Source of the DNA: Candidatus Bathyarchaeia archaeon
GTDB taxonomy: Archaea > Thermoproteota > Bathyarchaeia > Bathyarchaeales > Bathyarchaeaceae
Length of the DNA: 64,000 nt
Direction: 5' to 3'
NCBI GenBank assembly: GCA_035283685.1
Contig: DATETJ010000003.1
Span: 64,842-128,841, forward strand
Positions 1 to 64,000 of this stretch are shown here, piece by piece. The notes below the pieces were generated by a model that saw only the letters and a program-made list of their open reading frames with translations, ran no database searches and was not told the origin of the DNA. The position numbers were made by a program, and so were the translations under genes. Within the stretch, counting starts at the first letter, position 1; every line of letters starts with the position of its first letter.

Positions 1-198
1 GGAATGGGTCCAGGCAACTACCAAATACATCAGATTGCAGACGATCTTGACGAAAAAACCACCAAGAGACTATTAATGGCAATCAGCACCTCGCTCAATC
101 TGCAATACATTCCGCGAGACCTAGTGAAAGACTTCAAGCTGCCAATCATAACGTCAAAGAAATTCTCTTTGAAGGCATACGTTCAAGAGAACCCATAA
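1..198 (+). CDS. Partial or small unknown protein with KFSLKA tail
   Basis: The frame is open from the first base, so this may be the C-terminal end of a longer gene; an ATG at 4 could also start a 64-aa protein, but no ribosome site can be judged. No family recognised. The tail (LPIITSKKFSLKAY) resembles the tail of the next gene product (PPITAHKFSLKAF), so the two neighbours share a C-terminal motif. The gene ends in TAA directly followed by a T-tract and the ribosome site of the next gene. Confidence 0.5.
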   Translation, partial: GMGPGNYQIHQIADDLDEKTTKRLLMAISTSLNLQYIPRDLVKDFKLPIITSKKFSLKAYVQENP

Positions 199-219
199 TT
201 TTTTTTCGGGGTGCAAATC

Positions 220-1158
220 ATGAGTGAAGAATCCGAAGAACTACGAGAATTAGTGCGCAGAACTCGAGTGAACAAATATTCACAAAGCGACCCTGTAGGC
301 TTGCTTATGAGAATGATCGAAGAAATCAGAATGAGAACTCACCACCACAATTACCGTTGCTGGGAAATGATGGTGGAATACATAGCAAAATGGCTGGTTC
401 TCAACAAGAAAACAGGCTTAGCAAGCCATGGCCCACTACGAGGATTCCAAGGATTAGACCTGAAAAAGGACCCAATATACGAGCATCTGGAACGACAAGA
501 CCTATTCCAACACTATTATGTAGCAGGCAAAGCGTCGCCGTGGGATCACATAGGCGAAGTTTGGTGTGAAAAACTCGAGCTGGTCCGGGAAGGTCAGAAT
601 CCGACGCCCAGAGCCATTGTTGAAATGATGACTACAATGACTTACGGAAACTGGAACCCCGAAGCCGAATTGCTATGCTGGGAATCCTACCGTCAATACG
701 TAATAGACTATTGGCTGGAATATCATTCGCCGCCCAGACACATCGAACCTTTGCGATTTCCATTGAAAACCCAGCTCGACCCATGTACGGGCACTGGAAG
801 ATTTCTCATCGTCGCCTCTCAGATGATGCCGAAGGCACCGCTTGTCATGTTCGGAATAGAAGTGAACATATCGCTTTACCAAGCATGCCTAGTAAATATG
901 GCGCTCTTCAGCAACCATCCATACAGCATAATCTGTGCCGACACGCTCAGTCTAGACTATGAGGAAACTGGACCAGGCAGCCAAATATGGGATTTAGGCA
1001 ACCGTTGGGACCCACCCGACATGACACCGTTCTACTGGAAAGAGCCGCCTATCACAGCGCACAAGTTCTCGCTGAAAGCATTCACCGAGCTACCGAAAGA
1101 AAAACTTGAACCAGTTGCACCAGTAATGACAACACCAATCAAGAAATCAGACCAATAA
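220..1158 (+). CDS. N6-adenine methyltransferase-like protein (degenerate motif IV)
   Basis: 312 aa from the ATG at 220, which lies 6 nt after GGGGTG; a GTG at 211 is in frame but overlaps that ribosome site. The middle has GQNPTPRAIVEMM, like the GQ.(Y/F)TP..IV..M region of HsdM/Eco57I-type methylases, followed by the SAM motif I DPCTGTGRFL and an acidic FGIEVN strand end. A normal (N/D)PP(Y/F/W) catalytic motif IV is not seen; the nearest is WDPPDM near the end, so catalysis is doubtful. The protein is short and lacks a target-recognition domain. It ends with a KFSLKAF motif shared with the upstream gene. Gene-dense context with unknown small genes suggests a mobile element. Methyltransferase fold is well supported, activity is not. 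Confidence 0.75.
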   Translation: MSEESEELRELVRRTRVNKYSQSDPVGLLMRMIEEIRMRTHHHNYRCWEMMVEYIAKWLVLNKKTGLASHGPLRGFQGLDLKKDPIYEHLERQDLFQHYYVAGKASPWDHIGEVWCEKLELVREGQNPTPRAIVEMMTTMTYGNWNPEAELLCWESYRQYVIDYWLEYHSPPRHIEPLRFPLKTQLDPCTGTGRFLIVASQMMPKAPLVMFGIEVNISLYQACLVNMALFSNHPYSIICADTLSLDYEETGPGSQIWDLGNRWDPPDMTPFYWKEPPITAHKFSLKAFTELPKEKLEPVAPVMTTPIKKSDQ

Positions 1159-1184
1159 CCCTCTTCTTTTTTTTGGGGTGAACA

Positions 1185-1718
1185 TTGATAAAGCTCACAT
1201 ATCATGGAACTGAGAAAGAAATCAACGATGCTGTCAAAATCATCCGCAAGAACGAGTCAGTACTGCTCATGCGTGAGACAAAAGCCCGTTTGAAAATACA
1301 GAAGCTCATCGACCAGCATCACATACGCGCCACCATCATGGTCAACGGCAATCCAGTGTGGAGCAAAGACCGAATAATCAACAACTTGGAAAAACTGATG
1401 AAAGTCGGCAGCCTTTACAATCAAGACCAGAGAAGAATGCCCAACCTATCATACTATTTTTATCAGTTTCTTTGGCAGGTCTGCGGCAGCCTACAACATT
1501 ACGACATTCACGGGTGGATCCACAAATATACAACAATCGAACATCTCCGTAAGTTCTTCAAACGCAACGAATTCGGAGTCAGAGTATTCGACTACATTCC
1601 TAAGAGGATGTCAGATGCACGGTCAATAGTTGAGCAAATAGAGTTGACTCTGTTCCCGTTTACGCACTACATGAAAACCCATCCAACACCAAAGAAGTTG
1701 CCGATACGCAAGAAATAA
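1185..1718 (+). CDS. Unknown 177-aa protein
   Basis: Starts with TTG at 1185, five bases after GGGGTG, the same ribosome-site layout as its neighbours. The product is basic, rich in His, Lys and aromatic residues, with no recognisable motif, membrane segment or signal peptide; it ends in a lysine-rich tail (PTPKKLPIRKK). It sits in a co-oriented series of small genes separated by T-tract/ribosome-site modules. I do not recognise a family. Confidence 0.6.
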   Translation: MIKLTYHGTEKEINDAVKIIRKNESVLLMRETKARLKIQKLIDQHHIRATIMVNGNPVWSKDRIINNLEKLMKVGSLYNQDQRRMPNLSYYFYQFLWQVCGSLQHYDIHGWIHKYTTIEHLRKFFKRNEFGVRVFDYIPKRMSDARSIVEQIELTLFPFTHYMKTHPTPKKLPIRKK

Positions 1719-1753
1719 TCCATTCTTTCTTTTTTTTCGGAGTGATTTTTGCA

Positions 1754-2131
1754 ATGCCGACTCTAAGAAGCGAATTCAGCATAGACCAATTCGAGGCAGG
1801 TCTACAGAAACTTGCACACGAGCTTCCAAGATTCCGTAAGATGTCAACGGAAGACATGACTCTGAACTTCTACTATGATGATGGTAAACCCCGGAGGATA
1901 TCTGTTCAAATCCATAGACCTACAGGAAAACAAGGAAGATGGGGTCCAGAAATAGAATACTGGGGCTTCAGCATCGAGTTTAAGCCCTATCTCGACAGCC
2001 ATCACCAAACCAAAATAACATTCGCCAGCCCTGAAGACAAAGGAAGGATAGAAACATGGCTAATGGAAATTATGGCGTCAGAGAAACCAAAGCCAAGGTT
2101 CACATTGAGAGACATGTTGCTGCACAAATAA
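1754..2131 (+). CDS. Unknown 125-aa protein
   Basis: ATG at 1754 follows GGAGTGA by about 8 nt; an in-frame GTG at 1742 is part of the ribosome site and is less likely. The protein looks soluble and mixed alpha/beta, with a short FYYDDGKPRRISVQI strand-turn-strand region and a C-terminal amphipathic helix (KGRIETWLMEIM). No family recognised. Same T-tract plus GGAGTG junction as the adjacent genes, so it belongs to the same accessory block. Confidence 0.6.
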   Translation: MPTLRSEFSIDQFEAGLQKLAHELPRFRKMSTEDMTLNFYYDDGKPRRISVQIHRPTGKQGRWGPEIEYWGFSIEFKPYLDSHHQTKITFASPEDKGRIETWLMEIMASEKPKPRFTLRDMLLHK

Positions 2132-2164
2132 ACCACTCTTTTTTCTTTTTTGGGGTGAAAAGCA

Positions 2165-2359
2165 ATGTTCACGTACGTCTCGAGTAGTCAACTATTTTGC
2201 TATCATCCAAAGCTCCCGCATCAAGTCCAAGCTGGTGGTTGGGAAGAAGGCTTTGACGAGGTTTTGAGGCAGCCCCAGCACCTCACCATTCCTGCTCACC
2301 CACTGCTGACTGCAAAGCTTAAAGACAAAACTGATGGACACTATAGTTGTCAATGGTGA
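2165..2359 (+). CDS. Small unknown protein
   Basis: 64 aa, ATG at 2165 after GGGGTGA with 7-8 nt spacing, which is the main support for it being real. No motif recognised. Its 3' end overlaps the next gene by 26 nt, compatible with translational coupling. Confidence 0.45.
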   Translation: MFTYVSSSQLFCYHPKLPHQVQAGGWEEGFDEVLRQPQHLTIPAHPLLTAKLKDKTDGHYSCQW

Positions 2360-2609
2360 ACGGACTGTGGAACGCAGGATTTATGCCGTTCATGATCAAG
2401 ACCTAATGCGGTTTTTGACTGACCTTAACCTATTGGATAGGATTCTTAGGAAAGAACTGAAATGCCATGAATGCGGTTGTGTGATTACGCTGGAAAATGT
2501 TGGATTTATCACTTTGTCCAAGGGTGAAGTCAAAGTTTGTTGCGACGACCTCGAGTGCTTCTATAGATTCAAAACCAAGGCGAAGGAGAGGAAAGAAGAC
2601 GCCACTTAG
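2334..2609 (+). CDS. Small zinc-binding-type protein
   Basis: 91 aa. The C-terminal half has CHECGCVI followed about 25 residues later by VCCDDLEC, a likely four-cysteine zinc site typical of small archaeal and viral zinc-ribbon proteins. The N-terminal half is helical. It overlaps the preceding small gene by 26 nt and lies just ahead of a two-helix membrane protein. Function unknown; nucleic-acid binding is only an inference. Confidence 0.55.
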   Translation: MDTIVVNGERTVERRIYAVHDQDLMRFLTDLNLLDRILRKELKCHECGCVITLENVGFITLSKGEVKVCCDDLECFYRFKTKAKERKEDAT

Positions 2610-2616
2610 AACGAGC

Positions 2617-3732
2617 TTGTACATAATTGCTGCCGTTTTCTTTGTAACAACAGGAATAGTGAGTCTGGTCTATCTCTCTTTCAATATTATCCTTCAAGCC
2701 ATAGGAGCGATGGGAAGCTGGGCGGCATTTGGTATTCTGCTTTTCCACGCTCTCACCTCAGTCCCATCATTCCAAGGAATTGGCGCTTGGATTGCCAGAG
2801 GCTTATCATTTTGGAAGCTTGGTGAAAAAAGCGCTGTAGCCCTAAAAATCGAGCAGAGCCTGAATTCGGCGCAAGAGGAAATCAATAATGAGGCTAAAGG
2901 AGTAATTCCATACCTAGCCAAAGTGGAGTGGGTAAGTAAGCCTTCTTATCTGGATACTGGTCAAGAAGTGGTAATAATCCGAATGAAAGAACATCGAGAG
3001 AACCCCCGAAACATTGCCTATGCGGTAGTCGACTATATCTCGAAAGGAATGATCCCGTTCTCAAGACCTTACTTGGAAAGACCCATTCAGATAGCTATGG
3101 ACGCTGCAATGGTAAAGAAGATTCTTCTCAACAGAGACCAAGGTGCTCTCGACTACTTCCTCACTAACGTACTGAACAAAGAGCTGGCTTTGGAAGGCGT
3201 CAGGAAATACATGAGCATCATGAACAACCTTGACGACCATGGGCTATTCACACGAGTCTATCTGGAAGAGATAAAGGAAGTAGGTCTGGAGCTGTATCCA
3301 GTCGAAGACAAAGCTGCCTTGAAGGAGACAAAGGAGCTATTGGTGCAGCTCAACGTGTTAGCTAGTCGAAAATCGGGAGAAAGAAAGGGGGCTGAACCCT
3401 ACATAGGAAAGAGAATTAGGATAGGCTATCTTTTGGTGGCAAACCCCGAGCGCCTTCTTTTCGAAGGTTCCAAGCCATACATACAGCATGTTTTACGATG
3501 CCTTGAAAGTGGGGCTAGAGTCGTCTACTTACTATCGCGTGGAATGAACAACAAACCTTCAAAGCAGCTCGCAGAAGAAATATCCGAAAAATGCAATATG
3601 AAGATAGTCAATTCGACTGACTACGAGGAAACCATTGAGAACAAGAGGATTAAGGCTCTGTGCATAGAACTACGGACGGGTAAGGCTTCTGGAGAAGAGA
3701 CGCTTACTTCTAGTATTCCCAAGAATGATTAA
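2617..3732 (+). CDS. Unknown membrane protein with large cytoplasmic domain
   Basis: The frame is open from an ATG at 2497 but that would overlap the zinc protein by 113 nt; TTG at 2617 is the first start after it, placed right before the first membrane helix. No good ribosome site is visible for either, so the start is uncertain. Two hydrophobic segments (LYIIAAVFFVTTGIVSLVYL and the following GAMGSWAAFGILLFHAL) are followed by about 280 soluble residues. The C-terminal part (RIGYLLVANPERLLF to IKALCIELRTG) alternates strands and helices like a Rossmann-type fold, with a cysteine-containing strand. No family recognised. Possible membrane-tethered partner of the accessory genes upstream. Confidence 0.6.
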   Translation: MYIIAAVFFVTTGIVSLVYLSFNIILQAIGAMGSWAAFGILLFHALTSVPSFQGIGAWIARGLSFWKLGEKSAVALKIEQSLNSAQEEINNEAKGVIPYLAKVEWVSKPSYLDTGQEVVIIRMKEHRENPRNIAYAVVDYISKGMIPFSRPYLERPIQIAMDAAMVKKILLNRDQGALDYFLTNVLNKELALEGVRKYMSIMNNLDDHGLFTRVYLEEIKEVGLELYPVEDKAALKETKELLVQLNVLASRKSGERKGAEPYIGKRIRIGYLLVANPERLLFEGSKPYIQHVLRCLESGARVVYLLSRGMNNKPSKQLAEEISEKCNMKIVNSTDYEETIENKRIKALCIELRTGKASGEETLTSSIPKND

Positions 3733-3789
3733 CGCCCGCGCTCTGACTGCAAATCGTCGCTGTTCTTTAATACTTGTGACATAGACTAA

Positions 3790-4002
3790 TCAGTACCACT
3801 TTTTGAGATCTAGCGAAGTTTTCTCATGCTTAGCGAATTGTGTAGCTCTATTCAATCGGAAATAGTGAGGATAAAGCCTGCCTTCAGTCGCTTTGCTGGT
3901 CAGCCACCAAGCCAAGTATTTGCTCACGGGAAACAGCCAGTATCTTCCATTTTCCAATGTCCATTCTCTCACTCTCCTTTCTCTATTCCAGTAATCCGTC
4001 AT
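3790..4002 (-). CDS. Small unknown protein, aromatic-rich
   Basis: 70 aa on the minus strand. A GGTGA ribosome site stands 6 nt before the ATG, which favours a real gene over the overlapping plus-strand frame. The product is rich in Trp, Tyr and Arg (WTLENGRYWLFPVSKYLAWW). It resembles no family I know. It is isolated between the membrane protein and the ASCH gene and convergent with the former. Confidence 0.4.
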   Translation of the reverse strand: MTDYWNRERRVREWTLENGRYWLFPVSKYLAWWLTSKATEGRLYPHYFRLNRATQFAKHEKTSLDLKKWY

Positions 4003-4129
4003 TCAATTCACCATCTATTTACAACTTTTGAAAGCATTTTCCAGTAGAAGATTTATCGACAAATCGTTTAATGCAACCTAACAAAGCATACCGCATTGGT
4101 CTGGATGACTGATCTGGGGAATACACATA

Positions 4130-4474
4130 TTGAACGTGTTGATTGTTCAAGAACCTCACCTCAGCAATATCCTTAGTGGACGTAAGACGTGGGAAATCAG
4201 AAGACAAGACACCAGAATAAGAGGCCCAATAGGCTTAGGTAGAAACGGAGAGATGTATGGAAAAGCCATTCTAAAAGATAGTTTTCCTATGCCTGTCCAA
4301 GACCTAGTGAAACACCAAGACAAGCATCAGGTTTCTCCTCAATGGCTAGAAGACTACGCTAAGGAAAAGAACATCCTATTTGTCTGGCTTCTGGAAAAAG
4401 CAGAGAGGCTAGAGACACCCATCAAAATACCTAGAAGTTATGGGAACTGGGTTCGATATGAAAACAAACCTTAG
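4130..4474 (+). CDS. ASCH/PUA-like domain protein
   Basis: 114 aa. The N-terminal pattern, a strand followed by PHLSNILSGRKTWEIRR and then GPIGLGRNGEMYGKAIL, is typical of ASCH domains: a beta-barrel related to PUA, with the conserved G(R/K)KT.E.R motif. ASCH proteins are thought to bind RNA or modified nucleotides, and some hydrolyse modified cytidines. TTG at 4130 is the first start (GGGGA 9 nt upstream); TTG at 4139 is possible. Single-gene unit between unrelated genes. Confidence 0.7.
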   Translation: MNVLIVQEPHLSNILSGRKTWEIRRQDTRIRGPIGLGRNGEMYGKAILKDSFPMPVQDLVKHQDKHQVSPQWLEDYAKEKNILFVWLLEKAERLETPIKIPRSYGNWVRYENKP

Positions 4475-4522
4475 AATGAAATACTCGCTAGCCTACGAGA
4501 AAAGAAAGAAGGATGCTGTGGC

Positions 4523-6220
4523 TTAGCTGTTTTGTTGCTTTCGCTTCTTGTACATGTGTATGCCTGCTACGGCTGCGATGCCGCCGAGGCTGAGCACGCT
4601 GAAGGTTTTGCCATAGTTCTTGCTTAGTATGTACAGGTCTTTTGCGTCTACTACGCCGTCTTGGTTGATGTCGCCGTACTGCCAAGTAGGTTCTTCGATT
4701 GTCCACATGCGTACTCGCACAAAATTCCAATCAGAGTCAGTTTTGCCTCGGTACAAAGTAATGGTAGAGTTTGTCAATGCGGTCATAGCCAAGCCCAGCT
4801 CAGCTTCTGTCTTTACGAGCCAGAAATCAGCGTCTCCTGCGCCCGGAGAATAGGTGATGCCTGCCAAGACGTTTCCACCGTCGCCAGTCTCCACAACAGA
4901 TTGCGCCCAATCAGGGCCTGTTCCGCCATATATTTTGCTCCAAATGACGTTTCCACTAAAGTCAGTCTTGACAAAGTAGAAATCATCTCCGCCCATCCAA
5001 GGGTCATATGATTCCGAGACACCTGCCAGGGCGTATCCTCCGTCGTCTGCTTGGACAACACTGTAGGTTTCGCTTGAGTATCCCTTTGGATAACTTTTTA
5101 TCCATTGTTGAATTCCGTTGGAATCGGTCTTAAGGAGGACACCGCTCGAACGAGAGACGGTCCCTCCTCTTCCCGCAACGGCATATCCTCCGTCCTGCGT
5201 CTGAATCACAGAATAGGCAATGTTTTCATTCCCAACGCCATACGTTCTGTTCCACTGCGCGTTTCCATTAGAATCGGTCTTGACCAACCAAAAATCAGAG
5301 TAGCCGCTAAAAGACCTTGTGAAACCAGTCAGCGCGTATCCTTCGTCACTTGTCTTAACGAGTGAATAAGCCATATCACTGAGCATTCCTCCATATGTCC
5401 TATTCCACTGCATGTTTCCATTATAATCAGTCTTAACCAGCCAGAAATCATAGTTGCCAGTGTCAAGGGAATCTGTGCGTCCAGCTATTGCGTAGCCGTC
5501 TTCAGCGGTCTGAACAACAGACTCGCCAAAGTCTCCTCCCGCTCCACCATATGTTCTGCTCCACTGCAAGTTCCCAAACCCATCAGTCTTTGCTAGCCAG
5601 AAATCAGCTTTTCCAGCGCCCTGAGAATGAGTGTAGCCAGCCAATGCATATTCCCCATAAATCGTCTCAATAACTGAGTATGCCTCGTCATCGCCTGCTC
5701 CGCCGTATGTTTTGCTCCACATTACATTGCCAGTCCAATCGGTTTTGACTAACCACGCATCTAAGTTCCCGGCGCCGTATGATTGAGTACCGCCAACTAT
5801 AGCATATCCTCCGTCGCGGGTTTGAACAACGCTACGCGCATAATCGTTGCTTGTTCCTCCATATGTCCTGCTCAATCCAAGAGCGTAGGCTGTTCCGCCA
5901 ATATGTCTTCTGTGTTCGTCACCGGTAGGCATCCGCTTTCCAGTAAAGTCAACGAAAGCTTCGGAGGTGTTCAGGTTATGCGTTATGTTGAAGTAACTTC
6001 CAGTTCTGTTCGTGACGTCAACCCAACCGCTGTCAAAGTTAGGCGGAATTATGAAATATGGTGGAACTGATTCTGAAGGAGACTGCTGGGGTGAAATCGG
6101 CTCAAAAGATGGTGCAACAGTTCCCGTCACACCGAAAACCACGGCTATGACAGCCAGCAAAGCCACCACAATCAAGTATTTGCGGTTACCTTTCAAAGCA
6201 GTCTCTCTCCGAACCAGCAT
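4523..6220 (-). CDS. Secreted/anchored seven-repeat propeller protein with half-dockerin
   Basis: Up to 565 aa. An N-terminal signal-anchor (KYLIVVALLAVIAVVFGV) precedes a linker and seven repeats of about 55 residues with the consensus YGG..D.A.SVVQT.DGGYA.AG.T.S.GAG..D.WLVKTD..GN..W, most likely blades of a beta-propeller. Then comes one dockerin-type calcium loop (GDINQDGVVDAKDL) and a C-terminal membrane helix with a KKRKQ stop-transfer tail. So the bulk is outside the cell. ATG at 6220 is the longest start, but TTG at 6196 has GGAGAGA 7 nt upstream and gives a more usual signal sequence. A full dockerin has two loops; only one is present, so cohesin binding is doubtful. Repeat-rich surface protein of unknown ligand. 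Confidence 0.8.
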   Translation of the reverse strand: MLVRRETALKGNRKYLIVVALLAVIAVVFGVTGTVAPSFEPISPQQSPSESVPPYFIIPPNFDSGWVDVTNRTGSYFNITHNLNTSEAFVDFTGKRMPTGDEHRRHIGGTAYALGLSRTYGGTSNDYARSVVQTRDGGYAIVGGTQSYGAGNLDAWLVKTDWTGNVMWSKTYGGAGDDEAYSVIETIYGEYALAGYTHSQGAGKADFWLAKTDGFGNLQWSRTYGGAGGDFGESVVQTAEDGYAIAGRTDSLDTGNYDFWLVKTDYNGNMQWNRTYGGMLSDMAYSLVKTSDEGYALTGFTRSFSGYSDFWLVKTDSNGNAQWNRTYGVGNENIAYSVIQTQDGGYAVAGRGGTVSRSSGVLLKTDSNGIQQWIKSYPKGYSSETYSVVQADDGGYALAGVSESYDPWMGGDDFYFVKTDFSGNVIWSKIYGGTGPDWAQSVVETGDGGNVLAGITYSPGAGDADFWLVKTEAELGLAMTALTNSTITLYRGKTDSDWNFVRVRMWTIEEPTWQYGDINQDGVVDAKDLYILSKNYGKTFSVLSLGGIAAVAGIHMYKKRKQQNS

Positions 6221-6363
6221 GTATCAAGGGCAATCAATAAAACGCTTGTGGAGATAAGTTCTATTCAAGAGCACGTGCATTAATGGGAATTAACACCAAT
6301 GGATAGAACAATTCCATTTTTTTCTAGAGAGAAGTTTCACAATTGCTAAGAGTATTCAATCAA

Positions 6364-6410
6364 TCTTTATGTAAATGCGTGTCGGATCGATTTAGTGAGG
6401 AGAGAGGATA
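6364..6410 (+). promoter_or_regulatory. Promoter and ribosome site of the subtilase gene
   Basis: A TATA-like TTTATGTAAA at about 6364-6373 lies some 40 bp before the ATG at 6411, followed by a purine-rich ribosome site GAGGAGAGAGGAT next to the start. Confidence 0.4.
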
Positions 6411-9400
6411 ATGAAAAAGATACGGTCACTATTAATATCTGGGCTTCTCCTTTTTTCAATGTTTTCGATGCTTCTTTCACAGGTAAAAGCTCAAGAGACT
6501 ATCAGAGTTCCACAGGATTATCCTACAATTCAAGCTGCCATAAGTGCCGCAAACCAAGGAGACACAGTGCTCGTGTCATCTGGAACATATGTGGAGAATG
6601 TGGGTGTATCTAAACCTTTGTCTGTTATCGGCCAGAATAATCCGCTCATTCAAGGCCGCATTGGCATAACTGCAAGCAATGTCGTTGTGAGTGGATTCAA
6701 TATTACTGGGGGTTTAGTTGGGATTCATGCGTCAGGCTACAGTAATGTAACTATATCCAACAACAACATATATAACGTTGAAGTAGGAGTATCTTTGCCG
6801 AGTTCTTCTAGCAATCGGATATTGAACAATAATATTTCTGGCGCTGGATGGTCAGGAATTTATCTTTACCGTTCAACCAGAAATGCCGTACTAAACAACA
6901 CAATAAAAAATTCGGGTTATGGTGTATGGATCATTCACTATGCACATGACAACATCCTCTATGGAAACATTCTCTTAGAGAATCAGATTGGAATATTGAT
7001 CGATGGTTGGGTAACGGGATACTGGTCCGGCAATAATCAGATAGATCACAATGATTTTATTAACAATACAAGATATCAAGCGTACCATGAAGCTGGCTCA
7101 AGATGGGATAACGGTTCTGAAGGAAATTATTGGAGTGATTATACAGGATCAGATGCAGACAATAATGGAATAGGGGATACGCCTTACGATCTTCCTGCTG
7201 GAGGGAACAGGGATTCGTATCCTTTGATGCGACCTTTTAGATTTAGAGAAAAGCCACCTCCATTAGAAGCTGACTTTGAGATTTCTGTTTCTCCAGAGTT
7301 TCAAACAGTTAATCCTGGTGGTCCATCAGTGTCTTACACGATATCTCTGACACCTTTAGGCGAGTCAAGTTCTGAGGTTTTTCTGGAGTCGGAATGGGTT
7401 GGTACTCCGCCCGCAGACACTGTTGGGCAATTAAGCGCAACGCGACTAACTCCTCCTGATACTGCAACTTTGACTGTAACAACATCTCCAAGCACACCTT
7501 TAGGTCAGTATACTATTGAAATCACCGGAACAAGTGGGAGCATAAGCCATTCCAAGACAGTTACCTTAATCGTCAGCAGGGTTGTTGAGATTGAAATTAA
7601 TGAATTCTACGTAAAGAAGGACTTTGATCTATTATGGCCTGGTGCAGCTGATGTCTATTTTCAAATAGGCGTAAATGGGTTTGATGACGATTACGATCCA
7701 CTCACAGATCTAGATACTGATTATTGCAGAATTCCAATAGTGGACAATGAAATTCATGTAAATTCAAATGAGAAAATGGCAGGCCCAGCCTATGTACCCT
7801 ACGACGGGTTTCAGTCCATGAAGTTCCCAGTGAGCTTCACGACAAAAGTAATGGACAATGATGGGGCGTTGGGTTCTGATGAAATATTCGCTTTAGATTT
7901 TGTCTTTTCGTCTCTTGGGACAACTGTTATTGATAACCAGAACATATACCTTCAGGTAACCGTTCGCAACATAGAACCGAGACCATTGAAGGTACGAGGC
8001 GATCTTACCAATGATAAGACCATAATAGAGAAAACCAACCCCCCTACTATACTGCAGTATGGTCTAGCGGATCAGTGGTATTGGTTTGAGGTCGCAGCAG
8101 ACAGAGTTTGGGAAGAATATGGGGCCACTTCGCTCGACCCAGTGACAGTTGCGGTTCTTGATAGCGGTATAGATTTCAACCATCCCGACTTGAAAAACAA
8201 AATCTGGTACAATGCCAATGAAATTCCAAATAATGGAATAGATGACGACAATAATGGATACATTGACGATTATAACGGTTTTGACTTCGTCAATGGTGAA
8301 TCTTGGACAAATGTTGATCATTGGGGAAAATGGAAAAATGATGCTGATGGCCCTCTTGATGACTCGGGGGGACACGGAACAGGGGTTTCAGGCATAATAG
8401 CAGCAGAAATTAATAACGCGTATGGCATTGCAGGCATTGCACCAAATGCCAATATTATGGCCATCAAAGTTACACCCTACCGTGAATTGAAAGGTTTGGA
8501 GTTTACCACAAGTGTCATCGAAGGAATTGATTATGCCGTCAAAATGGGTGCAAAAATAATCTCTATGAGTTTGGGAAGCTATGACCTTGGGCTCTTTTAT
8601 GACAAAACAGGTTCGGCTGTTGGAAATGCATATAAAAAAGGCGTTACTCTGATCGCCGCGGCCGGAAACGAAAGAACTGCAAACCCTAGTTGGCCTGCAA
8701 GCTTTACAGAGGTAATCAGTGTTTCAGCACTTCAACGAAAACTTGGCAATTCAGGATACGATCCGTTCTTACACTTCCTTTCCGAACCAGGAACAGGCTA
8801 TTCAAGCAATTTTGGTCCTGACGTAAGTTATTCTGGCAGGTCGGTTGAACTTTCGGCACCTGGATATAACCTCGAAACAACTTCTCCATCTTGGTTGGAT
8901 ATTCCATTTACCAAGGGTTTTGGGCAAACCTCTGGGTCCACTCCAATTGTCAGCGCTGTGGCTGCCATAGTTCTTGGTTACGCTCAGAAGAATTATCCAG
9001 CCAGACCGTTAAATCCAAATGAAGTTCGTTACATAATGCGAATGTCTTCTGACGATCTGGGTCCACTAGGCTGGGATCCCTACTATGGTTATGGCATGGT
9101 TAACGCATATAGGGCACTACAAGAGGTTGATGAACTCCTTGGTCGAAGAGGCTGGCAAATCAAGCTTGACCCTCCTGGTAACTTGGACTTGCACGCGTTT
9201 GACGCTTTAGGTCGTCATGTTGGAATCAACTATGAAACTGGCGACCTTGAAATGCAAATTCCTGAAGCGATACACACAGGAGACGAAACAAACGGCTCTG
9301 AAACTATTTATTTGCCGTCTGAAATTACAGACTACGAGATAAGAATAGTGAATAGGGAGACCGCAACATCCGTGGAATTTACACTGAACATAACGTCCTT

Positions 9401-10130
9401 TGATTCTTTAGGGAATTTGATAATGGAAGAACCACTTGAAGGACTGCTTCAAGCAGACAGCGAGATGAAATACGTGGTCGATGGAGTTGAAACAGGTGAA
9501 TTCAATCAGTACGAATTTGACGCTGACGCCGACAATGATGGATTATCTAATGGCGCAGAGATCCTGCGTTGGAGAACTGATCCACTTAATAGCGATACTG
9601 ACGGTGACGGATTTTCAGATGGTTTTGAAGTTCAACAAAATACTGATCCACTCGATCCAACCAGCCACCCGCTCATTCCACCTTCTAACATATGGTCGTC
9701 TGACTCTCTCGGCAATACTAAAGATGTATTTGTACCTGGTGAGACAGTGTACGTTACCGTTGCGGGTGTTGGCGGTCAAACGGTCACTCTTTACGTGGTA
9801 GCTGACCAAACAACTTGGAATACTGGCGATCCCCTAATAGATGTCTCAGGAGGAGCGGACACATTGACCCTAAATTCGGGCGGAGGGACTCAGATAATCC
9901 CGATTTGGACTCCACCGCTCATAGTCGGAAGCTTCGACATCGTCCTCGACACAAACGACAACGGAGTCTTCGACGCAGGACTAGACCTCGTTGACTCCAT
10001 TATCGTGCCTGGATTCTACGTAGTCCCAGAAGTGCCCTTCGGCACTGCCATGACCTTCCTAAGCATGCTCACCGCCCTAGTAGGATTCATAGGATTCAAA
10101 CGCTTCCGACCAAAGACACGGTTGCAATAG
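6411..10130 (+). CDS. Giant cell-surface subtilisin-like protease with N-terminal beta-helix
   Basis: 1239 aa. Order: signal peptide (1-28); NosD/CASH-type right-handed beta-helix (about 30-290) with NNNI.N repeats; Ig-like beta domains (about 295-530); S8 protease domain with catalytic Asp in VLDSGIDFNHPDL (about 580), His in GGHGTGVSG (about 654) and Ser in SGSTP (about 840); further beta domains; two thrombospondin-3-like calcium repeats (DADNDGLSNG and DTDGDGFSDG); and a C-terminal VPEVPFG motif, one membrane helix and a KRFRPK tail, resembling archaeal sorting/anchoring tails. It should be an extracellular, calcium-stabilised, wall-bound protease; the beta-helix may bind polysaccharide. 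A carbohydrate-type beta-helix in front of a subtilase is an unusual order. Start ATG with a strong GAGGAGAG site. Confidence 0.9.
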   Translation: MKKIRSLLISGLLLFSMFSMLLSQVKAQETIRVPQDYPTIQAAISAANQGDTVLVSSGTYVENVGVSKPLSVIGQNNPLIQGRIGITASNVVVSGFNITGGLVGIHASGYSNVTISNNNIYNVEVGVSLPSSSSNRILNNNISGAGWSGIYLYRSTRNAVLNNTIKNSGYGVWIIHYAHDNILYGNILLENQIGILIDGWVTGYWSGNNQIDHNDFINNTRYQAYHEAGSRWDNGSEGNYWSDYTGSDADNNGIGDTPYDLPAGGNRDSYPLMRPFRFREKPPPLEADFEISVSPEFQTVNPGGPSVSYTISLTPLGESSSEVFLESEWVGTPPADTVGQLSATRLTPPDTATLTVTTSPSTPLGQYTIEITGTSGSISHSKTVTLIVSRVVEIEINEFYVKKDFDLLWPGAADVYFQIGVNGFDDDYDPLTDLDTDYCRIPIVDNEIHVNSNEKMAGPAYVPYDGFQSMKFPVSFTTKVMDNDGALGSDEIFALDFVFSSLGTTVIDNQNIYLQVTVRNIEPRPLKVRGDLTNDKTIIEKTNPPTILQYGLADQWYWFEVAADRVWEEYGATSLDPVTVAVLDSGIDFNHPDLKNKIWYNANEIPNNGIDDDNNGYIDDYNGFDFVNGESWTNVDHWGKWKNDADGPLDDSGGHGTGVSGIIAAEINNAYGIAGIAPNANIMAIKVTPYRELKGLEFTTSVIEGIDYAVKMGAKIISMSLGSYDLGLFYDKTGSAVGNAYKKGVTLIAAAGNERTANPSWPASFTEVISVSALQRKLGNSGYDPFLHFLSEPGTGYSSNFGPDVSYSGRSVELSAPGYNLETTSPSWLDIPFTKGFGQTSGSTPIVSAVAAIVLGYAQKNYPARPLNPNEVRYIMRMSSDDLGPLGWDPYYGYGMVNAYRALQEVDELLGRRGWQIKLDPPGNLDLHAFDALGRHVGINYETGDLEMQIPEAIHTGDETNGSETIYLPSEITDYEIRIVNRETATSVEFTLNITSFDSLGNLIMEEPLEGLLQADSEMKYVVDGVETGEFNQYEFDADADNDGLSNGAEILRWRTDPLNSDTDGDGFSDGFEVQQNTDPLDPTSHPLIPPSNIWSSDSLGNTKDVFVPGETVYVTVAGVGGQTVTLYVVADQTTWNTGDPLIDVSGGADTLTLNSGGGTQIIPIWTPPLIVGSFDIVLDTNDNGVFDAGLDLVDSIIVPGFYVVPEVPFGTAMTFLSMLTALVGFIGFKRFRPKTRLQ

Positions 10131-10151
10131 AGATACATCCAACATCGCCCT

Positions 10152-10237
10152 CTCTTTTTTTCTTGAGTAGAGCGATGGATATCTGTTTCCGAATTTTCTT
10201 CGGGTTATCTCCCGCACATCCTCTTTTTTTCTTGAGT
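10152..10237 (+). terminator. Two identical T-tract terminator-like repeats
   Basis: The 17-mer CTCTTTTTTTCTTGAGT occurs exactly twice, at 10152-10168 and 10221-10237, just after the subtilase stop codon. T-tracts are the usual archaeal intrinsic termination signal, so these look like tandem terminators; the identical flank CTTGAGT suggests a short local duplication. Confidence 0.5.
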
Positions 10238-10301
10238 GTGATTCCATTCTCTTTGACGATGTCCCGTATGGCAACTCTTATTATTTTTTAACCATATCGT
10301 T

Positions 10302-11147
10302 TTGGTGGTAGTGGTCTTGGATATTTCAAATTTGAGCTTTCCTCATCAGAACTATAAGACAACCTTAACGAAATTTGTTAACTACTTCAAAGAGTATCCT
10401 GGTGTTTATGCAATAGTTCTTACTGGTTCTTTGGCGAGAGGAAGAGCTGTAAAAGGCTCTTGCATTGACCTTTTCGTGTTCTTGCCTAAAAAGCATCTGA
10501 AGTTTTTGGCTTCAACCATCAACTCTAGAATCGAGGCTTACTCTCGCCTAGGTGGACAAATTGCTTATTACGAAGGCGAAGTTGAGGGCGGAGTAGAGTT
10601 TGGAGATGTTAGAGTTGATGTGGGCTTCACAGACGGCAGTTTCAACTACAAACACAAGAATTCATTTGACATAACGAGAGACGACTTCGAGACTACGGTT
10701 GGCAACCTCCTAGTCTATTCGATTCCGCTATATCAGAAGGGGAAACGGTTTCAGTGGTTAAAGCGGAAATACCTGCCATTCTACAATGATGCACTAAGAA
10801 GAATCCGTTTAAAGGGAACAGCAGAGGAATTTGATTACAAGACATGGAAGACCAAGTGGCTTGCAGAAAGAGGAGAATATTTTGCAGCTCTTGATGCTTT
10901 GCTAGAAGCGCAAAGAATCTTTCTTCAACATCTGTTCATAAAGGAGCGAAAATACCCGATTGACTACGTCAAATGGCTTCATGAACAATTTTCAGAAATT
11001 CTCTCCATGCCCGAATTGTATCGAGAACTAACCCAGATAGTAGATAGAATAGAACTTACCAAGAATGGCATCTTTGAGAAAAGCAATCTGCTGGAAAAAC
11101 TCTTTAAGCGATACGGATTCTACGGTAAATCCTCTTCAACTAAGTAA
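10302..11147 (+). CDS. Nucleotidyltransferase (Pol beta superfamily) with helical C-terminal domain
   Basis: 281 aa from TTG 10302; TTG at 10317 is an equally good start. The motif TGSLARGRAVKGSCIDLFV is the GS...D.D signature of minimal/kanamycin-type nucleotidyltransferases, though the second acidic residue of the D.D pair is replaced (DLF); a further acidic residue is in VRVDVGF. The second half is helical (WLAERGEYFAALDALLEAQ...), like KNTase/HEPN-type C-terminal domains that position the substrate. Substrate unknown; could modify a small molecule or RNA. Adjacent to tRNA-Pro but convergent with it. Confidence 0.7.
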   Translation: MVVVVLDISNLSFPHQNYKTTLTKFVNYFKEYPGVYAIVLTGSLARGRAVKGSCIDLFVFLPKKHLKFLASTINSRIEAYSRLGGQIAYYEGEVEGGVEFGDVRVDVGFTDGSFNYKHKNSFDITRDDFETTVGNLLVYSIPLYQKGKRFQWLKRKYLPFYNDALRRIRLKGTAEEFDYKTWKTKWLAERGEYFAALDALLEAQRIFLQHLFIKERKYPIDYVKWLHEQFSEILSMPELYRELTQIVDRIELTKNGIFEKSNLLEKLFKRYGFYGKSSSTK

Positions 11148-11175
11148 ATTGCTTGCTGTCAAACAGAGGTTGTGG

Positions 11176-11251
11176 TGGGGTCGCTGGGATTTGAACCCAG
11201 GATCTCCAGCGCCCCAGGCTGGGATCCTTGACCAAGCTAGACTACGACCCC
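11176..11251 (-). tRNA. tRNA-Pro (anticodon GGG)
   Basis: The minus strand folds as a complete tRNA: acceptor GGGGTCG pairing with CGACCCC, D-arm GTCT/GGAT with GG in the loop, anticodon stem CCAGC/GCTGG around loop CTGGGGC giving anticodon GGG, T-stem CTGGG/CCCAG with loop TTCAAAT, discriminator A. The next bases read CCA (11173-11175), so the CCA end appears encoded. An A+T-rich TATA-like stretch lies upstream at about 11284-11296. No intron. Partial copies of this gene lie at 14113 and 15252. Confidence 0.92.
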
Positions 11252-11343
11252 ACAGGAATAGAGTATCATCTTTCAACTTGCATTAATAATTTAAGGATAA
11301 ATATGCCTACAGATGACGTGAAGCTGGCGGACGTTCGACCTCG

Positions 11344-11670
11344 ATGGAGTTTCTTGACGCTATAGATGAGTTGCAAAGGAATGTTGAGGAGATCAGGAAA
11401 CAGCGCAGACGGAAACGTTTACGAAAACTCCTGAGATTCTTTCTAATTGGCTTTCTAATCGGCAGAGATTCCGACAAGAGAATCTCAGAGCTCACTTCAC
11501 GAAACAACTTGATTGTAGACAGTCTCTTCAAGCGCTTGGAGGATTTGAAACATGAAGAGAAACGAATCAAAGAATTATCAGACATGTACATTCAACTAAC
11601 GCGAATTACGGAAATGATGACCAAGCTCAAGAGGAACCGGCAGATGCAAAGAACCTTGTTCTTAACTTAG
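11344..11670 (+). CDS. Small basic coiled-coil protein
   Basis: 108 aa, mostly charged heptad-type helix with a central hydrophobic stretch (LRFFLIGFLIG) preceded by a run of Lys/Arg. It lies 26 nt before the helicase gene and its last part overlaps an open upstream extension of the helicase frame (reading ...DAKNLVLNLDERLRKYRG before the helicase ATG). Either a separate helper protein or, less likely, the N-terminus of the helicase separated by a frameshift. Confidence 0.55.
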   Translation: MEFLDAIDELQRNVEEIRKQRRRKRLRKLLRFFLIGFLIGRDSDKRISELTSRNNLIVDSLFKRLEDLKHEEKRIKELSDMYIQLTRITEMMTKLKRNRQMQRTLFLT

Positions 11671-11696
11671 ACGAGCGTCTCAGAAAGTATCGTGGC

Positions 11697-14054
11697 ATGA
11701 TTGTAACTTGTGCTAAGAGAGCAATCGAACAAAGTGAACTTGCCATAGACAAAGGGGTTGCGAAAATAATCAACAGTCATACCTATCTGATATATAGCGA
11801 CAAACAACGCTGCAACGACATAATAAAATCGTTTGAAGAAGACCTCAAGTATGTTGAGCAAAGCGGCATTCTGAACGATGAATACATAGTTGAGCAGAGG
11901 AGAAAGCTAGATAAGAATCGCCAAACAGTCTTAGACTACAACAAAGATTTCATCAGGCAACGAAAAAGAGACTACAGCTACCTCTGGAGCAAAGGGCTTG
12001 TCACTCTTGATGATGAACAGCAAACGGCAATAGTGACGGATGACAAACACAACCTAGTAGCTGCAGCAGCAGGCTCAGGCAAAACAGAGACCCTCATCAC
12101 TAGGATTGCTTATCTGATAGCAAGAAAGCCCGATAGTGTTCAGGCAGAACGAATCTTGGCAATTGCTTATCAGAGGAAAGCCAAAGAGGAAATTGAGCAA
12201 CGGTTGCTTGACAGATACAATATCAGGAATGTCAACGTAAGGACTTTTCACAAGCTCGGCAAGGACATCCTGGAACACACTGGCAAGAAACTATCAACGA
12301 TAGACATTGTAAATGAGAATAAGAAACATGAAGCAATACAGAAGATTTTCAGCCAGAAGATAAAGAGCGAACCAGATTACTACAAGTTGTTCCTGACCTT
12401 CGCTAAGACTCTCTATGATTATGATGAGAAAGAGAGCGTCAAGACACAAAATGAAGCTCTGTCGTACGCACATGAACAAACTTGCTACGCCATAGACCGC
12501 ACAAAAGTCAACAGCCGAGCTGAGAAAGAAATCATGGACTTTTTGCTGACCAGCAGACTCAATGGAAAACCTATTGAAGTCAAGTATGAACCTGACTTGT
12601 CTGTTTTTAGACCCGATTTCTACTTGCCAGAACACGGTCTTTACATCGAACACTGGGCTTTGAACGAGAAAGGAGAAGTGCCAGGGTGGTTCAACCAAAC
12701 AACCGAGGAATACAGGAAGACCATGGAGATGAAAAAGAAGTGGTTTGCAGAACATGACAAGCTTCTTGTCGAAACATTTACGCATGAGTATAGAGAAAAT
12801 AGCCCAGAAGAGTTCATTGAACTCCTGAAGAAACGAATAACAGAGAAGCTTCAAGAGGAAAACAACTGCAACTTTGAGTTCACGCGCAAGACCTACGAGG
12901 AGATTGTTGAACTCGCTTGGGAATCGTGCAGAACACCAGTGGATGACATTGTCAACTTCATAACTAGTGCAAAAACATACGGTCTATCACCCACGAGAGT
13001 TGCGGAGAGACTACGCAACAACAAATGGACTCGTAAGCAGCTGGCTTTTGGAAACCTTGTCCTCCCTGTGTACCACGACTACGAAGTAGCCTTGATGGAG
13101 CATGGCAAAATCGATTTTGAGGACATGATAAACAAAGCTATTGATGAATTGAATACTAGCCCAGACCTTTTGACTGATGCTTATGACCACATACTAATCG
13201 ACGAATACCAAGACATTAGCGCACAACGATACAAACTGATAAGTAAGCTATTGGAGCGTAACCCTAGATGCAAACTGTTCTGCGTTGGCGACGATTGGCA
13301 AAGCATAATGGGTTTCTCGGGTTCCAACCTAAACTTCTTCGTCAATTTTGAGCAATATTTCGCAAAACCTGCAGTCACAGTAATCTCCACTAACTATCGC
13401 AGTGTAAAGACGATTGTTGATGCAGGAGCAGAGCTGATTCGGAACAACACTAGTTGCCAAATACAGAAGCCCACTTTGTCAAATCGCAAGGATTTGAAAC
13501 CCGTAAGAGTTGTGCAGTTACTTCATCAAGAAGGATACGAAAGGAATTACTATCGCCAGATGGCTGAAGACTGTTTAGACCGCATTGCTGCCTATATTCA
13601 AAATGGTTACTCGCCCCAAGACATACTTGTCCTAAGCAGATTTATGCGGACTCGCATTAGTCATGGTTACAGGGTCCTCACCAATATTGAAATCTTCATA
13701 GAAAAAGCGAAGGAGGATGGAATAAGCCTAGCTTATGAGAAGCTAGATGCCCGAAACAAGGTCAGACTGCTGACTGCTCACAAGAGCAAAGGCTTGGAGG
13801 CAAAAGTTGTGTTCTTGTTGAATGTCACAAAGGGCACGTATGGTTTTCCATCTGAAATAGAGGACTCATCCATCTATGAACCGGCTAGGGAAAACTACCC
13901 TATTCAAGACCCAAAGGAAGAAGAACGCAGGCTATTTTATGTTGCGATGACCCGTGCTATCGAAGACCTTTATATCTACACTTGGGAACCAGCAATGAGC
14001 GAATTTCTTAAGGAGATTAGCGATTACACGATTGAGGAAAGACTGCGTTACTAG
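11697..14054 (+). CDS. UvrD/Rep-family superfamily 1 helicase with inserted nuclease-like domain
   Basis: 785 aa. An N-terminal helical region (1-100) is followed by the SF1A helicase motifs: Walker A AAGSGKT (about 125-130), motif Ia/TxGx-like segments, motif II LIDEYQD (about 500), motif III GDDWQSI, motif IV NYRS, motif V LTAHKSKGLEAKVVF and motif VI EERRLFYVAMTRA. Between motifs Ia and II (about 275-345) lies an insertion with YEPDLSVFRPDFYLP..LYIEHW, arranged like a PD-(D/E)XK endonuclease core (PD...IE.), as in helicase-IV-like proteins. It probably unwinds and perhaps cuts DNA in repair or defence. Located next to tRNA relics, so possibly imported. Confidence 0.88.
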   Translation: MIVTCAKRAIEQSELAIDKGVAKIINSHTYLIYSDKQRCNDIIKSFEEDLKYVEQSGILNDEYIVEQRRKLDKNRQTVLDYNKDFIRQRKRDYSYLWSKGLVTLDDEQQTAIVTDDKHNLVAAAAGSGKTETLITRIAYLIARKPDSVQAERILAIAYQRKAKEEIEQRLLDRYNIRNVNVRTFHKLGKDILEHTGKKLSTIDIVNENKKHEAIQKIFSQKIKSEPDYYKLFLTFAKTLYDYDEKESVKTQNEALSYAHEQTCYAIDRTKVNSRAEKEIMDFLLTSRLNGKPIEVKYEPDLSVFRPDFYLPEHGLYIEHWALNEKGEVPGWFNQTTEEYRKTMEMKKKWFAEHDKLLVETFTHEYRENSPEEFIELLKKRITEKLQEENNCNFEFTRKTYEEIVELAWESCRTPVDDIVNFITSAKTYGLSPTRVAERLRNNKWTRKQLAFGNLVLPVYHDYEVALMEHGKIDFEDMINKAIDELNTSPDLLTDAYDHILIDEYQDISAQRYKLISKLLERNPRCKLFCVGDDWQSIMGFSGSNLNFFVNFEQYFAKPAVTVISTNYRSVKTIVDAGAELIRNNTSCQIQKPTLSNRKDLKPVRVVQLLHQEGYERNYYRQMAEDCLDRIAAYIQNGYSPQDILVLSRFMRTRISHGYRVLTNIEIFIEKAKEDGISLAYEKLDARNKVRLLTAHKSKGLEAKVVFLLNVTKGTYGFPSEIEDSSIYEPARENYPIQDPKEEERRLFYVAMTRAIEDLYIYTWEPAMSEFLKEISDYTIEERLRY

Positions 14055-14112
14055 CGGGTTTGCCTTTAAGAAAACGAGAGATTCGCGGGAGAAGGTGTCC
14101 CATGTTTGTTGT

Positions 14113-14141
14113 GGTAGGGTCGCTGGGATTTGAACCCAGGA
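14113..14141 (-). pseudogene. tRNA-Pro 3'-end relic
   Basis: Twenty-five bases at 14117-14141 are identical to the T-arm and 3' acceptor strand of the intact tRNA-Pro at 11176; the match extends leftward past the CCA with one mismatch. No 5' half adjoins it; instead a palindromic GGAGATATCTCC region follows. Looks like an attachment-site duplication or half of a disrupted second tRNA gene. Confidence 0.7.
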
Positions 14142-14220
14142 CAAATGGAGATATCTCCATCTTTGTATGATATGATATAAATGCTGGTTAAATCACTAAG
14201 ATTAGAAGCAACAGAAATAG

Positions 14221-14439
14221 AAGGAGCGTGAGTGTACGACTGAAGATGAAGAAGATGAATGGGATGAATGTTGCGTTTGTCATAGGCATTGGACGGGACT
14301 AGCGAGCTCTGGAGAACTGGCAAGTTTCTTTAAGTGTAGTGAATGCGGGGGAGAATGTTGTGAAGGATGCTGGAATGAAGACATAGAGATGTGTGACGAC
14401 TGCAAGGAGAAAAAAGAAGCTGAAGAGGAAAAAGAATAG
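14221..14439 (+). pseudogene. Cysteine-rich zinc-cluster frame without a start codon
   Basis: The frame between stop TAG (14218) and stop TAG (14437) encodes an acidic lead-in then CCVCHRHW, CSECGGECCEGCW and CDDCK, ending in an acidic/lysine-rich tail: a convincing treble-clef or ribbon zinc protein of about 65 residues. It contains no ATG, GTG or TTG before the cysteines. An ATG at 14181 opens a 16-codon frame (MLVKSLRLEATEIEGA) that stops just as this frame begins, so a single frameshift near 14225 could have split one gene. Confidence 0.5.
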
Positions 14440-14487
14440 AGAGAAAGGAAAATGTGATTCTGAGGCAAGACGTTCTGAATGTATGCA

Positions 14488-15105
14488 CTAGAATGAGTAT
14501 GTCTTCACTTTAGCGATGGGTTGGTAGTAGCCAATATCGAATAATAACTCGCTTCGATGTGAAAAAACACCTTGGTTGTCCATCAATACGAATAGAGTAG
14601 CCAAAGAAGCTATGCCGCAGACAACATTCCCCAAGCATCCATCTTTAAAATTGTCTATATCGGAATGTTTCAAGTTGTTATAGGCGATCCACCAAGCAGG
14701 TGTGCTGCTTTTGATGTTTTCAAATGGAAAAACGAAATGATGAGTAAAAGGCGTAATCAATCGAACCCCTATTAATTCGGCATCTTTCACTTCGTCAACG
14801 ATGAATTTCAAGTAGTCTCTAATGTCGTACTCACGCTTCAGACCGACAAGGGTGTTTTTGACTAGTCCATCTCCTAAAGAACCAAATGTGCTGCCGATGT
14901 CTCTTATTATGCTAGCAAATTCGCTAGAAAAGGTTGTCTTGTTTTCTGCCGATATTTCGACATATCTCGATGCTTCGGTTATTCTCCGCTCGATATGAAA
15001 ATATCGCAGGGAGAGGTATCCATACAATCCTTCGTACCAAGCCTCTTTCCCAAATTTGGGATATAATTGTGGATCGCAACCTGCATAGCTGTCAAATAGG
15101 TTCAT
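14488..15105 (-). CDS. Unknown 205-aa protein, possibly HEPN-like
   Basis: Largely helical soluble protein. The segment AWWIAYNNLKHSDIDNFKDG resembles the YN.LKH motif of HEPN/Abi-like domains in some uncharacterised bacterial and archaeal defence-associated proteins, but the RNase motif R-x4-6-H is not clear. It is the only intact gene of the segment between the 3' and 5' tRNA relics, so it looks like cargo of an integrated element. Function unknown. Confidence 0.55.
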   Translation of the reverse strand: MNLFDSYAGCDPQLYPKFGKEAWYEGLYGYLSLRYFHIERRITEASRYVEISAENKTTFSSEFASIIRDIGSTFGSLGDGLVKNTLVGLKREYDIRDYLKFIVDEVKDAELIGVRLITPFTHHFVFPFENIKSSTPAWWIAYNNLKHSDIDNFKDGCLGNVVCGIASLATLFVLMDNQGVFSHRSELLFDIGYYQPIAKVKTYSF

Positions 15106-15251
15106 GTTTCCACTCCTTTGTCCAGACTATGTTTTCTCTTTTTCGCTTAGGCTCTCTTCGATGCTGCTGAAGCATGCACGCTTCAAATGAATTCTGGCCT
15201 ATAACATGAAAAAGAGGGGATTTTGCTGGAGATATCGCCACCCGAACCCAC

Positions 15252-15273
15252 GACCAAGCTAGACTACGACCCC
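15252..15273 (-). pseudogene. tRNA-Pro 5'-end relic
   Basis: Twenty-two bases are identical to the 5' acceptor strand, positions 8-9, D-stem and most of the D-loop of the intact tRNA-Pro. After the D-loop the sequence diverges (GTGGGTTCGGGTGGCGATATC) and does not form an anticodon arm. An A+T-rich promoter-like stretch remains upstream (about 15318-15335). Together with the 3' relic at 14113 it brackets a 1.1-kb accessory insert. Confidence 0.7.
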
Positions 15274-15397
15274 TATTGACTAGACGTGATCCCTATGCTG
15301 AAGGAAACATTGCAAATAAACTAATAAAACTTAAACCTCTGAGAACATCAGAGAGAGATCTTATCTGTCTGGCTTTCAAGGACTATTCGGATTGCCC

Positions 15398-15550
15398 ATG
15401 CGTGGAGAATTGGTCATCTTAGGTCTGCTGGTCATTTTGATAGCTCTAATCCTTCGGATGAGAACGAAGTACCAATCAGAAAGAATTCAGACAATAGGGT
15501 TCGTAATAATAGGCATTTCTTTTGTGGTTGTTGGCTTAATCTTGAACTGA
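15398..15550 (+). CDS. Small two-helix membrane protein
   Basis: 50 aa starting ATG at 15398. Two hydrophobic helices (ELVILGLLVILIALILRM and IGFVIIGISFVVVGLIL) separated by a short polar loop with RTKYQSERIQ. Nothing else can be said about function; it stands alone to the right of the 5' tRNA relic. An AAGGA about 14 nt upstream is a weak ribosome site. Confidence 0.5.
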   Translation: MRGELVILGLLVILIALILRMRTKYQSERIQTIGFVIIGISFVVVGLILN

Positions 15551-15665
15551 AACATCATGCAGAAACCAAAATAAACCGCAAGCAGCAATGATCAAACTTG
15601 TTGATGACACTGCAGCGCAATTGGTCACCACCAAGTACACAGCGCCGACGCGCCCAACGCAACAT

Positions 15666-15708
15666 AGAAGTAGTAGTCAACGTACACGCGGCGCAGACTA
15701 CTACTTCT
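15666..15708. repeat. Perfect 13-bp inverted repeat
   Basis: AGAAGTAGTAGTC at 15666-15678 and its exact complement at 15696-15708 are separated by 17 bases, forming a strong hairpin. No T-tract follows, so an archaeal terminator is unlikely. It sits at the left end of a repeat-bearing noncoding stretch. Confidence 0.7.
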
Positions 15709-15722
15709 AAACAGAAACAAAT

Positions 15723-15916
15723 CTCGGTATTATTACTGATTCTACGCGGAAGTTAATAACACCTGAAACAGAAACCGCTTCCAACATTCAAGATGTTGTT
15801 GTGGCAAGCCCTTCAACGTCAACAACAACTTCACACAGCCACACGCGCACATGCAGAACGCCTCGGTATTATTACGGTTTCTAAGCCGAAGCTAACGACT
15901 CATGAAAAACTCAGAC
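15723..15916. repeat. Pair of imperfect direct repeats of about 55 bp
   Basis: Two copies begin with the identical 14-mer CTCGGTATTATTAC (15723-15736 and 15862-15875) and remain recognisably similar for about 40 further bases. The 139-bp spacing contains no clear gene. With the hairpin at 15666, this is the only structured part of the 640-bp gap between the small membrane gene and the propeller gene. Confidence 0.5.
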
Positions 15917-16078
15917 CGCCACAAACACTCTGCGTTTGCATGTTCAACTACAACTGTCCAAGCAGCCCCAGCCTCCAGCATTCTGGATGACATCGTCATT
16001 AGGGAACAGTTTGATGACGACGCTCACACAGCTTCTGCCACGAAACGCGTCAACATTGAAAGAAAATACTTATGGTAA
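15902..16078 (+). CDS. Doubtful 58-aa open frame
   Basis: An ATG at 15902 opens a 58-codon frame reading MKNSDRHKHSAFACSTT... and ending ...VNIERKYLW. It lacks a clear ribosome site and overlaps the second direct repeat, but the acidic middle (SILDDIVIREQFDDDAH) looks protein-like. A degenerate gene remnant is equally possible. Confidence 0.2.
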   Translation: MKNSDRHKHSAFACSTTTVQAAPASSILDDIVIREQFDDDAHTASATKRVNIERKYLW

Positions 16079-16189
16079 GTTGACGCTCTTACTCTTCAAA
16101 GACGAAAGAAGAAGGCTAAAGGGAAAAGCTGCCTTCTTCTTCCGAAAAAACTTCACCCGCACCCCAAGTTGCAGCAACGAGGACATAAG

Positions 16190-17467
16190 ATGTCGCATCA
16201 TGAACACATAACCCTCATACTCATAATAACCCTACTGGCTTCAACCCCCCTTGCCACAGTCATCTCTCCCAACGCCTCGACACAGCAAGAAATGACCCCA
16301 ACGCAGACATTCGAAACCCACGAGGAATACTTTAAACTCGCCTTCTCCGCCGACGGAAACCACATCGCAGCCATAAGCAACGAGACAGACACATTAACCC
16401 TGTTCAACCGCATAGACACGCTCTGGAACACCCATGTGCCGGGCATCAGCTCCATAGCAATATCAGAAAACGCCAGCCTCATCGTAGCCGGAGCAAACAG
16501 CGGCGTGTACATTTTCACCACGCAAAACCCAACCCCACAACGCCGCTACGACCTAAACTATCCAAACCCATTGATCGCACTCTCCAATGATGCCAGCACC
16601 CTTGCATACGCAGCCACAACCATGCTATACGTTATCCAAACAGGAAACCAGAACCCAACGTGGAACACCACACTTCAGGGAACTCTAGAAAGCCTATCAA
16701 TAGCCGGCAACGGAAACTACATCTCAGCCACCACAAACCACCCAGGCACATTATACCTGTTCTCCAGACAACAGCCCACACCAACATGGACATACAACCT
16801 CGGAGAAAACAGCGGAGCAACAAGACTCTCGCATAGCGGCGAATACCTCATAGCAACCGGAGGCAACCAAACCAGCCAAAACCCAACACGCATCTACCGA
16901 TTCCGCACGCAAAGCGCCCTGCCAAACTACATTAAAATAATCTCCGAACTCGCATCCACGCAGGAAACAGCCCTCTCCTCAGACGGTTCAATATTCGCCA
17001 TAAACCAAGCAGTCAGCAAACGCCTCATCTTCTTCAACCTGAACCTACCACCATACGGATACGGACCAGGCAGCGTCCTCAACATCTCACTTCCCAGCAA
17101 ACCAACTTCGATATCCATGTCACTGGATGGCAAATACACCGTGGTGGGCACAGACAATGGCATCTACCTATACCAATACCAAAACAGACAACTAACACTC
17201 ACAAAACAATACACAGCCAACACGCCCTCAATCACCGACATTGCCATATCTGGAAACGGCTCACACCTCGCAGCACTGGGAAACACACCACAAAACAGCA
17301 AAAACTCTGCAATCTACCTATTCAACCTACAGGAAACACGAGACACCCCGCCAAACCTCTTGCCACAACTAACCCTCCTAACAATCAGCATCATCATCGG
17401 CTCAACAGCCATCATCTACACGCTACGCAAAAAGCAAAAACCACAAAAACCCTCAAGCACAACTTAA
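16190..17467 (+). CDS. Membrane-anchored extracellular WD40-like propeller protein
   Basis: 425 aa from ATG 16190 (GAGGA 9 nt upstream); an upstream ATG at 16169 gives seven extra residues ahead of the signal peptide. Signal peptide (ITLILIITLLASTPLATV), then repeated units of about 40-45 residues with S.DG..IA....TD...LF patterns typical of WD40/YVTN-like propellers, then one membrane helix (LTLLTISIIIGSTAIIYTL) and a basic tail (RKKQKPQKP). So the propeller faces outward. Coding strand is extremely rich in A and C with few G and T, like the next gene. Ligand unknown. Confidence 0.75.
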   Translation: MSHHEHITLILIITLLASTPLATVISPNASTQQEMTPTQTFETHEEYFKLAFSADGNHIAAISNETDTLTLFNRIDTLWNTHVPGISSIAISENASLIVAGANSGVYIFTTQNPTPQRRYDLNYPNPLIALSNDASTLAYAATTMLYVIQTGNQNPTWNTTLQGTLESLSIAGNGNYISATTNHPGTLYLFSRQQPTPTWTYNLGENSGATRLSHSGEYLIATGGNQTSQNPTRIYRFRTQSALPNYIKIISELASTQETALSSDGSIFAINQAVSKRLIFFNLNLPPYGYGPGSVLNISLPSKPTSISMSLDGKYTVVGTDNGIYLYQYQNRQLTLTKQYTANTPSITDIAISGNGSHLAALGNTPQNSKNSAIYLFNLQETRDTPPNLLPQLTLLTISIIIGSTAIIYTLRKKQKPQKPSSTT

Positions 17468-17511
17468 GCTAACATTCTCCCCAAAACCACGCCCTCTCAG
17501 AGGTTAAACCT

Positions 17512-19425
17512 GTGACATCATCCCCCCTAACTGAAACGATAAAACGAACGAGCACCCTACTCCTGCAAGGAGCATCAAACCAGGTAACAGAATACGAAAA
17601 CCGCTTCCAAACCCTACACACACTCTACGACCGACTGCTCTCAGACTTCATAATCGCCAACTTCGACAACGAAAAAGCCTACAAAACAGCCCAGGAATTC
17701 TTCGGCACACCAACAGTGCGATTCGCAGGCATCGACGGCACCATGTACTCACGACCATTATTCGACCTCATAATCTTCTTCGGCGGCGCCTACGCCTCAA
17801 CCGGCACCATCACATTCACAGAAAAAAACACGCCAATCGTCACATACGACGCGAAAACTTTTCAACAGAGCGCAGGCGTATCCAGCGTCGTCCCAGTCTA
17901 CATAAACGAAGTGCCCGACATAGACCAAACCTTCTTCGACACAGCACAACCTGGCAAAATAGCCCTCAACAAACCATTGACTGACGATGGCATCGTAAAC
18001 AACGCCACAATCGCCAACTGGATAATGACCTTCGCCGAATTCTACCTAGCCTACAAACTCGCCTCAGACCCACAGCAAAGCACACGAATAATTCTAATGG
18101 ACCGAAGCCTCTCAATCGAACGCGCCAGCCTACTCTACGAAACACACAACAGAGACCTCTGGAAAACCAAATCAGCGCTGATAGGCTGCAAAATCGACAA
18201 CCAACCCATCGACATGAACGACTTGACCATCGGCAGACAACACATAATCAACACAACCCTGAAAATCCCAGCCCCCAGAGCAGACTACCTCCGCTACGCC
18301 ATATTCAACACAATCCAACAAAAAGGCGCCCTAACCAAAAAACAAATTCTCCAAGAACTGGGCATAGCAGACGAGAAACGTGCCCAACGAACCGAAAGAT
18401 ACCTCAAAGCCCTACTGAAAGACCAAATCCTAACTGAAAAATTCGACGCCTACACATTGAACCCAAAATACGCTGACACATGGACACGCCTCAAAAAACT
18501 CGTCATAGCCCTCGGCGACCAATTCTTCTCCAACACTGAGCCAGCCACACTCCCAACCAGCAACCTCATGAAAATTCAGAAAAACGGCAAAGAACAATGG
18601 CTCACAACCCTTGACATCGCTTTTCTTACTCTCTTCAGCCTCGAAATGCTAATCGAACAATGCTGGAACAACAACATTCTACTCATAGGCATAACCAAGG
18701 ATACAGCTGCAAGAGACTTCAAACGCCAACTCATACCCATACTACAAAACCAACAAATGCTGAAAAGCACAATCACACACGACGAACTAGAGAAACTGCC
18801 CAACACCGACCGCATGATACTCCAATCCGCCAGCCTCTTCAACCCAGACAAAATGAAAGTACCATGGAGCCTAATCGAATACGACTCAGCCTTCAAAACA
18901 ATGATACCCGACCCCCAAAACAGGAAAAGCCACGTCCTAGGCGCACGAAAAAACAGAATCAGCATAGAAAAAACCTTCCTAAAAACCTACATACAACTAA
19001 GCCAAGCAGCCTCAGACCCAATGCTCCGCAGCAACGTTCTACTCATAGACCGCCTAGCTCACCCCAAACACGACTACACTCCAAACAGCACAACCCAATT
19101 CTGGAACGAATTCGGCGGAGCCACAGAACCAGTCCAAGCCATACTTTTCAAAAACAACACAGTCGAAAACCCACTTCAAAACCTAATCATGACTACACTG
19201 ATCGCCATGACATCGCCCAGCATACCCGAAGCCTTCGGACACAACAAACCACTATTCATAGCCGACAAAATCGCAAAACACAACTACACCAACTTCAAAC
19301 GCATCGCAGACTCAACCGCCCACTGGCTACTCAACAACCACAAACTAAGAAAATTCATATTCTATATGAGCACATTTAGAGAAAGGCGAGCCACAATTGA
19401 AGCCACAAGACGAGAAACACCTTAA
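17512..19425 (+). CDS. nurA: NurA-domain nuclease, long form with inserted winged helix
   Basis: 637 aa, nearly twice the usual NurA length. NurA is the RNase H-fold nuclease that works with HerA to resect DNA ends. Motifs: RFAGIDGTMY (about 71-80, first catalytic Asp), IILMDRSLS (about 193), LLIGITKD (about 389) and LLIDRLA (about 509). Between them, residues about 258-335 form a winged-helix module (FNTIQQKGALTKKQILQELGI... wing ...YTLNPKYA). GTG start at 17512 follows GAGGTT by 6-7 nt. It overlaps herA by 29 nt, so the two proteins are made together. Coding strand very A/C-rich. Confidence 0.82.
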   Translation: MTSSPLTETIKRTSTLLLQGASNQVTEYENRFQTLHTLYDRLLSDFIIANFDNEKAYKTAQEFFGTPTVRFAGIDGTMYSRPLFDLIIFFGGAYASTGTITFTEKNTPIVTYDAKTFQQSAGVSSVVPVYINEVPDIDQTFFDTAQPGKIALNKPLTDDGIVNNATIANWIMTFAEFYLAYKLASDPQQSTRIILMDRSLSIERASLLYETHNRDLWKTKSALIGCKIDNQPIDMNDLTIGRQHIINTTLKIPAPRADYLRYAIFNTIQQKGALTKKQILQELGIADEKRAQRTERYLKALLKDQILTEKFDAYTLNPKYADTWTRLKKLVIALGDQFFSNTEPATLPTSNLMKIQKNGKEQWLTTLDIAFLTLFSLEMLIEQCWNNNILLIGITKDTAARDFKRQLIPILQNQQMLKSTITHDELEKLPNTDRMILQSASLFNPDKMKVPWSLIEYDSAFKTMIPDPQNRKSHVLGARKNRISIEKTFLKTYIQLSQAASDPMLRSNVLLIDRLAHPKHDYTPNSTTQFWNEFGGATEPVQAILFKNNTVENPLQNLIMTTLIAMTSPSIPEAFGHNKPLFIADKIAKHNYTNFKRIADSTAHWLLNNHKLRKFIFYMSTFRERRATIEATRRETP

Positions 19426-21286
19426 CACTACGTGCTTCACCGACTTCGAGGGCAAGTTCCACGCCCGCCTCAGCCACGTAATCCCCCGACAATTCGGAGG
19501 AACCGAGGAATCAAAATTCGGAGGCATAAGCGCCCGCTACGAATGCAGAATCAAAGTAGAATACCAAAAAGACCTAATGGGCTTGCTCGAAGAGGGCATG
19601 CTAGTCGCCGTCAAGAACTTCAGGCAAGCTGAAAAAGACTCAGAACGCTACACACTAATGGAAATCAGCCGAGTCTGGCCAGAACACTTCGGACTCCGAG
19701 GCTTATCAGATCACAGCTACTACCCCATGCAATTCGAAATCATCGAACAATCCGAAGCAGATTGGCAAACCGACGACAAAGCAGCAATGATGATTCAAAT
19801 CAGCAGCATTCCCATCAACTACGACCTCTCTCTAGACAAAGAAAACCAATGCAAATTCATCAAAGGCTTCTCATACCCATTAGTTGCCAGCAAAGTCAAC
19901 ATACTCAACAGCCAAATGATAAACCGAATGTACAACCAAAAAATCGCGGAGAAACTGGGCATAGATCCGACCAAAACCACCGAGGACGCCCACAAAGACC
20001 CGCGACTTGGCCTAATCAAAATGTTCCAAGCAACAAACACGGTTATACCCATCTACATCGATTTTGAAAATCTTGTTCGCTACCACTTCGGAGTGTTCGC
20101 CTTCACAGGCGGCGGCAAAAGCAACCTCATGTCCAACATCCTCAGACACCTACTACTTCACACAAAAGACACAAAAATCGTAATCTTCGACATAAGCTGC
20201 GAATACCTATTTCTGCTTATGGACTTGTTCGCCGACCCAGCTATCCCAAGCAAGCTCATTCTTGAAACTAGAACCGAAACCGTGGGGCAGCTAACAGACT
20301 CGGTTGTAAAGCCCAGAGAATACGAGGCCGACGCGAGAACGCTTAACGGCTTCAAGCAAATCTTGGATCAAGGCAAAGTCTCGTATTACACGAAACCCAA
20401 ACAAAGAGTTCCTACATACAGTCAGTTCTTAGGCGAACTGGAAGAACAGAGAAAAGAAAGCATCGGCAAGCCACACTACATAAACGCCATCGACCAAATC
20501 GGCGACGCAATCCTAGAGTACATAGACGAGCACGGCCTGAGCGAAAACGATGAAGTGGACAAAAACTTCATTCAGTATATCGACGCAAAAGCCATGGAAA
20601 CTGTAGAAACCTTCAAGGTTCACGACAAAAGCGGACTATACGCTTGGGCAACCACAAGATCAACAATCCTCGAAGTTCTTAAGAAAAAGCATGAGGAAGA
20701 AAGCAAAGAAGTCGGCGGCCTCACAGCTGAGAAAATCCAGCACCTGCTCGAGGGTAAAGAACGACTAATCTGCATTTCAATCTCAGATCCGATTACCATA
20801 AAAGAGCTTGTCATTGGTCTCACGCGAGACATCCTTGCCCACAGAAAGAGAAGATTCCAGGTTAAACCCCACATTCTCTTCGTCTTCGATGAAGCCCAAG
20901 AATTCATACCTGACATGTCAAGCACCATCGGCATCGACAAAAAATGCAGTAAGCAAGTGGAAACTTTGTTGCGGCAGGGAAGAAAGTATGGTTTGGGCGC
21001 ATGCATAGCAACGCAGAGAATCGCTTACTTGAATACAAACGCGTTGCAGCAACTTCACACCTATTTTGTCGGCACCTTGCCACGACCATACGATCGGGCG
21101 CTCATAAGCGACACCTTCATGATAGACAAAGGCATATTGGAGAAAACACTGGAGTTCGCTCCTGGAGAATGGCTGTTGTCCAGTTACATTGCCACTGGCA
21201 TAGAGAATGTGCCCATTTTCATCAAAGCCGACAACGCTGAGAAAGAGATAGAGAAGCACCTGCGCTGTTGCACAAGCCAAAGTTGA
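19397..21286 (+). CDS. herA: HerA-family hexameric DNA translocase (DUF87)
   Basis: 629 aa. N-terminal HAS-barrel-like region, then Walker A FTGGGKSN (about 238), Walker B LFVFDEAQEF (about 495), and the downstream RQGRKYGLGACIATQR sensor region and FVGTLPRPYDR typical of HerA/FtsK-type motors. HerA feeds DNA to NurA. TTG start at 19397 (AAGGCGAG upstream) lies inside nurA. Mre11 and Rad50 are not adjacent, unlike in many thermophilic archaea. Base composition shifts inside the gene from strongly A/C-rich to ordinary around 20.1-20.9 kb. Confidence 0.88.
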   Translation: MKPQDEKHLNTTCFTDFEGKFHARLSHVIPRQFGGTEESKFGGISARYECRIKVEYQKDLMGLLEEGMLVAVKNFRQAEKDSERYTLMEISRVWPEHFGLRGLSDHSYYPMQFEIIEQSEADWQTDDKAAMMIQISSIPINYDLSLDKENQCKFIKGFSYPLVASKVNILNSQMINRMYNQKIAEKLGIDPTKTTEDAHKDPRLGLIKMFQATNTVIPIYIDFENLVRYHFGVFAFTGGGKSNLMSNILRHLLLHTKDTKIVIFDISCEYLFLLMDLFADPAIPSKLILETRTETVGQLTDSVVKPREYEADARTLNGFKQILDQGKVSYYTKPKQRVPTYSQFLGELEEQRKESIGKPHYINAIDQIGDAILEYIDEHGLSENDEVDKNFIQYIDAKAMETVETFKVHDKSGLYAWATTRSTILEVLKKKHEEESKEVGGLTAEKIQHLLEGKERLICISISDPITIKELVIGLTRDILAHRKRRFQVKPHILFVFDEAQEFIPDMSSTIGIDKKCSKQVETLLRQGRKYGLGACIATQRIAYLNTNALQQLHTYFVGTLPRPYDRALISDTFMIDKGILEKTLEFAPGEWLLSSYIATGIENVPIFIKADNAEKEIEKHLRCCTSQS

Positions 21287-21292
21287 GGTGTA

Positions 21293-21502
21293 ATGATGCG
21301 TAGGAAAGATTTGAAAGGCGACTTCTGGCCAGCGGTTCGTCAACGCATGTACGAGAAGGCAGTGGAACTTTTCATGTACGATCACCCTGAGACACAGAAT
21401 AAGCCGGAACCAGAAGAACTGCGTGAAGGAGGCTATCTCCACACCGCCAAGGTCCTAGTCTTGAGAGAAATCAGACTCGAGAGTAAACCGAAAGTGCGAT
21501 GA
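21293..21502 (+). CDS. Small conserved-looking protein in herA operon
   Basis: 69 aa, basic, ATG at 21293 after TTGAGGTG, 6 nt behind herA and overlapping the next gene by an ATGA junction. Sequence (DFWPAVRQRMYEKAVELFMYDHPE) is helical. No family recognised; the tight packing suggests it is co-translated with HerA/NurA and the HD protein. Confidence 0.6.
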   Translation: MMRRKDLKGDFWPAVRQRMYEKAVELFMYDHPETQNKPEPEELREGGYLHTAKVLVLREIRLESKPKVR

Positions 21503-22179
21503 AAAACTCCCGCTTTTTCACCTTAGTAGGAGATGATGTGGAAATGACTGAAGACGTAGTGTTTGAGAAAATAAGACACAAGACCATGGAGTTCTACAGG
21601 CATTCGCATCACGACCGATACCACATTGAAAGAGTGTACAACCTAGCTTCGCGTTTAGCTCACAAGGAGGGCGCCGATTTAGACGTGGTCAAAGCAGCTG
21701 TGCTCCTGCATGATATCGCTAGGGCAATGGAGGATGAAGGCAGAATCGATGACCATGCAAAAGAGGGCGCAACAATGGCACGAAGCATTCTTAACGAAGT
21801 CGGTTTTCCAAACGATAAGGTCGACAAAGTAATTTACTGCATTGAAATGCACAGGTTTAAGAAAGGCTTGGTGCCCGCAAGTCTGGAAGCTAAGGTATTG
21901 CAGGATGCGGACAGGTTGGACATTATTGGAGCAGTTGGAATTGCCAGAGTTTTCACACGTGGCGGTTGGAGCAACAAACCTATCTACGACCCGTCAATCC
22001 AGCCTAAGAACAGATATGACGGCAAGTCAGATACTTCAGTAAACCACATCATTGAAAAACTGTTGAAGATCAAGGACACGATGAACACTAGAACTGCGAA
22101 AAGAGTGGCTGAAGAAAGGCATAGGTATGTTGAGCAGTTCTTGGAGAGGCTGCTCAAAGAATGGAAGGCTGAGATCTAG
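21499..22179 (+). CDS. HD-domain phosphohydrolase
   Basis: 226 aa with the HD superfamily pattern: H in HHDRYHIERV, HD in AAVLLHDIARA, H in DDHAKEGA, then HRFKKG and a D in LQDADRLDIIGAVGIARVF, as in YedJ/uncharacterised HD hydrolases. These metal enzymes cleave nucleotide phosphoesters. ATG overlaps the stop of the preceding gene (ATGA). As the last gene of the nurA-herA operon it might process nucleotides released by NurA (inference). Confidence 0.85.
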   Translation: MKNSRFFTLVGDDVEMTEDVVFEKIRHKTMEFYRHSHHDRYHIERVYNLASRLAHKEGADLDVVKAAVLLHDIARAMEDEGRIDDHAKEGATMARSILNEVGFPNDKVDKVIYCIEMHRFKKGLVPASLEAKVLQDADRLDIIGAVGIARVFTRGGWSNKPIYDPSIQPKNRYDGKSDTSVNHIIEKLLKIKDTMNTRTAKRVAEERHRYVEQFLERLLKEWKAEI

Positions 22180-22229
22180 CCTGCACTTGCTGGAGAATAC
22201 CTTATAGTTCATCAACACGAATCCTTGAG

Positions 22230-22379
22230 CTAAGGCGCGCCTGCGACTGCCGCTTCAAGAATTCGCTTAACTATTTCCACAACTGTGTTGATTTGCCCGC
22301 TGTAAAGTCCGATCGTCATGAACGTTACTCCCAATAATAGGACAAGCGAGCCGATGACTCGGCGCATTGACACTTCCAC
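22230..22379 (-). CDS. Small single-helix membrane protein
   Basis: 49 aa starting with GTG at 22379, preceded by AAGGAGAG at a good distance. One membrane helix (VIGSLVLLLGVTFMTIGLY) then SGQINTVVEIVKRILEAAVAGAP. Function unknown. It lies just upstream, in the same direction, of nothing on its 3' side (converges with the HD gene). Confidence 0.6.
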   Translation of the reverse strand: MEVSMRRVIGSLVLLLGVTFMTIGLYSGQINTVVEIVKRILEAAVAGAP

Positions 22380-22420
22380 TAAGTTGCTCTCTCCTTTGAC
22401 TATAGTCAATGATCATGAGC

Positions 22421-23251
22421 TTATACGTGTTTCTTTAGTTTTTCTTCGATGAGTTGTCTGGGAATTGCCCCGATTATTCTGTCAATTTCAACCGCGTTCT
22501 TCATGATGAGTAAGGTTGGTATGCTCATTATGCCAAACCTCTCTGCAGTTTGCGGATTATCGTCAACATTTAGTTTTCCGAATACTATGCGACCAGCGTA
22601 GTCTTTTGCCAGTTCATCAATGGTTGGCGCTATCATTCTGCATGGACCGCACCAATCTGCCCAGCAGTCAATTAGCATGAGTGGATATTTCATAACTGTC
22701 TCGTTGAAGTTTGCATCGTCGATGATTATCGGATTCTTTTCAGAGGGTTTTTCCTCTTTCATCCTTGTTGTCAACTCCTTCATCTTTTGTGCGCGGATTT
22801 TTTCAAGCTCGGGCTCTTTTTCTCTTTCAAGGCGTTCAGTCTGCATTTTCATGCATTGGTTCATAATAACAGTCATGCCTGCTTCTCGCGCCTGAGCAGC
22901 CGCTTCTTCGTTGACGATTTCAAGCTGCATCCAAATGACCAATGGTTTTCCGTTCTTCCGCTTCAACTGAATAGCTTGATCGACTATAGGCGGCACGTCT
23001 TCAGACCGTCTAAAAATGTCAACAACCTCAACGCCTTTTTGAATGTTGTCTGGCAAGTCTAATAGCGAGGGGTAACTCCTTTCACCCAAGACTTCAATCA
23101 GATTGGGGTTAACTGGGATAATTTGCCAGCCTTTAGACTGAAGATACTTCGCTACAATGTGGCTGTATTTCGAGGGATCAGCTGAAAGCCCTACTACAGC
23201 CACGGTCTTGTAGTCTTCCAAAATGCTTGTGAGTGTGTCTTTCTCGCTCAA
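22421..23251 (-). CDS. CoA-binding domain fused to thioredoxin
   Basis: 276 aa from TTG 23251 (AAGGA 7 nt upstream); the frame is open further upstream but that part is not protein-like and overlaps the radical SAM gene. Residues about 10-130 form a YccU-type CoA-binding Rossmann domain (TVAVVGLSADPSKYSHIVAKYL ... GVEVVDIFRRSEDVP ... VNQCMK-like end), then a charged coiled linker, then a thioredoxin domain with WCGPC active site and cis-Pro (IMSIPTL). The fusion suggests redox control of, or by, a CoA-thiol or CoAlated substrate (inference). Just downstream of the radical SAM gene. Confidence 0.85.
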   Translation of the reverse strand: MSEKDTLTSILEDYKTVAVVGLSADPSKYSHIVAKYLQSKGWQIIPVNPNLIEVLGERSYPSLLDLPDNIQKGVEVVDIFRRSEDVPPIVDQAIQLKRKNGKPLVIWMQLEIVNEEAAAQAREAGMTVIMNQCMKMQTERLEREKEPELEKIRAQKMKELTTRMKEEKPSEKNPIIIDDANFNETVMKYPLMLIDCWADWCGPCRMIAPTIDELAKDYAGRIVFGKLNVDDNPQTAERFGIMSIPTLLIMKNAVEIDRIIGAIPRQLIEEKLKKHV

Positions 23252-23351
23252 ACGCTTTCCTTCTATCTTCTGGAATATGATCTGGACTTGAAGTAGATGC
23301 GTTGGCTTGGAAATATTGATTGCGGTGGCTTGGGTGGTCTTCCCATAGGAA

Positions 23352-24440
23352 TTACGGCGGAGATGTGAAGGATTCCTGGAGCGCTGAACAGGCATTGCAT
23401 CTGACGCAACCAGCCTTGCTCTTTCTCGGATCTAAACCAACCTTTCGTAAGGTTTCTGCAACGCCTCGATAAAGACGCGTCATTCTCGCCGAATCGGGAG
23501 GAATGATGTTCTCAAAAATCGTTCCCGGAATTGGTCTTAATGGAAGAAGGTAAGGTACAACGCCTATTCGGGCTGCTTTCTCAGCGCCTGTCAAAATGCT
23601 TTCGTCACTTTCACCTAGCCCGGCGATGACAAAAGTGCTTACTTGCCCCTCTCCGAACAAGTCTACCGCTTTTTTCCATGCGTTGAAGTAAGCCTTAATG
23701 TCTGATTTTGCGGGGCAGACTTCACTCAAGACTTTACGGTCGAAAGCTTCAATATGAATGCCAACAGTGTCCACACCCGCATCAAATAATCTCTCCAAAG
23801 GTCCCTTATCCCCACACGGCTCTAGCTGCACGTGCACTGGTAGGTTCAGGCGCTTTTTGACGGCATGTGTTGCTTCGACTAAGTGCGAGGCGCCTCTATC
23901 GCTGCTGTTAGCGGGAGTCCCAGTGGTCAAAGTGACATGAGTCGCCGCGCCTTCTTTGAGCGCCTCTTCTGCCACTTCGGCAACAAGCTGGGGCGGTTTG
24001 ACGACTAGTCTTCTACTGTCTCCAAGCTCGATGGCACAAAACTTGCACTGCATTGCATTTTGCCAGTGGACGCATTTAGAGTACACTGTGGAAGCTAGGC
24101 AATCTTTGCCGTGAAGAATGGCGACTTTCTTCATAAGGGTGCCATCCACGGTTTTCTTCTCGTAAAAAAGTGGTTCTTGAACCGGCTTCACTTTCGTCAG
24201 GGGTTCTGTGCCTCGAAGAATAAACCAATGATCATCTGCTTTGATTAGTCGAAATGGAGAAGTCTCTATGAATCTTCCTTGGAGAGGTATCTCAATACAG
24301 GTTCCATTGGGCAGCGTGAAATATCGTCCGCCGGCTGGACCTGCCCCTGCCTTCCGCCCTCTGTCAATTCCTTCTTCTACTCGAGCGCCTTTACAGAGCA
24401 ATTCAATTTTCAGACGGGTTGCGTTCAAGTGTAGTCTCAC
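23352..24440 (-). CDS. Radical SAM protein, MSMEG_0568-like
   Basis: 362 aa, GTG start overlapping the stop of the preceding AIRS-GNAT gene. The iron-sulfur motif is CxxxxxxxxCKFC-type: VHWQNAMQCKFCAIE with an additional upstream cysteine (YSKC), so a CX7-8CX2C spacing rather than classical CX3CX2C. Core TIM-barrel signatures: THVTLTTGTPA, VHVQLEPC, GVDTVGIHIEAFD, STFVIAGLGE. The C-terminus has CVRCNAC. It resembles the MSMEG_0568 family, found with a GNAT and an AIR-synthase-like protein in nitrilase (Nit1C) clusters; no nitrilase is present here. Substrate unknown. Confidence 0.8.
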   Translation of the reverse strand: MRLHLNATRLKIELLCKGARVEEGIDRGRKAGAGPAGGRYFTLPNGTCIEIPLQGRFIETSPFRLIKADDHWFILRGTEPLTKVKPVQEPLFYEKKTVDGTLMKKVAILHGKDCLASTVYSKCVHWQNAMQCKFCAIELGDSRRLVVKPPQLVAEVAEEALKEGAATHVTLTTGTPANSSDRGASHLVEATHAVKKRLNLPVHVQLEPCGDKGPLERLFDAGVDTVGIHIEAFDRKVLSEVCPAKSDIKAYFNAWKKAVDLFGEGQVSTFVIAGLGESDESILTGAEKAARIGVVPYLLPLRPIPGTIFENIIPPDSARMTRLYRGVAETLRKVGLDPRKSKAGCVRCNACSALQESFTSPP

Positions 24441-25873
24441 ACATCTTTTTCAAACGTTTGAACAATCATGCCATTTGCTTGTTCGTATTTGTCTCCTCTT
24501 TCGCGAAAGCCCATCCTCTGCAAAATCCTCAAGGTTGAGGCTTGGTTGACCAAAGTATTTACATAGGCTTTTTTGCAGTTGTTTCTCTGAGCGAACTCAA
24601 TGAACTGGTTGTACATGGCTGTTGCCAGTCCGCAGCCTCTGAAGTCTGGGTCAACCGATTGGTGTTCGCCGAACAATCCGTCTCTGGTAATCAATGCCTT
24701 GTAAACTCCGCAGAGCTGATTGTGAACTCTAATCCCGAAATAATGATATCCGTCTCGCATTTCTGCTTCAATTTGCTCTTTCATCAGTGTTCTTTTCCTT
24801 CTCCATTCCTCAGGATACTCGAACGCCGTAGACCAGACTTTTGTGAGCAATAACTCGATGCGTCCAACATCGGCTTCAAACAACTCTTCGACGTCAAGTT
24901 TCCCTGTTTCGACTTGCTGCGAGTTCAGCGGACCAATCCCGAAAACTGACTCCTTTTCAAAGTCTATGAACAGTTCAGTTTGATTATGGCATGAGGCACT
25001 CATTGATTTGACCTGAAGAACCGTGCCAACAGTCTTGGTAGTCAGTCCATGATCTGAAAGTAATGCAGCACACGATTCTGGCTTGTCAGTGGTTAAGATA
25101 AATCCAGTTGAGGGGTAGGTCATAAGCCAATCGGCTAGTTCGATTCTTTCAGGTTTGGGGATTTCCTCAAGGTTTACCGTTGCGCCGACCCGGCTCGATT
25201 CGCAGAGCATTGCAATGGTTCCGAGGATGCCTGGACCGCTTATGTCGCGACATGCGTTAGCCATTTTCTTGTCAACCAGCTGAATTATGCCTTCTAGGCG
25301 TTTTGAAACCTGTTCCTTGGTTCTTAACATCACTGAATCGAAGGTTCTTACCCAGCTTTTGAGTCCTTGGTTTCCGTCAAGGTCAATTGCGACTACAATG
25401 CTGTCGTTGGGCTTGGCTGTTGTGCTGGATAGAACACGGCGTGCGATGCCTACGACCGCCGCGTCAACTGCGTCGTAGGAAGTGTCTGGATGAGTGTGTG
25501 CTTTCAGGAATTTCACGTTGTACTTGTCTAAGCCTTCTTTTATTCCTTTGACGATTTGTCGTCTTGTGTTTGGAGAATTTGATGAGAGAATAAAGGCGTA
25601 GCCAAGTGGATGTGCGCCTTTGGCTACAACATCGTTTACGTTGACGACTACTGAATAGAAGCCGGCAAGCCATGGATCGTCTTTGACTAGCCCTTCAACT
25701 ATGCCGTCTGCTGAGACTACAATCTTTGCGTCTCCGACTTTAAGCACGCCTGCGTCATCGTATGCGTTCTCACCTAGAATTGGGAGGAGGTCGCCGAGAG
25801 CTGATTTTCTTGTTAATCCTTTAAACTGCCTCAGCTCACTCAGCAGTTGGGAAATCTGTGAAGAGTTTTCCAC
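24437..25873 (-). CDS. AIR synthase-related protein fused to GNAT acetyltransferase
   Basis: 478 aa. Residues 1 to about 320 are a PurM/SelD/HypE-like ATP-binding fold (GDDAGVLKVGDAKIVVSADGI-type, AYDDAGVL..., DPWLAGFYSVVVNVNDVVAKGAHPLG, ISGPGILGTIAMLCE). Residues about 330-478 are a GNAT domain with acetyl-CoA motif DPDFRGCGLATAMYNQF and NTLVNQASTLRILQRMGF. Same parts as MSMEG_0567/sll0787-type proteins of Nit1C clusters, but with AIRS first and GNAT last. Methanogenesis marker protein 2 is an alternative AIRS relative. Translationally coupled to the radical SAM gene, so the pair likely acts in one modification pathway. Confidence 0.85.
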   Translation of the reverse strand: MENSSQISQLLSELRQFKGLTRKSALGDLLPILGENAYDDAGVLKVGDAKIVVSADGIVEGLVKDDPWLAGFYSVVVNVNDVVAKGAHPLGYAFILSSNSPNTRRQIVKGIKEGLDKYNVKFLKAHTHPDTSYDAVDAAVVGIARRVLSSTTAKPNDSIVVAIDLDGNQGLKSWVRTFDSVMLRTKEQVSKRLEGIIQLVDKKMANACRDISGPGILGTIAMLCESSRVGATVNLEEIPKPERIELADWLMTYPSTGFILTTDKPESCAALLSDHGLTTKTVGTVLQVKSMSASCHNQTELFIDFEKESVFGIGPLNSQQVETGKLDVEELFEADVGRIELLLTKVWSTAFEYPEEWRRKRTLMKEQIEAEMRDGYHYFGIRVHNQLCGVYKALITRDGLFGEHQSVDPDFRGCGLATAMYNQFIEFAQRNNCKKAYVNTLVNQASTLRILQRMGFRERGDKYEQANGMIVQTFEKDV

Positions 25874-25904
25874 GTTCAGTCTTCACCTAGGTTGCTCTTT
25901 TCGG

Positions 25905-25952
25905 TAACTTTTATATCTGTTTTGACACGTTTTGGTTTCAAAGTGGTGAGAA
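25905..25952 (+). promoter_or_regulatory. Divergent promoter region of AIRS-GNAT and RHH genes
   Basis: CTTTTATATCTG at about 25907-25918 is a TATA-like box roughly 35 bp before the RHH start; the ribosome site GGTGAG lies 4-5 nt before ATG 25953. The 80-bp gap serves both directions. Confidence 0.4.
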
Positions 25953-26141
25953 ATGAGTTACAGATACAAAGAGAGATCGGTGGCTTTCACCATCCGGCTT
26001 CCGATTAGATGTGTACAAATAATCGATCAACTGATTGCTGCAGGCGTTTACTCCAGCCGAGGCGAGTGTATTCGAGATATTGTGCGATCGGCTTTGAGAG
26101 ATGGGTTTCACAAGAAGATGCTGCCTGACTCTTCAACCTAA
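25953..26141 (+). CDS. Ribbon-helix-helix regulator
   Basis: 62 aa. RSVAFTIRLPIRCVQIIDQLIAAGVYSSRGECIRDIVRSAL is a typical RHH/CopG DNA-binding fold: one strand, helix, SRGE..R..VR helix. Divergent from the AIRS-GNAT/radical SAM pair and convergent with cooC, which it might control (inference). Confidence 0.8.
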   Translation: MSYRYKERSVAFTIRLPIRCVQIIDQLIAAGVYSSRGECIRDIVRSALRDGFHKKMLPDSST

Positions 26142-26142
26142 T

Positions 26143-26913
26143 CTATAGCAGTTTGGTTCCAATCTCTCTGATCGTTGCTACCGCCATGGATTCGTCAGCG
26201 TATTTCAGGGGCGTTTGACCCTGCATGTCGGCTTTGAGAACTGTTACGTCGAATGGAACTAGACCTAGCGTCTGCATTCCGCTTGATCTGGCGAAGTTTT
26301 CGATGTGTTCTCCTTCTGGTTGATTTGTGACTTTATTACCGACGATGAAGCATTCTTTAATGCCGACCTGTTTAGCCAAGTCGAATAGCTTCTTTGCAGT
26401 TTCAAGCGATTTCCTGCTTGAATCTGTCACAGTAAGCATGGTTTCTACGTGTTCTGCCGTGCCTCTGCCCATATGTTCTAAGCCTGCTTCCATATCTGTG
26501 ACTACCGCTTCTTTCCTCTTGACAATAAGATGATGCAATAATGCCCGGATCACAGTATTGGCTGGGCACATGCATCCAGCGCCTGCAGATTTAACAGTGC
26601 CCATGATCAGTAGGTTCACGTTGTAGGGAGTTTTCACGCTGAACTGTTCGACTATGTCATCAACTGAGAAAGCTAGATTATAGACGCCTGGAATGCTTGA
26701 TTGAGTCTTGGATTCGATGAGAGGTGTGTTCTCTGAGATAGGCACAATCTTGCTTGCTTCCTCAACTGATAGGCCAAGTGTTAATGCTAGGTTTGGGGTA
26801 GGGTCAGCGTCGATGGCGAGGACTGTGAAGCCTTTTCTTGCGAAGAACTCGGCTAGGACGCCTGCAATCAGCGTTTTGCCCACTCCGCCTTTTCCTGCAA
26901 CCGCGATTTTCAA
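26143..26913 (-). CDS. cooC: CooC-type nickel-insertion ATPase for CO dehydrogenase
   Basis: 256 aa P-loop ATPase of the MinD/CooC family: AGKGGVGKT (deviant Walker A with signature Lys), IDADPTPNLA, GAGCMCPAN with the CxC motif that binds nickel or zinc at the dimer interface, and VVTDMEAGLEHMGRGTAEHV. CooC dimers load nickel into the C-cluster of CODH, here the CdhA subunit encoded at 43.3 kb. In many archaea cooC lies inside the cdh operon; here it is 16 kb away, beside cooT. Confidence 0.9.
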   Translation of the reverse strand: MKIAVAGKGGVGKTLIAGVLAEFFARKGFTVLAIDADPTPNLALTLGLSVEEASKIVPISENTPLIESKTQSSIPGVYNLAFSVDDIVEQFSVKTPYNVNLLIMGTVKSAGAGCMCPANTVIRALLHHLIVKRKEAVVTDMEAGLEHMGRGTAEHVETMLTVTDSSRKSLETAKKLFDLAKQVGIKECFIVGNKVTNQPEGEHIENFARSSGMQTLGLVPFDVTVLKADMQGQTPLKYADESMAVATIREIGTKLL

Positions 26914-27033
26914 TGATCTTTCCGTACTACAACACCATCTTAGTGGGCAAAGTGAAACTGATAGTCTGACTCAAACACCTTTTGGTATGTAGTCGCTTTT
27001 CCAATGTCACTTCTATCAGTCGCCTTCAACAGC

Positions 27034-27219
27034 TTATTTGTCGGCTGGCTTGAGGAGCAATCGTTCTTTGCTGATGTCCACCTCGGCTATTTCGCAGTTG
27101 TCGAAGACTTTGGAAACTCCTAATACATCGCGAACAGTGACCTTCGTTCCTTCAGCTTTTGCGTAGACGGCGTTTTCGAAGACAACTTCATTCTTGTTGA
27201 GAACTTTCAGCTCGCACAT
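27034..27219 (-). CDS. cooT: CooT-type small nickel-binding protein
   Basis: 61 aa starting MCELKVL; the cysteine directly after Met is the nickel ligand of CooT. The body is an all-beta fold (VVFENAVYAKAEGTKVTVRDVLGVSKVFDNCEIAEVDI) like other CooT proteins, which deliver nickel for CODH maturation. It lies upstream of cooC on the same strand. Confidence 0.85.
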   Translation of the reverse strand: MCELKVLNKNEVVFENAVYAKAEGTKVTVRDVLGVSKVFDNCEIAEVDISKERLLLKPADK

Positions 27220-27317
27220 TGATTGTTCACGTCTCGAAATTGAGCAAAAGCGCGTCGTTTCCTATAAGGCTTTTTTTCACCGCTAGACCCTCAATGAAGT
27301 TTCCCAACACAGAATAG

Positions 27318-27653
27318 TCAATAGCCTAAGATCTCAAACGAGTAAACAGCCAAGTCAGGTTTGCCAAGTTCATTCTTGATGAAACTTTGGATGTCTTCTT
27401 CGTTCACGGAGGCTTCTCCCGACTCACTGAATCTTACAGGGATCTTTGTACGCCATAGGGTGGTTCCACGCGCAAAATCAAGTAAGACGTATTGTGCTTC
27501 TTTGGTGGCGAACATTATTCTCAAGCCAACTGGAGGCTTCGAGAGTGGAGACCTTTGAATAGCATAGGAAACGTTACTCGGTCGCTTAGTTTTGGCTAGC
27601 CTCTTGAATTCATCCCAACTGTTAACATGGATAAGCCTTGCTTCCTTCCTCAT
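27318..27653 (-). CDS. Unknown 111-aa protein
   Basis: Alpha/beta protein with RLIHVNSWDEFKRLAKT at the N-terminus and a strand-rich centre (GLRIMFATKEAQYVLLDFARGTTLWRTKIPV). No family recognised. It is 14 nt downstream of nadA on the same strand, so probably cotranscribed. Confidence 0.65.
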   Translation of the reverse strand: MRKEARLIHVNSWDEFKRLAKTKRPSNVSYAIQRSPLSKPPVGLRIMFATKEAQYVLLDFARGTTLWRTKIPVRFSESGEASVNEEDIQSFIKNELGKPDLAVYSFEILGY

Positions 27654-27667
27654 CGGTCATCAGAACT

Positions 27668-28576
27668 TCAGACTAACGAAAACATAGTGTCCAAGGTTTT
27701 TCGAGCTTTTTCCGCAATGGGCTTTGGAACAGTCACACGATATCTTTCTTCTTTAAGCGCTAAGTACAAGCGTTCCAATGTGTTGAGTTTCATGTTCGGA
27801 CAGATTGCGCCGTCGTAGGCTAGAATAAACTCTTTGTTCGGGTTTTCTTTTTGCAGGCGGTGAATTATGCCGCTTTCGGTGCCAATTATGAACCTCTTCG
27901 AGTTCAGCTGCTGCGCGTAACGGCACATTTGAGAAGTGCTGCCAATATAGTCAGATGCTGTTTGAACTTCAAGCGTGCACTCAGGATGGACGATAACTGT
28001 GGCGTCGGGGTACTTCTTCTTCCAGAAGTCGATGTCGCTTTCCTGAAATAACACATGGGTGGGGCAGAAGCCGCGTTCAGGAACCGAGATTATCTTCTTG
28101 TTCGTCTGCTTTGCCACGTACAACGCGAGGTTTCTATCTGGTCCAAAAAGCAAAGTGTCAGAGTCCACTGCCTTGATAACTTCGACAGCGTTTGCGGATG
28201 TGCAGCAGATATCGCTTTCGGCTTTGACCTCGGCTAAAGTGTTCACGTAGAGGACAACTGGCAGTTTAGGATACTTGTTCTTCCACCGTCGAAGCTCGTC
28301 CACAGTTAGCATCTGAGCCATTGGACACCGTGCGCCTTCGCTGGGCAAGAGAACCTTCTTCTCAGGGTTGAGTATGGCAGCGTTTTCAGCCATGAAATCA
28401 ACCGCTGAAAACACGATTATCTCAGCATCTTCTTCCTCCATAGCTTTCCGAGACAGTTCTATGCTATCGCCAACATAATCAGCGATGTCCTGAATCTCTG
28501 GGCGCTGGTAATTATGGGCTAATATGACAGCTTTTTTCTCGCGCTTTAACCTTAGAATGTCGTCGGTCAGAGTCAA
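27668..28576 (-). CDS. nadA: Quinolinate synthase
   Basis: 302 aa, normal length. NadA condenses iminoaspartate with dihydroxyacetone phosphate to quinolinate, in NAD synthesis. Seen: VILAHNYQRPEIQDIADYVGDS, SAVDFMAENAAILNPEKKVLLPS, and the three cluster cysteines in GARCPMA (CP), CCTSANAVE and GAICPNM, plus HPECTLEV. A [4Fe-4S] enzyme. NadB/NadC are not in the window. Confidence 0.95.
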   Translation of the reverse strand: MTLTDDILRLKREKKAVILAHNYQRPEIQDIADYVGDSIELSRKAMEEEDAEIIVFSAVDFMAENAAILNPEKKVLLPSEGARCPMAQMLTVDELRRWKNKYPKLPVVLYVNTLAEVKAESDICCTSANAVEVIKAVDSDTLLFGPDRNLALYVAKQTNKKIISVPERGFCPTHVLFQESDIDFWKKKYPDATVIVHPECTLEVQTASDYIGSTSQMCRYAQQLNSKRFIIGTESGIIHRLQKENPNKEFILAYDGAICPNMKLNTLERLYLALKEERYRVTVPKPIAEKARKTLDTMFSLV

Positions 28577-28756
28577 TGGGCTAGTCCCTTCGCCATTTTT
28601 ATGAGTGAAAGGCTAACCGCAGGCGAAAATATAACATTATCTTTTGAGCAAGAGACGAGAGGCAGAGTCATCAAGCAGAAGATGAAACACTGGATGATGG
28701 TGCTAAGCGCTCGTCAACACTATCATCCATACACTCTGTTGAAGACCGTTTCGGCT

Positions 28757-29746
28757 CTATGTTGTTATGAAGTGCTTGTATATGGGATGCCCTTTGAACC
28801 GCAGCATCGTCTCCGACTTCTCAAATGTTCCACTGGGCAACCGCGTGCATATGGAACTCACAATTGCGCCTTCGGGAATAAAACGCACTCCATCGAGAAG
28901 CTCGCCTTTCGTCACACCCGAAGCGGCAAAGACCAATTGGTTTCCCTTCGCTAACTCTTCCTCAGAATAAGTTTTGTCAACATCCACACCCTCAGCCTTC
29001 AGCCTTTCAAGCCGTTTCGAATCGTTCTTCTTTTCTCGCCACACCTTAACCAGCATCGTTCCTCTAAGACACTTAACAGCCGTCGCAGCGATAGTGGCTT
29101 CAGGACCAGCTCCAGCGCCCAACAGAAGATCTATTCCAGAGTTGGGAATGCAAGTGACAACTGAGGCGGCAACATCTCCGTCGGGAATAAGAATAATCCG
29201 CACCCCCATCTTACGCAACCGCGCCAAAATATCCTTGTGTCTTTCACGTTCAAGCATGATCACAGTGAAGTTTTCAAGCCGCAGTCGTTTCCGAGAAGCC
29301 ACGACTTGTACAATTTCTTCAATCGTCATGTCCAACGAAATCTTACTCTTCGACTGTTTGTCAGTTGCAACCTTGAAGTAGTAGCCATCGTCAGGCAACA
29401 CTTGAAGGCAACCAGCGGGTGCACAAGCCAACGCTGAAATCGCATCTTTTCTACCCTTTGAAGTAGCGGTTGTGCCGTCCACTGGATCTACCACAAACTC
29501 AACCTTAGGACCGCTACCTGTGCCCACTTTCTCCCTCTTACTGAAGGCTGGCGCATTATCTTTGGGTCCTTCACAACTGATGACTTCGCCGTCCACCTCT
29601 GTCTGGTTCAGCACTGCTCGCGAAAAGTCCACTGCGGTCTGGTCCACTATGTCTGCGTCGCCTTTTCCAATGTGGAGTGCAGCGCCAACTGCGGCGGCTA
29701 TAGTTATCCTCGTCAGAGAAGGCGCTATGGCCCTTAACGACGCCAT
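28757..29746 (-). CDS. glpX: Class II fructose-1,6-bisphosphatase (GlpX)
   Basis: 329 aa from ATG 29746; an ATG seven codons upstream (29767) overlaps the previous gene. Family signatures: GKGDADIVDQTAVD, EVDGEVISCEGPKDNAPAF (GEG-type metal motif changed to CEGPKD), VDPVDGTTATSKGR, IPDGDVAASVVTCIPN, GAGAGPEATIAATAVKCLRG and FAASGVTKGELLDGV. Dephosphorylates fructose-1,6-bisphosphate in gluconeogenesis. GlpX is less usual in archaea, which mostly use the bifunctional FBPA/P. Directly downstream of a DUF2090 aldolase-like gene (1-nt gap). Confidence 0.88.
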   Translation of the reverse strand: MASLRAIAPSLTRITIAAAVGAALHIGKGDADIVDQTAVDFSRAVLNQTEVDGEVISCEGPKDNAPAFSKREKVGTGSGPKVEFVVDPVDGTTATSKGRKDAISALACAPAGCLQVLPDDGYYFKVATDKQSKSKISLDMTIEEIVQVVASRKRLRLENFTVIMLERERHKDILARLRKMGVRIILIPDGDVAASVVTCIPNSGIDLLLGAGAGPEATIAATAVKCLRGTMLVKVWREKKNDSKRLERLKAEGVDVDKTYSEEELAKGNQLVFAASGVTKGELLDGVRFIPEGAIVSSICTRLPSGTFEKSETMLRFKGHPIYKHFITT

Positions 29747-29747
29747 G

Positions 29748-30665
29748 CTATCTGCGCTTCCTCTCATTCATCCATAGATTGGCAAAATCTGTGTAGTTTT
29801 GTGCTATTCCTTCAATCGCACCCGACTTGGTAAGCTTTCCCGCTTTGTACTCAGCTAGAGGCTCCCAGAAAATCGTCCTTCCAACAGCAAACCCGATAAT
29901 TCCCGGAATGCTTGCACCGACTTTAAGCCATTCTTGAACCTTCTCCTTGCTCTCGCCTCTCCCCAACGTTATTACCCCAGCCTTTCTTCCATCTCTCTGC
30001 GCAGCTTCAACAACGGCTTTTGCATCCGCGACTTTCTCAACGCCCTCAAGCTTCCAAATCGTGGGTTCGACTCCTGCGTCCTGTATTTGCTTAATCGTTT
30101 CAACCATTAATTTGGGTCGAAGCTCACGGTCGTAAGCCTCTTTGACATCACCAAGCTTAGACAGCTGTTCTTTGGTAGCAGGCACAATGAGCTCAAAGAG
30201 AAGGGGCTTTCTGATCGACTGCAGATAACTGCTCAGACCTCTAAGTCTTACAAGTTGCCGTTTATTCATCATAAAGTCGCCTTCAGGGTTGTATCGCACC
30301 AAGACTTTGACCAAAATCGGATCAAGCTCTTCAATGTGCATGGGATACTTCTCACCGTATTCAAAGTCAAACTCGTCTTGCCCAGATTTCTCAACAGGCA
30401 TGGCAAAGGTCAAGCCGCTCTTCCTAGCCTCTCTAAGAATTTCTGCGCCAAATTCCTCATCAACAAGCAAGCCGGCAATTTCCCTTGGCACGCCTTTCTT
30501 CAACGCTGCCTTAAAGCCTTGAAAAATCATCTTCTTGTATTCAGCAATCTCTCCTTTTTCTTCTCGATTGGGTTGTCGGCCTTTGATTCCAAACATTTTT
30601 TCAATGATTGAGGTTCGGTGGTCAAAAGCTAGAATGAGCAATTCTCGTTGAGTCCAGTCAATCAA
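29748..30665 (-). CDS. DUF2090/IolC-C-terminal-like aldolase
   Basis: 305 aa TIM-barrel protein: LLILAFDHRTSIIEKMFG, GLLVDEEFGAEILREA, PVEKSGQDEFDFEYG, VKVLVRYNPEGD, PLLFELIVPA, PTIWKLEGVE, GVITLGRGES and GIIGFAVGRTIFWEPL. These match the DUF2090 domain found at the C-terminus of IolC and in 2-deoxy-5-keto-gluconate-6-P aldolase-type enzymes (class I aldolase relatives; the Lys in WKLEG may form the Schiff base). Operonic with glpX, so it could supply fructose-1,6-bisphosphate or a related sugar phosphate (inference). Confidence 0.82.
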   Translation of the reverse strand: MIDWTQRELLILAFDHRTSIIEKMFGIKGRQPNREEKGEIAEYKKMIFQGFKAALKKGVPREIAGLLVDEEFGAEILREARKSGLTFAMPVEKSGQDEFDFEYGEKYPMHIEELDPILVKVLVRYNPEGDFMMNKRQLVRLRGLSSYLQSIRKPLLFELIVPATKEQLSKLGDVKEAYDRELRPKLMVETIKQIQDAGVEPTIWKLEGVEKVADAKAVVEAAQRDGRKAGVITLGRGESKEKVQEWLKVGASIPGIIGFAVGRTIFWEPLAEYKAGKLTKSGAIEGIAQNYTDFANLWMNERKRR

Positions 30666-30819
30666 TTATCATTTCACCGGGGGATATCTTGATTTTGCGA
30701 ATCATATATTCCTACTGCTTAATAGTTTTTTTTGAGCAAGTCAGCCGTGTTGAAGCTGAAACCTTTTGTTTGCGTTCAACTATTGAATAATCATTGATCA
30801 TGCATCAGGGTGGCGAGAT

Positions 30820-31344
30820 ATGCTGTTGAAAGACTTCAACTTACTTGTAACTACGGCCAGGGGCATGGAGGAAGACGCCTGCTCAGAGATCTGGTATCTA
30901 ATCGGCGAGATGGGCGACCGCGAAGTTAAAGTTGACAAAACCGGCATCACGGGTCTAATCGCTGCCAAGACCGTCCTAAATCCCTTTACAGTCATTGAGA
31001 AACTCAGAACAGTCCTTAAAGAAAGGCCATCTGACCTGCGCTACATTCTTCGAGCGATCCCAGTTGAAAAAGTGGTGCACACAAACCTAGCCAAAATAAA
31101 GCAGGCTGTTACAGAATTGGCTGACAGAATAAGCCTAAAAGAAACCTTCAGAGTGACAGTTGAAAAGCGGTTCACGTCGATTCAGACGCGAGATCTGATT
31201 GAAGCAGCGGCAGCCAACATCAAGAGGAAGGTGAATCTCGCCAAGCCCAACAAGATAATTTTGATTGAGGTTGTAGGCGGCTTCACAGGCGTATCAATAG
31301 TGAAGCCTGAGGATATCTTTTCGACTGCAAAAGAAAGAACATGA
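30820..31344 (+). CDS. THUMP-domain RNA-binding protein (Tan1-like)
   Basis: 174 aa. N-terminal NFLD-like strand-helix (FNLLVTTARGMEEDACSEIWYLIGEMGD) and a C-terminal THUMP domain (FRVTVEKRFTSIQTRDLIEAAAANI ... IILIEVVGGFTGVSIVKPEDIFS). Archaeal stand-alone THUMP proteins are homologues of eukaryotic Tan1, needed for N4-acetylcytidine at tRNA position 12. Located near another tRNA-modification gene (cgi121). Confidence 0.85.
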   Translation: MLLKDFNLLVTTARGMEEDACSEIWYLIGEMGDREVKVDKTGITGLIAAKTVLNPFTVIEKLRTVLKERPSDLRYILRAIPVEKVVHTNLAKIKQAVTELADRISLKETFRVTVEKRFTSIQTRDLIEAAAANIKRKVNLAKPNKIILIEVVGGFTGVSIVKPEDIFSTAKERT

Positions 31345-31358
31345 ACTTTCACAAGTCG

Positions 31359-31925
31359 TCAGCGCCGAGTTACCAGCAAAGCCATGTGCTCAATGACCAT
31401 GTCCACCAAGGCCTGCTTCTCAAAGCCTTCGCGCTGCAGCTTCGATTCCAGCTCAGCGTTTGACAGATCGAATAGCTTCCTTACACCGTCAGTTTTGGCA
31501 TCTGTCAACTCGACAACCGAATCGTCTGGTCTGCCGCCGAGAAGTTGAGAAACAACTCTTAGAACAGACTCTGCTTGTCCCGGCGTTTTCGCTATAATGA
31601 GAACTGCAACATGCCGAGTGCTGGGCTTTATTCCGATCAGCCTAACAGCCTCTTTGATCTGACGTTGAGCTGAAGCGTAGAGCAATGTCTCCATAGCTGT
31701 GCTGCTTGAAATGTTGGCTTTCGACTTGAAGGCATTTAAGGTGTTCAAGACGGCGAAATGCAAGTGTTCCCACCCAGCGATTAACGAAGCGTCAAAAAAC
31801 TGCACACACGCATTTTCAGTCTTGTCTTTTACAGCTTGGAAAAACCGGTTTACATCTTCGAGTTTGACTTCTCTGAAACCTGCGATTGCCACGTGCTTGT
31901 TGAAATCTGCCAGCCTAATGTTCAA
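31359..31925 (-). CDS. cgi121: KEOPS complex subunit Cgi121
   Basis: 188 aa. Features of the Cgi121/TPRKB family: CVQFFDASLIAGWEHLHFAVLNTLNAFKSKANISSSTAMETLLYASAQRQIKEAVRLIGIKP, which contains the tRNA-binding and Bud32-contacting helices. KEOPS makes N6-threonylcarbamoyl-adenosine at tRNA position 37. Overlaps the upstream phosphoribosyltransferase gene by 4 nt. Other KEOPS genes are not in the window. Confidence 0.88.
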   Translation of the reverse strand: MNIRLADFNKHVAIAGFREVKLEDVNRFFQAVKDKTENACVQFFDASLIAGWEHLHFAVLNTLNAFKSKANISSSTAMETLLYASAQRQIKEAVRLIGIKPSTRHVAVLIIAKTPGQAESVLRVVSQLLGGRPDDSVVELTDAKTDGVRKLFDLSNAELESKLQREGFEKQALVDMVIEHMALLVTRR

Positions 31926-32575
31926 GCTGGTTTTCCCTCGGTGATTTCTTGGATGAATCTTTCGATCAGTTTGCGGTCTAATCCGTGGCGTTCCAATGCT
32001 TCCTTAGCCTGCTCGATTGGTACGCCTTCTTTTCTGCATTTGTCTAGAATGCGCTTTACGGTTTCCTTTCGTTCCCATGGGAAGACTATCCAGCGTTCGG
32101 TCTGGCGTTCAAACCAGTCGGGCTTCAAGGTGCTCCAAGGCTTGTAATAGATAGTCGCGATTTTGATGTCCGTAGCGCCTTGTTCTTTGAGGTGGTCCTT
32201 GACAAGTGCTAGGCTCTTCCCTGTATCCGCCACGTCGTCAACAACCAAGACTTTCCTATTCTTCACGGACGCGGACACAGGCTGCGTGATTACGGGTTCT
32301 CTTTTGGTTTCGGCCACGCCAAGATAGAACTCTGCTTTGACGTTAGCTACTTCTGGGTTCTCAAGCAGGTCTGACATGACTCGCGCTACGGGCCAGCCTC
32401 CGCGTGAAACACCTACCACAGTGTCTGGGGCATAGCCGGTTTTTCGAATTCGTTTGGCTAGTTCCAGAAGCATTTCGTAAATCTGTTCCCATGTGGGAAT
32501 TTCGAATTCCCAGCTGAAACCTGACTGCGGCACCAGAAATTGGACTCCTGTGCTTTTCCATGCGTGATTTATCAA
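31922..32575 (-). CDS. Purine-type phosphoribosyltransferase
   Basis: 217 aa. PRPP-binding motif VLVVDDVADTGKSL, substrate-side GVSRGGWPVARVMSDLL, and a hood segment PWERKETV. A C-terminal extension of about 50 residues (ILDKCRKEGVPIEQAKEALERHGLDRKLIERFIQEI) is helical. Resembles archaeal Gpt/Hpt-like xanthine-guanine salvage enzymes. Coupled to cgi121. Confidence 0.85.
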   Translation of the reverse strand: MINHAWKSTGVQFLVPQSGFSWEFEIPTWEQIYEMLLELAKRIRKTGYAPDTVVGVSRGGWPVARVMSDLLENPEVANVKAEFYLGVAETKREPVITQPVSASVKNRKVLVVDDVADTGKSLALVKDHLKEQGATDIKIATIYYKPWSTLKPDWFERQTERWIVFPWERKETVKRILDKCRKEGVPIEQAKEALERHGLDRKLIERFIQEITEGKPA

Positions 32576-32609
32576 CTAAAACTAGCGAGGGTTAAATGGT
32601 TTTTCATTA

Positions 32610-32638
32610 AGGTACACCTAGTGGTTTTAGATGTACCT
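32610..32638. promoter_or_regulatory. Inverted repeat in divergent promoter region
   Basis: AGGTACA (32610-32616) and TGTACCT (32632-32638) form a 7-bp inverted repeat with a 15-bp spacer, in the 138-bp gap between the phosphoribosyltransferase and the divergent membrane gene. Likely an operator for an unknown regulator. Confidence 0.4.
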
Positions 32639-32713
32639 AACTGCTTATTTTCTTAGATGTGAGTTTAGTACGCTTGATGAGCAGGGTGATCAAAGAAGGA
32701 AGGCTTGTTGACC

Positions 32714-33202
32714 ATGGACAGGCTGTTTGGAGAAGCGAAAACCGTTATTAAATCAATAGTCGGCGACGCGAGATTAGTATCTTACGGGCTGCTTCTCTTG
32801 GCCATGCATGCCTTAGGTATAGTGCTACTCTATGATGCTCTACCCGAATTTGACATTGTAGCCCACTTCTGGTTTGGTTTCGTTCTGTCAGAATACTCGG
32901 GCAAAGCGGCTAGGGCAGTGAACTTGCAATCACGACTCGCCGCAAGAATACAAAGACGCGGCTGGGCAAGCTTTGGTTTCTACAGAGCGGACTTGCTTTT
33001 GAGACTTGTTGGGTTTCTATTGATTGGAGGCTTGTTCTGGGAATGGGCTGAATTGACTTTCAGTCGTTACTTTCGCATTCGCCCAGATTCGTTTTTCGCT
33101 TTTCCAATCACCTTGCACAACATTGACGGCACAATAGATGTCTCGGTTGGAATACTAGGTGCTATCCTAGCTTTTCTGTTAACTAAGAGGAGATCCGTCT
33201 AA
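32714..33202 (+). CDS. Polytopic membrane protein (YjdF/DUF2238-like)
   Basis: 162 aa from ATG 32714. About four membrane helices: LVSYGLLLLAMHALGIVLLY, FDIVAHFWFGFVLSEY, LVGFLLIGGLFWEWAEL, and VSVGILGAILAFLL. The spaced polar residues D..AH, FWEWAEL and DGTIDV inside or next to helices recall the YjdF/DUF2238 family. Function unknown. Confidence 0.65.
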   Translation: MDRLFGEAKTVIKSIVGDARLVSYGLLLLAMHALGIVLLYDALPEFDIVAHFWFGFVLSEYSGKAARAVNLQSRLAARIQRRGWASFGFYRADLLLRLVGFLLIGGLFWEWAELTFSRYFRIRPDSFFAFPITLHNIDGTIDVSVGILGAILAFLLTKRRSV

Positions 33203-33223
33203 GAGAAAGCCTTGGTTATTCGT

Positions 33224-33604
33224 CTATTCTTGCCCTTGCTCGTGTTCGGGTTCTGGCTTCTGTCTGAAGGAAGGCAGGGCTGTGGCTACGGCGAGGATTC
33301 CTATTACTACGAGGATTAGGGCTATGGTAATTAGTATGTCTGTTCCTCTGATGTTTAGCTCCCAGGCGCCGCCTAGCGCCGTGAGAACCACGCCCATAAC
33401 CAAGGTGCTGTAGGCTCCGCGACCGTACTTCTCTGGGTTCTTAACTCTGATTCCCGCCAGGATCATGGTCCAAACGCCGTATGAGGCGATGATTAAGGCG
33501 AAGACTTCGATGAATTGTATTAGTTGAGCTGCATAGATAATCATCATTGCGGCTGCGATCACCAGAAACGCGCCTAACGACAGTAATCCAAATTCTTTAG
33601 CCAT
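33224..33604 (-). CDS. Four-helix membrane protein
   Basis: 126 aa with four hydrophobic helices (LLSLGAFLVIAAAMMIIY, FIEVFALIIASYGVWTMIL, TLVMGVVLTALGGAW, ILITIALILVVIGILAVATAL) and a charged C-terminal tail (PEPEHEQGQE). Last gene of a four-gene minus-strand cluster with the SPFH-zinc ribbon protein, 13 nt away; likely the membrane partner. Confidence 0.7.
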   Translation of the reverse strand: MAKEFGLLSLGAFLVIAAAMMIIYAAQLIQFIEVFALIIASYGVWTMILAGIRVKNPEKYGRGAYSTLVMGVVLTALGGAWELNIRGTDILITIALILVVIGILAVATALPSFRQKPEPEHEQGQE

Positions 33605-33617
33605 GACTCAATCACCG

Positions 33618-34583
33618 TTAACTTTTCATCTTGTTGCCGCATTCTGGGCAGAACTTTGCAGTGTTCAGCACTGGGTGTCCGCAATTCGGGCATTTGGTTG
33701 TGCCTGTTGGCGCTGAAAGGGTTGTTCCACAGTCTGGGCAGAATTTTGATATTGCTGGTATTCTTGCGCTACAGTTTGGGCATATGACTAGCGCTGCGGC
33801 AGGTGTGGGCGCTGGACCTGCCGGTGTCATTATTTGGGGAATCAGAACCATACCCGTTCCTAATCCGGCGCCAGATGATTTGCCCAGCTCTTTGGCGGCT
33901 TCTTTAACGGTTTCCATGCGCAAGACTTCTTCAGGGGCGCGAGTCTGCTTTAACCAGAACAAGCGGTCTCGGTATTCTGGGGTTGTGTCTACTCCTTCGA
34001 AGCGCAAGTCGGTTACGTCAAGTCCGATTCGCTTGAAAGCGTCTAGAATGGCGTTTTTTGTCGATATACTTGTTTCATCTAGTTTTGTGAACACCGTGAG
34101 CAAGTCGTAGCGAGAAAGCTCGTCGATGATTCTCTCGTTTAAGTAGCCTCGGAGGTAGTTGTTCACGTCTTCGGTTGAGTAGGCGCTTTGTCCGCCAACG
34201 ACTTCAGTGACGAACAGTTGTGGGCTTTCAACCTTGAACCAGAAAGTTCCATGCACTTGCAGTGGCGCTAATTCTGTGGTTTGGGCTCTTGCTCCAAATT
34301 TACCAGCGAAGACTCTTGTTGAGATGAATATGACGCTTGCTTTGAAGGGCTTCTCTCCATAACCTGCGAGGCGGGACAGTAGACCTGTTAAGAGTGTCAA
34401 GTTCAATGTTGTCAATGTGTGTCTGCCTGGTCCAAACACATCGTAGGCTTTTCCGTCTCTGAAGAAAACGGCAGCTTCAAACTCTTTGACGATTAACTGG
34501 GCGCCCCATGTGATTTCGTCTTCTGGGTGCTTGAACACTATTTCTTCCGGTCCCGGGTTCTTCCATTCCAAGACTTGTGGCAT
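33618..34583 (-). CDS. SPFH-domain protein with two C-terminal zinc ribbons
   Basis: 321 aa. The N-terminal 210 residues form an SPFH/band-7 domain of the YdjI (virion-core-like) type: VLEWKNPGPEEIVFKHPEDEI, GAQLIVKEFEAAVFFRDGKAYDVFGPGRHTL, then GLDVTDLRFEGVD and KQTRAPEEVLRME. It has no membrane anchor of its own. After a Gly/Pro/Ala linker come two zinc ribbons, CPNC..FCPDCG and CPNC..FCPECG. Such proteins form membrane-associated oligomers. Sits between the coiled-coil and four-helix genes. Confidence 0.85.
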   Translation of the reverse strand: MPQVLEWKNPGPEEIVFKHPEDEITWGAQLIVKEFEAAVFFRDGKAYDVFGPGRHTLTTLNLTLLTGLLSRLAGYGEKPFKASVIFISTRVFAGKFGARAQTTELAPLQVHGTFWFKVESPQLFVTEVVGGQSAYSTEDVNNYLRGYLNERIIDELSRYDLLTVFTKLDETSISTKNAILDAFKRIGLDVTDLRFEGVDTTPEYRDRLFWLKQTRAPEEVLRMETVKEAAKELGKSSGAGLGTGMVLIPQIMTPAGPAPTPAAALVICPNCSARIPAISKFCPDCGTTLSAPTGTTKCPNCGHPVLNTAKFCPECGNKMKS

Positions 34584-34585
34584 CT

Positions 34586-35122
34586 TTACTTCACTCCTTT
34601 GACAATTCCGTCTCTTCCATCAAACGTTTCTTCCAGTTCTTCCAACATGCCTTCCAGGTTGTCCAAGTACCCTCGTGTTTTCTCAAGTTTCTGTTTTGTC
34701 ACTTCTTTCTTGAAGGTGTCTGCTTCCGCAACGATTTTCTCTGCCTTGTCGAGTAAGCCGTTGTCAAACTCAATCATCTTGTCCAGTTTGCCTTCCTCAA
34801 CTTTAACGATGTTGAAGAACCCTGCGTAACCGTAAGAAGCATGATTGATCTTCTGTGCGACTCGGTCGAATCGCATTATGAAACGGTCCATGTCAGTTAG
34901 AACTTCGTGCATCTTGCTGTCCGACAGCTTCTGGAAGACTTCTTTCAGATCCTTTCGGGCAGTGGTTAATCTTTGATAAATGTGATTGCGAACGAGTTTG
35001 TCGCTTTCGCGCCTAAGCTCCTTTTCTTTGTAGCCTCTGAACCCTGGGAGTGCAGCAATAATTCGCTCGGATAAGCGCATTTCCTTCTTTGTCTTCTCGT
35101 ACATTCCTTTTTTCTCGCTCAA
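34586..35122 (-). CDS. Coiled-coil protein of SPFH cluster
   Basis: 178 aa, nearly all charged helix, with long heptad stretches (VKVEEGKLDKMIEFDNGLLDKAEKIVAEADTFKKEV and a final LEGMLEELEETFD). No signal peptide. Two nt upstream of the SPFH gene, so certainly the same transcript. Similar coiled-coil partners accompany bacterial YdjI-type SPFH genes. Confidence 0.75.
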   Translation of the reverse strand: MSEKKGMYEKTKKEMRLSERIIAALPGFRGYKEKELRRESDKLVRNHIYQRLTTARKDLKEVFQKLSDSKMHEVLTDMDRFIMRFDRVAQKINHASYGYAGFFNIVKVEEGKLDKMIEFDNGLLDKAEKIVAEADTFKKEVTKQKLEKTRGYLDNLEGMLEELEETFDGRDGIVKGVK

Positions 35123-35175
35123 ATTGTTTGTCTCCTTCTTTGTTTTATGAGTTTAGATGATGCTTTTAAGAGTTT

Positions 35176-35928
35176 TTAAATCAGTCCAAACTTGGCTGCG
35201 GGTATGTCGCCTTTGATAACTGTGCCTGTTGCGCCGTCTAGCCAGATGTGGTATCGTTCGCCCTTGTACTCGTAGACTATGGACCATAAAGGCGCGTGAA
35301 GGTAAACTGGCTTTTCAACCTCGAAGTCGGTTTTCATTTCAATTATCTTGTCTACGTCTTGCTGAATCAGGAATCGATGTGCCTCCTCGATCTGCTGCTG
35401 CGCTGTCTTCGCAGCGTCATTTTGCTCAATCTCGCTGTTGAGCACTTTGGCGCCGTTTTCGATCTTTTTGAAGTCGTATGGAATTTTGCCTTCTAGGGGG
35501 ACATCGTATTCTCGAGCGGGAAAATCAGTGGCCTTGCGGGCAATAACCAGCCAGTTGTATTTCTTTTCGATTTTTCCCTCTTTGATCACGGGAGGTGTGA
35601 GTCTCTCAAACACTCCTTTGTAGTTAGTCGTGGCTGTAATTGGAATAAGCCAGAATGGGAGATAAACTAGGTTTTTCTCCTGAATTCTGGACGCTTTTGC
35701 CATGTCGCCTGGTTTAAGGAAGCCGCCTTTCATCCAGTTGCGCGCCAGTTCATCGGCTTGCTCAGGTTTGTATTCGTTCAGGATCAGGGAATGCTCGAAA
35801 ACAAACGCTTGCCCAGTTTCAATCACTTGGGTGAAGCCACAGTAGCGGCATGTGGCAACTATTTCCCCTGGATTGAACTTGATAGGTGCGCCACAGGTAG
35901 AGCAGCGGATTTCTTGGATTATGCTCAT
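35176..35928 (-). CDS. Zinc-ribbon protein of SPFH cluster
   Basis: 250 aa. N-terminal zinc ribbon CSTCGAPIKFNPGEIVATCRYCG, then about 200 residues of strand-rich sequence containing YLPFWLIPITATTNY, LVIARKATDFPAREYDVPLEG and a C-terminal PLWSIVYEYKGERYHIWLDGATGTVIKGD, which looks like a PepSY-like or TFIIB-ribbon-associated beta domain. First gene of the SPFH cluster. Probably a cytoplasmic adaptor. Confidence 0.75.
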   Translation of the reverse strand: MSIIQEIRCSTCGAPIKFNPGEIVATCRYCGFTQVIETGQAFVFEHSLILNEYKPEQADELARNWMKGGFLKPGDMAKASRIQEKNLVYLPFWLIPITATTNYKGVFERLTPPVIKEGKIEKKYNWLVIARKATDFPAREYDVPLEGKIPYDFKKIENGAKVLNSEIEQNDAAKTAQQQIEEAHRFLIQQDVDKIIEMKTDFEVEKPVYLHAPLWSIVYEYKGERYHIWLDGATGTVIKGDIPAAKFGLI

Positions 35929-36098
35929 GAGTTTGTCACCAAATCACACTTAGATTGAACCCAAAGTAAGACTTGAGTCTTTCTGGGACGTGGTCAAGAA
36001 GCTTTTGTGATTAAGGTTAAATATCTATGGTTCGCAATATGGTGTGAAAACCAGGGATGGAGAGAGCAAATCAGCGCATTTATCTATCGGTGACTTGA

Positions 36099-36800
36099 GT
36101 GATTCCGCTCCGAGACGAAAATAGGTCTTTGACGACTCCGCACATTACGCGGATGCTCATAATCGCCAACGTAATAGTTTTCTTCATCACGTTCCTTCCA
36201 GATTTTAGATATCCGTTTTGGCTTAATACCCTGCTTGGAAGCCTAGACTCGCCCTCGATCACGATCGTCAGCAGAAGTTTCGGGTTAATCCCTAACGAAG
36301 TTCTGCATGGAACTCGTCTCTACACTATCTTTACTTCCATGTTCTTGCATGCTGACCTGATCCATTTAGGTGGCAACATGCTGTTCCTGTATATCTTTGG
36401 CGATAATGTGGAAGACACGTTTGGGCATGCACGTTACTTCGTGTTTTACTTTGTATCTGGTATTGCTGCTACCTTTGCCCATATTCTAGCAGTCTTCAAC
36501 ACTATTGGTCAGAGTTTTCCAACTATCGGCGCATCTGGGGCGATTTCGGGAGTGTTGGGAGCTTACCTTGTCCTTTATCCTCGGGCGAAAATTCTGTCTC
36601 TCGTTTTCTTTTTCTGGATTACCATTGTGGCTATCCCCGCTGTTATTTTCCTTGGTTTATGGTTTGCCTATCAATTCCTATATGGCACTTTGTCAGGTGT
36701 AGGCGGCGGAGTGGCATACTGGGCGCATATAGGCGGCTTTGTGGCGGGGGTCTTGTTCGGAGTGGCTTGGAGAGGCGGGAGACGCAAACTTGATTCTTAG
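36099..36800 (+). CDS. Rhomboid intramembrane serine protease
   Basis: 233 aa, GTG start. Six to seven membrane helices with rhomboid landmarks: L1-loop region FTSMFLHADLIHLGGNMLFLYIFGDNVED (HxxxN), catalytic Ser in GASGAISGVLGAY, and catalytic His in YWAHIGGFVAGVLFG. Cleaves membrane proteins within the bilayer. The last 11 nt overlap the next gene. Confidence 0.92.
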   Translation: MIPLRDENRSLTTPHITRMLIIANVIVFFITFLPDFRYPFWLNTLLGSLDSPSITIVSRSFGLIPNEVLHGTRLYTIFTSMFLHADLIHLGGNMLFLYIFGDNVEDTFGHARYFVFYFVSGIAATFAHILAVFNTIGQSFPTIGASGAISGVLGAYLVLYPRAKILSLVFFFWITIVAIPAVIFLGLWFAYQFLYGTLSGVGGGVAYWAHIGGFVAGVLFGVAWRGGRRKLDS

Positions 36801-37407
36801 CGACATAATCAACGGCATCTTCCTAGTCGCCTACAATGTCTTCATAATATTGTTTGTCTCACGTAAAATTGGAGAAAAATACGGCACTTACATGGCGCGC
36901 AAAAGCATCCACATTCTCTCAGCCGGAGTTAGCGTTTTGCTGGCACGTTTAGTCTTCAGCGATTGGCTTGTTCCAGCCCTGTTGGGTTCTTTGATGGTTG
37001 CATTCACAGTTTTTGGGCATTTTAGGAAACCTTTCGGTTGGTTCCAGATCAAGAGGAATTACGCCGATGTTTACTTCACTGTAGCATGCACTATTCTGCT
37101 AGTTGTGTTCTGGAACTACAACGCCTGGATAGGTGTACTGGCTGCACTCTTTCTCGCTTGGGGCGATGGACTGACAGGCATTGTGCGCAAAATCGTCTAT
37201 GGCACAAGAAACAAAGGAATATGGGGGAACATTGCCATGTTCGTTGTGTGCATGGTTCTAGCCTACTTCATGAACGGTCGCGTAGGCTATGTAGCCTTCA
37301 TCGGCGCAGCCTTCGCCAGCATCATTGAGAAATTTGAGCGCATTGACGACAATATTTCTATACCTTTTGGCTCGGCAGTCATAATGGCGCTATTGCCTCC
37401 GCTGTAA
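36790..37407 (+). CDS. Dolichol/phytol kinase-type CTP-dependent membrane enzyme
   Basis: 205 aa from TTG 36790; the frame opens earlier (36739) but inside rhomboid. Multiple membrane helices with the CDP-alcohol/dolichol-kinase-like signature RKSIHILSAG near the N-terminus and WGDGLTGIVRKIVYG in the middle, as in SEC59/VTE5-type lipid alcohol kinases and phosphatidate cytidylyltransferases. Likely role in isoprenoid alcohol or archaeal lipid precursor metabolism. Confidence 0.78.
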   Translation: MILSDIINGIFLVAYNVFIILFVSRKIGEKYGTYMARKSIHILSAGVSVLLARLVFSDWLVPALLGSLMVAFTVFGHFRKPFGWFQIKRNYADVYFTVACTILLVVFWNYNAWIGVLAALFLAWGDGLTGIVRKIVYGTRNKGIWGNIAMFVVCMVLAYFMNGRVGYVAFIGAAFASIIEKFERIDDNISIPFGSAVIMALLPPL

Positions 37408-37462
37408 CCCACAGTAAGACTTAACTCTCCGTTTATTTTTCTCAAGAGAACATCTAAAGTGG

Positions 37463-38509
37463 ATGAATTTGGCGTCCCTAGCTCAGCTAAAACTGGCAAT
37501 GATCCTTCCCAACCTCTTGCTGGGCATCGTATTTGCCGCGTTTTTAGCTGCAATAATGTTCATTGTTCAACTCAGTCTAGTCTGGGCTTTCCTTCTAGCA
37601 GGCATTTTCATACTGATTCAATACTTGATCGGACCAGCAATTGTGAGAGCATCAACAAGACTTCGTTATCTGCGATCGGGTGAAAACCCGTGGCTAGAGT
37701 CCACGGTGAGCGAGTTGGCTCGGAAAAGCGGTGTTTCATCTCCACGTCTGGCCATCGTTCCCAGTTCGACACCGAACGCGTTTGTCTTCGGGAGAACGAG
37801 CGGAGACGCAACTCTAGCATTGCATGAGGGCTTGCTCACTCAGCTGAATAAAGAGGAGGTCAGAGGCGTCATCGGTCATGAACTCGGCCACATCAAGCAC
37901 AGAGATTTCTTGATTATGACTGCGTTGTCTTCTCTACCACTCTTAGCTTACCTGATATTCAGAATATCTTTCGAGGCAGCTTGGGCGACTGGAAGAACAA
38001 CGCGCAAGAAAGAAGGCGGTGGATTTGCTGCGGCTTTGTTCGTTGTAAGCGCTCTTTCCTACATTGTGTACATAATTGCCCTTTTGTGCGTCATGCGGCT
38101 CAGTCGACTTCGTGAACATTACGCAGACGCGTATTCGGCTTACGTAACTGGTTCTCCTCGAAGTCTTGGGAGTGCATTAGCGAAAATAACTTATGGATTA
38201 TCGTTGGCGCCTCATCCAGAAAGAGATGGAGCTAGAACCCTCTACATCGGAGATCCTGCACTTGCAAAGCTTGAAATTCAAAGTGTAATCAGCAAGAAGG
38301 ATGAATATGACCTAGATAGAGACGGTGTCCTTGACCAGCGGGAACTTGAACTGGCTATGGAAAAGGAAGCGAGATCTCGATGGTTAACCGTGAATAGGCT
38401 GTTTCACACTCATCCTGCCACGTTCCAACGCATTCTCTTGCTGCGTGAAATAGAAAGCGAAATGTCAACAGGCAAATACTCTAACGACCGAGTGTACGCG
38501 CACGTTTAG
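37463..38509 (+). CDS. htpX: HtpX-type M48 membrane metalloprotease with EF-hand-like loop
   Basis: 348 aa. Two N-terminal membrane helices, SGVSSPRLAIVPSSTPNAFVFGR, the zinc motif GHELGHIKHRD (about 137), two further helices, and a third zinc ligand region RLREHYADAYSAY. Near the C-terminus, about residues 281-296, EYDLDRDGVLDQRELELAM matches a calcium EF-hand loop (D.D.DG.LD..E), inserted before the family's usual THP motif (FHTHPATFQRI). HtpX degrades damaged membrane proteins; the loop suggests calcium control (inference). Confidence 0.88.
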   Translation: MNLASLAQLKLAMILPNLLLGIVFAAFLAAIMFIVQLSLVWAFLLAGIFILIQYLIGPAIVRASTRLRYLRSGENPWLESTVSELARKSGVSSPRLAIVPSSTPNAFVFGRTSGDATLALHEGLLTQLNKEEVRGVIGHELGHIKHRDFLIMTALSSLPLLAYLIFRISFEAAWATGRTTRKKEGGGFAAALFVVSALSYIVYIIALLCVMRLSRLREHYADAYSAYVTGSPRSLGSALAKITYGLSLAPHPERDGARTLYIGDPALAKLEIQSVISKKDEYDLDRDGVLDQRELELAMEKEARSRWLTVNRLFHTHPATFQRILLLREIESEMSTGKYSNDRVYAHV

Positions 38510-38684
38510 GCTCTCTTGCAGAGATTACATCAAGGATGATGGAGATAGACCGAAAAATCGACGAAATCAAGAAAACGTTCAAGGAATATTAGGAAGCCGT
38601 ATAAATGCCAGCTTCATGGTCACTTTTTATCAGATTTCTTAACTTCAGTGTCCAGCTAATGTTTGCATGAAGGTGAAAACGAAT

Positions 38685-38831
38685 ATGAACGCCATTGACA
38701 CGCATGTCTATCTCAGTTACAAGTTGAGATTACAAAGTGTGTTCTCGACTTATGCGTCGTCCATTAAAAGCATCATCGATAAGGAATTACGAAAAGCGAG
38801 GAAGCAAAATGACCGAAGCAGTAAAGACTGA
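38685..38831 (+). CDS. Small basic protein upstream of ABC exporter
   Basis: 48 aa. ATG at 38685 follows AGGTGA by 8 nt, and the product (MNAIDTHVYLSYKLRLQSVF...IIDKELRKARKQ) is helical and basic, compatible with a small DNA-binding or leader protein. Its 3' end overlaps the ATPase start by 23 nt. The rest of the 300-bp gap after htpX holds a TATA-like GTATAAATG near 38596 and nothing else I can name. Confidence 0.4.
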   Translation: MNAIDTHVYLSYKLRLQSVFSTYASSIKSIIDKELRKARKQNDRSSKD

Positions 38832-39726
38832 AGGAATCGTAAAAATTTATTCTGGCAAAGAAACCGTCGACGCCTTGAAAGGAGTCAACATATCAATCGG
38901 CAAAGGCGAACTCTTCACCCTGCTAGGCCCAAATGGCGCTGGAAAAACCACGTTCCTTCGGATTATTGCCACGCAACTCATGCCCACGAAAGGAGACGCC
39001 TTCGTTCTCGGATACAACGTCCTAGTTGAGCCAAAGGAAGTGCGCAAACACATTGCTGTTGTACCACAGGATGTAGCAGCCTATAGCAGCTACACTCCTT
39101 GGGACTATGCCTACAATTTTGCCAAGCTGAGAGGCATGGCAGGATCAGAAGCTAAGAAGGCAGCAGATAGAGCATTGAAAGCAGTGGATATTCAACAACT
39201 TAAGAAACGAACGTGTGCGACTTTGTCAGGAGGCGAAAGACGTCGAGCTTTGATCGCTGCTTGTCTAGCTTCAGAGGCGGATGTGCTCATGCTCGATGAA
39301 CCTACAAGCGGCCTAGACGCCGTTGCTCGAAGAGGCGTCTGGTCAGCATTACGAGACATGGTCAAAGAGGGCAAAACCATAATCTTAACGACGCACATGA
39401 TGGAAGAAGCCGAAATGGTGTCGGACAGGCTTGTGATAATCAACAAAGGAGTGGTAATATCAGAGGGCAGCCCACGCGAGATTAAAGGGTTAGCCAAGGA
39501 AAAATACCGAGTCATAGTTGAGGGTAAATTTGACAGACTCGACTCCTATGGAGAAGTGGCCAAGCTGGGCGACAGAAACATCGTATATGTGAAGGATCAA
39601 GACGACGCATTGGAACTCTTGAAGCTTACACTCAAGAAGGGTTTACGAGCTGAAGCGTCGCCGGTCACGCTTGAAGATGTTTTCGTCAAGCTTGTGGGAG
39701 GAGTGAACAATGAACAAGTTCATTAA
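38809..39726 (+). CDS. ABC transporter ATP-binding protein
   Basis: 305 aa from ATG 38809, with AGGAAG 6 nt upstream; the longer frame to 38737 has no support. Walker A GPNGAGKTT, Q-loop VPQDVAAYSS, signature LSGGERRR, Walker B VLMLDEPTSGLD and switch His TTHMMEEAE. Typical DrrA/CcmA-type ATPase of ABC-2 exporters. Overlaps the permease gene by 17 nt. Confidence 0.93.
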   Translation: MTEAVKTEGIVKIYSGKETVDALKGVNISIGKGELFTLLGPNGAGKTTFLRIIATQLMPTKGDAFVLGYNVLVEPKEVRKHIAVVPQDVAAYSSYTPWDYAYNFAKLRGMAGSEAKKAADRALKAVDIQQLKKRTCATLSGGERRRALIAACLASEADVLMLDEPTSGLDAVARRGVWSALRDMVKEGKTIILTTHMMEEAEMVSDRLVIINKGVVISEGSPREIKGLAKEKYRVIVEGKFDRLDSYGEVAKLGDRNIVYVKDQDDALELLKLTLKKGLRAEASPVTLEDVFVKLVGGVNNEQVH

Positions 39727-40453
39727 AGATTCGTTGATAATCGCATGGATGAAATCCTTCCCTGATCTGAGGAGAAACCCGCTGATGATGGTAACGGTTG
39801 CCTTCATCAGCGCCATCCCATTGTTCTTCATGCTCATTTACGCTGGCGAAGGAATGATCGTCCACGGCTTGGTCGGCGCAATGGTTTCTACGATAGGGTT
39901 CATAGGAGTGGCGTCAGCCATTGGCGAAATATCGTGGGATAAATACATCAAACTTAGAGAAATGATGGTGGCGATGCCTGTCAGTTCGCTTTCCTACGCT
40001 ATGGGCATAGCGTTGGCTCCGCTAATTCTTTCAATTCCAGCTCTGGCTTTCTTCGGAGCAGTGGCCACGTTGTGGGGTATCTTCACGCCCACCTCAGCAT
40101 TGTGGACCGTTGCAGCGCTTCTCGTCTGCTGGGCTTCCACTAGCGCGGCCAGCTTCCTCATATCCACATACCTCATTAAAGCGAGTCCTTGGCTGCTCAA
40201 CCAAATATCCAACATTCTGGGAATCGGATTGATTTTCGTGCCGCCAGTTTACTATCCAGAAACAATGTTAGGCAGTTTTAGCTGGATATCAGCGGTGTTT
40301 CCAACGTCGAACGCAGCTGGGTTGATCAGGGTCTATCTTGGTTTGTCCGAGATGCCGCCGACAATGATCATTATTCGATGGTTAATTCTACTTTCGACAA
40401 CGATCGTTTTCATTGTACTGACTTCCCTGAAAGCCAGATGGAGAGAAACCTAG
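39710..40453 (+). CDS. ABC-2 type permease
   Basis: 247 aa with about six membrane helices (MMVTVAFISAIPLFFMLIY through WLILLSTTIVFIVLTSL), typical ABC-2 membrane subunit pairing with the ATPase just upstream. Exported substrate unknown. Confidence 0.88.
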   Translation: MNKFIKDSLIIAWMKSFPDLRRNPLMMVTVAFISAIPLFFMLIYAGEGMIVHGLVGAMVSTIGFIGVASAIGEISWDKYIKLREMMVAMPVSSLSYAMGIALAPLILSIPALAFFGAVATLWGIFTPTSALWTVAALLVCWASTSAASFLISTYLIKASPWLLNQISNILGIGLIFVPPVYYPETMLGSFSWISAVFPTSNAAGLIRVYLGLSEMPPTMIIIRWLILLSTTIVFIVLTSLKARWRET

Positions 40454-40551
40454 TCGCGAACTAACACTCAAAGACAGCCCATAAACCAAAAACCCGCCAG
40501 AAAAACAAATAGGCAAATTGAAGGAGCGAAGGTGATGTCAGCCGTGGCAGG

Positions 40552-40794
40552 TCACAGATATTCGCGTTTGATGTAGCCAGCCATCAAGTTGAAGGTTATG
40601 ACGCCGTTGACTGAACGCCTGTCGATTCCCGTGGATTGACTAATCTCCGCTATAGTGAGGGGCTCTGAAACATACAAGGCTCTGAAGATTCTCTCGGTGT
40701 AGCCTCGGTACTTTGGAGTCTGCTGTAAGTAAAACTCGTTCTTTGTGACTCTCCTCTCCCCATCATTAGTTAAGGCATATTTAAACCTTAACAT
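40552..40794 (-). CDS. Small winged-helix regulator
   Basis: 80 aa. The middle-to-end region ERIFRALYVSEPLTIAEISQSTGIDRRSVNGVITFNLMAGYIKREYL is a winged helix (helix-turn-helix SQSTGIDRRSVNG). Preceded by basic residues. Convergent with the ABC exporter genes; could regulate them or the MBL gene on the other side. Confidence 0.7.
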   Translation of the reverse strand: MLRFKYALTNDGERRVTKNEFYLQQTPKYRGYTERIFRALYVSEPLTIAEISQSTGIDRRSVNGVITFNLMAGYIKREYL

Positions 40795-40966
40795 GGTGAA
40801 ACCGCCGTCTTAGCCCTCACTAAAGATATACTCAAACATAGGTATTTAAAAATTACCAAGAACATGTATAGAAAAGTGTTCCTTCATCCAGAACCAGATT
40901 TGCCACCAACATGTCGTCAAACCTTATCTTCATTGCACATGAAACAGCAAGCGGCGCGGCTCAGCG

Positions 40967-41965
40967 ATGACTCAAAAGGCTTCTGTAACCAAGAATGGCG
41001 CAGTTCTACTAGGCAAACAGGTTGCATGCGACTCACACGATCCAAACCGCCCAATACGAGCTGTCACACATGCACATTACGACCATCTTGGTGGACTGCA
41101 GCAGAGCCTGAGAAAATGTAAAGCTGTGGTTATGACGCCAGCAACAAGGGATCTGTTAACCGTTCTGCGTGGACGGACCTCTCTGGCTAGAGGAAATATT
41201 TATGCTTTAAACTATGGTGAAACCCTAAAGTATGATGGCGAAAGGGTAACCCTGCATCCTGCCGACCACATCTTGGGTGCTGCACAAGTTCTGGTCGAAG
41301 ACCACGACGGAGCCAGAATAGTTTACTCCGGCGATTTTCGAATGTCACACACGCCCATCTTAAAAACAGACATACTGGTTCTTGAGGCCACGTATGGCAA
41401 CGCTTTTCAGGTACGCCCCTTCAAGAAAATTGTTGAACCCACCCTTATCTCGCTTGTGGAATCAGCGTTGAGAACAGGTCCGCTCTACATTTTTGGCTAT
41501 CATGGAAAACTGCAGGAGGTCATGCAAATACTCCACGAAAACGACATCGAAGCGCCGTTTATACTTCCTGAGAAGGTTTTTCACATAGCCAAGGTTTGTG
41601 AACGCTACGGCATGCATCTGGGCAAAGTTCTGTCAGCAGACGAAGAGGAAGCCAAGGAGATTGCCATGAGAAATGAACCGCATGTCGCCTTCTACCACAT
41701 GAACTCCAAGCGGTATGTGGGCGCTAATGCTTTCCGGATCTGTGTCAGCGGTTGGGAGTTCAGTGGACCGCGTAGACAGGTTGGACCCAACGAGCACATT
41801 GTGGCATTGAGCGACCATGCTGATTTTAAGGAGCTTTTGCAGTACGTTAGCGAAAGCAGGCCCAAACTTGTCATAACTGATAACTATCGCGTGGGCGACG
41901 CTGTAGGTTTGGCACGTGAAATTGAGAAGCGGTTAGGCATACCGGCTAAAGCGTTACCGTCATGA
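40967..41965 (+). CDS. MBL-fold hydrolase, mRNA 3'-end processing-like
   Basis: 332 aa. Metallo-beta-lactamase motifs: THAHYDHLGG (HxHxDH), HILGAAQVL, VYSGDFRMS, and late ALSDHADFKELL. The C-terminal motif and overall plan match the archaeal exonuclease/YSH1-like MBL family; a full beta-CASP domain is shortened (a GPLYIFGYHGKLQEVMQIL segment remains). Probably an RNA or DNA nuclease. TATA-like TATTTAAAAATT lies about 130 bp upstream; no clear ribosome site. Confidence 0.8.
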   Translation: MTQKASVTKNGAVLLGKQVACDSHDPNRPIRAVTHAHYDHLGGLQQSLRKCKAVVMTPATRDLLTVLRGRTSLARGNIYALNYGETLKYDGERVTLHPADHILGAAQVLVEDHDGARIVYSGDFRMSHTPILKTDILVLEATYGNAFQVRPFKKIVEPTLISLVESALRTGPLYIFGYHGKLQEVMQILHENDIEAPFILPEKVFHIAKVCERYGMHLGKVLSADEEEAKEIAMRNEPHVAFYHMNSKRYVGANAFRICVSGWEFSGPRRQVGPNEHIVALSDHADFKELLQYVSESRPKLVITDNYRVGDAVGLAREIEKRLGIPAKALPS

Positions 41966-42025
41966 ATTCTTCTGCGCAGCGAGAAAAGATGTAGCGAATC
42001 AGAGACAGCTCTGAGACGTTAGATC

Positions 42026-43111
42026 CTATTTCCCATGCTTTCCTTGTATGTAGTCCTCAACCCACTGTTTGGCTTGGTCATCTGGCACTTGCCGCGGTGG
42101 GTGTTTGAAGGCGTAGGCTGAAATGCTTGTTAAAGCGCCACTTATGCCTCTGTCCAAGGCTATCTTGACGGCTCTAACCACGTCAATGACCACGCCTGCG
42201 CTGTTAGGCGAGTCTTCCACCTCAAGCTTAGCTGTTAAAGTTACGGGTTGGTTGCCGAATTTTCTGCCTTTAAGGAAGATGTGGCAGATTTTTTTGTCGC
42301 CTAGAAACGGCACGTAATCGGATGGTCCAATGCGGGTTGGCAGTTTGTATGGAACAAGGCTGGTTACAGCTTCGGTTTTGCTGATGCGCTTTGTGTGTAA
42401 GCGCTCTTCAACCGTCATGTTAAGGAAGTCGGTGTTGCCGCCTAAGTTAAGTTGGTAAGTTTCGTCGATTTCGATGCCTCTGTCTAGGCATAGTTTGACG
42501 AGGTTGCGGTGAAGTATAGTAGCGCCTAGCTGACTTTTGATGTCGTCGCCTGCCACTGGCAACCGCGCCTTTTCGAAACGCATAGCCCACTTCGGATCTG
42601 AAGCGATGAACTCGGGAATGCAGTTGGCTAAGGCGCATTTTGCTTTCAAGCAAGCGTCAACATAAGCCCTCGTTGCCTTGTTACTGCCTACCGGAATAAA
42701 GTTCACAAGTACATCCGCCTTAGCTTCGCGCAAGGCTTCTGCAACATCCGCGGGTTTCATTGCTTTCTCGTCGTAGGTGTAAAAGGGTTCTTTCATGTGA
42801 GGTGCAACTCCGTCGAGAATTGGACCAGGCAAGACTTTAACATCAGTCTTGGGCACGTCTGCGAATTTTGCGCAGCAGTTTGGCTTAGCCCAAATGGCTT
42901 CTGCCAAATCCTTCCCGATCTTGTTCCTGTTCACGTCAAAAGCAGCCACAAACTTCACGTCACGAATATGATAGTCACCAAACTTAACATGCATCAAACC
43001 AGGAACACTTATCTTCTCTTTTGCGTTTTTGTAGTACTCCACGCCTTGGACTAGTGCTGACGCACAGTTGCCGACACCGGCGATGGCAACGCGAACTTCT
43101 TTTCGTGGCAC
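42026..43111 (-). CDS. ino1: Myo-inositol-1-phosphate synthase
   Basis: 361 aa, GTG start with GGGTGA upstream. Rossmann motif AIAGVGNCASALVQGVEYY, FDVNRNKIGKDL, VLVNFIPVGSNKATRAY, PVAGDDIKSQLGATILHRNLVKL, NLGGNTDFLNM and YKLPTRIGPSDYVPFLGDKK are characteristic. Converts glucose-6-phosphate to inositol-1-phosphate, needed for archaeal inositol phospholipids. Divergent from the cdh operon. Confidence 0.94.
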   Translation of the reverse strand: MPRKEVRVAIAGVGNCASALVQGVEYYKNAKEKISVPGLMHVKFGDYHIRDVKFVAAFDVNRNKIGKDLAEAIWAKPNCCAKFADVPKTDVKVLPGPILDGVAPHMKEPFYTYDEKAMKPADVAEALREAKADVLVNFIPVGSNKATRAYVDACLKAKCALANCIPEFIASDPKWAMRFEKARLPVAGDDIKSQLGATILHRNLVKLCLDRGIEIDETYQLNLGGNTDFLNMTVEERLHTKRISKTEAVTSLVPYKLPTRIGPSDYVPFLGDKKICHIFLKGRKFGNQPVTLTAKLEVEDSPNSAGVVIDVVRAVKIALDRGISGALTSISAYAFKHPPRQVPDDQAKQWVEDYIQGKHGK

Positions 43112-43129
43112 GCTGATTCACCCAGATTA

Positions 43130-43267
43130 TTACAACCGCATAGCAAAGCCAATTCCTATTAACCTTGCGCCAACCCGCTCGATCAATACGCGCGTACCCC
43201 TGCAAGTCAGCGCAGAAGCAGTAGCGACGACAAGGAAACAGGTCGAAAGCACGGTGAAAGTCAACAT
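43130..43267 (-). CDS. Very small membrane protein or transporter remnant
   Basis: 45 aa: one membrane helix (LTFTVLSTCFLVVATASAL) then a basic segment and VGARLIGIGFAMRL. The end resembles the last helix of LysE-type translocators, so it may be the C-terminal remnant of a lost transporter gene. It stops 18 nt before ino1 on the same strand. No strong ribosome site. Confidence 0.35.
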   Translation of the reverse strand: MLTFTVLSTCFLVVATASALTCRGTRVLIERVGARLIGIGFAMRL

Positions 43268-43334
43268 TGCAGAAAGATTATAAGCGTCTCACGGATTATT
43301 GACTAAATTCAACACGTAAAAGCGTGCCGTAACA

Positions 43335-45689
43335 TTGTCTAGAAAGAACGTTGAACTGAGAGTAAAGGAGCTTAAAACTCCCTCCGCCACTGTAAAAGAC
43401 CTTCAGTTATCTTTTGGACGCCTAATAACCGAAACATGGACTGAACCAATGGGTCCAACGCCCTTCCCAGATGTGCTAGCGCTTAGAGACTGGGACCATA
43501 AGCTGCTGCAGCGTTACAAACCCTTCTATATGCCCCAAAGCGACGTATGCGACCTGTGCACCATGGGCAAATGCGACTTAACCGCTGGCAAAAGAGGCGC
43601 CTGCGGAATAGACATCAAAACACAACAAGCCCGACTAGCCTTGCTAACCGCCTGCATAGGAGCCGCATGCCACACCGCCCACGCCCGCCACATGCTCGAA
43701 CATGTCATCGAAAAATACGGCCCCAGACACCCACTCGACATCGGCGGACTAGACATAAAAGTCGAAGCCCCAATAACCCGACTTGTCACAGGCATCAGAC
43801 CCCAAAACCTCAGCGACTTCGAAGAAGTACTAAGCTACAACGAGAACCAACTCACACACCTGTTCGCATCACTTCACACTGGACAGGAAGGCAGCAGCAT
43901 CGATTTCGAATCCAAAGTGCTTCACGCAGGAATGATAGACCACGTGGGACTGGAAGTGGGCGACATCGCCCAAATAGCAGCCTTCGGCTTTCCCAAAGCA
44001 GACGCTGAAGCACCTCTCGTAGAAATCGGAGGCGGTGTAGTCGAAACAGAAAAGCCTGTGGTCCTGAACATTGGGCATAACGTTTCTACAGCCGTCGAAG
44101 TTGTAGACTACCTCCGAGCCAACAACTTGCTGGGAGAAGTAGAGGTATGCGGACTCTGCTGCACCGCCCACGACCTAGCCCGATACGAACCTAGGGCAAA
44201 GATAATAGGACCAATCTCGTGGCAACTCCGGTTCATTCGAAGCGGCATGGCCGACGTCATAATGGTAGATGAACAATGCATCCGCGCAGACACATTCATC
44301 GAAGCTCAGAAAATTAACGCACCAGTGATCGCGACACTGGACAAAAACTCGCTGAACCTGCCAAACCGCACAAAAGACCCACCGGACCAAATAGTGTCAG
44401 ATCTCGTAAGCGGAAAAGCTCCAGGCGTCCTCATCACCGACCCCATGAAAGCAGGAGAAGTAGCTGTAAAAACAGCCCAGCAAATGGCTCCCAAACGAAA
44501 GAAGTTCAAGAGCATTCCAGATGTTGCCGACGTTATCGAAAGAGCCAAGAAATGCACGCAGTGCAACGAGTGCAGACGTGCGTGCCCGCAGGATTTGATC
44601 ATTCCGGAAGCTATGAAAGTGGCTGGCGAAGGCAACCTGAACAAGCTTGCTCTTCTTTATGACGACTGCATCGGGTGTGGTCGCTGCGAATATGTGTGCC
44701 CCGTGGCCATACCACCTCACACGTTCATTATCAAAGCGGCTGAAACCGAGATCAAGCAGGAGAAGTACAAGATCCAGGCTGGACGAGGTGCTATTCAAGA
44801 CACGGAAATACGGAATGTAGGCAGTCCAATAGTGCTTGGGGAAATCCCCGGAGTCGTAGCATTTGTTGGCTGCGCTAATTATCCAAAAGGCAGAATAGAT
44901 GTTGCCGAAATGGTTGCAGAATTCGCCAATCGCCGTTACATAGTTGTCACATCAGGATGCGCAGCCATGTCCTCAGCAATGCACAAGAACGAAGAAGGAC
45001 AGACCGTTTACGAAGCCTTCTCAAAAGCATTCGAGGCAGGTGGCATAATAAACGTAGGCTCATGCGTTGCCAATTCTCACATCGCAGGCGCAGCAATCAA
45101 GATAGCTAGCATTTTCGCCAAACGCAACCTACGAGCCAACTACGAGGAAATAGCAGACTATATTCTCAACAGAGTTGGCGCAGTTGGAGTTGCATGGGGC
45201 GCCTACGCCCAAAAAGCCTTCTCAATTGGCAGCGGCTGCTGGCGCTTAGGAGTACCGGTAATAGTTGGACCTCACGGCGCGAAATACAAGCGCATGATGC
45301 TAGGCAGAAAAGAGAACGAAGAAGATTGGTACGCCTACGATGCTCGCTCAGGCGACAGAGTGTACGTAGGACCAGCTCCCGAACACCTGTTCCTTGCAGC
45401 CGAAACCAAAGAAGAAGCCATGGTTTGGATAGCTAAACTGTGCATACGACCAAACGACACAACTAAGGGGCGAGCAATAAAACTGACAAACTACACTGAC
45501 CTGCACAAGCGTCTGTACGGCATAATGCCGGACGACATCCACTTACACGTCCGCACGTTAGCAGACATCCCAATAACCATGAAGGACGAAATCATCCGAA
45601 TACTAGATGAGAAAAAATGGGTTGAAGGCAGAATCCCAGACCCAACCTTACTTCCGCGGATGATTCGAAAGAAAAAGGAGGAAGCGTAG
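43335..45689 (+). CDS. cdhA: ACDS complex alpha subunit, CO dehydrogenase
   Basis: 784 aa, TTG start at 43335. Contains the N-terminal cluster cysteines (CDLCTMGKCDL, GACGID), the C-cluster cysteines and His along the Hcp/CooS fold (IGHNVSTAVEV, EVCGLCCTA, VDEQCIRAD, VTSGCAAMS, NVGSCVANSHI), and two inserted ferredoxin motifs typical of archaeal CdhA (CTQCNECRRACP about 407 and CIGCGRCEYVCP about 445). Oxidises CO or reduces CO2 at the nickel-iron C-cluster, first step of acetyl-CoA formation or cleavage. First gene of cdhABCDE. Confidence 0.96.
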   Translation: MSRKNVELRVKELKTPSATVKDLQLSFGRLITETWTEPMGPTPFPDVLALRDWDHKLLQRYKPFYMPQSDVCDLCTMGKCDLTAGKRGACGIDIKTQQARLALLTACIGAACHTAHARHMLEHVIEKYGPRHPLDIGGLDIKVEAPITRLVTGIRPQNLSDFEEVLSYNENQLTHLFASLHTGQEGSSIDFESKVLHAGMIDHVGLEVGDIAQIAAFGFPKADAEAPLVEIGGGVVETEKPVVLNIGHNVSTAVEVVDYLRANNLLGEVEVCGLCCTAHDLARYEPRAKIIGPISWQLRFIRSGMADVIMVDEQCIRADTFIEAQKINAPVIATLDKNSLNLPNRTKDPPDQIVSDLVSGKAPGVLITDPMKAGEVAVKTAQQMAPKRKKFKSIPDVADVIERAKKCTQCNECRRACPQDLIIPEAMKVAGEGNLNKLALLYDDCIGCGRCEYVCPVAIPPHTFIIKAAETEIKQEKYKIQAGRGAIQDTEIRNVGSPIVLGEIPGVVAFVGCANYPKGRIDVAEMVAEFANRRYIVVTSGCAAMSSAMHKNEEGQTVYEAFSKAFEAGGIINVGSCVANSHIAGAAIKIASIFAKRNLRANYEEIADYILNRVGAVGVAWGAYAQKAFSIGSGCWRLGVPVIVGPHGAKYKRMMLGRKENEEDWYAYDARSGDRVYVGPAPEHLFLAAETKEEAMVWIAKLCIRPNDTTKGRAIKLTNYTDLHKRLYGIMPDDIHLHVRTLADIPITMKDEIIRILDEKKWVEGRIPDPTLLPRMIRKKKEEA

Positions 45690-46229
45690 ACGGCAACAGC
45701 TGAGGCATGGCAGAGAGCCGAAGTCGCTGGACCTTCTAAGGCTAATGTGATTCCCAAACCAGAAGTTTTTGTAGCAATGGTGAAAAGGGCTAAACGCCCC
45801 ATCCTTGTTGCTGGTCACAGAACTGTTGAGGTAACTGAAGGAGACCCAACAATTGACTTTGTGATTCGTATCGCTAAAGCCGCAAACATACCCATGGTGG
45901 CGACCGCGCATACAGTAGGTCAGTTTGTTAATAGAGGCCTTCAGCCCGCTGCGTTCATGCCTGCAGTGGACATAACGAATAGGCTTGCAGATCCCTCTTG
46001 GAAAGGACTAGATGGACAGGGATCATATGACCTCGCGGTCTTCACGGGTATTCCTTACTATTTGGAGTGGTTGTTGTTGTCTGGACTCAAGCATTTCGCA
46101 CCAGATTTGAAAACCATCTCGCTGGATCGATTCTATCATCCGCAGGCTTCGTGGTCGTTTGGCAACGTGTCACTGAAAGACTGGAACACTTATCTTCAAA
46201 CAATAGCTATGCAGTTGGAGGCGAAATAA
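45690..46229 (+). CDS. cdhB: ACDS complex epsilon subunit, apparent ACG start
   Basis: 179 aa if translation begins at ACG 45690. The canonical first start, GTG 45747, would remove 19 residues (TAEAWQRAEVAGPSKAN) that look like the normal N-terminus of CdhB. A perfect ribosome site AAGGAGG (45675-45681) stands 8 nt before the ACG, directly after the cdhA stop TAG. The simplest reading is a former ATG GCA ACA start now ACG, or a base-call error. CdhB (RAKRPILVAGH, IPMVATAHTVGQF, DLAVFTGIPYYLEW) is a TPP-like-fold small subunit that tightens the CdhA complex. Confidence 0.88.
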   Translation, partial: TATAEAWQRAEVAGPSKANVIPKPEVFVAMVKRAKRPILVAGHRTVEVTEGDPTIDFVIRIAKAANIPMVATAHTVGQFVNRGLQPAAFMPAVDITNRLADPSWKGLDGQGSYDLAVFTGIPYYLEWLLLSGLKHFAPDLKTISLDRFYHPQASWSFGNVSLKDWNTYLQTIAMQLEAK

Positions 46230-46230
46230 G

Positions 46231-47634
46231 ATGTCGATGTTTCAAGACATACCGGTCGATGTGGGAGTCGTCTACGAAGGAGAACGAATCCGCTTCAAAG
46301 ACACACAGGTGGAGTTAGGCGGCGAACGCATCGACACCAAATTCGAACTTGCCCGAGTTAAATCCTTAGATCAAGTTGAAGACGGAAAAATCAACGTCAT
46401 CGGACCAGATATTAAAGACATGGCTGGAGGCGGCTCCTATCCACTAGGCATATTGGTCGAGGTCGCAGGGAAAGAACTTGAAGAGGGATTAGAAGGAGTC
46501 GTTGAACGCAGAATCCACGCCTACTGCAACTACATCGAAGGATTGATGCACCTTAACCAGCGCTACGACATTTGGCTCAGGCTCAGCAAGAAATCGTTTG
46601 CGAAGGGGTTCAACTCGTTTGCATACATGGGAAAAGTAATGGAGCGGTTGTTCAAAAGCGAGCTGTCCATAATCGAAAAAATCCAAATTACCTTCATAAC
46701 AGACCCCGCTAAAGTCAGAGATATGTATTCCGAAGCGCTGAAAATCTACGACGCGAGAGACTCTAAGGCTCGAGGCTTGAAAGACGAGGAAGTGGACTAT
46801 TTCTACGGTTGCAGTCTCTGCCAATCTTTTGCGCCCACTCATGTGTGCGTTATCACGCCGCAGCGTTATTCCAACTGTGGATCAATTAGCTGGTTCGACG
46901 CCAGAGCTTCCGCTCGAATTGACCCGAAAGGCATGCAATACGCAATTGACAAAGGCCAGCTCGTTGACCCGGTTAAAGGCGAATACTCAGGCGTCAACGA
47001 ACTGGTGAAGAAAAAATCATTAGGCGAATTCAGCCGCGTATGGCTTTACACAGCATTTGGTTACCCCCACACGTCATGCGGATGCTTCGAAGCGGTTGCG
47101 TTCTACATTCCCGAAGTTGACGGTTTCGGCATAGTCCACAGAGGGTTCAAAGAGCTAACAGTAAACGGTTTACCATTCTCCACGGTGGCTGACTCCACAG
47201 CTGGGGGAAGACAGATTGATGGTTTTCATGGTTTGTCAATCGAATACATGCGTTCGCCGAAATTCCTTCAAGCCGACGGTGGGTGGAACCGCGTGGTTTG
47301 GATGCCAACCTCCATTATGGAGCGAATTAAAGATTTCATTCCGCAGGAGGTGAAGGGCAAGATCGCGACGGAAATGGAATCTAAGAATGTCGATGAGTTG
47401 AAGAAGTTTCTTGAAGGACAAGCGCATCCAGTGGTAGAACGCTGGAAAGCTCTGCCCACCGAAGCAGCAGAGGCTCCAGCCGAGGAGAAGGAAGTACCCG
47501 TGACAGAAGGCGCGCCAGTCATCGAGTTGCCCACTCTACCTATCACTGCTGGAACTTTCAAAATCATTCTCAAGGACGCCAAGATTCACGCTAAGAAAGT
47601 CATCATCAGAGCAGAGAAAGCCGAGAAAAGGTGA
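46231..47634 (+). CDS. cdhC: ACDS complex beta subunit, acetyl-CoA synthase
   Basis: 467 aa, ATG with GGAGG upstream. A-cluster ligands: CSLCQSFAPTHVC (about 194) with further cysteines in NCGS and SCGCFE. Joins CO, a methyl group from the corrinoid protein and CoA. C-terminal tail is Ala/Glu/Pro-rich then TLPITAGTFKIILKDAKIHAKKVII. Lacks the N-terminal CODH-binding domain of bacterial AcsB, as usual in archaea. Confidence 0.96.
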   Translation: MSMFQDIPVDVGVVYEGERIRFKDTQVELGGERIDTKFELARVKSLDQVEDGKINVIGPDIKDMAGGGSYPLGILVEVAGKELEEGLEGVVERRIHAYCNYIEGLMHLNQRYDIWLRLSKKSFAKGFNSFAYMGKVMERLFKSELSIIEKIQITFITDPAKVRDMYSEALKIYDARDSKARGLKDEEVDYFYGCSLCQSFAPTHVCVITPQRYSNCGSISWFDARASARIDPKGMQYAIDKGQLVDPVKGEYSGVNELVKKKSLGEFSRVWLYTAFGYPHTSCGCFEAVAFYIPEVDGFGIVHRGFKELTVNGLPFSTVADSTAGGRQIDGFHGLSIEYMRSPKFLQADGGWNRVVWMPTSIMERIKDFIPQEVKGKIATEMESKNVDELKKFLEGQAHPVVERWKALPTEAAEAPAEEKEVPVTEGAPVIELPTLPITAGTFKIILKDAKIHAKKVIIRAEKAEKR

Positions 47635-47641
47635 AAACCGC

Positions 47642-48856
47642 GTGGAAACAGAAGAGGAGAAACAAAAGAAGGCTCTGCTCAAATTCAGTCCTGAACTTTT
47701 CGAAGCTTTGAGCAAACTGCAAGAAGTGGAACTCGAAGACGTAGACTTCGACGTAGGCGACTTGGAGATATGGATTCAGCCATCCACTGTAGCACCTATG
47801 CACAAAGCGCCTTCTGTGCCCAAGAAGGGAAAACCTACAAACATAATTGATGTTGACTTCATTCCGCCAATTGAAACCTACCCTGGCAGAATAACCGAAG
47901 TACAACTGGGCGCAACCAAAGGCGAAGGCGGAACACGTGGCAAATCCGTGATCATCGGCGGAGAAAGATCACCACCCTATTACCTGTTTGAGAATCCCAC
48001 TCCGCATCCGCCAGTTGTCACACTTGACGTTTTTGACATGAAAATCCCTTTGGCAAAAGCCGTAAAGATGCATGTTGAAGAAGTCATAGGTGACCCCGCC
48101 GCTTGGGCGAAGCTGGCCGTTGACAAGTTCGGCGCCGATATGATTACATTGCACTTGGTAAGCACTGACCCGCTTCTACAGGACACAACGCCTAAAGAAG
48201 CTGCAAGAACCGTTGAAAACGTGCTGCAAGCCGTCGACGTGCCAATCGTAATCGGTGGCTGCGGCGATCCAAAGAAAGACCTCTTGGTGTTTGAAAAAGC
48301 CGCGGAAGTTGCCGCTGGCGAAAGGGCGCTTATAAGCTCAGTCACACTTGACATGGACATAGAGCGTTCAGCCCAAGCAGTGAACAAGAATGGTCACGTA
48401 GCCTTAGCGTTCACCTCCATGGATTTGAACCACGCACGCGAACTCAACCGCAAGCTGTACGAATTCTTGCCCCCAGAACGAATCATAATGGACACGACCA
48501 CCGCTGCACTTGGATACGGACTTGACTATGCCTTCACGATTATGGAGCGAGCAAGACTCTCAGCTCTGTTAGGAGACACTGAGCTGCAGCATCCATTGTC
48601 ATCCGGAACCACAAACGCTTGGGCAGCTCGCGAAGCATGGATGAAAATGGCGCCTGAATGGGGACCACGCGAACTACGCGGACCCATATGGGAAACTATT
48701 ACCGCTCTCACGTTGTGCTTAGCGGGCGTTGACGTGTTCATGATGATGCATCCAGCCGCAGTTAAGACGCTAAAGGAAGTTGTCAATAAGCTCACCACGG
48801 GCGCAACTCGAGGAAAACCCGAGCAAATCGCAGACTGGGTGACTATGAAAGTCTAG
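47642..48856 (+). CDS. cdhD: ACDS complex delta subunit (corrinoid iron-sulfur protein small subunit)
   Basis: 404 aa, GTG start 8 nt after GGTGA. TIM-barrel with NPTPHPPVVTLDVFD, AVDVPIVIGGCGDPKKD, MDTTTAALGYGLDYAFTIMERAR, WGPRELRGPIWE; the DPKKD and GGCG regions form the corrinoid-binding surface. With CdhE it carries the methyl group between tetrahydropterin and CdhC. Confidence 0.95.
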   Translation: METEEEKQKKALLKFSPELFEALSKLQEVELEDVDFDVGDLEIWIQPSTVAPMHKAPSVPKKGKPTNIIDVDFIPPIETYPGRITEVQLGATKGEGGTRGKSVIIGGERSPPYYLFENPTPHPPVVTLDVFDMKIPLAKAVKMHVEEVIGDPAAWAKLAVDKFGADMITLHLVSTDPLLQDTTPKEAARTVENVLQAVDVPIVIGGCGDPKKDLLVFEKAAEVAAGERALISSVTLDMDIERSAQAVNKNGHVALAFTSMDLNHARELNRKLYEFLPPERIIMDTTTAALGYGLDYAFTIMERARLSALLGDTELQHPLSSGTTNAWAAREAWMKMAPEWGPRELRGPIWETITALTLCLAGVDVFMMMHPAAVKTLKEVVNKLTTGATRGKPEQIADWVTMKV

Positions 48857-48874
48857 GCGCAGGAGTTGGAAGAC

Positions 48875-50290
48875 TTGAGCGAAAAAATTGGAGTCAAGGA
48901 ACTCAGCCCGATAGACATTTACATGCAACTGCCAAAGACAAACTGCAAGAAATGCGGTTTAGAAAACTGCATGGCTTTTGCCACCAAACTGGTTAATCGA
49001 GAAACCGCGCTTGAAATGTGTAAGCCACTACTGGAAGAGAAGCAGTATGCGAAAGCATACGAGAAACTGTGGAACATGCTCAAGCCGCCTGTGAAGGAAG
49101 TCGCAATCGGCGCAGGCGAAAAAGCCGTAAAAATTGGCGGTAAACTCGTCATGTACCGCCATGAATTCACTTTCCACAATCCCACGCCCATTGCCCTAGA
49201 CGTAACTGACGAGATGCCTGAAGAAGAACTATTGTCCCGCGTAAAGAGGACAGAGGGCTTTTCGTACATTTACATTGGCAAAGAACTGAAACTGAACATG
49301 GTCGCTGTGAGATCGACCTCAAAAGACCCGGAGAAGTTCAAAGCAGCAGTAAGAAGAGTTGTTGACAACACTCAGTTACCTCTTATTCTATGCTCTTTCC
49401 ATCCTGAAGTCATCGAGGCTGGGCTAATGGCAGCACCAAAGGCTCGACCGCTCATATACGCCGCAACAAAAACCAACTGGAAGGATATGGCTGAACTAGC
49501 GCTAATGTATGATTGCCCCTTGGCTGTTTTTGCCCCGAACGACCTGAAGCTGTTGAGGTCGTTGACAAAGACGCTTGTTGAATATGGGGTCAAGGATTTA
49601 GTTCTCGATCCGGGGACTTTCCCAGACGACGGGATTTCTGACACAGTAAGCAATTTCACTATGCTGCGGCGAAGCGCATGTCGGAAAGGCGACGACCTGT
49701 TGGGCTTCCCGCTGATTGGAACACCAATAACGGAGTGGGTTGAGCGGGCTGATATTCCTGAGATAAACATGTGGAACGAAGCCTACTTAGCTGGCATGCT
49801 GATTGCTCGCTATGCCGACATCCTCATAATGCACAGCACCGAAGGATGGGTCCTTCTCCCCAACACCGTCTTGAGAGAGAACATTTACACTGATCCACGA
49901 AAACCCGTGGCTGTCGAGCCTGGCGTGAAAACGTTGGGCAAGCCAGATGAAAACTCGCCTGTACTCTTGACGACGAATTTCGCACTTACATTCTACACCG
50001 TGGCATCAGACATCGAATCGGCGGGGGTGAACTGCCACCTTCTCGTTGTTGACACTGAAGGCTTAGCCGTCGACAGCTCAGTTGCAGGGCGAAAGTTAAC
50101 ATCAGACAAAGTAGCTGAAGCATTGAAAGAAAGCAGAATCGAAGAGAAAGTGAAGCATCGGAAACTTATCATTCCTGGCAAAGCGGCAAGGCTAAGCGGC
50201 GAGATTCAGGAACTCAGCGGCTGGGAGATCCTAGTAGGTCCACGCGATTCGTCCGAAATTCCAAAGTTTCTCCAAGAGCAATGGAAGTAG
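48875..50290 (+). CDS. cdhE: ACDS complex gamma subunit (corrinoid iron-sulfur protein large subunit)
   Basis: 471 aa from TTG 48875 (AGGAG 9 nt upstream); a TTG at 48866 is too close to the ribosome site. N-terminal [4Fe-4S] motif NCKKCGLENCMAFATKL with a further Cys (EMCKPLLEE), a TIM barrel (HEFTFHNPTPIALDVTD), and a C-terminal corrinoid-binding Rossmann domain. Last gene of the operon. Confidence 0.95.
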   Translation: MSEKIGVKELSPIDIYMQLPKTNCKKCGLENCMAFATKLVNRETALEMCKPLLEEKQYAKAYEKLWNMLKPPVKEVAIGAGEKAVKIGGKLVMYRHEFTFHNPTPIALDVTDEMPEEELLSRVKRTEGFSYIYIGKELKLNMVAVRSTSKDPEKFKAAVRRVVDNTQLPLILCSFHPEVIEAGLMAAPKARPLIYAATKTNWKDMAELALMYDCPLAVFAPNDLKLLRSLTKTLVEYGVKDLVLDPGTFPDDGISDTVSNFTMLRRSACRKGDDLLGFPLIGTPITEWVERADIPEINMWNEAYLAGMLIARYADILIMHSTEGWVLLPNTVLRENIYTDPRKPVAVEPGVKTLGKPDENSPVLLTTNFALTFYTVASDIESAGVNCHLLVVDTEGLAVDSSVAGRKLTSDKVAEALKESRIEEKVKHRKLIIPGKAARLSGEIQELSGWEILVGPRDSSEIPKFLQEQWK

Positions 50291-50311
50291 ACTAGGCGCT
50301 AAGCACAGCAT

Positions 50312-50572
50312 TTATGGATAAGTGTGCGCATCCACGCCAACTGGCTTAGCCAGTCTGTTAATCTTTATCTCAAGGCTCCTCGGAGACTCTTCCATTTCTT
50401 TAAGGGTTTTTAGGGCACCTATCATTATGTTAGCCAAGGTTTCTTGTACAAAGTGGTTCAAAGGCAACTTGCGATTGTTAACCCACATTTCGGTTTCGAA
50501 ATTCTTTTTGATTACTCTGTGTTTTGAACTCAAAACCATCGCCTCTACTCGAATCTTTTCGGCGGTTATCAA
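50312..50572 (-). CDS. Unknown 86-aa protein
   Basis: Small alpha/beta protein (EKIRVEAMVLSSKHRVIKKNFETEMWVNNRKLPLNHFVQETLANIMIGALKTLK). Convergent with cdhE, 22 nt away. The layout of strand, strand, long helix is compatible with a small dimeric fold. No family recognised. Confidence 0.6.
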   Translation of the reverse strand: MITAEKIRVEAMVLSSKHRVIKKNFETEMWVNNRKLPLNHFVQETLANIMIGALKTLKEMEESPRSLEIKINRLAKPVGVDAHTYP

Positions 50573-50674
50573 TAGATAATGGTTTTGGTAGTTTCATGTT
50601 GACAAAATTGATTAGCCACTTCAGGCAACCTTGTGACGATCTGCCTGGAATCAATTCATTAGAGGTGTTGTCAA

Positions 50675-50866
50675 TTGGGTAAAGCTGAAGACCAAGTTGT
50701 TGAGGTGTTGCAGAGAGCAGCAGGAAAGCCCTTAACCCTTGTTGAAATCGCGGAGCAGACGGGCAAACCGTCTAAACGAGTGTTCAGAAGCTTGCGAAAA
50801 TTGTTCGAAGCGGGCACCGTGGCCTGCGACCTCAAAACACGCACCTACACGCTGGCCAAGCAATGA
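50675..50866 (+). CDS. Small winged-helix protein
   Basis: 63 aa: VVEVLQRAAGKPLTLVEIAEQTGKPSKRVFRSLRKLFEAGTVACDLKTRTYTL is a textbook winged helix including the wing. TTG start at 50675. Possibly a regulator of the cdh region (inference from position only). Confidence 0.7.
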   Translation: MGKAEDQVVEVLQRAAGKPLTLVEIAEQTGKPSKRVFRSLRKLFEAGTVACDLKTRTYTLAKQ

Positions 50867-50918
50867 CTGACTAGAGACAGGGTTGACCTCAGGAAGGCGG
50901 GCAGGTCGAGAAGGAAGT

Positions 50919-51410
50919 CTATTCGCTTCTTTCCTCTGTCGGGAAACGCGGTTTTCGATAGCGCTTCATGTATGATTCCTCGTCTGGTAGAATCTTTCTC
51001 GTTGTTTCAATTCGCTTTCCGGTGTTGACGTTTTCGCCTAGGGCGAAGACCTCTGCTGGTGTACTGAACTGCTCGACGACGCCGTCTTTGCGTTTTCTCT
51101 TGACCTTAATGCAGCCATCAACCATGCAGTTGAGCACACATGATGTGCAATAGACGCACAGCTCGTCGACGACTGCTATGTCGCCTGCTTTCCAGTACAA
51201 GGCTTTTGTGGGACACACCTTTATGCAGAATTGGCATTCTATGCCCTTGCAGGTTTTCATGTCGATTCTGATATTTCCTTCTTCAAAAAACTCTTTTACG
51301 CCCACAGACTTGAGTAGCTCTTCTCTTTTAGCGCGTTTTTGTTTCTTGGAGCTTTCAAGGAGGGCCTCAAAAATGTCCATGCTCTGTTTTTTGTCTCGTT
51401 TCTGAGCCAT
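50919..51410 (-). CDS. Ferredoxin-type 4Fe-4S protein
   Basis: 163 aa. After a basic helical N-terminus (KKQKRAKREELLKSVGV) come CKGIECQFCIKVCP and CVYCTSCVLNCMVDGC, two [4Fe-4S] sites with irregular spacing (an extra CKGIEC cysteine). A C-terminal charged tail follows. Could pass electrons to or from CODH nearby (inference). Confidence 0.85.
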   Translation of the reverse strand: MAQKRDKKQSMDIFEALLESSKKQKRAKREELLKSVGVKEFFEEGNIRIDMKTCKGIECQFCIKVCPTKALYWKAGDIAVVDELCVYCTSCVLNCMVDGCIKVKRKRKDGVVEQFSTPAEVFALGENVNTGKRIETTRKILPDEESYMKRYRKPRFPTEERSE

Positions 51411-51544
51411 CGCTAAGGCCCTCCTCGCTTGTTGCGTTACGACTAGTTTTCGATAAAGACGTAATAACTATGATGAATTGCTCCTATTGATCTCGGTGAC
51501 AGAAATTAAAATGGTTATTCCCGTTATATTTAAACCCGTCTAAA

Positions 51545-52444
51545 ATGAAACAAACATCGACACAAACGTTGAAAGCCTCGACCAAATCAGGATGTAAAGG
51601 CTACCGCACCATAGCATTGATTACGAGTTACTGGCGACCGGGCGAAAAATACCAACAACAGATCATAGAAACGATAAGAAACCAAGTCCAAAACGGCGAC
51701 TTCGTCACGGTTTCTGAGAAGGCCATATCGACCGCCACAGGAAACATCGTTGATGAGAAGTCAATTGAGGCAAGCAGACTAGCCAGATGTCTGGCAGAAC
51801 CTTGGATGCGTTATGCTTGGGGCTATGTACTGGGCACGATTTGCCACCTTCGCAGAAGGACAATCAAGCGCTTCAGAACCTACCCGACCGAAGAAGGTAG
51901 CAGACATAAGCAACTGGCGCTCGAAGAAGGCGGATTACTGCAGGCGCTAATGCATGGATCTGAAGCGGCCATCGACGGAAGCAATCTGCCGTATTCCTTT
52001 GTGAGCTTGCCACTGCAAAATGCAGCCGAAATCGCAGCTGAAATCCGCCATGGAATTAGAACAATCCTGCGCGTGGAAGTTGCTGTGATGATTGTTGACA
52101 CAGACAAGAGCTACACGTACCGCAACTTCCACTTCACGCCCAGACCGAAGCCAATTCGTGGAATACAGTCGTTTGGAGGAGTCTTTGCCTACCTTCTAGG
52201 AAGAGGCTTCAAGCTGAAGACGAGGTCTACACCGATAGCTATTTCAGGATCTGGACTTGACGCTGAAACAGCGCTTCAGATAGCAGAAACCGCCAACAGA
52301 GCCCGAGGCTTCGGTGCTGGCAGAAACGTATGGGATATGGCTGAGACCTTCGACGTTGCCCTCACTGAAGTAACATGGGAAATGCTAGACAAAGTTGAAC
52401 ACAAACCCATAGTCATAGTTAGACCCAGCCCAAAAAACACATAA
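51545..52444 (+). CDS. F420-0:gamma-glutamyl ligase-family protein
   Basis: 299 aa. GDFVTVSEKAISTATGNIVDEKSI matches the CofE/COG1478 family start, followed by MIVDTDKSYTYRNFHFTPRPKPI (the D(T/S)D metal site) and a C-terminal strand-helix unit TEVTWEMLDKVEHKPIVIVR. CofE adds glutamate to coenzyme F420-0. The N-terminus is longer and the middle differs from typical CofE, so it could be a paralogue with another amino-acid ligase role. TATA-like TATATTTAAACC lies just upstream (51525-51536), suggesting a short leader. Confidence 0.75.
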   Translation: MKQTSTQTLKASTKSGCKGYRTIALITSYWRPGEKYQQQIIETIRNQVQNGDFVTVSEKAISTATGNIVDEKSIEASRLARCLAEPWMRYAWGYVLGTICHLRRRTIKRFRTYPTEEGSRHKQLALEEGGLLQALMHGSEAAIDGSNLPYSFVSLPLQNAAEIAAEIRHGIRTILRVEVAVMIVDTDKSYTYRNFHFTPRPKPIRGIQSFGGVFAYLLGRGFKLKTRSTPIAISGSGLDAETALQIAETANRARGFGAGRNVWDMAETFDVALTEVTWEMLDKVEHKPIVIVRPSPKNT

Positions 52445-52494
52445 TAAGTAGCAGCGCAAGCATATCGTAAACCTATGTAGCAAGTGAACGACAA

Positions 52495-53997
52495 ATGCGG
52501 AATTCGACGTCAATAGTTGAACAAATTCACAAGTTTTTCGAACCCAAATCTGTAGCTGTCGTTGGTGCCTCAAAGAAAATCACCAAAGCAGGACATGTCA
52601 TTTTCAAGAACTTCGCAGACAACAAACGCCGGGGCATCTTCAAAGGCGAATTGTACCCGGTCAACCCCCATGAGGACTACATTCTAGCGGTCAGATGTTA
52701 CTCATCACTTACGGAAATAATCGGCGACGTCGAACTCGTCGTTATCGTGGTGCCGGCTGAGAATGTTCCAAAAATCATGCAAGAAGCCGCACAAAAACAC
52801 GCGAAAGCAGCAGTCATAGTAAGCGGAGGCTTTGGCGAGATTGGAAACCACGCACTGGAAGAAGAAGTCAAAAGCATAGCCAAAAACGCTGGCATTCGCG
52901 TGCTTGGACCCAACTGCTTGGGCGTATATGACTCGTCAACAGGCGTGGACATGCTGTTCCTGCCAGAAACAAGAGTCCTAAGCACAGGAGATGAAGTTGT
53001 TGCCACGCCTCGGCCAAGAAGCGGACCAATAGCAGTTGTCACCCAAAGCGGAGCTTTCGGCGTAGCCGTTCTCGACTACATGGCCGGCGAAGAAATAGGC
53101 TTGAGCAAATTCGTGAGCTTCGGCAACAAAATTGATGTGCAGGAACCGGAGATTCTCGAATACTTGCTTCATGATCCGCAAACGCGCGTCATACTCTTGT
53201 ACGCCGAGAGCATTAATGCGGGACGAGAATTCATGGAAGTTGCCCAAAAAGTAACAAGATACAAGCCCATTGTAGCTATGAAATCAGGCAAGACAGAAGC
53301 CGGAGCACGTGCAGCATTGTCACACACCGGCGCTATCGCAGGCTCAGATAGAATCTACGAGAGCGTCTTCTTACAATCAGGCGTTCTAAGAGCCCGCGAC
53401 ACCGAAGAGCTGCTTGACGCAAGCGAAGCCTTAGCATTTCAACCACCAGCTGCAGGCAACAATGTTGCCATAGTCACAGCTGCAGGCGGACCCGCCATCA
53501 TGGCTGCTGACGAGTTGGAGTCGAAAGGAGTAAACGTCAAGAGATTCAGCGACGAAACCACACAAAAATTCGAACGCCTGAAAAAAGAAGGAAAAATTCC
53601 TTCCTTCGCAACAAACTACAACCCGCTCGACTTGACGGGCTCAGTGACATCGGAAATGTTTGAGCTTGGAACCAAAATTTTGCTGGAAGACCCAGAGATA
53701 TACGGCGTCATGGTGTTCGGCTTACACCATTCCCCCGCACTGCAAGAAGACTATGTGGACAGAATAGCTAACCTTTCAAAGAATTACCTTAAACCTGTTC
53801 TTGCCTGTGACATCGGCGAAACCGAAATGGCTGCATACATACGCGGTAGATTTGACAAATTAGGCGTTCCCTCTTACTCATTCCCAGAAGACACAGCCCG
53901 CGCGATGTCAGCACTAGTCCGCTATGGACTCTACCTCAAAAAGAACAGCTACTACGAAGACTACATCGAGCAGTTCAAGCAGAAAGTGAGAAAATAA
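52495..53997 (+). CDS. ADP-forming acyl-CoA synthetase, alpha subunit
   Basis: 500 aa. CoA-binding Rossmann (SVAVVGASKKITKAGH), succinyl-CoA ligase-like PNCLGVYDSSTGVDMLFLPE and TQSGAFGVAVLDY, and the phosphorylated His in ALSHTGAIAGSDRIYE. The ATP-grasp beta subunit is absent here, so it must be encoded elsewhere. Forms acetate (or another acid) and ATP from the acyl-CoA; with the adjacent ACDS operon this would support energy conservation from acetyl-CoA. Confidence 0.9.
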   Translation: MRNSTSIVEQIHKFFEPKSVAVVGASKKITKAGHVIFKNFADNKRRGIFKGELYPVNPHEDYILAVRCYSSLTEIIGDVELVVIVVPAENVPKIMQEAAQKHAKAAVIVSGGFGEIGNHALEEEVKSIAKNAGIRVLGPNCLGVYDSSTGVDMLFLPETRVLSTGDEVVATPRPRSGPIAVVTQSGAFGVAVLDYMAGEEIGLSKFVSFGNKIDVQEPEILEYLLHDPQTRVILLYAESINAGREFMEVAQKVTRYKPIVAMKSGKTEAGARAALSHTGAIAGSDRIYESVFLQSGVLRARDTEELLDASEALAFQPPAAGNNVAIVTAAGGPAIMAADELESKGVNVKRFSDETTQKFERLKKEGKIPSFATNYNPLDLTGSVTSEMFELGTKILLEDPEIYGVMVFGLHHSPALQEDYVDRIANLSKNYLKPVLACDIGETEMAAYIRGRFDKLGVPSYSFPEDTARAMSALVRYGLYLKKNSYYEDYIEQFKQKVRK

Positions 53998-54078
53998 GCA
54001 TAATATTTCCCTTCATCCCCATCAAAGAAAAAGTCAGGTGCTAATAGTCGAGCGGTTTGGCTATCGTTAGGCTCGATT

Positions 54079-54342
54079 TTATCTGAGTTTGATGCTTGTT
54101 TCGAGTAGTTTTTTGAGTTTTGGGTTGTCTGGGAAGGTCCAGATTATTTGGCGTTTGTCGATTGTTATTTTGTTGGAGCTTTCTAGGTATTCTAGTATGC
54201 GGTTGAAGGTTTGATACTGTATTTGTTTTGGTAGGCTTTGGAGTAGTTGTTTTTTGGTTGGGTAGGTTTTTGCTTGTTTGATGGCTTTCTCTACCATTAG
54301 TATGGTATCGAGTTGTGGTTCATGGATGACTTTGGTTGTCAT
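54079..54342 (-). CDS. Small winged-helix-like protein
   Basis: 87 aa, basic: MVEKAIKQAKTYPTKKQLLQSLPKQIQYQTFNRILEYLESSNKITIDKRQIIWTF is a winged-helix pattern with a final strand pair. Coding strand A/C-rich like the island to its right. An A+T-rich stretch upstream (about 54380-54410) includes a TATA-like TTATATAA. Probably a regulator. Confidence 0.6.
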   Translation of the reverse strand: MTTKVIHEPQLDTILMVEKAIKQAKTYPTKKQLLQSLPKQIQYQTFNRILEYLESSNKITIDKRQIIWTFPDNPKLKKLLETSIKLR

Positions 54343-54484
54343 GTTTTTCAGGTGTCTTCTTAGTCTTGCTTATCATAGCATATGGTTGGAGTGTTATATA
54401 AACTTATACAATAATTGCTCAGACTTAGTCATGGGTTTCTTGGGTGTGTTTTGAGGTATTCTTTTTCTTGTTATGACCCAGTCG

Positions 54485-54553
54485 TTTAGAAGCCTAGGAG
54501 ATACATTGTTAGGAGGCTGGTTGCGATGCCGATGAGGAGTCCTGCAGCCTTGT
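54485..54553. repeat. 69-bp direct repeat, copy 1
   Basis: Matches 56391-56459 at 63 of 69 positions with a 41-bp identical core. Read on the minus strand it encodes KAAGLLIGIATSLLTMYLLGF and a stop, a membrane-helix end, but no start codon exists upstream in that frame. The rest of the 340-bp gap holds the palindrome-TATA module at 54654 and no gene. Confidence 0.75.
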
Positions 54554-54653
54554 GTATGGAATTTTCTTCTTGTGTTGTTAGCGTGAAATTGTGTTGATGA
54601 TTTGCTACGAATCTTGCCAGATTGATTTTGTTGTGTTTCTGTGGGTTCTGCTG

Positions 54654-54691
54654 TTCGCTGTGTTATATGAATGTTCGTTGTTAGCGAACGG
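54654..54691 (-). promoter_or_regulatory. Second copy of the AbiE-type promoter/operator module
   Basis: Thirty of 38 bases match the promoter module at 56214-56251: half-site GTTCGCT, TATA-like TTATATGA, and an imperfect palindrome GTTCGTTGTTAGCGAAC that overlaps the toxin stop codon. It points away from the toxin gene, toward the 69-bp repeat. Confidence 0.5.
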
Positions 54692-55499
54692 ATAGAATTC
54701 GGTTTGCTTTTTTCAGGAAGGTGTTCGTTCTCACGTATACGTCGGAGATGATGTCTGCTTCAACGAATCGTGCAGCAGCAAATACTCCGTATGAATCTGT
54801 GGTTTTGAAAGCTTGATTTATTCTGCGCAGGCTGAGTTGCACTGTGCTCTTTTCTTTGGTTGATAGTTTTGCTTTTTTGATGTGGTTTAGGTATGTTTCT
54901 GATGCTTTTGATGGGTTGCCGCCATAGAATCCGCTCATGGCGTAAATGTCATAGCTGTCTTTATCGATGAGGCGAGGTAATGCTAAGCCTTTCATAGTTA
55001 GGGCTCCAACGATGTCTGCTGTGTTAATGGTGACTGTTGCTTTGCCGCCTTTTGGCAGTGTTCCTTCTATCTCGTTTTCATACTGAAACTTGAAAACGAT
55101 GTTGGATCCTGGGATTAGACAGGCGGTTAGATCTTTTTGCACTTTTGTGAGCGGGAGTGCTTTCTGTGCTGCTTGAGGTTCTGTTAGGAAATCAAGGGCT
55201 ATGTTGTATTCTTTTTTGTCTAGTGGCGAAGCGACGTTTTTCTCAAATCGGAAGGGGTTGGATGTTTTTTGGTAGCTTAGTCTTTCTGCTGTTTTCCTTA
55301 TAGTTTCGTATTTTACCATAATTGATGGTTTGAGTACAAGGTCTATGTCTTTTGAGCCGCAGTGGTCAAAGTGGTCTTTGGTTAGGAAGTACGGTGCCCA
55401 TCCTCCAGCGAGAACGAAGTCGTTTTTGTAGGTGTGTAGGGCGGAGGAGAGTTCGACAAGTGCTGATTTGGATGCTTCGGTTTGGTTCCGGTCGTACAT
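54681..55499 (-). CDS. AbiEii-like nucleotidyltransferase toxin
   Basis: 272 aa. Nucleotidyltransferase core FVLAGGWAPYFL ... KDIDLVLKPS (GG/GW with D.D) and later NIALDFL for the third acid; then a helical C-terminal domain. This is the plan of AbiEii/type IV toxins, which transfer nucleotides to RNA (tRNA in the MenT relatives). It lies 3 nt downstream of its probable antitoxin. Coding strand A/C-rich. Confidence 0.8.
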   Translation of the reverse strand: MYDRNQTEASKSALVELSSALHTYKNDFVLAGGWAPYFLTKDHFDHCGSKDIDLVLKPSIMVKYETIRKTAERLSYQKTSNPFRFEKNVASPLDKKEYNIALDFLTEPQAAQKALPLTKVQKDLTACLIPGSNIVFKFQYENEIEGTLPKGGKATVTINTADIVGALTMKGLALPRLIDKDSYDIYAMSGFYGGNPSKASETYLNHIKKAKLSTKEKSTVQLSLRRINQAFKTTDSYGVFAAARFVEADIISDVYVRTNTFLKKANRILSVR

Positions 55500-55502
55500 T
55501 GT

Positions 55503-56201
55503 TTATTGTTCACCGACTAGAGTTTTTCCCCATTTTTCAACTATTCGTTCGTATAGATGTTCAGCTGCTTCTAGTCCTCTGGCTGGATAGTTGTAGAGGT
55601 CTACGAATAACTGCACATCGCAAACCACTTTGGCTTTTTTTTCTTCTTTATCGGATATTCGAACGCTGGCTGTTTGTTGACCGTAGAAGACGCCTTCGTC
55701 GTATGGTATGACAAGCTTTACGTTGCCTCCTTTTGGGATTGGTTGAAGGTCAAGGTTTTTGGCGAGCGTTGGTGCTTCTTCTTTTTTCTTTATGTATATG
55801 TGTATGTCAACGGGTCTTACATGGGGAGCAATTAGTGATGCTGCGGCTAGAGCTGTTAATGCGTAGTTTGGGGTTTGGATGCTGGATAATTGTTCGATGA
55901 ATCGGTTGACTTCGCGTTCAAATGTGTAGTAGTCTAGGAAGGTGTTTATTTTATCGTATTGGTTGTAGGCTGCCCATCTCTTGAGCAGAACTGTTGGATT
56001 AACTGTTTTTATCTTGAAGTGTTCGGTGTGTGCCACATGGCCTAAGTCGATTAGTGTGGAAATAACAGCGTGAGCGTATCCTGGGGATATCTTGACTTCT
56101 TCAGCCAAACCTCTTATTGTCCAATTCCACTGTGGAGTTATGAGTAGTGCTCTTAGGATTCTGGTGGCTTTTGGCTCGAAGATGTTGTGTACTCGGCGCA
56201 T
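55503..56201 (-). CDS. AbiEi-like winged-helix antitoxin
   Basis: 232 aa. N-terminal winged helix (RILRALLITPQWNWTIRGLAEEVKISPGYAHAVISTLIDLGHV) and a C-terminal alpha/beta domain with LTALAAASLIAPHVRPVDIHIYI, VIPYDEGVFYG and VQLFVDLYNYPARGLEAAEHLYERI, typical of type IV AbiEi antitoxins that repress their own operon. First gene of the pair, with a palindrome-TATA promoter directly upstream. Confidence 0.8.
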   Translation of the reverse strand: MRRVHNIFEPKATRILRALLITPQWNWTIRGLAEEVKISPGYAHAVISTLIDLGHVAHTEHFKIKTVNPTVLLKRWAAYNQYDKINTFLDYYTFEREVNRFIEQLSSIQTPNYALTALAAASLIAPHVRPVDIHIYIKKKEEAPTLAKNLDLQPIPKGGNVKLVIPYDEGVFYGQQTASVRISDKEEKKAKVVCDVQLFVDLYNYPARGLEAAEHLYERIVEKWGKTLVGEQ

Positions 56202-56213
56202 GATTTCTTAGGC

Positions 56214-56252
56214 GTTCGCTACATTATATAAATGTTCGCTAATAGCGAACAT
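56214..56252 (-). promoter_or_regulatory. Antitoxin promoter with palindromic operator
   Basis: Arms ATGTTCGCTA (56232-56241) and TAGCGAACAT (56243-56252) form a perfect 10-bp palindrome around one A. A TATA box TTTATATAAT (minus strand, about 56223-56232) abuts it, and a further half-site GTTCGCTA lies at 56214-56221 on the other side of the TATA box. Ideal layout for autorepression by the antitoxin. Confidence 0.7.
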
Positions 56253-56390
56253 GCTTTTTGGGCTATGGATTTCTTGGATGGGTTCTTAGGTGTATTAACT
56301 GATGTAATGGAGTATTGGAGTGGTCGTTTGTTTTTGTATCTGATGTGTTTTTTCGGTTCTATGGGAATGATTAGGTTGGTGTGTGGTTGG

Positions 56391-56459
56391 TTTAGAGGCT
56401 TAGTAGGTATATTGTTAGGAGGCTGGTTGCGATGCCGATGAGGAGTCCTGCTGCCTTGT
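56391..56459. repeat. 69-bp direct repeat, copy 2
   Basis: See copy 1 at 54485. On the minus strand it reads KAAGLLIGIATSLLTIYLLSL and a stop. The two copies bracket the toxin/antitoxin genes and both palindrome modules in direct orientation. Confidence 0.75.
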
Positions 56460-56511
56460 ATTGGTCGATAGGCTTTTAATGTGATCTGGCGGCGTATTCT
56501 GGGTTCGTGGA

Positions 56512-56757
56512 GTGAAAGTGGGTTTGTCTGTTCGCGGAGTGAAAGTTAGCTATGATCGTGATTCTGATGTGTTGTTGATCATAGTTTCTGAGGCTAAGGT
56601 TGACTATGCTGAGGAGATGGGTCCGATCGTTGTGCATTTTACTAAGGGTGGGAAGCCTGTGTTGTTGGAGATTCTGGATGCCAGCGAAGTTATTTCTGAG
56701 GTTGCGAAGATTGGGATGAAGGCGAAGAAGCCGACGCCAGTGGAGTTGAAAACCTAA
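56512..56757 (+). CDS. DUF2283 protein
   Basis: 81 aa. VSYDRDSDVLLIIVSEAKVDYAEEMGPIVVHFTKGGKPVLLEILDASEVI is the DUF2283 pattern (YD...DVLYI, GG..VGIEILDAS). Such proteins often pair with DUF4258 toxins as antitoxin-like partners, though no DUF4258 gene is adjacent. Alternate start at 56530 is possible. Confidence 0.8.
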   Translation: MKVGLSVRGVKVSYDRDSDVLLIIVSEAKVDYAEEMGPIVVHFTKGGKPVLLEILDASEVISEVAKIGMKAKKPTPVELKT

Positions 56758-56759
56758 CA

Positions 56760-56945
56760 ATGGATAAAGTGCACAAGGAAGCGCTCTCGAAACTTTTGAG
56801 TGAGATTCGAGAAGAAAGACAGATTCTGGTTGCTACACAAGACACGGAATTTAAACAATGCCTTGAAAAATCATTGAAAGAAACTAAAACTAGAACTTGC
56901 GAATTCCAAGGATGGAACATCAAAGGGCCAGAGATCAGCATATAG
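56760..56945 (+). CDS. Tail of an SMC/AAA-like ATPase (remnant)
   Basis: 61 aa. LSKLLSEIREERQILVATQDTEFKQCLEKSL resembles the switch-region after Walker B in SMC/RecF-type ATPases (RQ.IVATHD..F), and the end QGWNIKGPEI matches their usual C-terminus. Walker A and B are absent, so this is probably the leftover end of a deleted gene. Starts 2 nt after the DUF2283 stop and overlaps the next gene antiparallel by 75 nt. Confidence 0.4.
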   Translation: MDKVHKEALSKLLSEIREERQILVATQDTEFKQCLEKSLKETKTRTCEFQGWNIKGPEISI

Positions 56946-57176
56946 GATCTTAGTTTTCGCGGTTAACAATTCAACAAAGTCTGAGTTTGTTACGTTATCT
57001 CTCCATTTGTCTTCTTCACACTCAAAGTATTCTTGTGGAGTCATTTTTGTTTCAAGGACATCTCTGCTTTGTTTTGTGAACGGCATTTTCTTTGGGTCGT
57101 TTATTATATTGATTTTTGGTATGTTGTCCCACGCTTCTTCCACTACGTATACGTGATAATTTTCTTCCTTGTTCAT
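56871..57176 (-). CDS. Unknown 101-aa protein
   Basis: Acidic protein: YHVYVVEEAWDNIPKINIINDPKKMPFTKQSRDVLETKMTPQEYFECEEDKWRDNV. No family recognised. Overlaps the ATPase-tail frame on the other strand, so one of the two may not be translated. Confidence 0.45.
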   Translation of the reverse strand: MNKEENYHVYVVEEAWDNIPKINIINDPKKMPFTKQSRDVLETKMTPQEYFECEEDKWRDNVTNSDFVELLTAKTKILYADLWPFDVPSLEFASSSFSFFQ

Positions 57177-57275
57177 GGTTTCGTATTCATTTTCGGTCAG
57201 CTGTAGTGACTTGGTAGTCCTTTAAGGAGAATAAGTCGCTTCATTTAAGCCGCCTTTAAAAAGCAGGTTATTCAC

Positions 57276-58010
57276 TCATCTCATTTGCTGAGAACAAATT
57301 TTAAGGTCGCCGTCAATAGTGACTAGGCTCTTATTTGGTATTTGAACCCAGTCTCTGAACCAGATTGGTTCTTGAAACAGAATCGCCGTATTCTCGTCAA
57401 TGGCGTACATTAAATTGTAGTAGTCGGAGTTTCTTGGATCTGAATATTCTCTATAAGCATAGATTCGTTTGCCGTTAGATAGAATAAATGTCATTGAGCT
57501 GTAACTGTACTCTTTTCTTACCCTTTGAACAGTTTTCTCTATTGCTTTTTCTATCGAATAGTCACTGTTTTCCTTATCTTGTAGCAAGACACGAAACAAT
57601 TTTTCGCTGTCCGTGGTTCCTTGGAGGCCTGCGACTTCTTCATTGAATCCGTGGATGGTGCCGTTATGTGCGAAGCACCACTCTCCTCGAATGAACGGTT
57701 GTGTATTTTCCAATTTGACATCTTTGTATTCAGAACTAGGTTTTCTAAGATGCGCTAACAATATACCCGTTGCACGTAATTGATCTAAACGTTCGCAAAA
57801 TTCTTCGTATCTTGAATCTTCCATGGCATTTGTTGGTTGTCTGCCCAAATATGTAGGAGTATGATTTTGATAGTAGACTATGCCCCATCCGTGTTTGTGA
57901 CCGGGTTCGGCATTAGGTAAAACTTTTCCTCTTTCAGCTAGCAATCTAAAGCCCCTGAGAAAAAAGGAAGGAATTGGTTTTCGGCTCATTAAGGCAAACA
58001 TTCTACACAT
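57276..58010 (-). CDS. Class II glutamine amidotransferase (YafJ-like)
   Basis: 244 aa starting at ATG 58010, which places the catalytic Cys second (MCRMFALMS); an ATG three codons upstream would bury it. Further Ntn-hydrolase signatures: HGWGIVYY, LLAHLRKPS, NTQPFIRGEWCFAHNGTIHGF and TDSEKLF. Hydrolyses glutamine or a gamma-glutamyl amide; stand-alone YafJ-type enzymes have unknown acceptors. Sits between the toxin cassette and the methylase island. Confidence 0.85.
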   Translation of the reverse strand: MCRMFALMSRKPIPSFFLRGFRLLAERGKVLPNAEPGHKHGWGIVYYQNHTPTYLGRQPTNAMEDSRYEEFCERLDQLRATGILLAHLRKPSSEYKDVKLENTQPFIRGEWCFAHNGTIHGFNEEVAGLQGTTDSEKLFRVLLQDKENSDYSIEKAIEKTVQRVRKEYSYSSMTFILSNGKRIYAYREYSDPRNSDYYNLMYAIDENTAILFQEPIWFRDWVQIPNKSLVTIDGDLKICSQQMR

Positions 58011-58099
58011 GAATATCACTTTTCTGAGGTTTTCTATTTCATCTTTAAATGGTTTTGTTCGATGCCTTACTCATCACAAAAAAGGGGGAAATTGGCGTT

Positions 58100-58645
58100 T
58101 TACCAGCCTTGCTTTAAGGCTTTTAGTTCTCTTTTTCGGCGTTCTTCTATTTGCTCGTAGAGTCTTTTGATATCTGAGGTTACAATGCTTATACCGGATT
58201 CGCCTTCAATTCTTTCGATTGTTATTTGCCTTGTTGTTGGCCGTTCTAGTTGTTCTAGTCTTGGGACCTCCACTATGAATTCTCTTGAGGAAACTAGTCC
58301 GAGGGTTTGGCCTGATGGTAGTAGTCCGCTCATTTCTATTTTCATTTGGTGTGGTCCTGTGTTGACTTGGCCGAATTTGGTGAATATTTCTACGGTGAGT
58401 TCTTTTCTGAGGTTTTTCATGGTTCCTGGGACTGATGTGTAGAAGGTTTTGAGGCGTTGTCCGTCGAAGTACAGGTTTGCTTTGAGGTGTGAGCAGAGGC
58501 CGTATCCGATTGGTGTGAGCCTGAACTTTATGGTGAGTGCTAAATTTCTGTTTGTGATTTTTTGGAGGATATCTTTTATGATAATTGTTTCTGATTTAGG
58601 CTGTGCTTTTGCGAATCCTTCAAGTTTGGCTTCTCTTGTCCTCAA
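58100..58645 (-). CDS. Unknown 181-aa protein of methylase island
   Basis: TTG start at 58645. Beta-rich middle (LALTIKFRLTPIGYGLCSHLKANLYFDGQRLKTFYTSVPG ... QMKIEMSGLLPSGQTLGLVSSREFIVEVP), like an Ig/C2-type sandwich, and a C-terminal charged helix (IKRLYEQIEERRKRELKALKQGW). No family recognised. Same strand and composition as the three genes upstream; 35 nt after the DGQHR gene, so probably part of the same system. Confidence 0.65.
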   Translation of the reverse strand: MRTREAKLEGFAKAQPKSETIIIKDILQKITNRNLALTIKFRLTPIGYGLCSHLKANLYFDGQRLKTFYTSVPGTMKNLRKELTVEIFTKFGQVNTGPHQMKIEMSGLLPSGQTLGLVSSREFIVEVPRLEQLERPTTRQITIERIEGESGISIVTSDIKRLYEQIEERRKRELKALKQGW

Positions 58646-58679
58646 AGCTTAATCGCCCAATCCTTTGCATATTTTGGGT

Positions 58680-59783
58680 TTATTGTATGGCTTCGAGTGC
58701 TTGGTTGAAGTATTCGGCGAGCGCTTTCATTGTTTTCATGCTGGTTGCGATGACTAGTGGGTGTCCTTCTTTTTTGTGCCAGAAGGCGCTGTCGAGTTGG
58801 TCTACGGGCATGGCTTCGGCGACGTTTTTGAACATTTTTTCTAGTATCTGTTTCATTTTTTCTTGGGTGCAGTTACCTGCTTGTTCGCATAGGTCATAGA
58901 CGTGTGAGTATATCATGTGGAGTGAGTAGGCGCCTGGCGTTCTTTGGATTGTGAATTCTTTTGGGTCTTCGAACGCTTCTGGGAATATTTCCTTGAGAGC
59001 GTTCCAGTAGTTGGCGATGTCGTTTGCAAGTTCTTTGGGATTCTTTCTTCTGAAGCTGGGTCTTGATTTTAGGATATAGGTTATAGAGTCGGTAAGGGGG
59101 CGTTGTTTGATTATGTGGTTTTCTTGTTTCTTTTCGCTTGGCAGCTGGACTTTGTTGTACCAAGGGGAGCGTGGGTCGTTTCGGATTATGTCGACTACGG
59201 GTATGGCTTCGGCTGTTAGTACGGCTTTTTCTCCTTCTAGCATGAGTAGGGTTGGTTTGCCCATTTTTTCAGACATTTCGTAGAGGTGGCGTTGGACTAG
59301 GTCGGTTGAGACTCCTTTTTGGCGGGTGTTGATTATGTAGAATTGTCGCATTTCGGTGTAGACGTCTGGTAGGTTGACGATTGTTACTGGTACGGGGTAG
59401 TCGTCGAATTTTGGGTCTTCTTCTCTTGCTTCTTTGAGTCCTTCTAGGCGGTGTTGTCCGTCGACTATTGAGAAGGGTAGGGATTCTGGGGATAGGGCTA
59501 GTTCGCCGAATTCTGCGAAGCTGTCGATTGATTTTTTGGGTCTGAATTCCATTTTTCCTCTTACGTTGACGAGTATTGACGTGGGGAATACTCCTTCTTC
59601 TTTTAGGAGGTAGTTCATGGCCTTGCGGACTCGTAGGGGTACGAGGGCTCTTTGGTAACCTTTTGGGTTGTCTTCGCCCCATCTGTCGATTTTATATGAG
59701 GCGAGAAGGTCGCCAGCCTTCATTGTGGTTATGTACATTGGTAGACCTCTTTGCTGGATTTTAAACGCGTTTAACACAGGCAT
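58680..59783 (-). CDS. DGQHR-domain protein (DndB/DpdB-like)
   Basis: 367 aa. The hallmark SIVDGQHRLEGL is at about 106-117, with a preceding strand (SILVNVRGKMEFRPK) and a following VPVTIVNLPDVYTEMRQFYIINTRQKGVSTDL, the ParB-like fold of DndB and DpdB. DndB regulates phosphorothioate modification; DpdB belongs to the deazaguanine DNA-modification system. Neither dnd nor dpd partner genes are seen here. Promoter: minus-strand TATTTTTATAATTT near 59836-59849, with AAGGAG 12 nt before the ATG, so it may have its own transcript. Confidence 0.85.
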   Translation of the reverse strand: MPVLNAFKIQQRGLPMYITTMKAGDLLASYKIDRWGEDNPKGYQRALVPLRVRKAMNYLLKEEGVFPTSILVNVRGKMEFRPKKSIDSFAEFGELALSPESLPFSIVDGQHRLEGLKEAREEDPKFDDYPVPVTIVNLPDVYTEMRQFYIINTRQKGVSTDLVQRHLYEMSEKMGKPTLLMLEGEKAVLTAEAIPVVDIIRNDPRSPWYNKVQLPSEKKQENHIIKQRPLTDSITYILKSRPSFRRKNPKELANDIANYWNALKEIFPEAFEDPKEFTIQRTPGAYSLHMIYSHVYDLCEQAGNCTQEKMKQILEKMFKNVAEAMPVDQLDSAFWHKKEGHPLVIATSMKTMKALAEYFNQALEAIQ

Positions 59784-59892
59784 GTTTCATAACATCTCCT
59801 TAATAGGGGCCTAATTAATTGAAACGGCCGTCAAATTATAAAAATATTTCGGTTTAAGACAGGCCCTCTCAATAACTAGGATGCACCAATGA

Positions 59893-61896
59893 TCATTCTT
59901 GGCTTTTCTGTCGGATGCTGTAGAGTCTTTTTCCGTCTGGTCCGAATCTGTAGTCCCATATGTTGCCGGCTGAGTCCTTGTACATTCCCAAGCCGACTGA
60001 TCGCATGTCTTTGGGTAGTTCGTCCTCGGTGTATTCGTTTGGCTTTTTGGGTTCGGCAGTTTCGGGGATGGGTTGTTTTATTGGCTCGCCAGCCTTTGTT
60101 TCTGGTGGTTTTTCGGGTGGTGTTACTTTTTCTTTTTCTGCCTCTGGGGCGGCCAGTTTTTTCATGATGTGGTATATTGGGAAGGCTTCGTTGGATCTTA
60201 TCCATGCTTCTTCGACGAAGAATTGGACGGCCATTTTGGCTGATAGGCTGTCTATTGGGATGACGTCTGAATCAGTGTTTAGATGATTCACTAATGACAT
60301 GGCTGATGCTAGTTGTATGGCTCTTCTTTCGAGTCGCATTGAGAAGGGTACGACTTTGGTTCCTAAGTGTTCTAGGACGAGGGTGGTTGCGGTTTCTAGC
60401 ATTTTTAGTATTTCGTCGGTTAGAAGTATTTTTTTGTCGTAGAAGCTTCCGGCTACGAGTGGGTCTTTTGTTTGTATTGCGTATACGAGGGTGAGGTGGT
60501 CCCGGATTTTGTAGGCTTCTTCCATTTTGGTTCTTAGTTCGCCTAGTAGGAGGGCTCTTTGGCTTTTTGATAGTTCTTGGTATTTTTGTTTGGTGAGTCT
60601 GTGTAGGCGGCAGAGCATGCGGTCTTCTATTGCGTTGAAGTTTGAGTCTCTGACTGTGACTTCGTAGCCTTTTTCGTAGACTTCGGTGTTGTAGTTGACT
60701 GTGAAGAAGGATGAGAAGCGGTATGGACCGACTGTGTAGGTTTTGGTTTCGTATCTTATTGAGCCTCTTTCCATTGCGAGTTTCATTGGTTCTACCATGC
60801 CTTTGTGTTTGAACCAGTCGTTGAATTCTGTGACTATGAAGTTGAAGCGTCTGCCTAGGTATGCTTCACCGATGGCTATGAACATGGCTGGTGTCATTCC
60901 GCCGCAGTATCTGTTGATGCCTGGTAGTCCGTGGGGTGGGACGCCTTGGTCTTCGTTGCCTAGTATCATGTCTTTTGTGGCGAATGTTTTTCCTGTTCCT
61001 GGTTCTCCGAATAGGGCTAGGTTGAAGCCTGTGTTTAGTGCTTTTTGGCCTTTTTTGTTGATTACTGTTGAGTCGCATATTGAGTAGGATTGTGTTATGC
61101 TGAGTAGGTGGTCGAAGAAGAGGGTGGGGCCATATAGTGATTGTAGATAGTCTGTGAGATATGTTGGTGACATTTGTTTGCCGAATTCTATTGTTTGTTC
61201 TAGTCTGTTGGCGATAAGGTCTTTGAGGTAGTTTCTGAATTCTTCGTCCATTCTTATTACTTCGAGGAATTCGCGTTCAGCTTGTTCAGTGCTTAGTCTG
61301 GGTACTGGTTTGGCTTCAAATTCTGAGAGGACTTCAATTACGACTGGTTTTATTTCTTCGGGCATGGCCCATCTTGGATGCTGTTTGGACCCGACTTCCC
61401 ATGCTAAGTCGAATTTGTCTCTGAGTTCTGCTATAAGACGAGCAGGGTATAGTTTGTCGCCGTAGATTTCGCTTGATGTGGCCGCTAGTGAGTCGAAGTG
61501 TGCTTGGCCAGTTTCAACTAGTGCTTTTAGTAGGGCGTAGCCTTTTTTTCCGTAGGTTTTAAGCACTTGTTTAATGGTGATTCTGACTTCTTCCCATGAA
61601 CCTTGGCAATCAAACGTGCCTTCTTTGACGGTGTAATATTTGCCTCTAAATGCATAGTGGTCTTTGAAGGGTGAAAGCTGTATCATTTGGGTTAATTGTT
61701 CGTCTGTTATTGTTTTCGCGAGTTTATCGAGGTTGATTGCTTGGTCGATTGGAAGTTCTCCGTTGAAAATTTGCTGACTAATTTTTGTTTTAACTTCGTT
61801 GGGCATGGCCCATTCTAAGTGATAAAGATATCTCCTGAGAAGTAGGATTCGCTCCTTTAACTTGTCTCCAGGCAAAAATGACTGGTTCGCGTTCAA
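59893..61896 (-). CDS. MCM/MoxR-like AAA+ ATPase with unusual Walker B
   Basis: 667 aa, TTG start 12 nt after the methylase stop. The first 200 residues hold two helical/winged-helix-like repeats, each ending in AMP(N/E)E. AAA core: Walker A GEPGTGKT (297-304), a Walker B equivalent FNFIVTEFNDW (352-361) where the Mg-binding Asp is Thr but the Glu stays, sensor-1 Asn in FFTVNYN (401), and Arg finger candidates in EDRMLCRLHRL (426, 430). The VEPMKLAMERGSIRYETKTYTV helix-hairpin matches the presensor hairpin of MCM/MoxR ATPases. A long Pro/Glu linker leads to a C-terminal WDYRFGPDGKRLYSI motif. Likely a DNA motor working with the methylase. Confidence 0.8.
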   Translation of the reverse strand: MNANQSFLPGDKLKERILLLRRYLYHLEWAMPNEVKTKISQQIFNGELPIDQAINLDKLAKTITDEQLTQMIQLSPFKDHYAFRGKYYTVKEGTFDCQGSWEEVRITIKQVLKTYGKKGYALLKALVETGQAHFDSLAATSSEIYGDKLYPARLIAELRDKFDLAWEVGSKQHPRWAMPEEIKPVVIEVLSEFEAKPVPRLSTEQAEREFLEVIRMDEEFRNYLKDLIANRLEQTIEFGKQMSPTYLTDYLQSLYGPTLFFDHLLSITQSYSICDSTVINKKGQKALNTGFNLALFGEPGTGKTFATKDMILGNEDQGVPPHGLPGINRYCGGMTPAMFIAIGEAYLGRRFNFIVTEFNDWFKHKGMVEPMKLAMERGSIRYETKTYTVGPYRFSSFFTVNYNTEVYEKGYEVTVRDSNFNAIEDRMLCRLHRLTKQKYQELSKSQRALLLGELRTKMEEAYKIRDHLTLVYAIQTKDPLVAGSFYDKKILLTDEILKMLETATTLVLEHLGTKVVPFSMRLERRAIQLASAMSLVNHLNTDSDVIPIDSLSAKMAVQFFVEEAWIRSNEAFPIYHIMKKLAAPEAEKEKVTPPEKPPETKAGEPIKQPIPETAEPKKPNEYTEDELPKDMRSVGLGMYKDSAGNIWDYRFGPDGKRLYSIRQKSQE

Positions 61897-61907
61897 TGTT
61901 GGCGACC

Positions 61908-64000
61908 CTACCTGTTACCTAAGAGTTCTGAAGCTAGTTCATCGATTCTCTTAATTTCTCCTTCAATGACTCCTCTTGCTTCCCTTCTTAAACTGGCCAC
62001 ACTTCCCTTTGCAAATTGCTTTGCCGCGAGCTTGTTATGGCATAGTTTACTCAGTCCCGCTAATTCGATGTGCGCCGAGTTGTTTTTGTTGAACTGAGGT
62101 ATCGAAAACATGAAGGGCCTCCTTGTAACTGCTCTTTCCCCAAAAAGACCTCGTGGTTGCAATGGTTTTATGCTGTCATTGATAATGTTAGAGTTGAGAA
62201 TTGCACAAACATAGTGCGCTTCCATTTCATCGTTTGTTTCGTAGAAGAAAGTGGATTGCTCAGAAATGAATCCTTTCGGACTTATTTTGGCTCGCAGGAG
62301 TGGAAAGTCAGGTAATACTTGCTTCTCAATAACACATGATGCGATGTTTGTCCCACTTGAGTTATATATGACAATGTATTTTTTGCTAGGGCTTTGAGCA
62401 TCCAGTTTATTCATATAGTTGAGCCACGAAACAACCCTTGGAAAATTCTTCCTCGACCTTTCTGTTGCGTTTTCCTCCCATATTTTTTGGACCGCCTGTA
62501 CCCAATCGGCCATGTGGTGGAAACCTCGGCTTCTAAGTTCAATGATATCAAGTAGTCTGTAGCGATTAGCACGTGACTCTATAGGGAGGGCCACTTGTCG
62601 CATTCTAGTATAGCGAAAAGACAGTATATCTCCGGCCAACAGCGTTGCAAAAATGAAGCCAGCCTCCACATTTCCGGCTAGCTGTATGCCTTTCCAACGA
62701 TCTTTAGCTTGTTCTAATACATCCTCTGCCGATTTAACAAATGGTTTGTTTACGTCAGCTCCTAATGTTGCGTGCGGATCAAACTCTATAAACCAAAGAC
62801 ACCTTGGGGTTATGTCTATCCCCTTCTTGACCTTGTCATAATACCAACTGTACCTTGTTGGAGTAAAGGGGGGATTGTAAAGGTAGTCTTCGACTGAAAG
62901 CTGTCTAATGGCTTCTCCCAGTCTAAGGTTCTTTTCGCTAAGTTCTCCTCTATATCGATTTGTATGTACTGGATATTTCGTGTCTTTTCCCTTTAATGCT
63001 ATTAGTACACATGAGGGAACATTAAAAAGTGGCTCCACATCTTCTAGATCAAATATCTTGAACAGCTTGTTCTTTGGCTTGCTAAATCGTTTAAAGTTGA
63101 CGTGGTGTAGAGCCCCCGTGAGTACGCTTCTTGGCATTACGAACGCTATCGCACCGTCATCGCGCAAGTAGAGATCACTGCAGCGAGAGAAAAAGCATGT
63201 AGCCATTTCCATGTTAGAGAATTGATGGACTTGGCTACTGTTTAGCAAGTCATAAGAAAGTACTTCTTGCTTGAGGAAGTCTTGGTAGTTCTTGTTCTCC
63301 ACGTATCTCAGAAGAATCCAAGGAGGATTGCCAACCACCATATCAAACTTGGATTGCATCAACGTGATGGGAGCGTATATGTTGCTGAGCATGAAAACCC
63401 ATATTGCGTCCAAGTTGGCGTCCATGAGCATCAAAATAGTATTCAGAGTTGTATCTAGAACGTCCAGTTCATCGTCTGAAAGTTTGGCGCCATGACTTCT
63501 CCCCAAGACTTCCAAAGCTTCTGTCTTGTTCCTCCGTGCTCTGTAAGCGCTAATAGCCGCCTTATAGCCATCTATAACCTGGCTTAGAACAGTTTTCTGA
63601 GTGGCCACAGTTTTCGGAATCTGAATTGCATAGATTTTCGGTTTCCCATTCTTATTATTTGCAACCTCCACGCTGAATTCGTAAACGCTAACCTTGCCCT
63701 TTTCAGTGAGAGTCTCAGTAACCCTAGGTATTCTAACCGAATCTGCCACATAAATAGGAACGATAATACGTTTACCCAGCTGGAGTAATTCTCCCAACGC
63801 AACAATATAATTAGCCCGTGCAATAACCACAGCCAACGGATTGATGTCGACACCTACCACATTATCAAGGACAAAATCCAGAATATACTTGTGATCTTTT
63901 CCTTCTTTCAAAAGACGTTCCTTTACGACATGAATAGCATTGCAGAGAAATGTTCCGGACCCGCAACCCGGGTCCAAAATTCTAGGTGTGCCTTGATGGG
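61908..64000 (-). CDS. N6-adenine DNA methyltransferase, TaqI/Eco57I type (5' end outside window)
   Basis: About 697 aa visible; the frame remains open to the window edge (HQGTPRILDPGCGSGTFL), so the N-terminus is missing. SAM motif I DPGCGSGTFL, acidic VVGVDINPLAV, catalytic motif IV MVVGNPPWILL, and a long C-terminal part (about 350 residues, including FISEQSTFFYETND and IPQFNKNNSAHIELAGL) like the TaqI-type target-recognition domain. N6-adenine methylation is expected. It heads a co-directional unit with the AAA ATPase; whether an N-terminal nuclease domain exists lies outside the window. Confidence 0.9.
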   Translation of the reverse strand, partial: HQGTPRILDPGCGSGTFLCNAIHVVKERLLKEGKDHKYILDFVLDNVVGVDINPLAVVIARANYIVALGELLQLGKRIIVPIYVADSVRIPRVTETLTEKGKVSVYEFSVEVANNKNGKPKIYAIQIPKTVATQKTVLSQVIDGYKAAISAYRARRNKTEALEVLGRSHGAKLSDDELDVLDTTLNTILMLMDANLDAIWVFMLSNIYAPITLMQSKFDMVVGNPPWILLRYVENKNYQDFLKQEVLSYDLLNSSQVHQFSNMEMATCFFSRCSDLYLRDDGAIAFVMPRSVLTGALHHVNFKRFSKPKNKLFKIFDLEDVEPLFNVPSCVLIALKGKDTKYPVHTNRYRGELSEKNLRLGEAIRQLSVEDYLYNPPFTPTRYSWYYDKVKKGIDITPRCLWFIEFDPHATLGADVNKPFVKSAEDVLEQAKDRWKGIQLAGNVEAGFIFATLLAGDILSFRYTRMRQVALPIESRANRYRLLDIIELRSRGFHHMADWVQAVQKIWEENATERSRKNFPRVVSWLNYMNKLDAQSPSKKYIVIYNSSGTNIASCVIEKQVLPDFPLLRAKISPKGFISEQSTFFYETNDEMEAHYVCAILNSNIINDSIKPLQPRGLFGERAVTRRPFMFSIPQFNKNNSAHIELAGLSKLCHNKLAAKQFAKGSVASLRREARGVIEGEIKRIDELASELLGNR

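Follow-up and report, generated by a model that had tools for sequence, protein, structure and literature searches.

The window analysed here, a stretch of 64,000 nucleotides, corresponds to bases 64842–128841 of a 131,421-base contig (G000:C3) from the 2.28-Mb, 98%-complete genome of a Bathyarchaeia-like archaeon (G000), so placed because the relatives with names in its class are 'Candidatus Bathyarchaeota' genomes, and the contig runs 2.6 kb beyond the end of the window before it stops. At this end lies an operon in the order EVE-domain protein (EVE), Type IIG-like restriction-modification protein (RM), putative MCM-like AAA+ ATPase (AAA), DGQHR-domain protein and 181-aa protein, with intergenic gaps of 39, 11, 109 and 34 bp. 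A previous, sequence-only reading had described the last four as co-directional minus-strand genes, and the open reading frames of all four are present. It had also proposed extending the contig in search of nuclease or helicase partners: a nuclease motif was found within RM itself, and the genes further upstream are EVE (141 aa; window-equivalent 65091–65516, L002:11933–12358, past the window end; PF01878, 1.4e-17) and, 5′ of it, a TBP-like fragment and the tail of a DUF4143 gene, with nothing else. The tRNA and Rfam searches yielded no tRNA and no Rfam RNA.

RM occupies 61908–64000 (minus strand) of the window, which holds about the C-terminal two thirds of the protein; the full gene spans window-equivalent positions 61908–65051 (L002:8750–11893) and encodes 1,047 aa. 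The N6-adenine methyltransferase motifs by which the gene was originally recognised are present, with motif I (DPGCGSGTF) at 63948–63974 (aa 360–368) and motif IV (NPPW) at 63318–63329 (aa 575–578), but the gene leaves the window and its whole product appears to be more than a methylase. The nuclease motif, ADLIFSNVVFEIKV, falls in the upstream part of the gene, past the end of the window; within aa 64–79 of the N-terminal region, ADLIFSNVVFEIK carries a D...E.K (D...EIK) nuclease signature and aligns with GRADALLGNLIIEFK, GRIDALYGHVVIEYK and similar motifs of RM relatives, most of which keep D...E.K where their sequence extends that far upstream. RM matches N6_Mtase (3.2e-14) and Eco57I (1.5e-12) in Pfam and REase_MTase_IIG (PDLC03630; 1.5e-92) in PADLOC, and its long C-terminal region, the usual place of a target-recognition domain, resembles TaqI_C below the cut-off (E 0.023). 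Nuclease and methylase motifs stand in a single chain, as in Type IIG enzymes, and RM is, as predicted from these motifs and profiles, a complete nuclease–methylase fusion of the Type IIG-like kind. As RM would itself be the restriction enzyme, the system can do without a nuclease from elsewhere.

The AAA gene (59893–61896, minus strand; 667 aa) had been read as an AAA ATPase, and its catalytic residues bear this out. The Walker A motif GEPGTGKT lies at 60985–61008 and the Walker B glutamate codon at 60826–60828, and an alignment with 37 relatives shows no variation at the Walker A lysine, at Walker B E357, at N401/N403 or at arginines 426, 430 and 521. No Pfam, NCBIfam or PADLOC family, the MCM Pfam included, covers the protein, and a PADLOC run over the 37 relatives returned marginal matches only. 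In Foldseek, the top matches of its AlphaFold2 model, whose pLDDT is a modest 69.6, are all MCM helicases (E 3e-5, with a low TM of about 0.3), so that the predicted fold, from a model of low confidence, is nearest to MCM. Comparison with the BrxL profile was weak, aligning the Walker region alone (probability 31%), and AAA is best described as a putative MCM-like lineage different from BrxL.

Relatives of AAA are present in 51 of the 257 genomes of the class, nearly all about 45% identical to it; most directly follow a coiled-coil protein of ~550 aa, they are mostly single-copy, and the same family is found in other families of the phylum. This distribution, together with the conserved chromosomal neighbourhoods of some DGQHR relatives, would suit a housekeeping DNA-maintenance operon, in which AAA, in common with its phylum-wide paralogue, serves replication or repair as a motor and a methylase is attached. 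Such a reading is quite improbable: the host genome retains an ordinary copy at G000:C2, the AAA of the operon is a long-branch paralogue (0.95 in the tree), it sits with a nuclease–methylase and an AbiE-like cassette, and the module has a very patchy distribution, in two of the 257 genomes. Given the widespread ~45% relatives, the ordinary copy in the same genome and the long branch, the operon AAA is a derived, fast-evolving paralogue. A viral scan recovered a distant AAA relative on one contig, where a PCNA-like clamp is encoded as well; this company fits a role as a DNA motor. Searches of phages and plasmids with AAA gave no match.

The DGQHR gene (58680–59783, minus strand; 367 aa) was correctly named. 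Its product matches PF14072 (2.5e-21), PADLOC DpdB (1.8e-22) and TIGR03187 (2.3e-39; 135.8 bits, over the cut-off of 58.85), and falls under the equivalog cut-offs of DndB (32.3 against 328 bits) and DpdB (80.2 against 300 bits). The DGQHR motif lies at 59448–59462 and, with the QR pair and FxxxN, is invariant in the family alignment, placing the protein, as far as its motifs and profiles indicate, in the DndB/DpdB superfamily with a ParB/Srx-like character. A ParB/Srx relationship of the DGQHR domain has been described (PMC4619093), and DndB is a transcriptional regulator in Salmonella (PMC4507180). Read by eye, an AAGGAG ribosome-binding-like motif stands just 5′ of the ATG of the gene, and a candidate archaeal TATA-like box, AAATATTTTTATAAT, lies at 59835–59849 (minus strand) in the AAA–DGQHR gap. 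No DGQHR protein was found in the viral scan, and plasmid matches are just 26–29% identical.

Dnd and Dpd loci both harbour homologues of the DGQHR protein, which raises the alternative that the protein marks a system of backbone or base modification in which the methylase is incidental. The nearest relatives outside the module (43–47% identity) adjoin B12-binding radical SAM genes, and a more distant one in G370 adjoins, by eye, a PAPS-reductase-like gene, as this alternative might lead one to expect. It is nevertheless very improbable, as the operon has no sulphur-transfer or queuosine-type gene, the protein lies below both equivalog cut-offs, and DndC (TIGR03183) has no match in the 98%-complete genome; Dnd itself was rejected on the missing DndC and on a DndB score below the cut-off.

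The last gene of the operon (58100–58645, minus strand) encodes the 181-aa protein previously noted as beta-rich. AlphaFold2 predicts an Ig-like beta-sandwich with a C-terminal helix (pLDDT 80.6), in keeping with that description, and the PDB matches, to Ig-like folds such as CARDB, are weak (E 5e-3). The protein has no PADLOC, Pfam or NCBIfam model. Its relatives are 21–29% identical and mostly stand-alone genes in unrelated contexts, and the family was therefore rejected as a marker of the module.

Outside the operon, at 54681–56201 (minus strand), lies an AbiEi/AbiEii-like cassette. Of the toxin/antitoxin pair originally proposed here, the AbiEi half is secure (AbiEi_2, PF09952, 1.2e-10 at 55503–56201), and the AbiEii half, at 54681–55499, stays below the cut-off (0.0089). 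A DNA-targeting defence role for the locus is well supported by predicted gene content, because Type IIG RM, EVE and DGQHR proteins are joined by this adjoining cassette and by an AbiV-like gene next to a second copy described below. Skewed base composition had been taken as further support for a defence island. The skew is real, with coding-strand AT skew of 0.38–0.43 in AAA, DGQHR and 181, but no island is demonstrated by it, as genes at 16169–19425 are skewed equally and EVE and RM have values of about 0. Synonymous base composition flips sign between RM and AAA, a break which suggests that the two may have joined separately.

That second copy is found in G135, where contig CALJDG010000109.1 carries AAA, DGQHR and 181 in the same order (82, 84 and 55% identity), followed by the AbiV-like gene. 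A contig scan with the DGQHR alignment returned four loci, and the block occurred only in G135. Between G000 and G135 four-fold sites are saturated (0.434 identical against 0.405 expected), with an NG86 dN of 0.10; the housekeeping AAA pair is more diverged (dN 0.18). With AAA and DGQHR proteins 82–84% identical and synonymous sites saturated, the block is old and strongly constrained, and recent horizontal transfer between the two genomes was rejected on the same saturation. The earlier suggestion that the four genes form a single module stays a proposal: the order RM–AAA–DGQHR–181 is seen in G000 alone, the three-gene block recurs once, and the nearest RM relative comes without the other genes. 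Conservation beyond chance was seen for AAA–DGQHR–181 and not for the full set of four.

These findings bear on the main rival reading, of two independent defence units in one island: a stand-alone EVE and Type IIG RM, then a separate, self-sufficient AAA–DGQHR–181. RM relatives do exist without AAA; for the nearest (G158, 63% identity), the 1.4 kb of sequence that follow it hold no AAA, and the copies in G084 and G222 are likewise without an AAA neighbour. The block in G135, with an AbiV-like gene after it, the opposite synonymous skew of RM and AAA–DGQHR–181, and the TATA-like box before DGQHR, which suggests a further transcript, all lean the same way. A close RM homologue was not found in G135 (80% complete), but its contig begins inside AAA, so the gene before AAA is not visible and the contig cannot speak for separation. 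Moreover, the 11-bp gap between RM and AAA leaves no room for a promoter, and the class has at least two further operon types in which a Type IIG-like enzyme precedes an MCM-like ATPase. Two separate units are thus tenable, at less than even odds.

One of these operon types is represented by G142 (RM–p237–AAA) and G110 (RM–AAA), in which RM is an Eco57I-like fusion of 1,095–1,127 aa and AAA, bearing an AN1 zinc finger, is 47–48% identical to the operon AAA and the nearest to it outside the module. In the tree, these RM-linked AAAs and the clade of the operon AAA come together with weak support (82/31) and on long branches. In G072, G026, G123 and G175, more distant RM relatives are followed by BrxL, the genes overlapping or 10 bp apart, with a JAB gene after the pair in G072 and G123. 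Searches for PglZ found none in G072, G123 and G142, and in G026 just two marginal matches on other contigs. An EVE gene before RM–BrxL in G026 was considered and rejected (similarity E 0.043; none by Pfam). From the RM–BrxL(–JAB), RM–p237–AAA and RM–AAA operons, it thus appears that Type IIG-like enzymes have paired repeatedly with MCM-like ATPases in the class.

The reading preferred here, to which we give a probability of about 0.4, sees in the locus a restriction-modification operon built around a Type IIG enzyme, into which an MCM-like AAA+ ring has been recruited. Gene order, co-orientation, the 11-bp RM–AAA gap, motifs that are intact in nuclease, methylase, AAA and DGQHR alike, the G135 block and the recurrent operons of RM with an MCM-like ATPase support it. 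Against it stand the four-gene order in a single genome, the lack of a close RM homologue in the 80%-complete G135, the G158 relative without AAA and the shift in synonymous composition from RM to AAA, as well as the low confidence of the AAA model, the weak BrxL profile similarity and the weak tree support. In such an operon, RM would methylate one adenine motif of the host DNA and cut foreign DNA in which this motif is unmethylated, either there or close by. AAA may act as an ATP-driven ring on DNA, by analogy with BrxL in BREX, and together with RM could translocate on or remodel foreign DNA that bears no mark, or block its replication. The DGQHR protein, being of ParB/Srx type, might be a nucleotide-dependent regulator or a DNA-bound partner, the Ig-like 181-aa protein an adaptor, and EVE may sense modified bases.

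A bolder proposal, which we regard as doubtful, is that one machine, an archaeal defence system without prior description, is made up of the Type IIG enzyme, an MCM-like ring ATPase dedicated to it, the ParB/Srx-type DGQHR protein and the Ig-like adaptor. Together with RM–BrxL–JAB and RM–p237–AAA, it would then belong to a series of independent pairings in which nuclease–methylases recruited replication-helicase-like rings without the BREX core. Such a pairing would suggest that defence has drawn on relatives of the archaeal replication helicase on more than one occasion, and would give DGQHR proteins a setting other than phosphorothioation. The mechanism by which BREX stops phages, and the role of BrxL in it, are still debated; a nuclease–methylase with an MCM-like ring and no PglZ would make the role of the ring testable in a setting of two to four genes.

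The earlier statement that no described system has exactly these genes is upheld: AAA and the 181-aa protein are covered by no PADLOC, Pfam or NCBIfam family, markers of BREX, Dnd and Dpd were looked for without success, and no description of the combination was found in open-licence PMC papers. PglZ (PF08665) and BrxL (PF13337) have no match in G000, and RM scores at most 55.9 bits against the PglX equivalogs (NF033451, 33452, 33454 and 33455; cut-offs 400–900), on which grounds BREX was rejected; with DndC also lacking from the genome, the system is neither BREX nor Dnd. MADS was rejected because RM does not reach the MAD2 equivalog cut-off (NF047738; 54.5 against 720 bits). For DISARM, no drmA/drmB helicase or DUF1998 gene was seen among the flanking genes on a contig that ends 2.6 kb past the window.

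Set beside known systems, the operon resembles BREX types 1 and 4, where PglX and BrxL likewise combine a DNA methylase with an MCM-like AAA+ ring; BrxL is a DNA-binding ring of MCM-like structure that is needed for restriction (PMC10164562). It differs in that RM bears its own nuclease motif, AAA appears to be of another MCM-like lineage, and the genome is without PglZ and BrxL. The BREX-related, DUF499-centred systems (PMC12839542) are comparable as restriction-modification-like defences that share parts with BREX, whereas the operon has no DUF499/BrxC-like gene. With DndB and DpdB, the DGQHR protein shares the DGQHR domain, QR pair, FxxxN motif and ParB/Srx relationship, but it scores below their equivalog cut-offs in a genome without DndC. 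Closest to RM itself are the Type IIG enzymes (Eco57I/MmeI-like), which it resembles in its single chain, D...E.K nuclease, gamma-type N6-adenine methylase (DPxCGSG, NPPW) and long C-terminal region. These enzymes are normally solitary, whereas RM is preceded by EVE and followed, after 11 bp, by a putative MCM-like AAA+ ATPase gene and then by the DGQHR and 181-aa genes.

Extreme synonymous strand asymmetry marks three stretches, at 58100-61700, 62150-65500 and 16169-19425 in window coordinates. Almost all four-fold sites of the genes for the MCM-like AAA+ ATPase, the DGQHR protein and the 181-aa Ig-like protein carry A or C, as exemplified by 61362-61017 (A26 C21 G0 T3), while the 5' part of the Type IIG-like restriction-modification (RM) gene has the opposite bias (A3 C6 G14 T27), the flip occurring at ~61.4-63.2 kb. 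Genes encoded by the other strand at 16169-19425 share the excess of A over T seen in the AAA, DGQHR and 181-aa genes. The A/C bias is also present in the AAA gene of G135, the second genome with this three-gene block, despite saturation of four-fold sites between the two genomes. A 52-aa TBP-like fragment, perhaps a gene remnant, lies immediately upstream of the operon in the opposite orientation (L002:12478-12636; Pfam TBP E 0.002, below cut-off).

Beyond the operon, a distant relative of the AAA ATPase (36%) is found together with a PCNA-like gene on the viral contig IMGVR_UViG_3300006076_000613 (L230:9644-11080), so the family may additionally serve as a viral replication motor. An Eco57I-like fusion precedes an AAA of the same family, bearing an N-terminal AN1 zinc finger, at L041:5153-10515 and L043:8184-12966; in L041, a 237-aa gene intervenes, with overlapping reading frames. 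A pair comprising a coiled-coil protein (about 550 aa) and an MCM-like AAA ATPase that no Pfam family covers is widespread, occurring in the host genome (G000:C2:608642-610384, L033) and many others of the class, and adjoins a sugar-nucleotidyltransferase-like gene.

In four Bathyarchaeia genomes (G044, G212, G071 and G104), one or two DGQHR genes neighbour a B12-binding radical SAM gene (L133:231-4006, L134:7009-12401, L150:8000-10449 and L151:7586-10117), possibly forming an undescribed nucleic-acid modification pair. Apparent phage structural genes lie near those of L150.

A Type IIG-like RM gene is directly followed by BrxL, the MCM-like BREX ATPase, in further Bathyarchaeia genomes (L166:10009-16223, L213:5961-11067, L216:4795-9897 and L262:2-2258), with a JAB-domain gene next in L166 and L216. 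The BREX marker PglZ was not found in G072 or G123, two of these carriers, and the RM-BrxL pairing is a possible BREX-free system.
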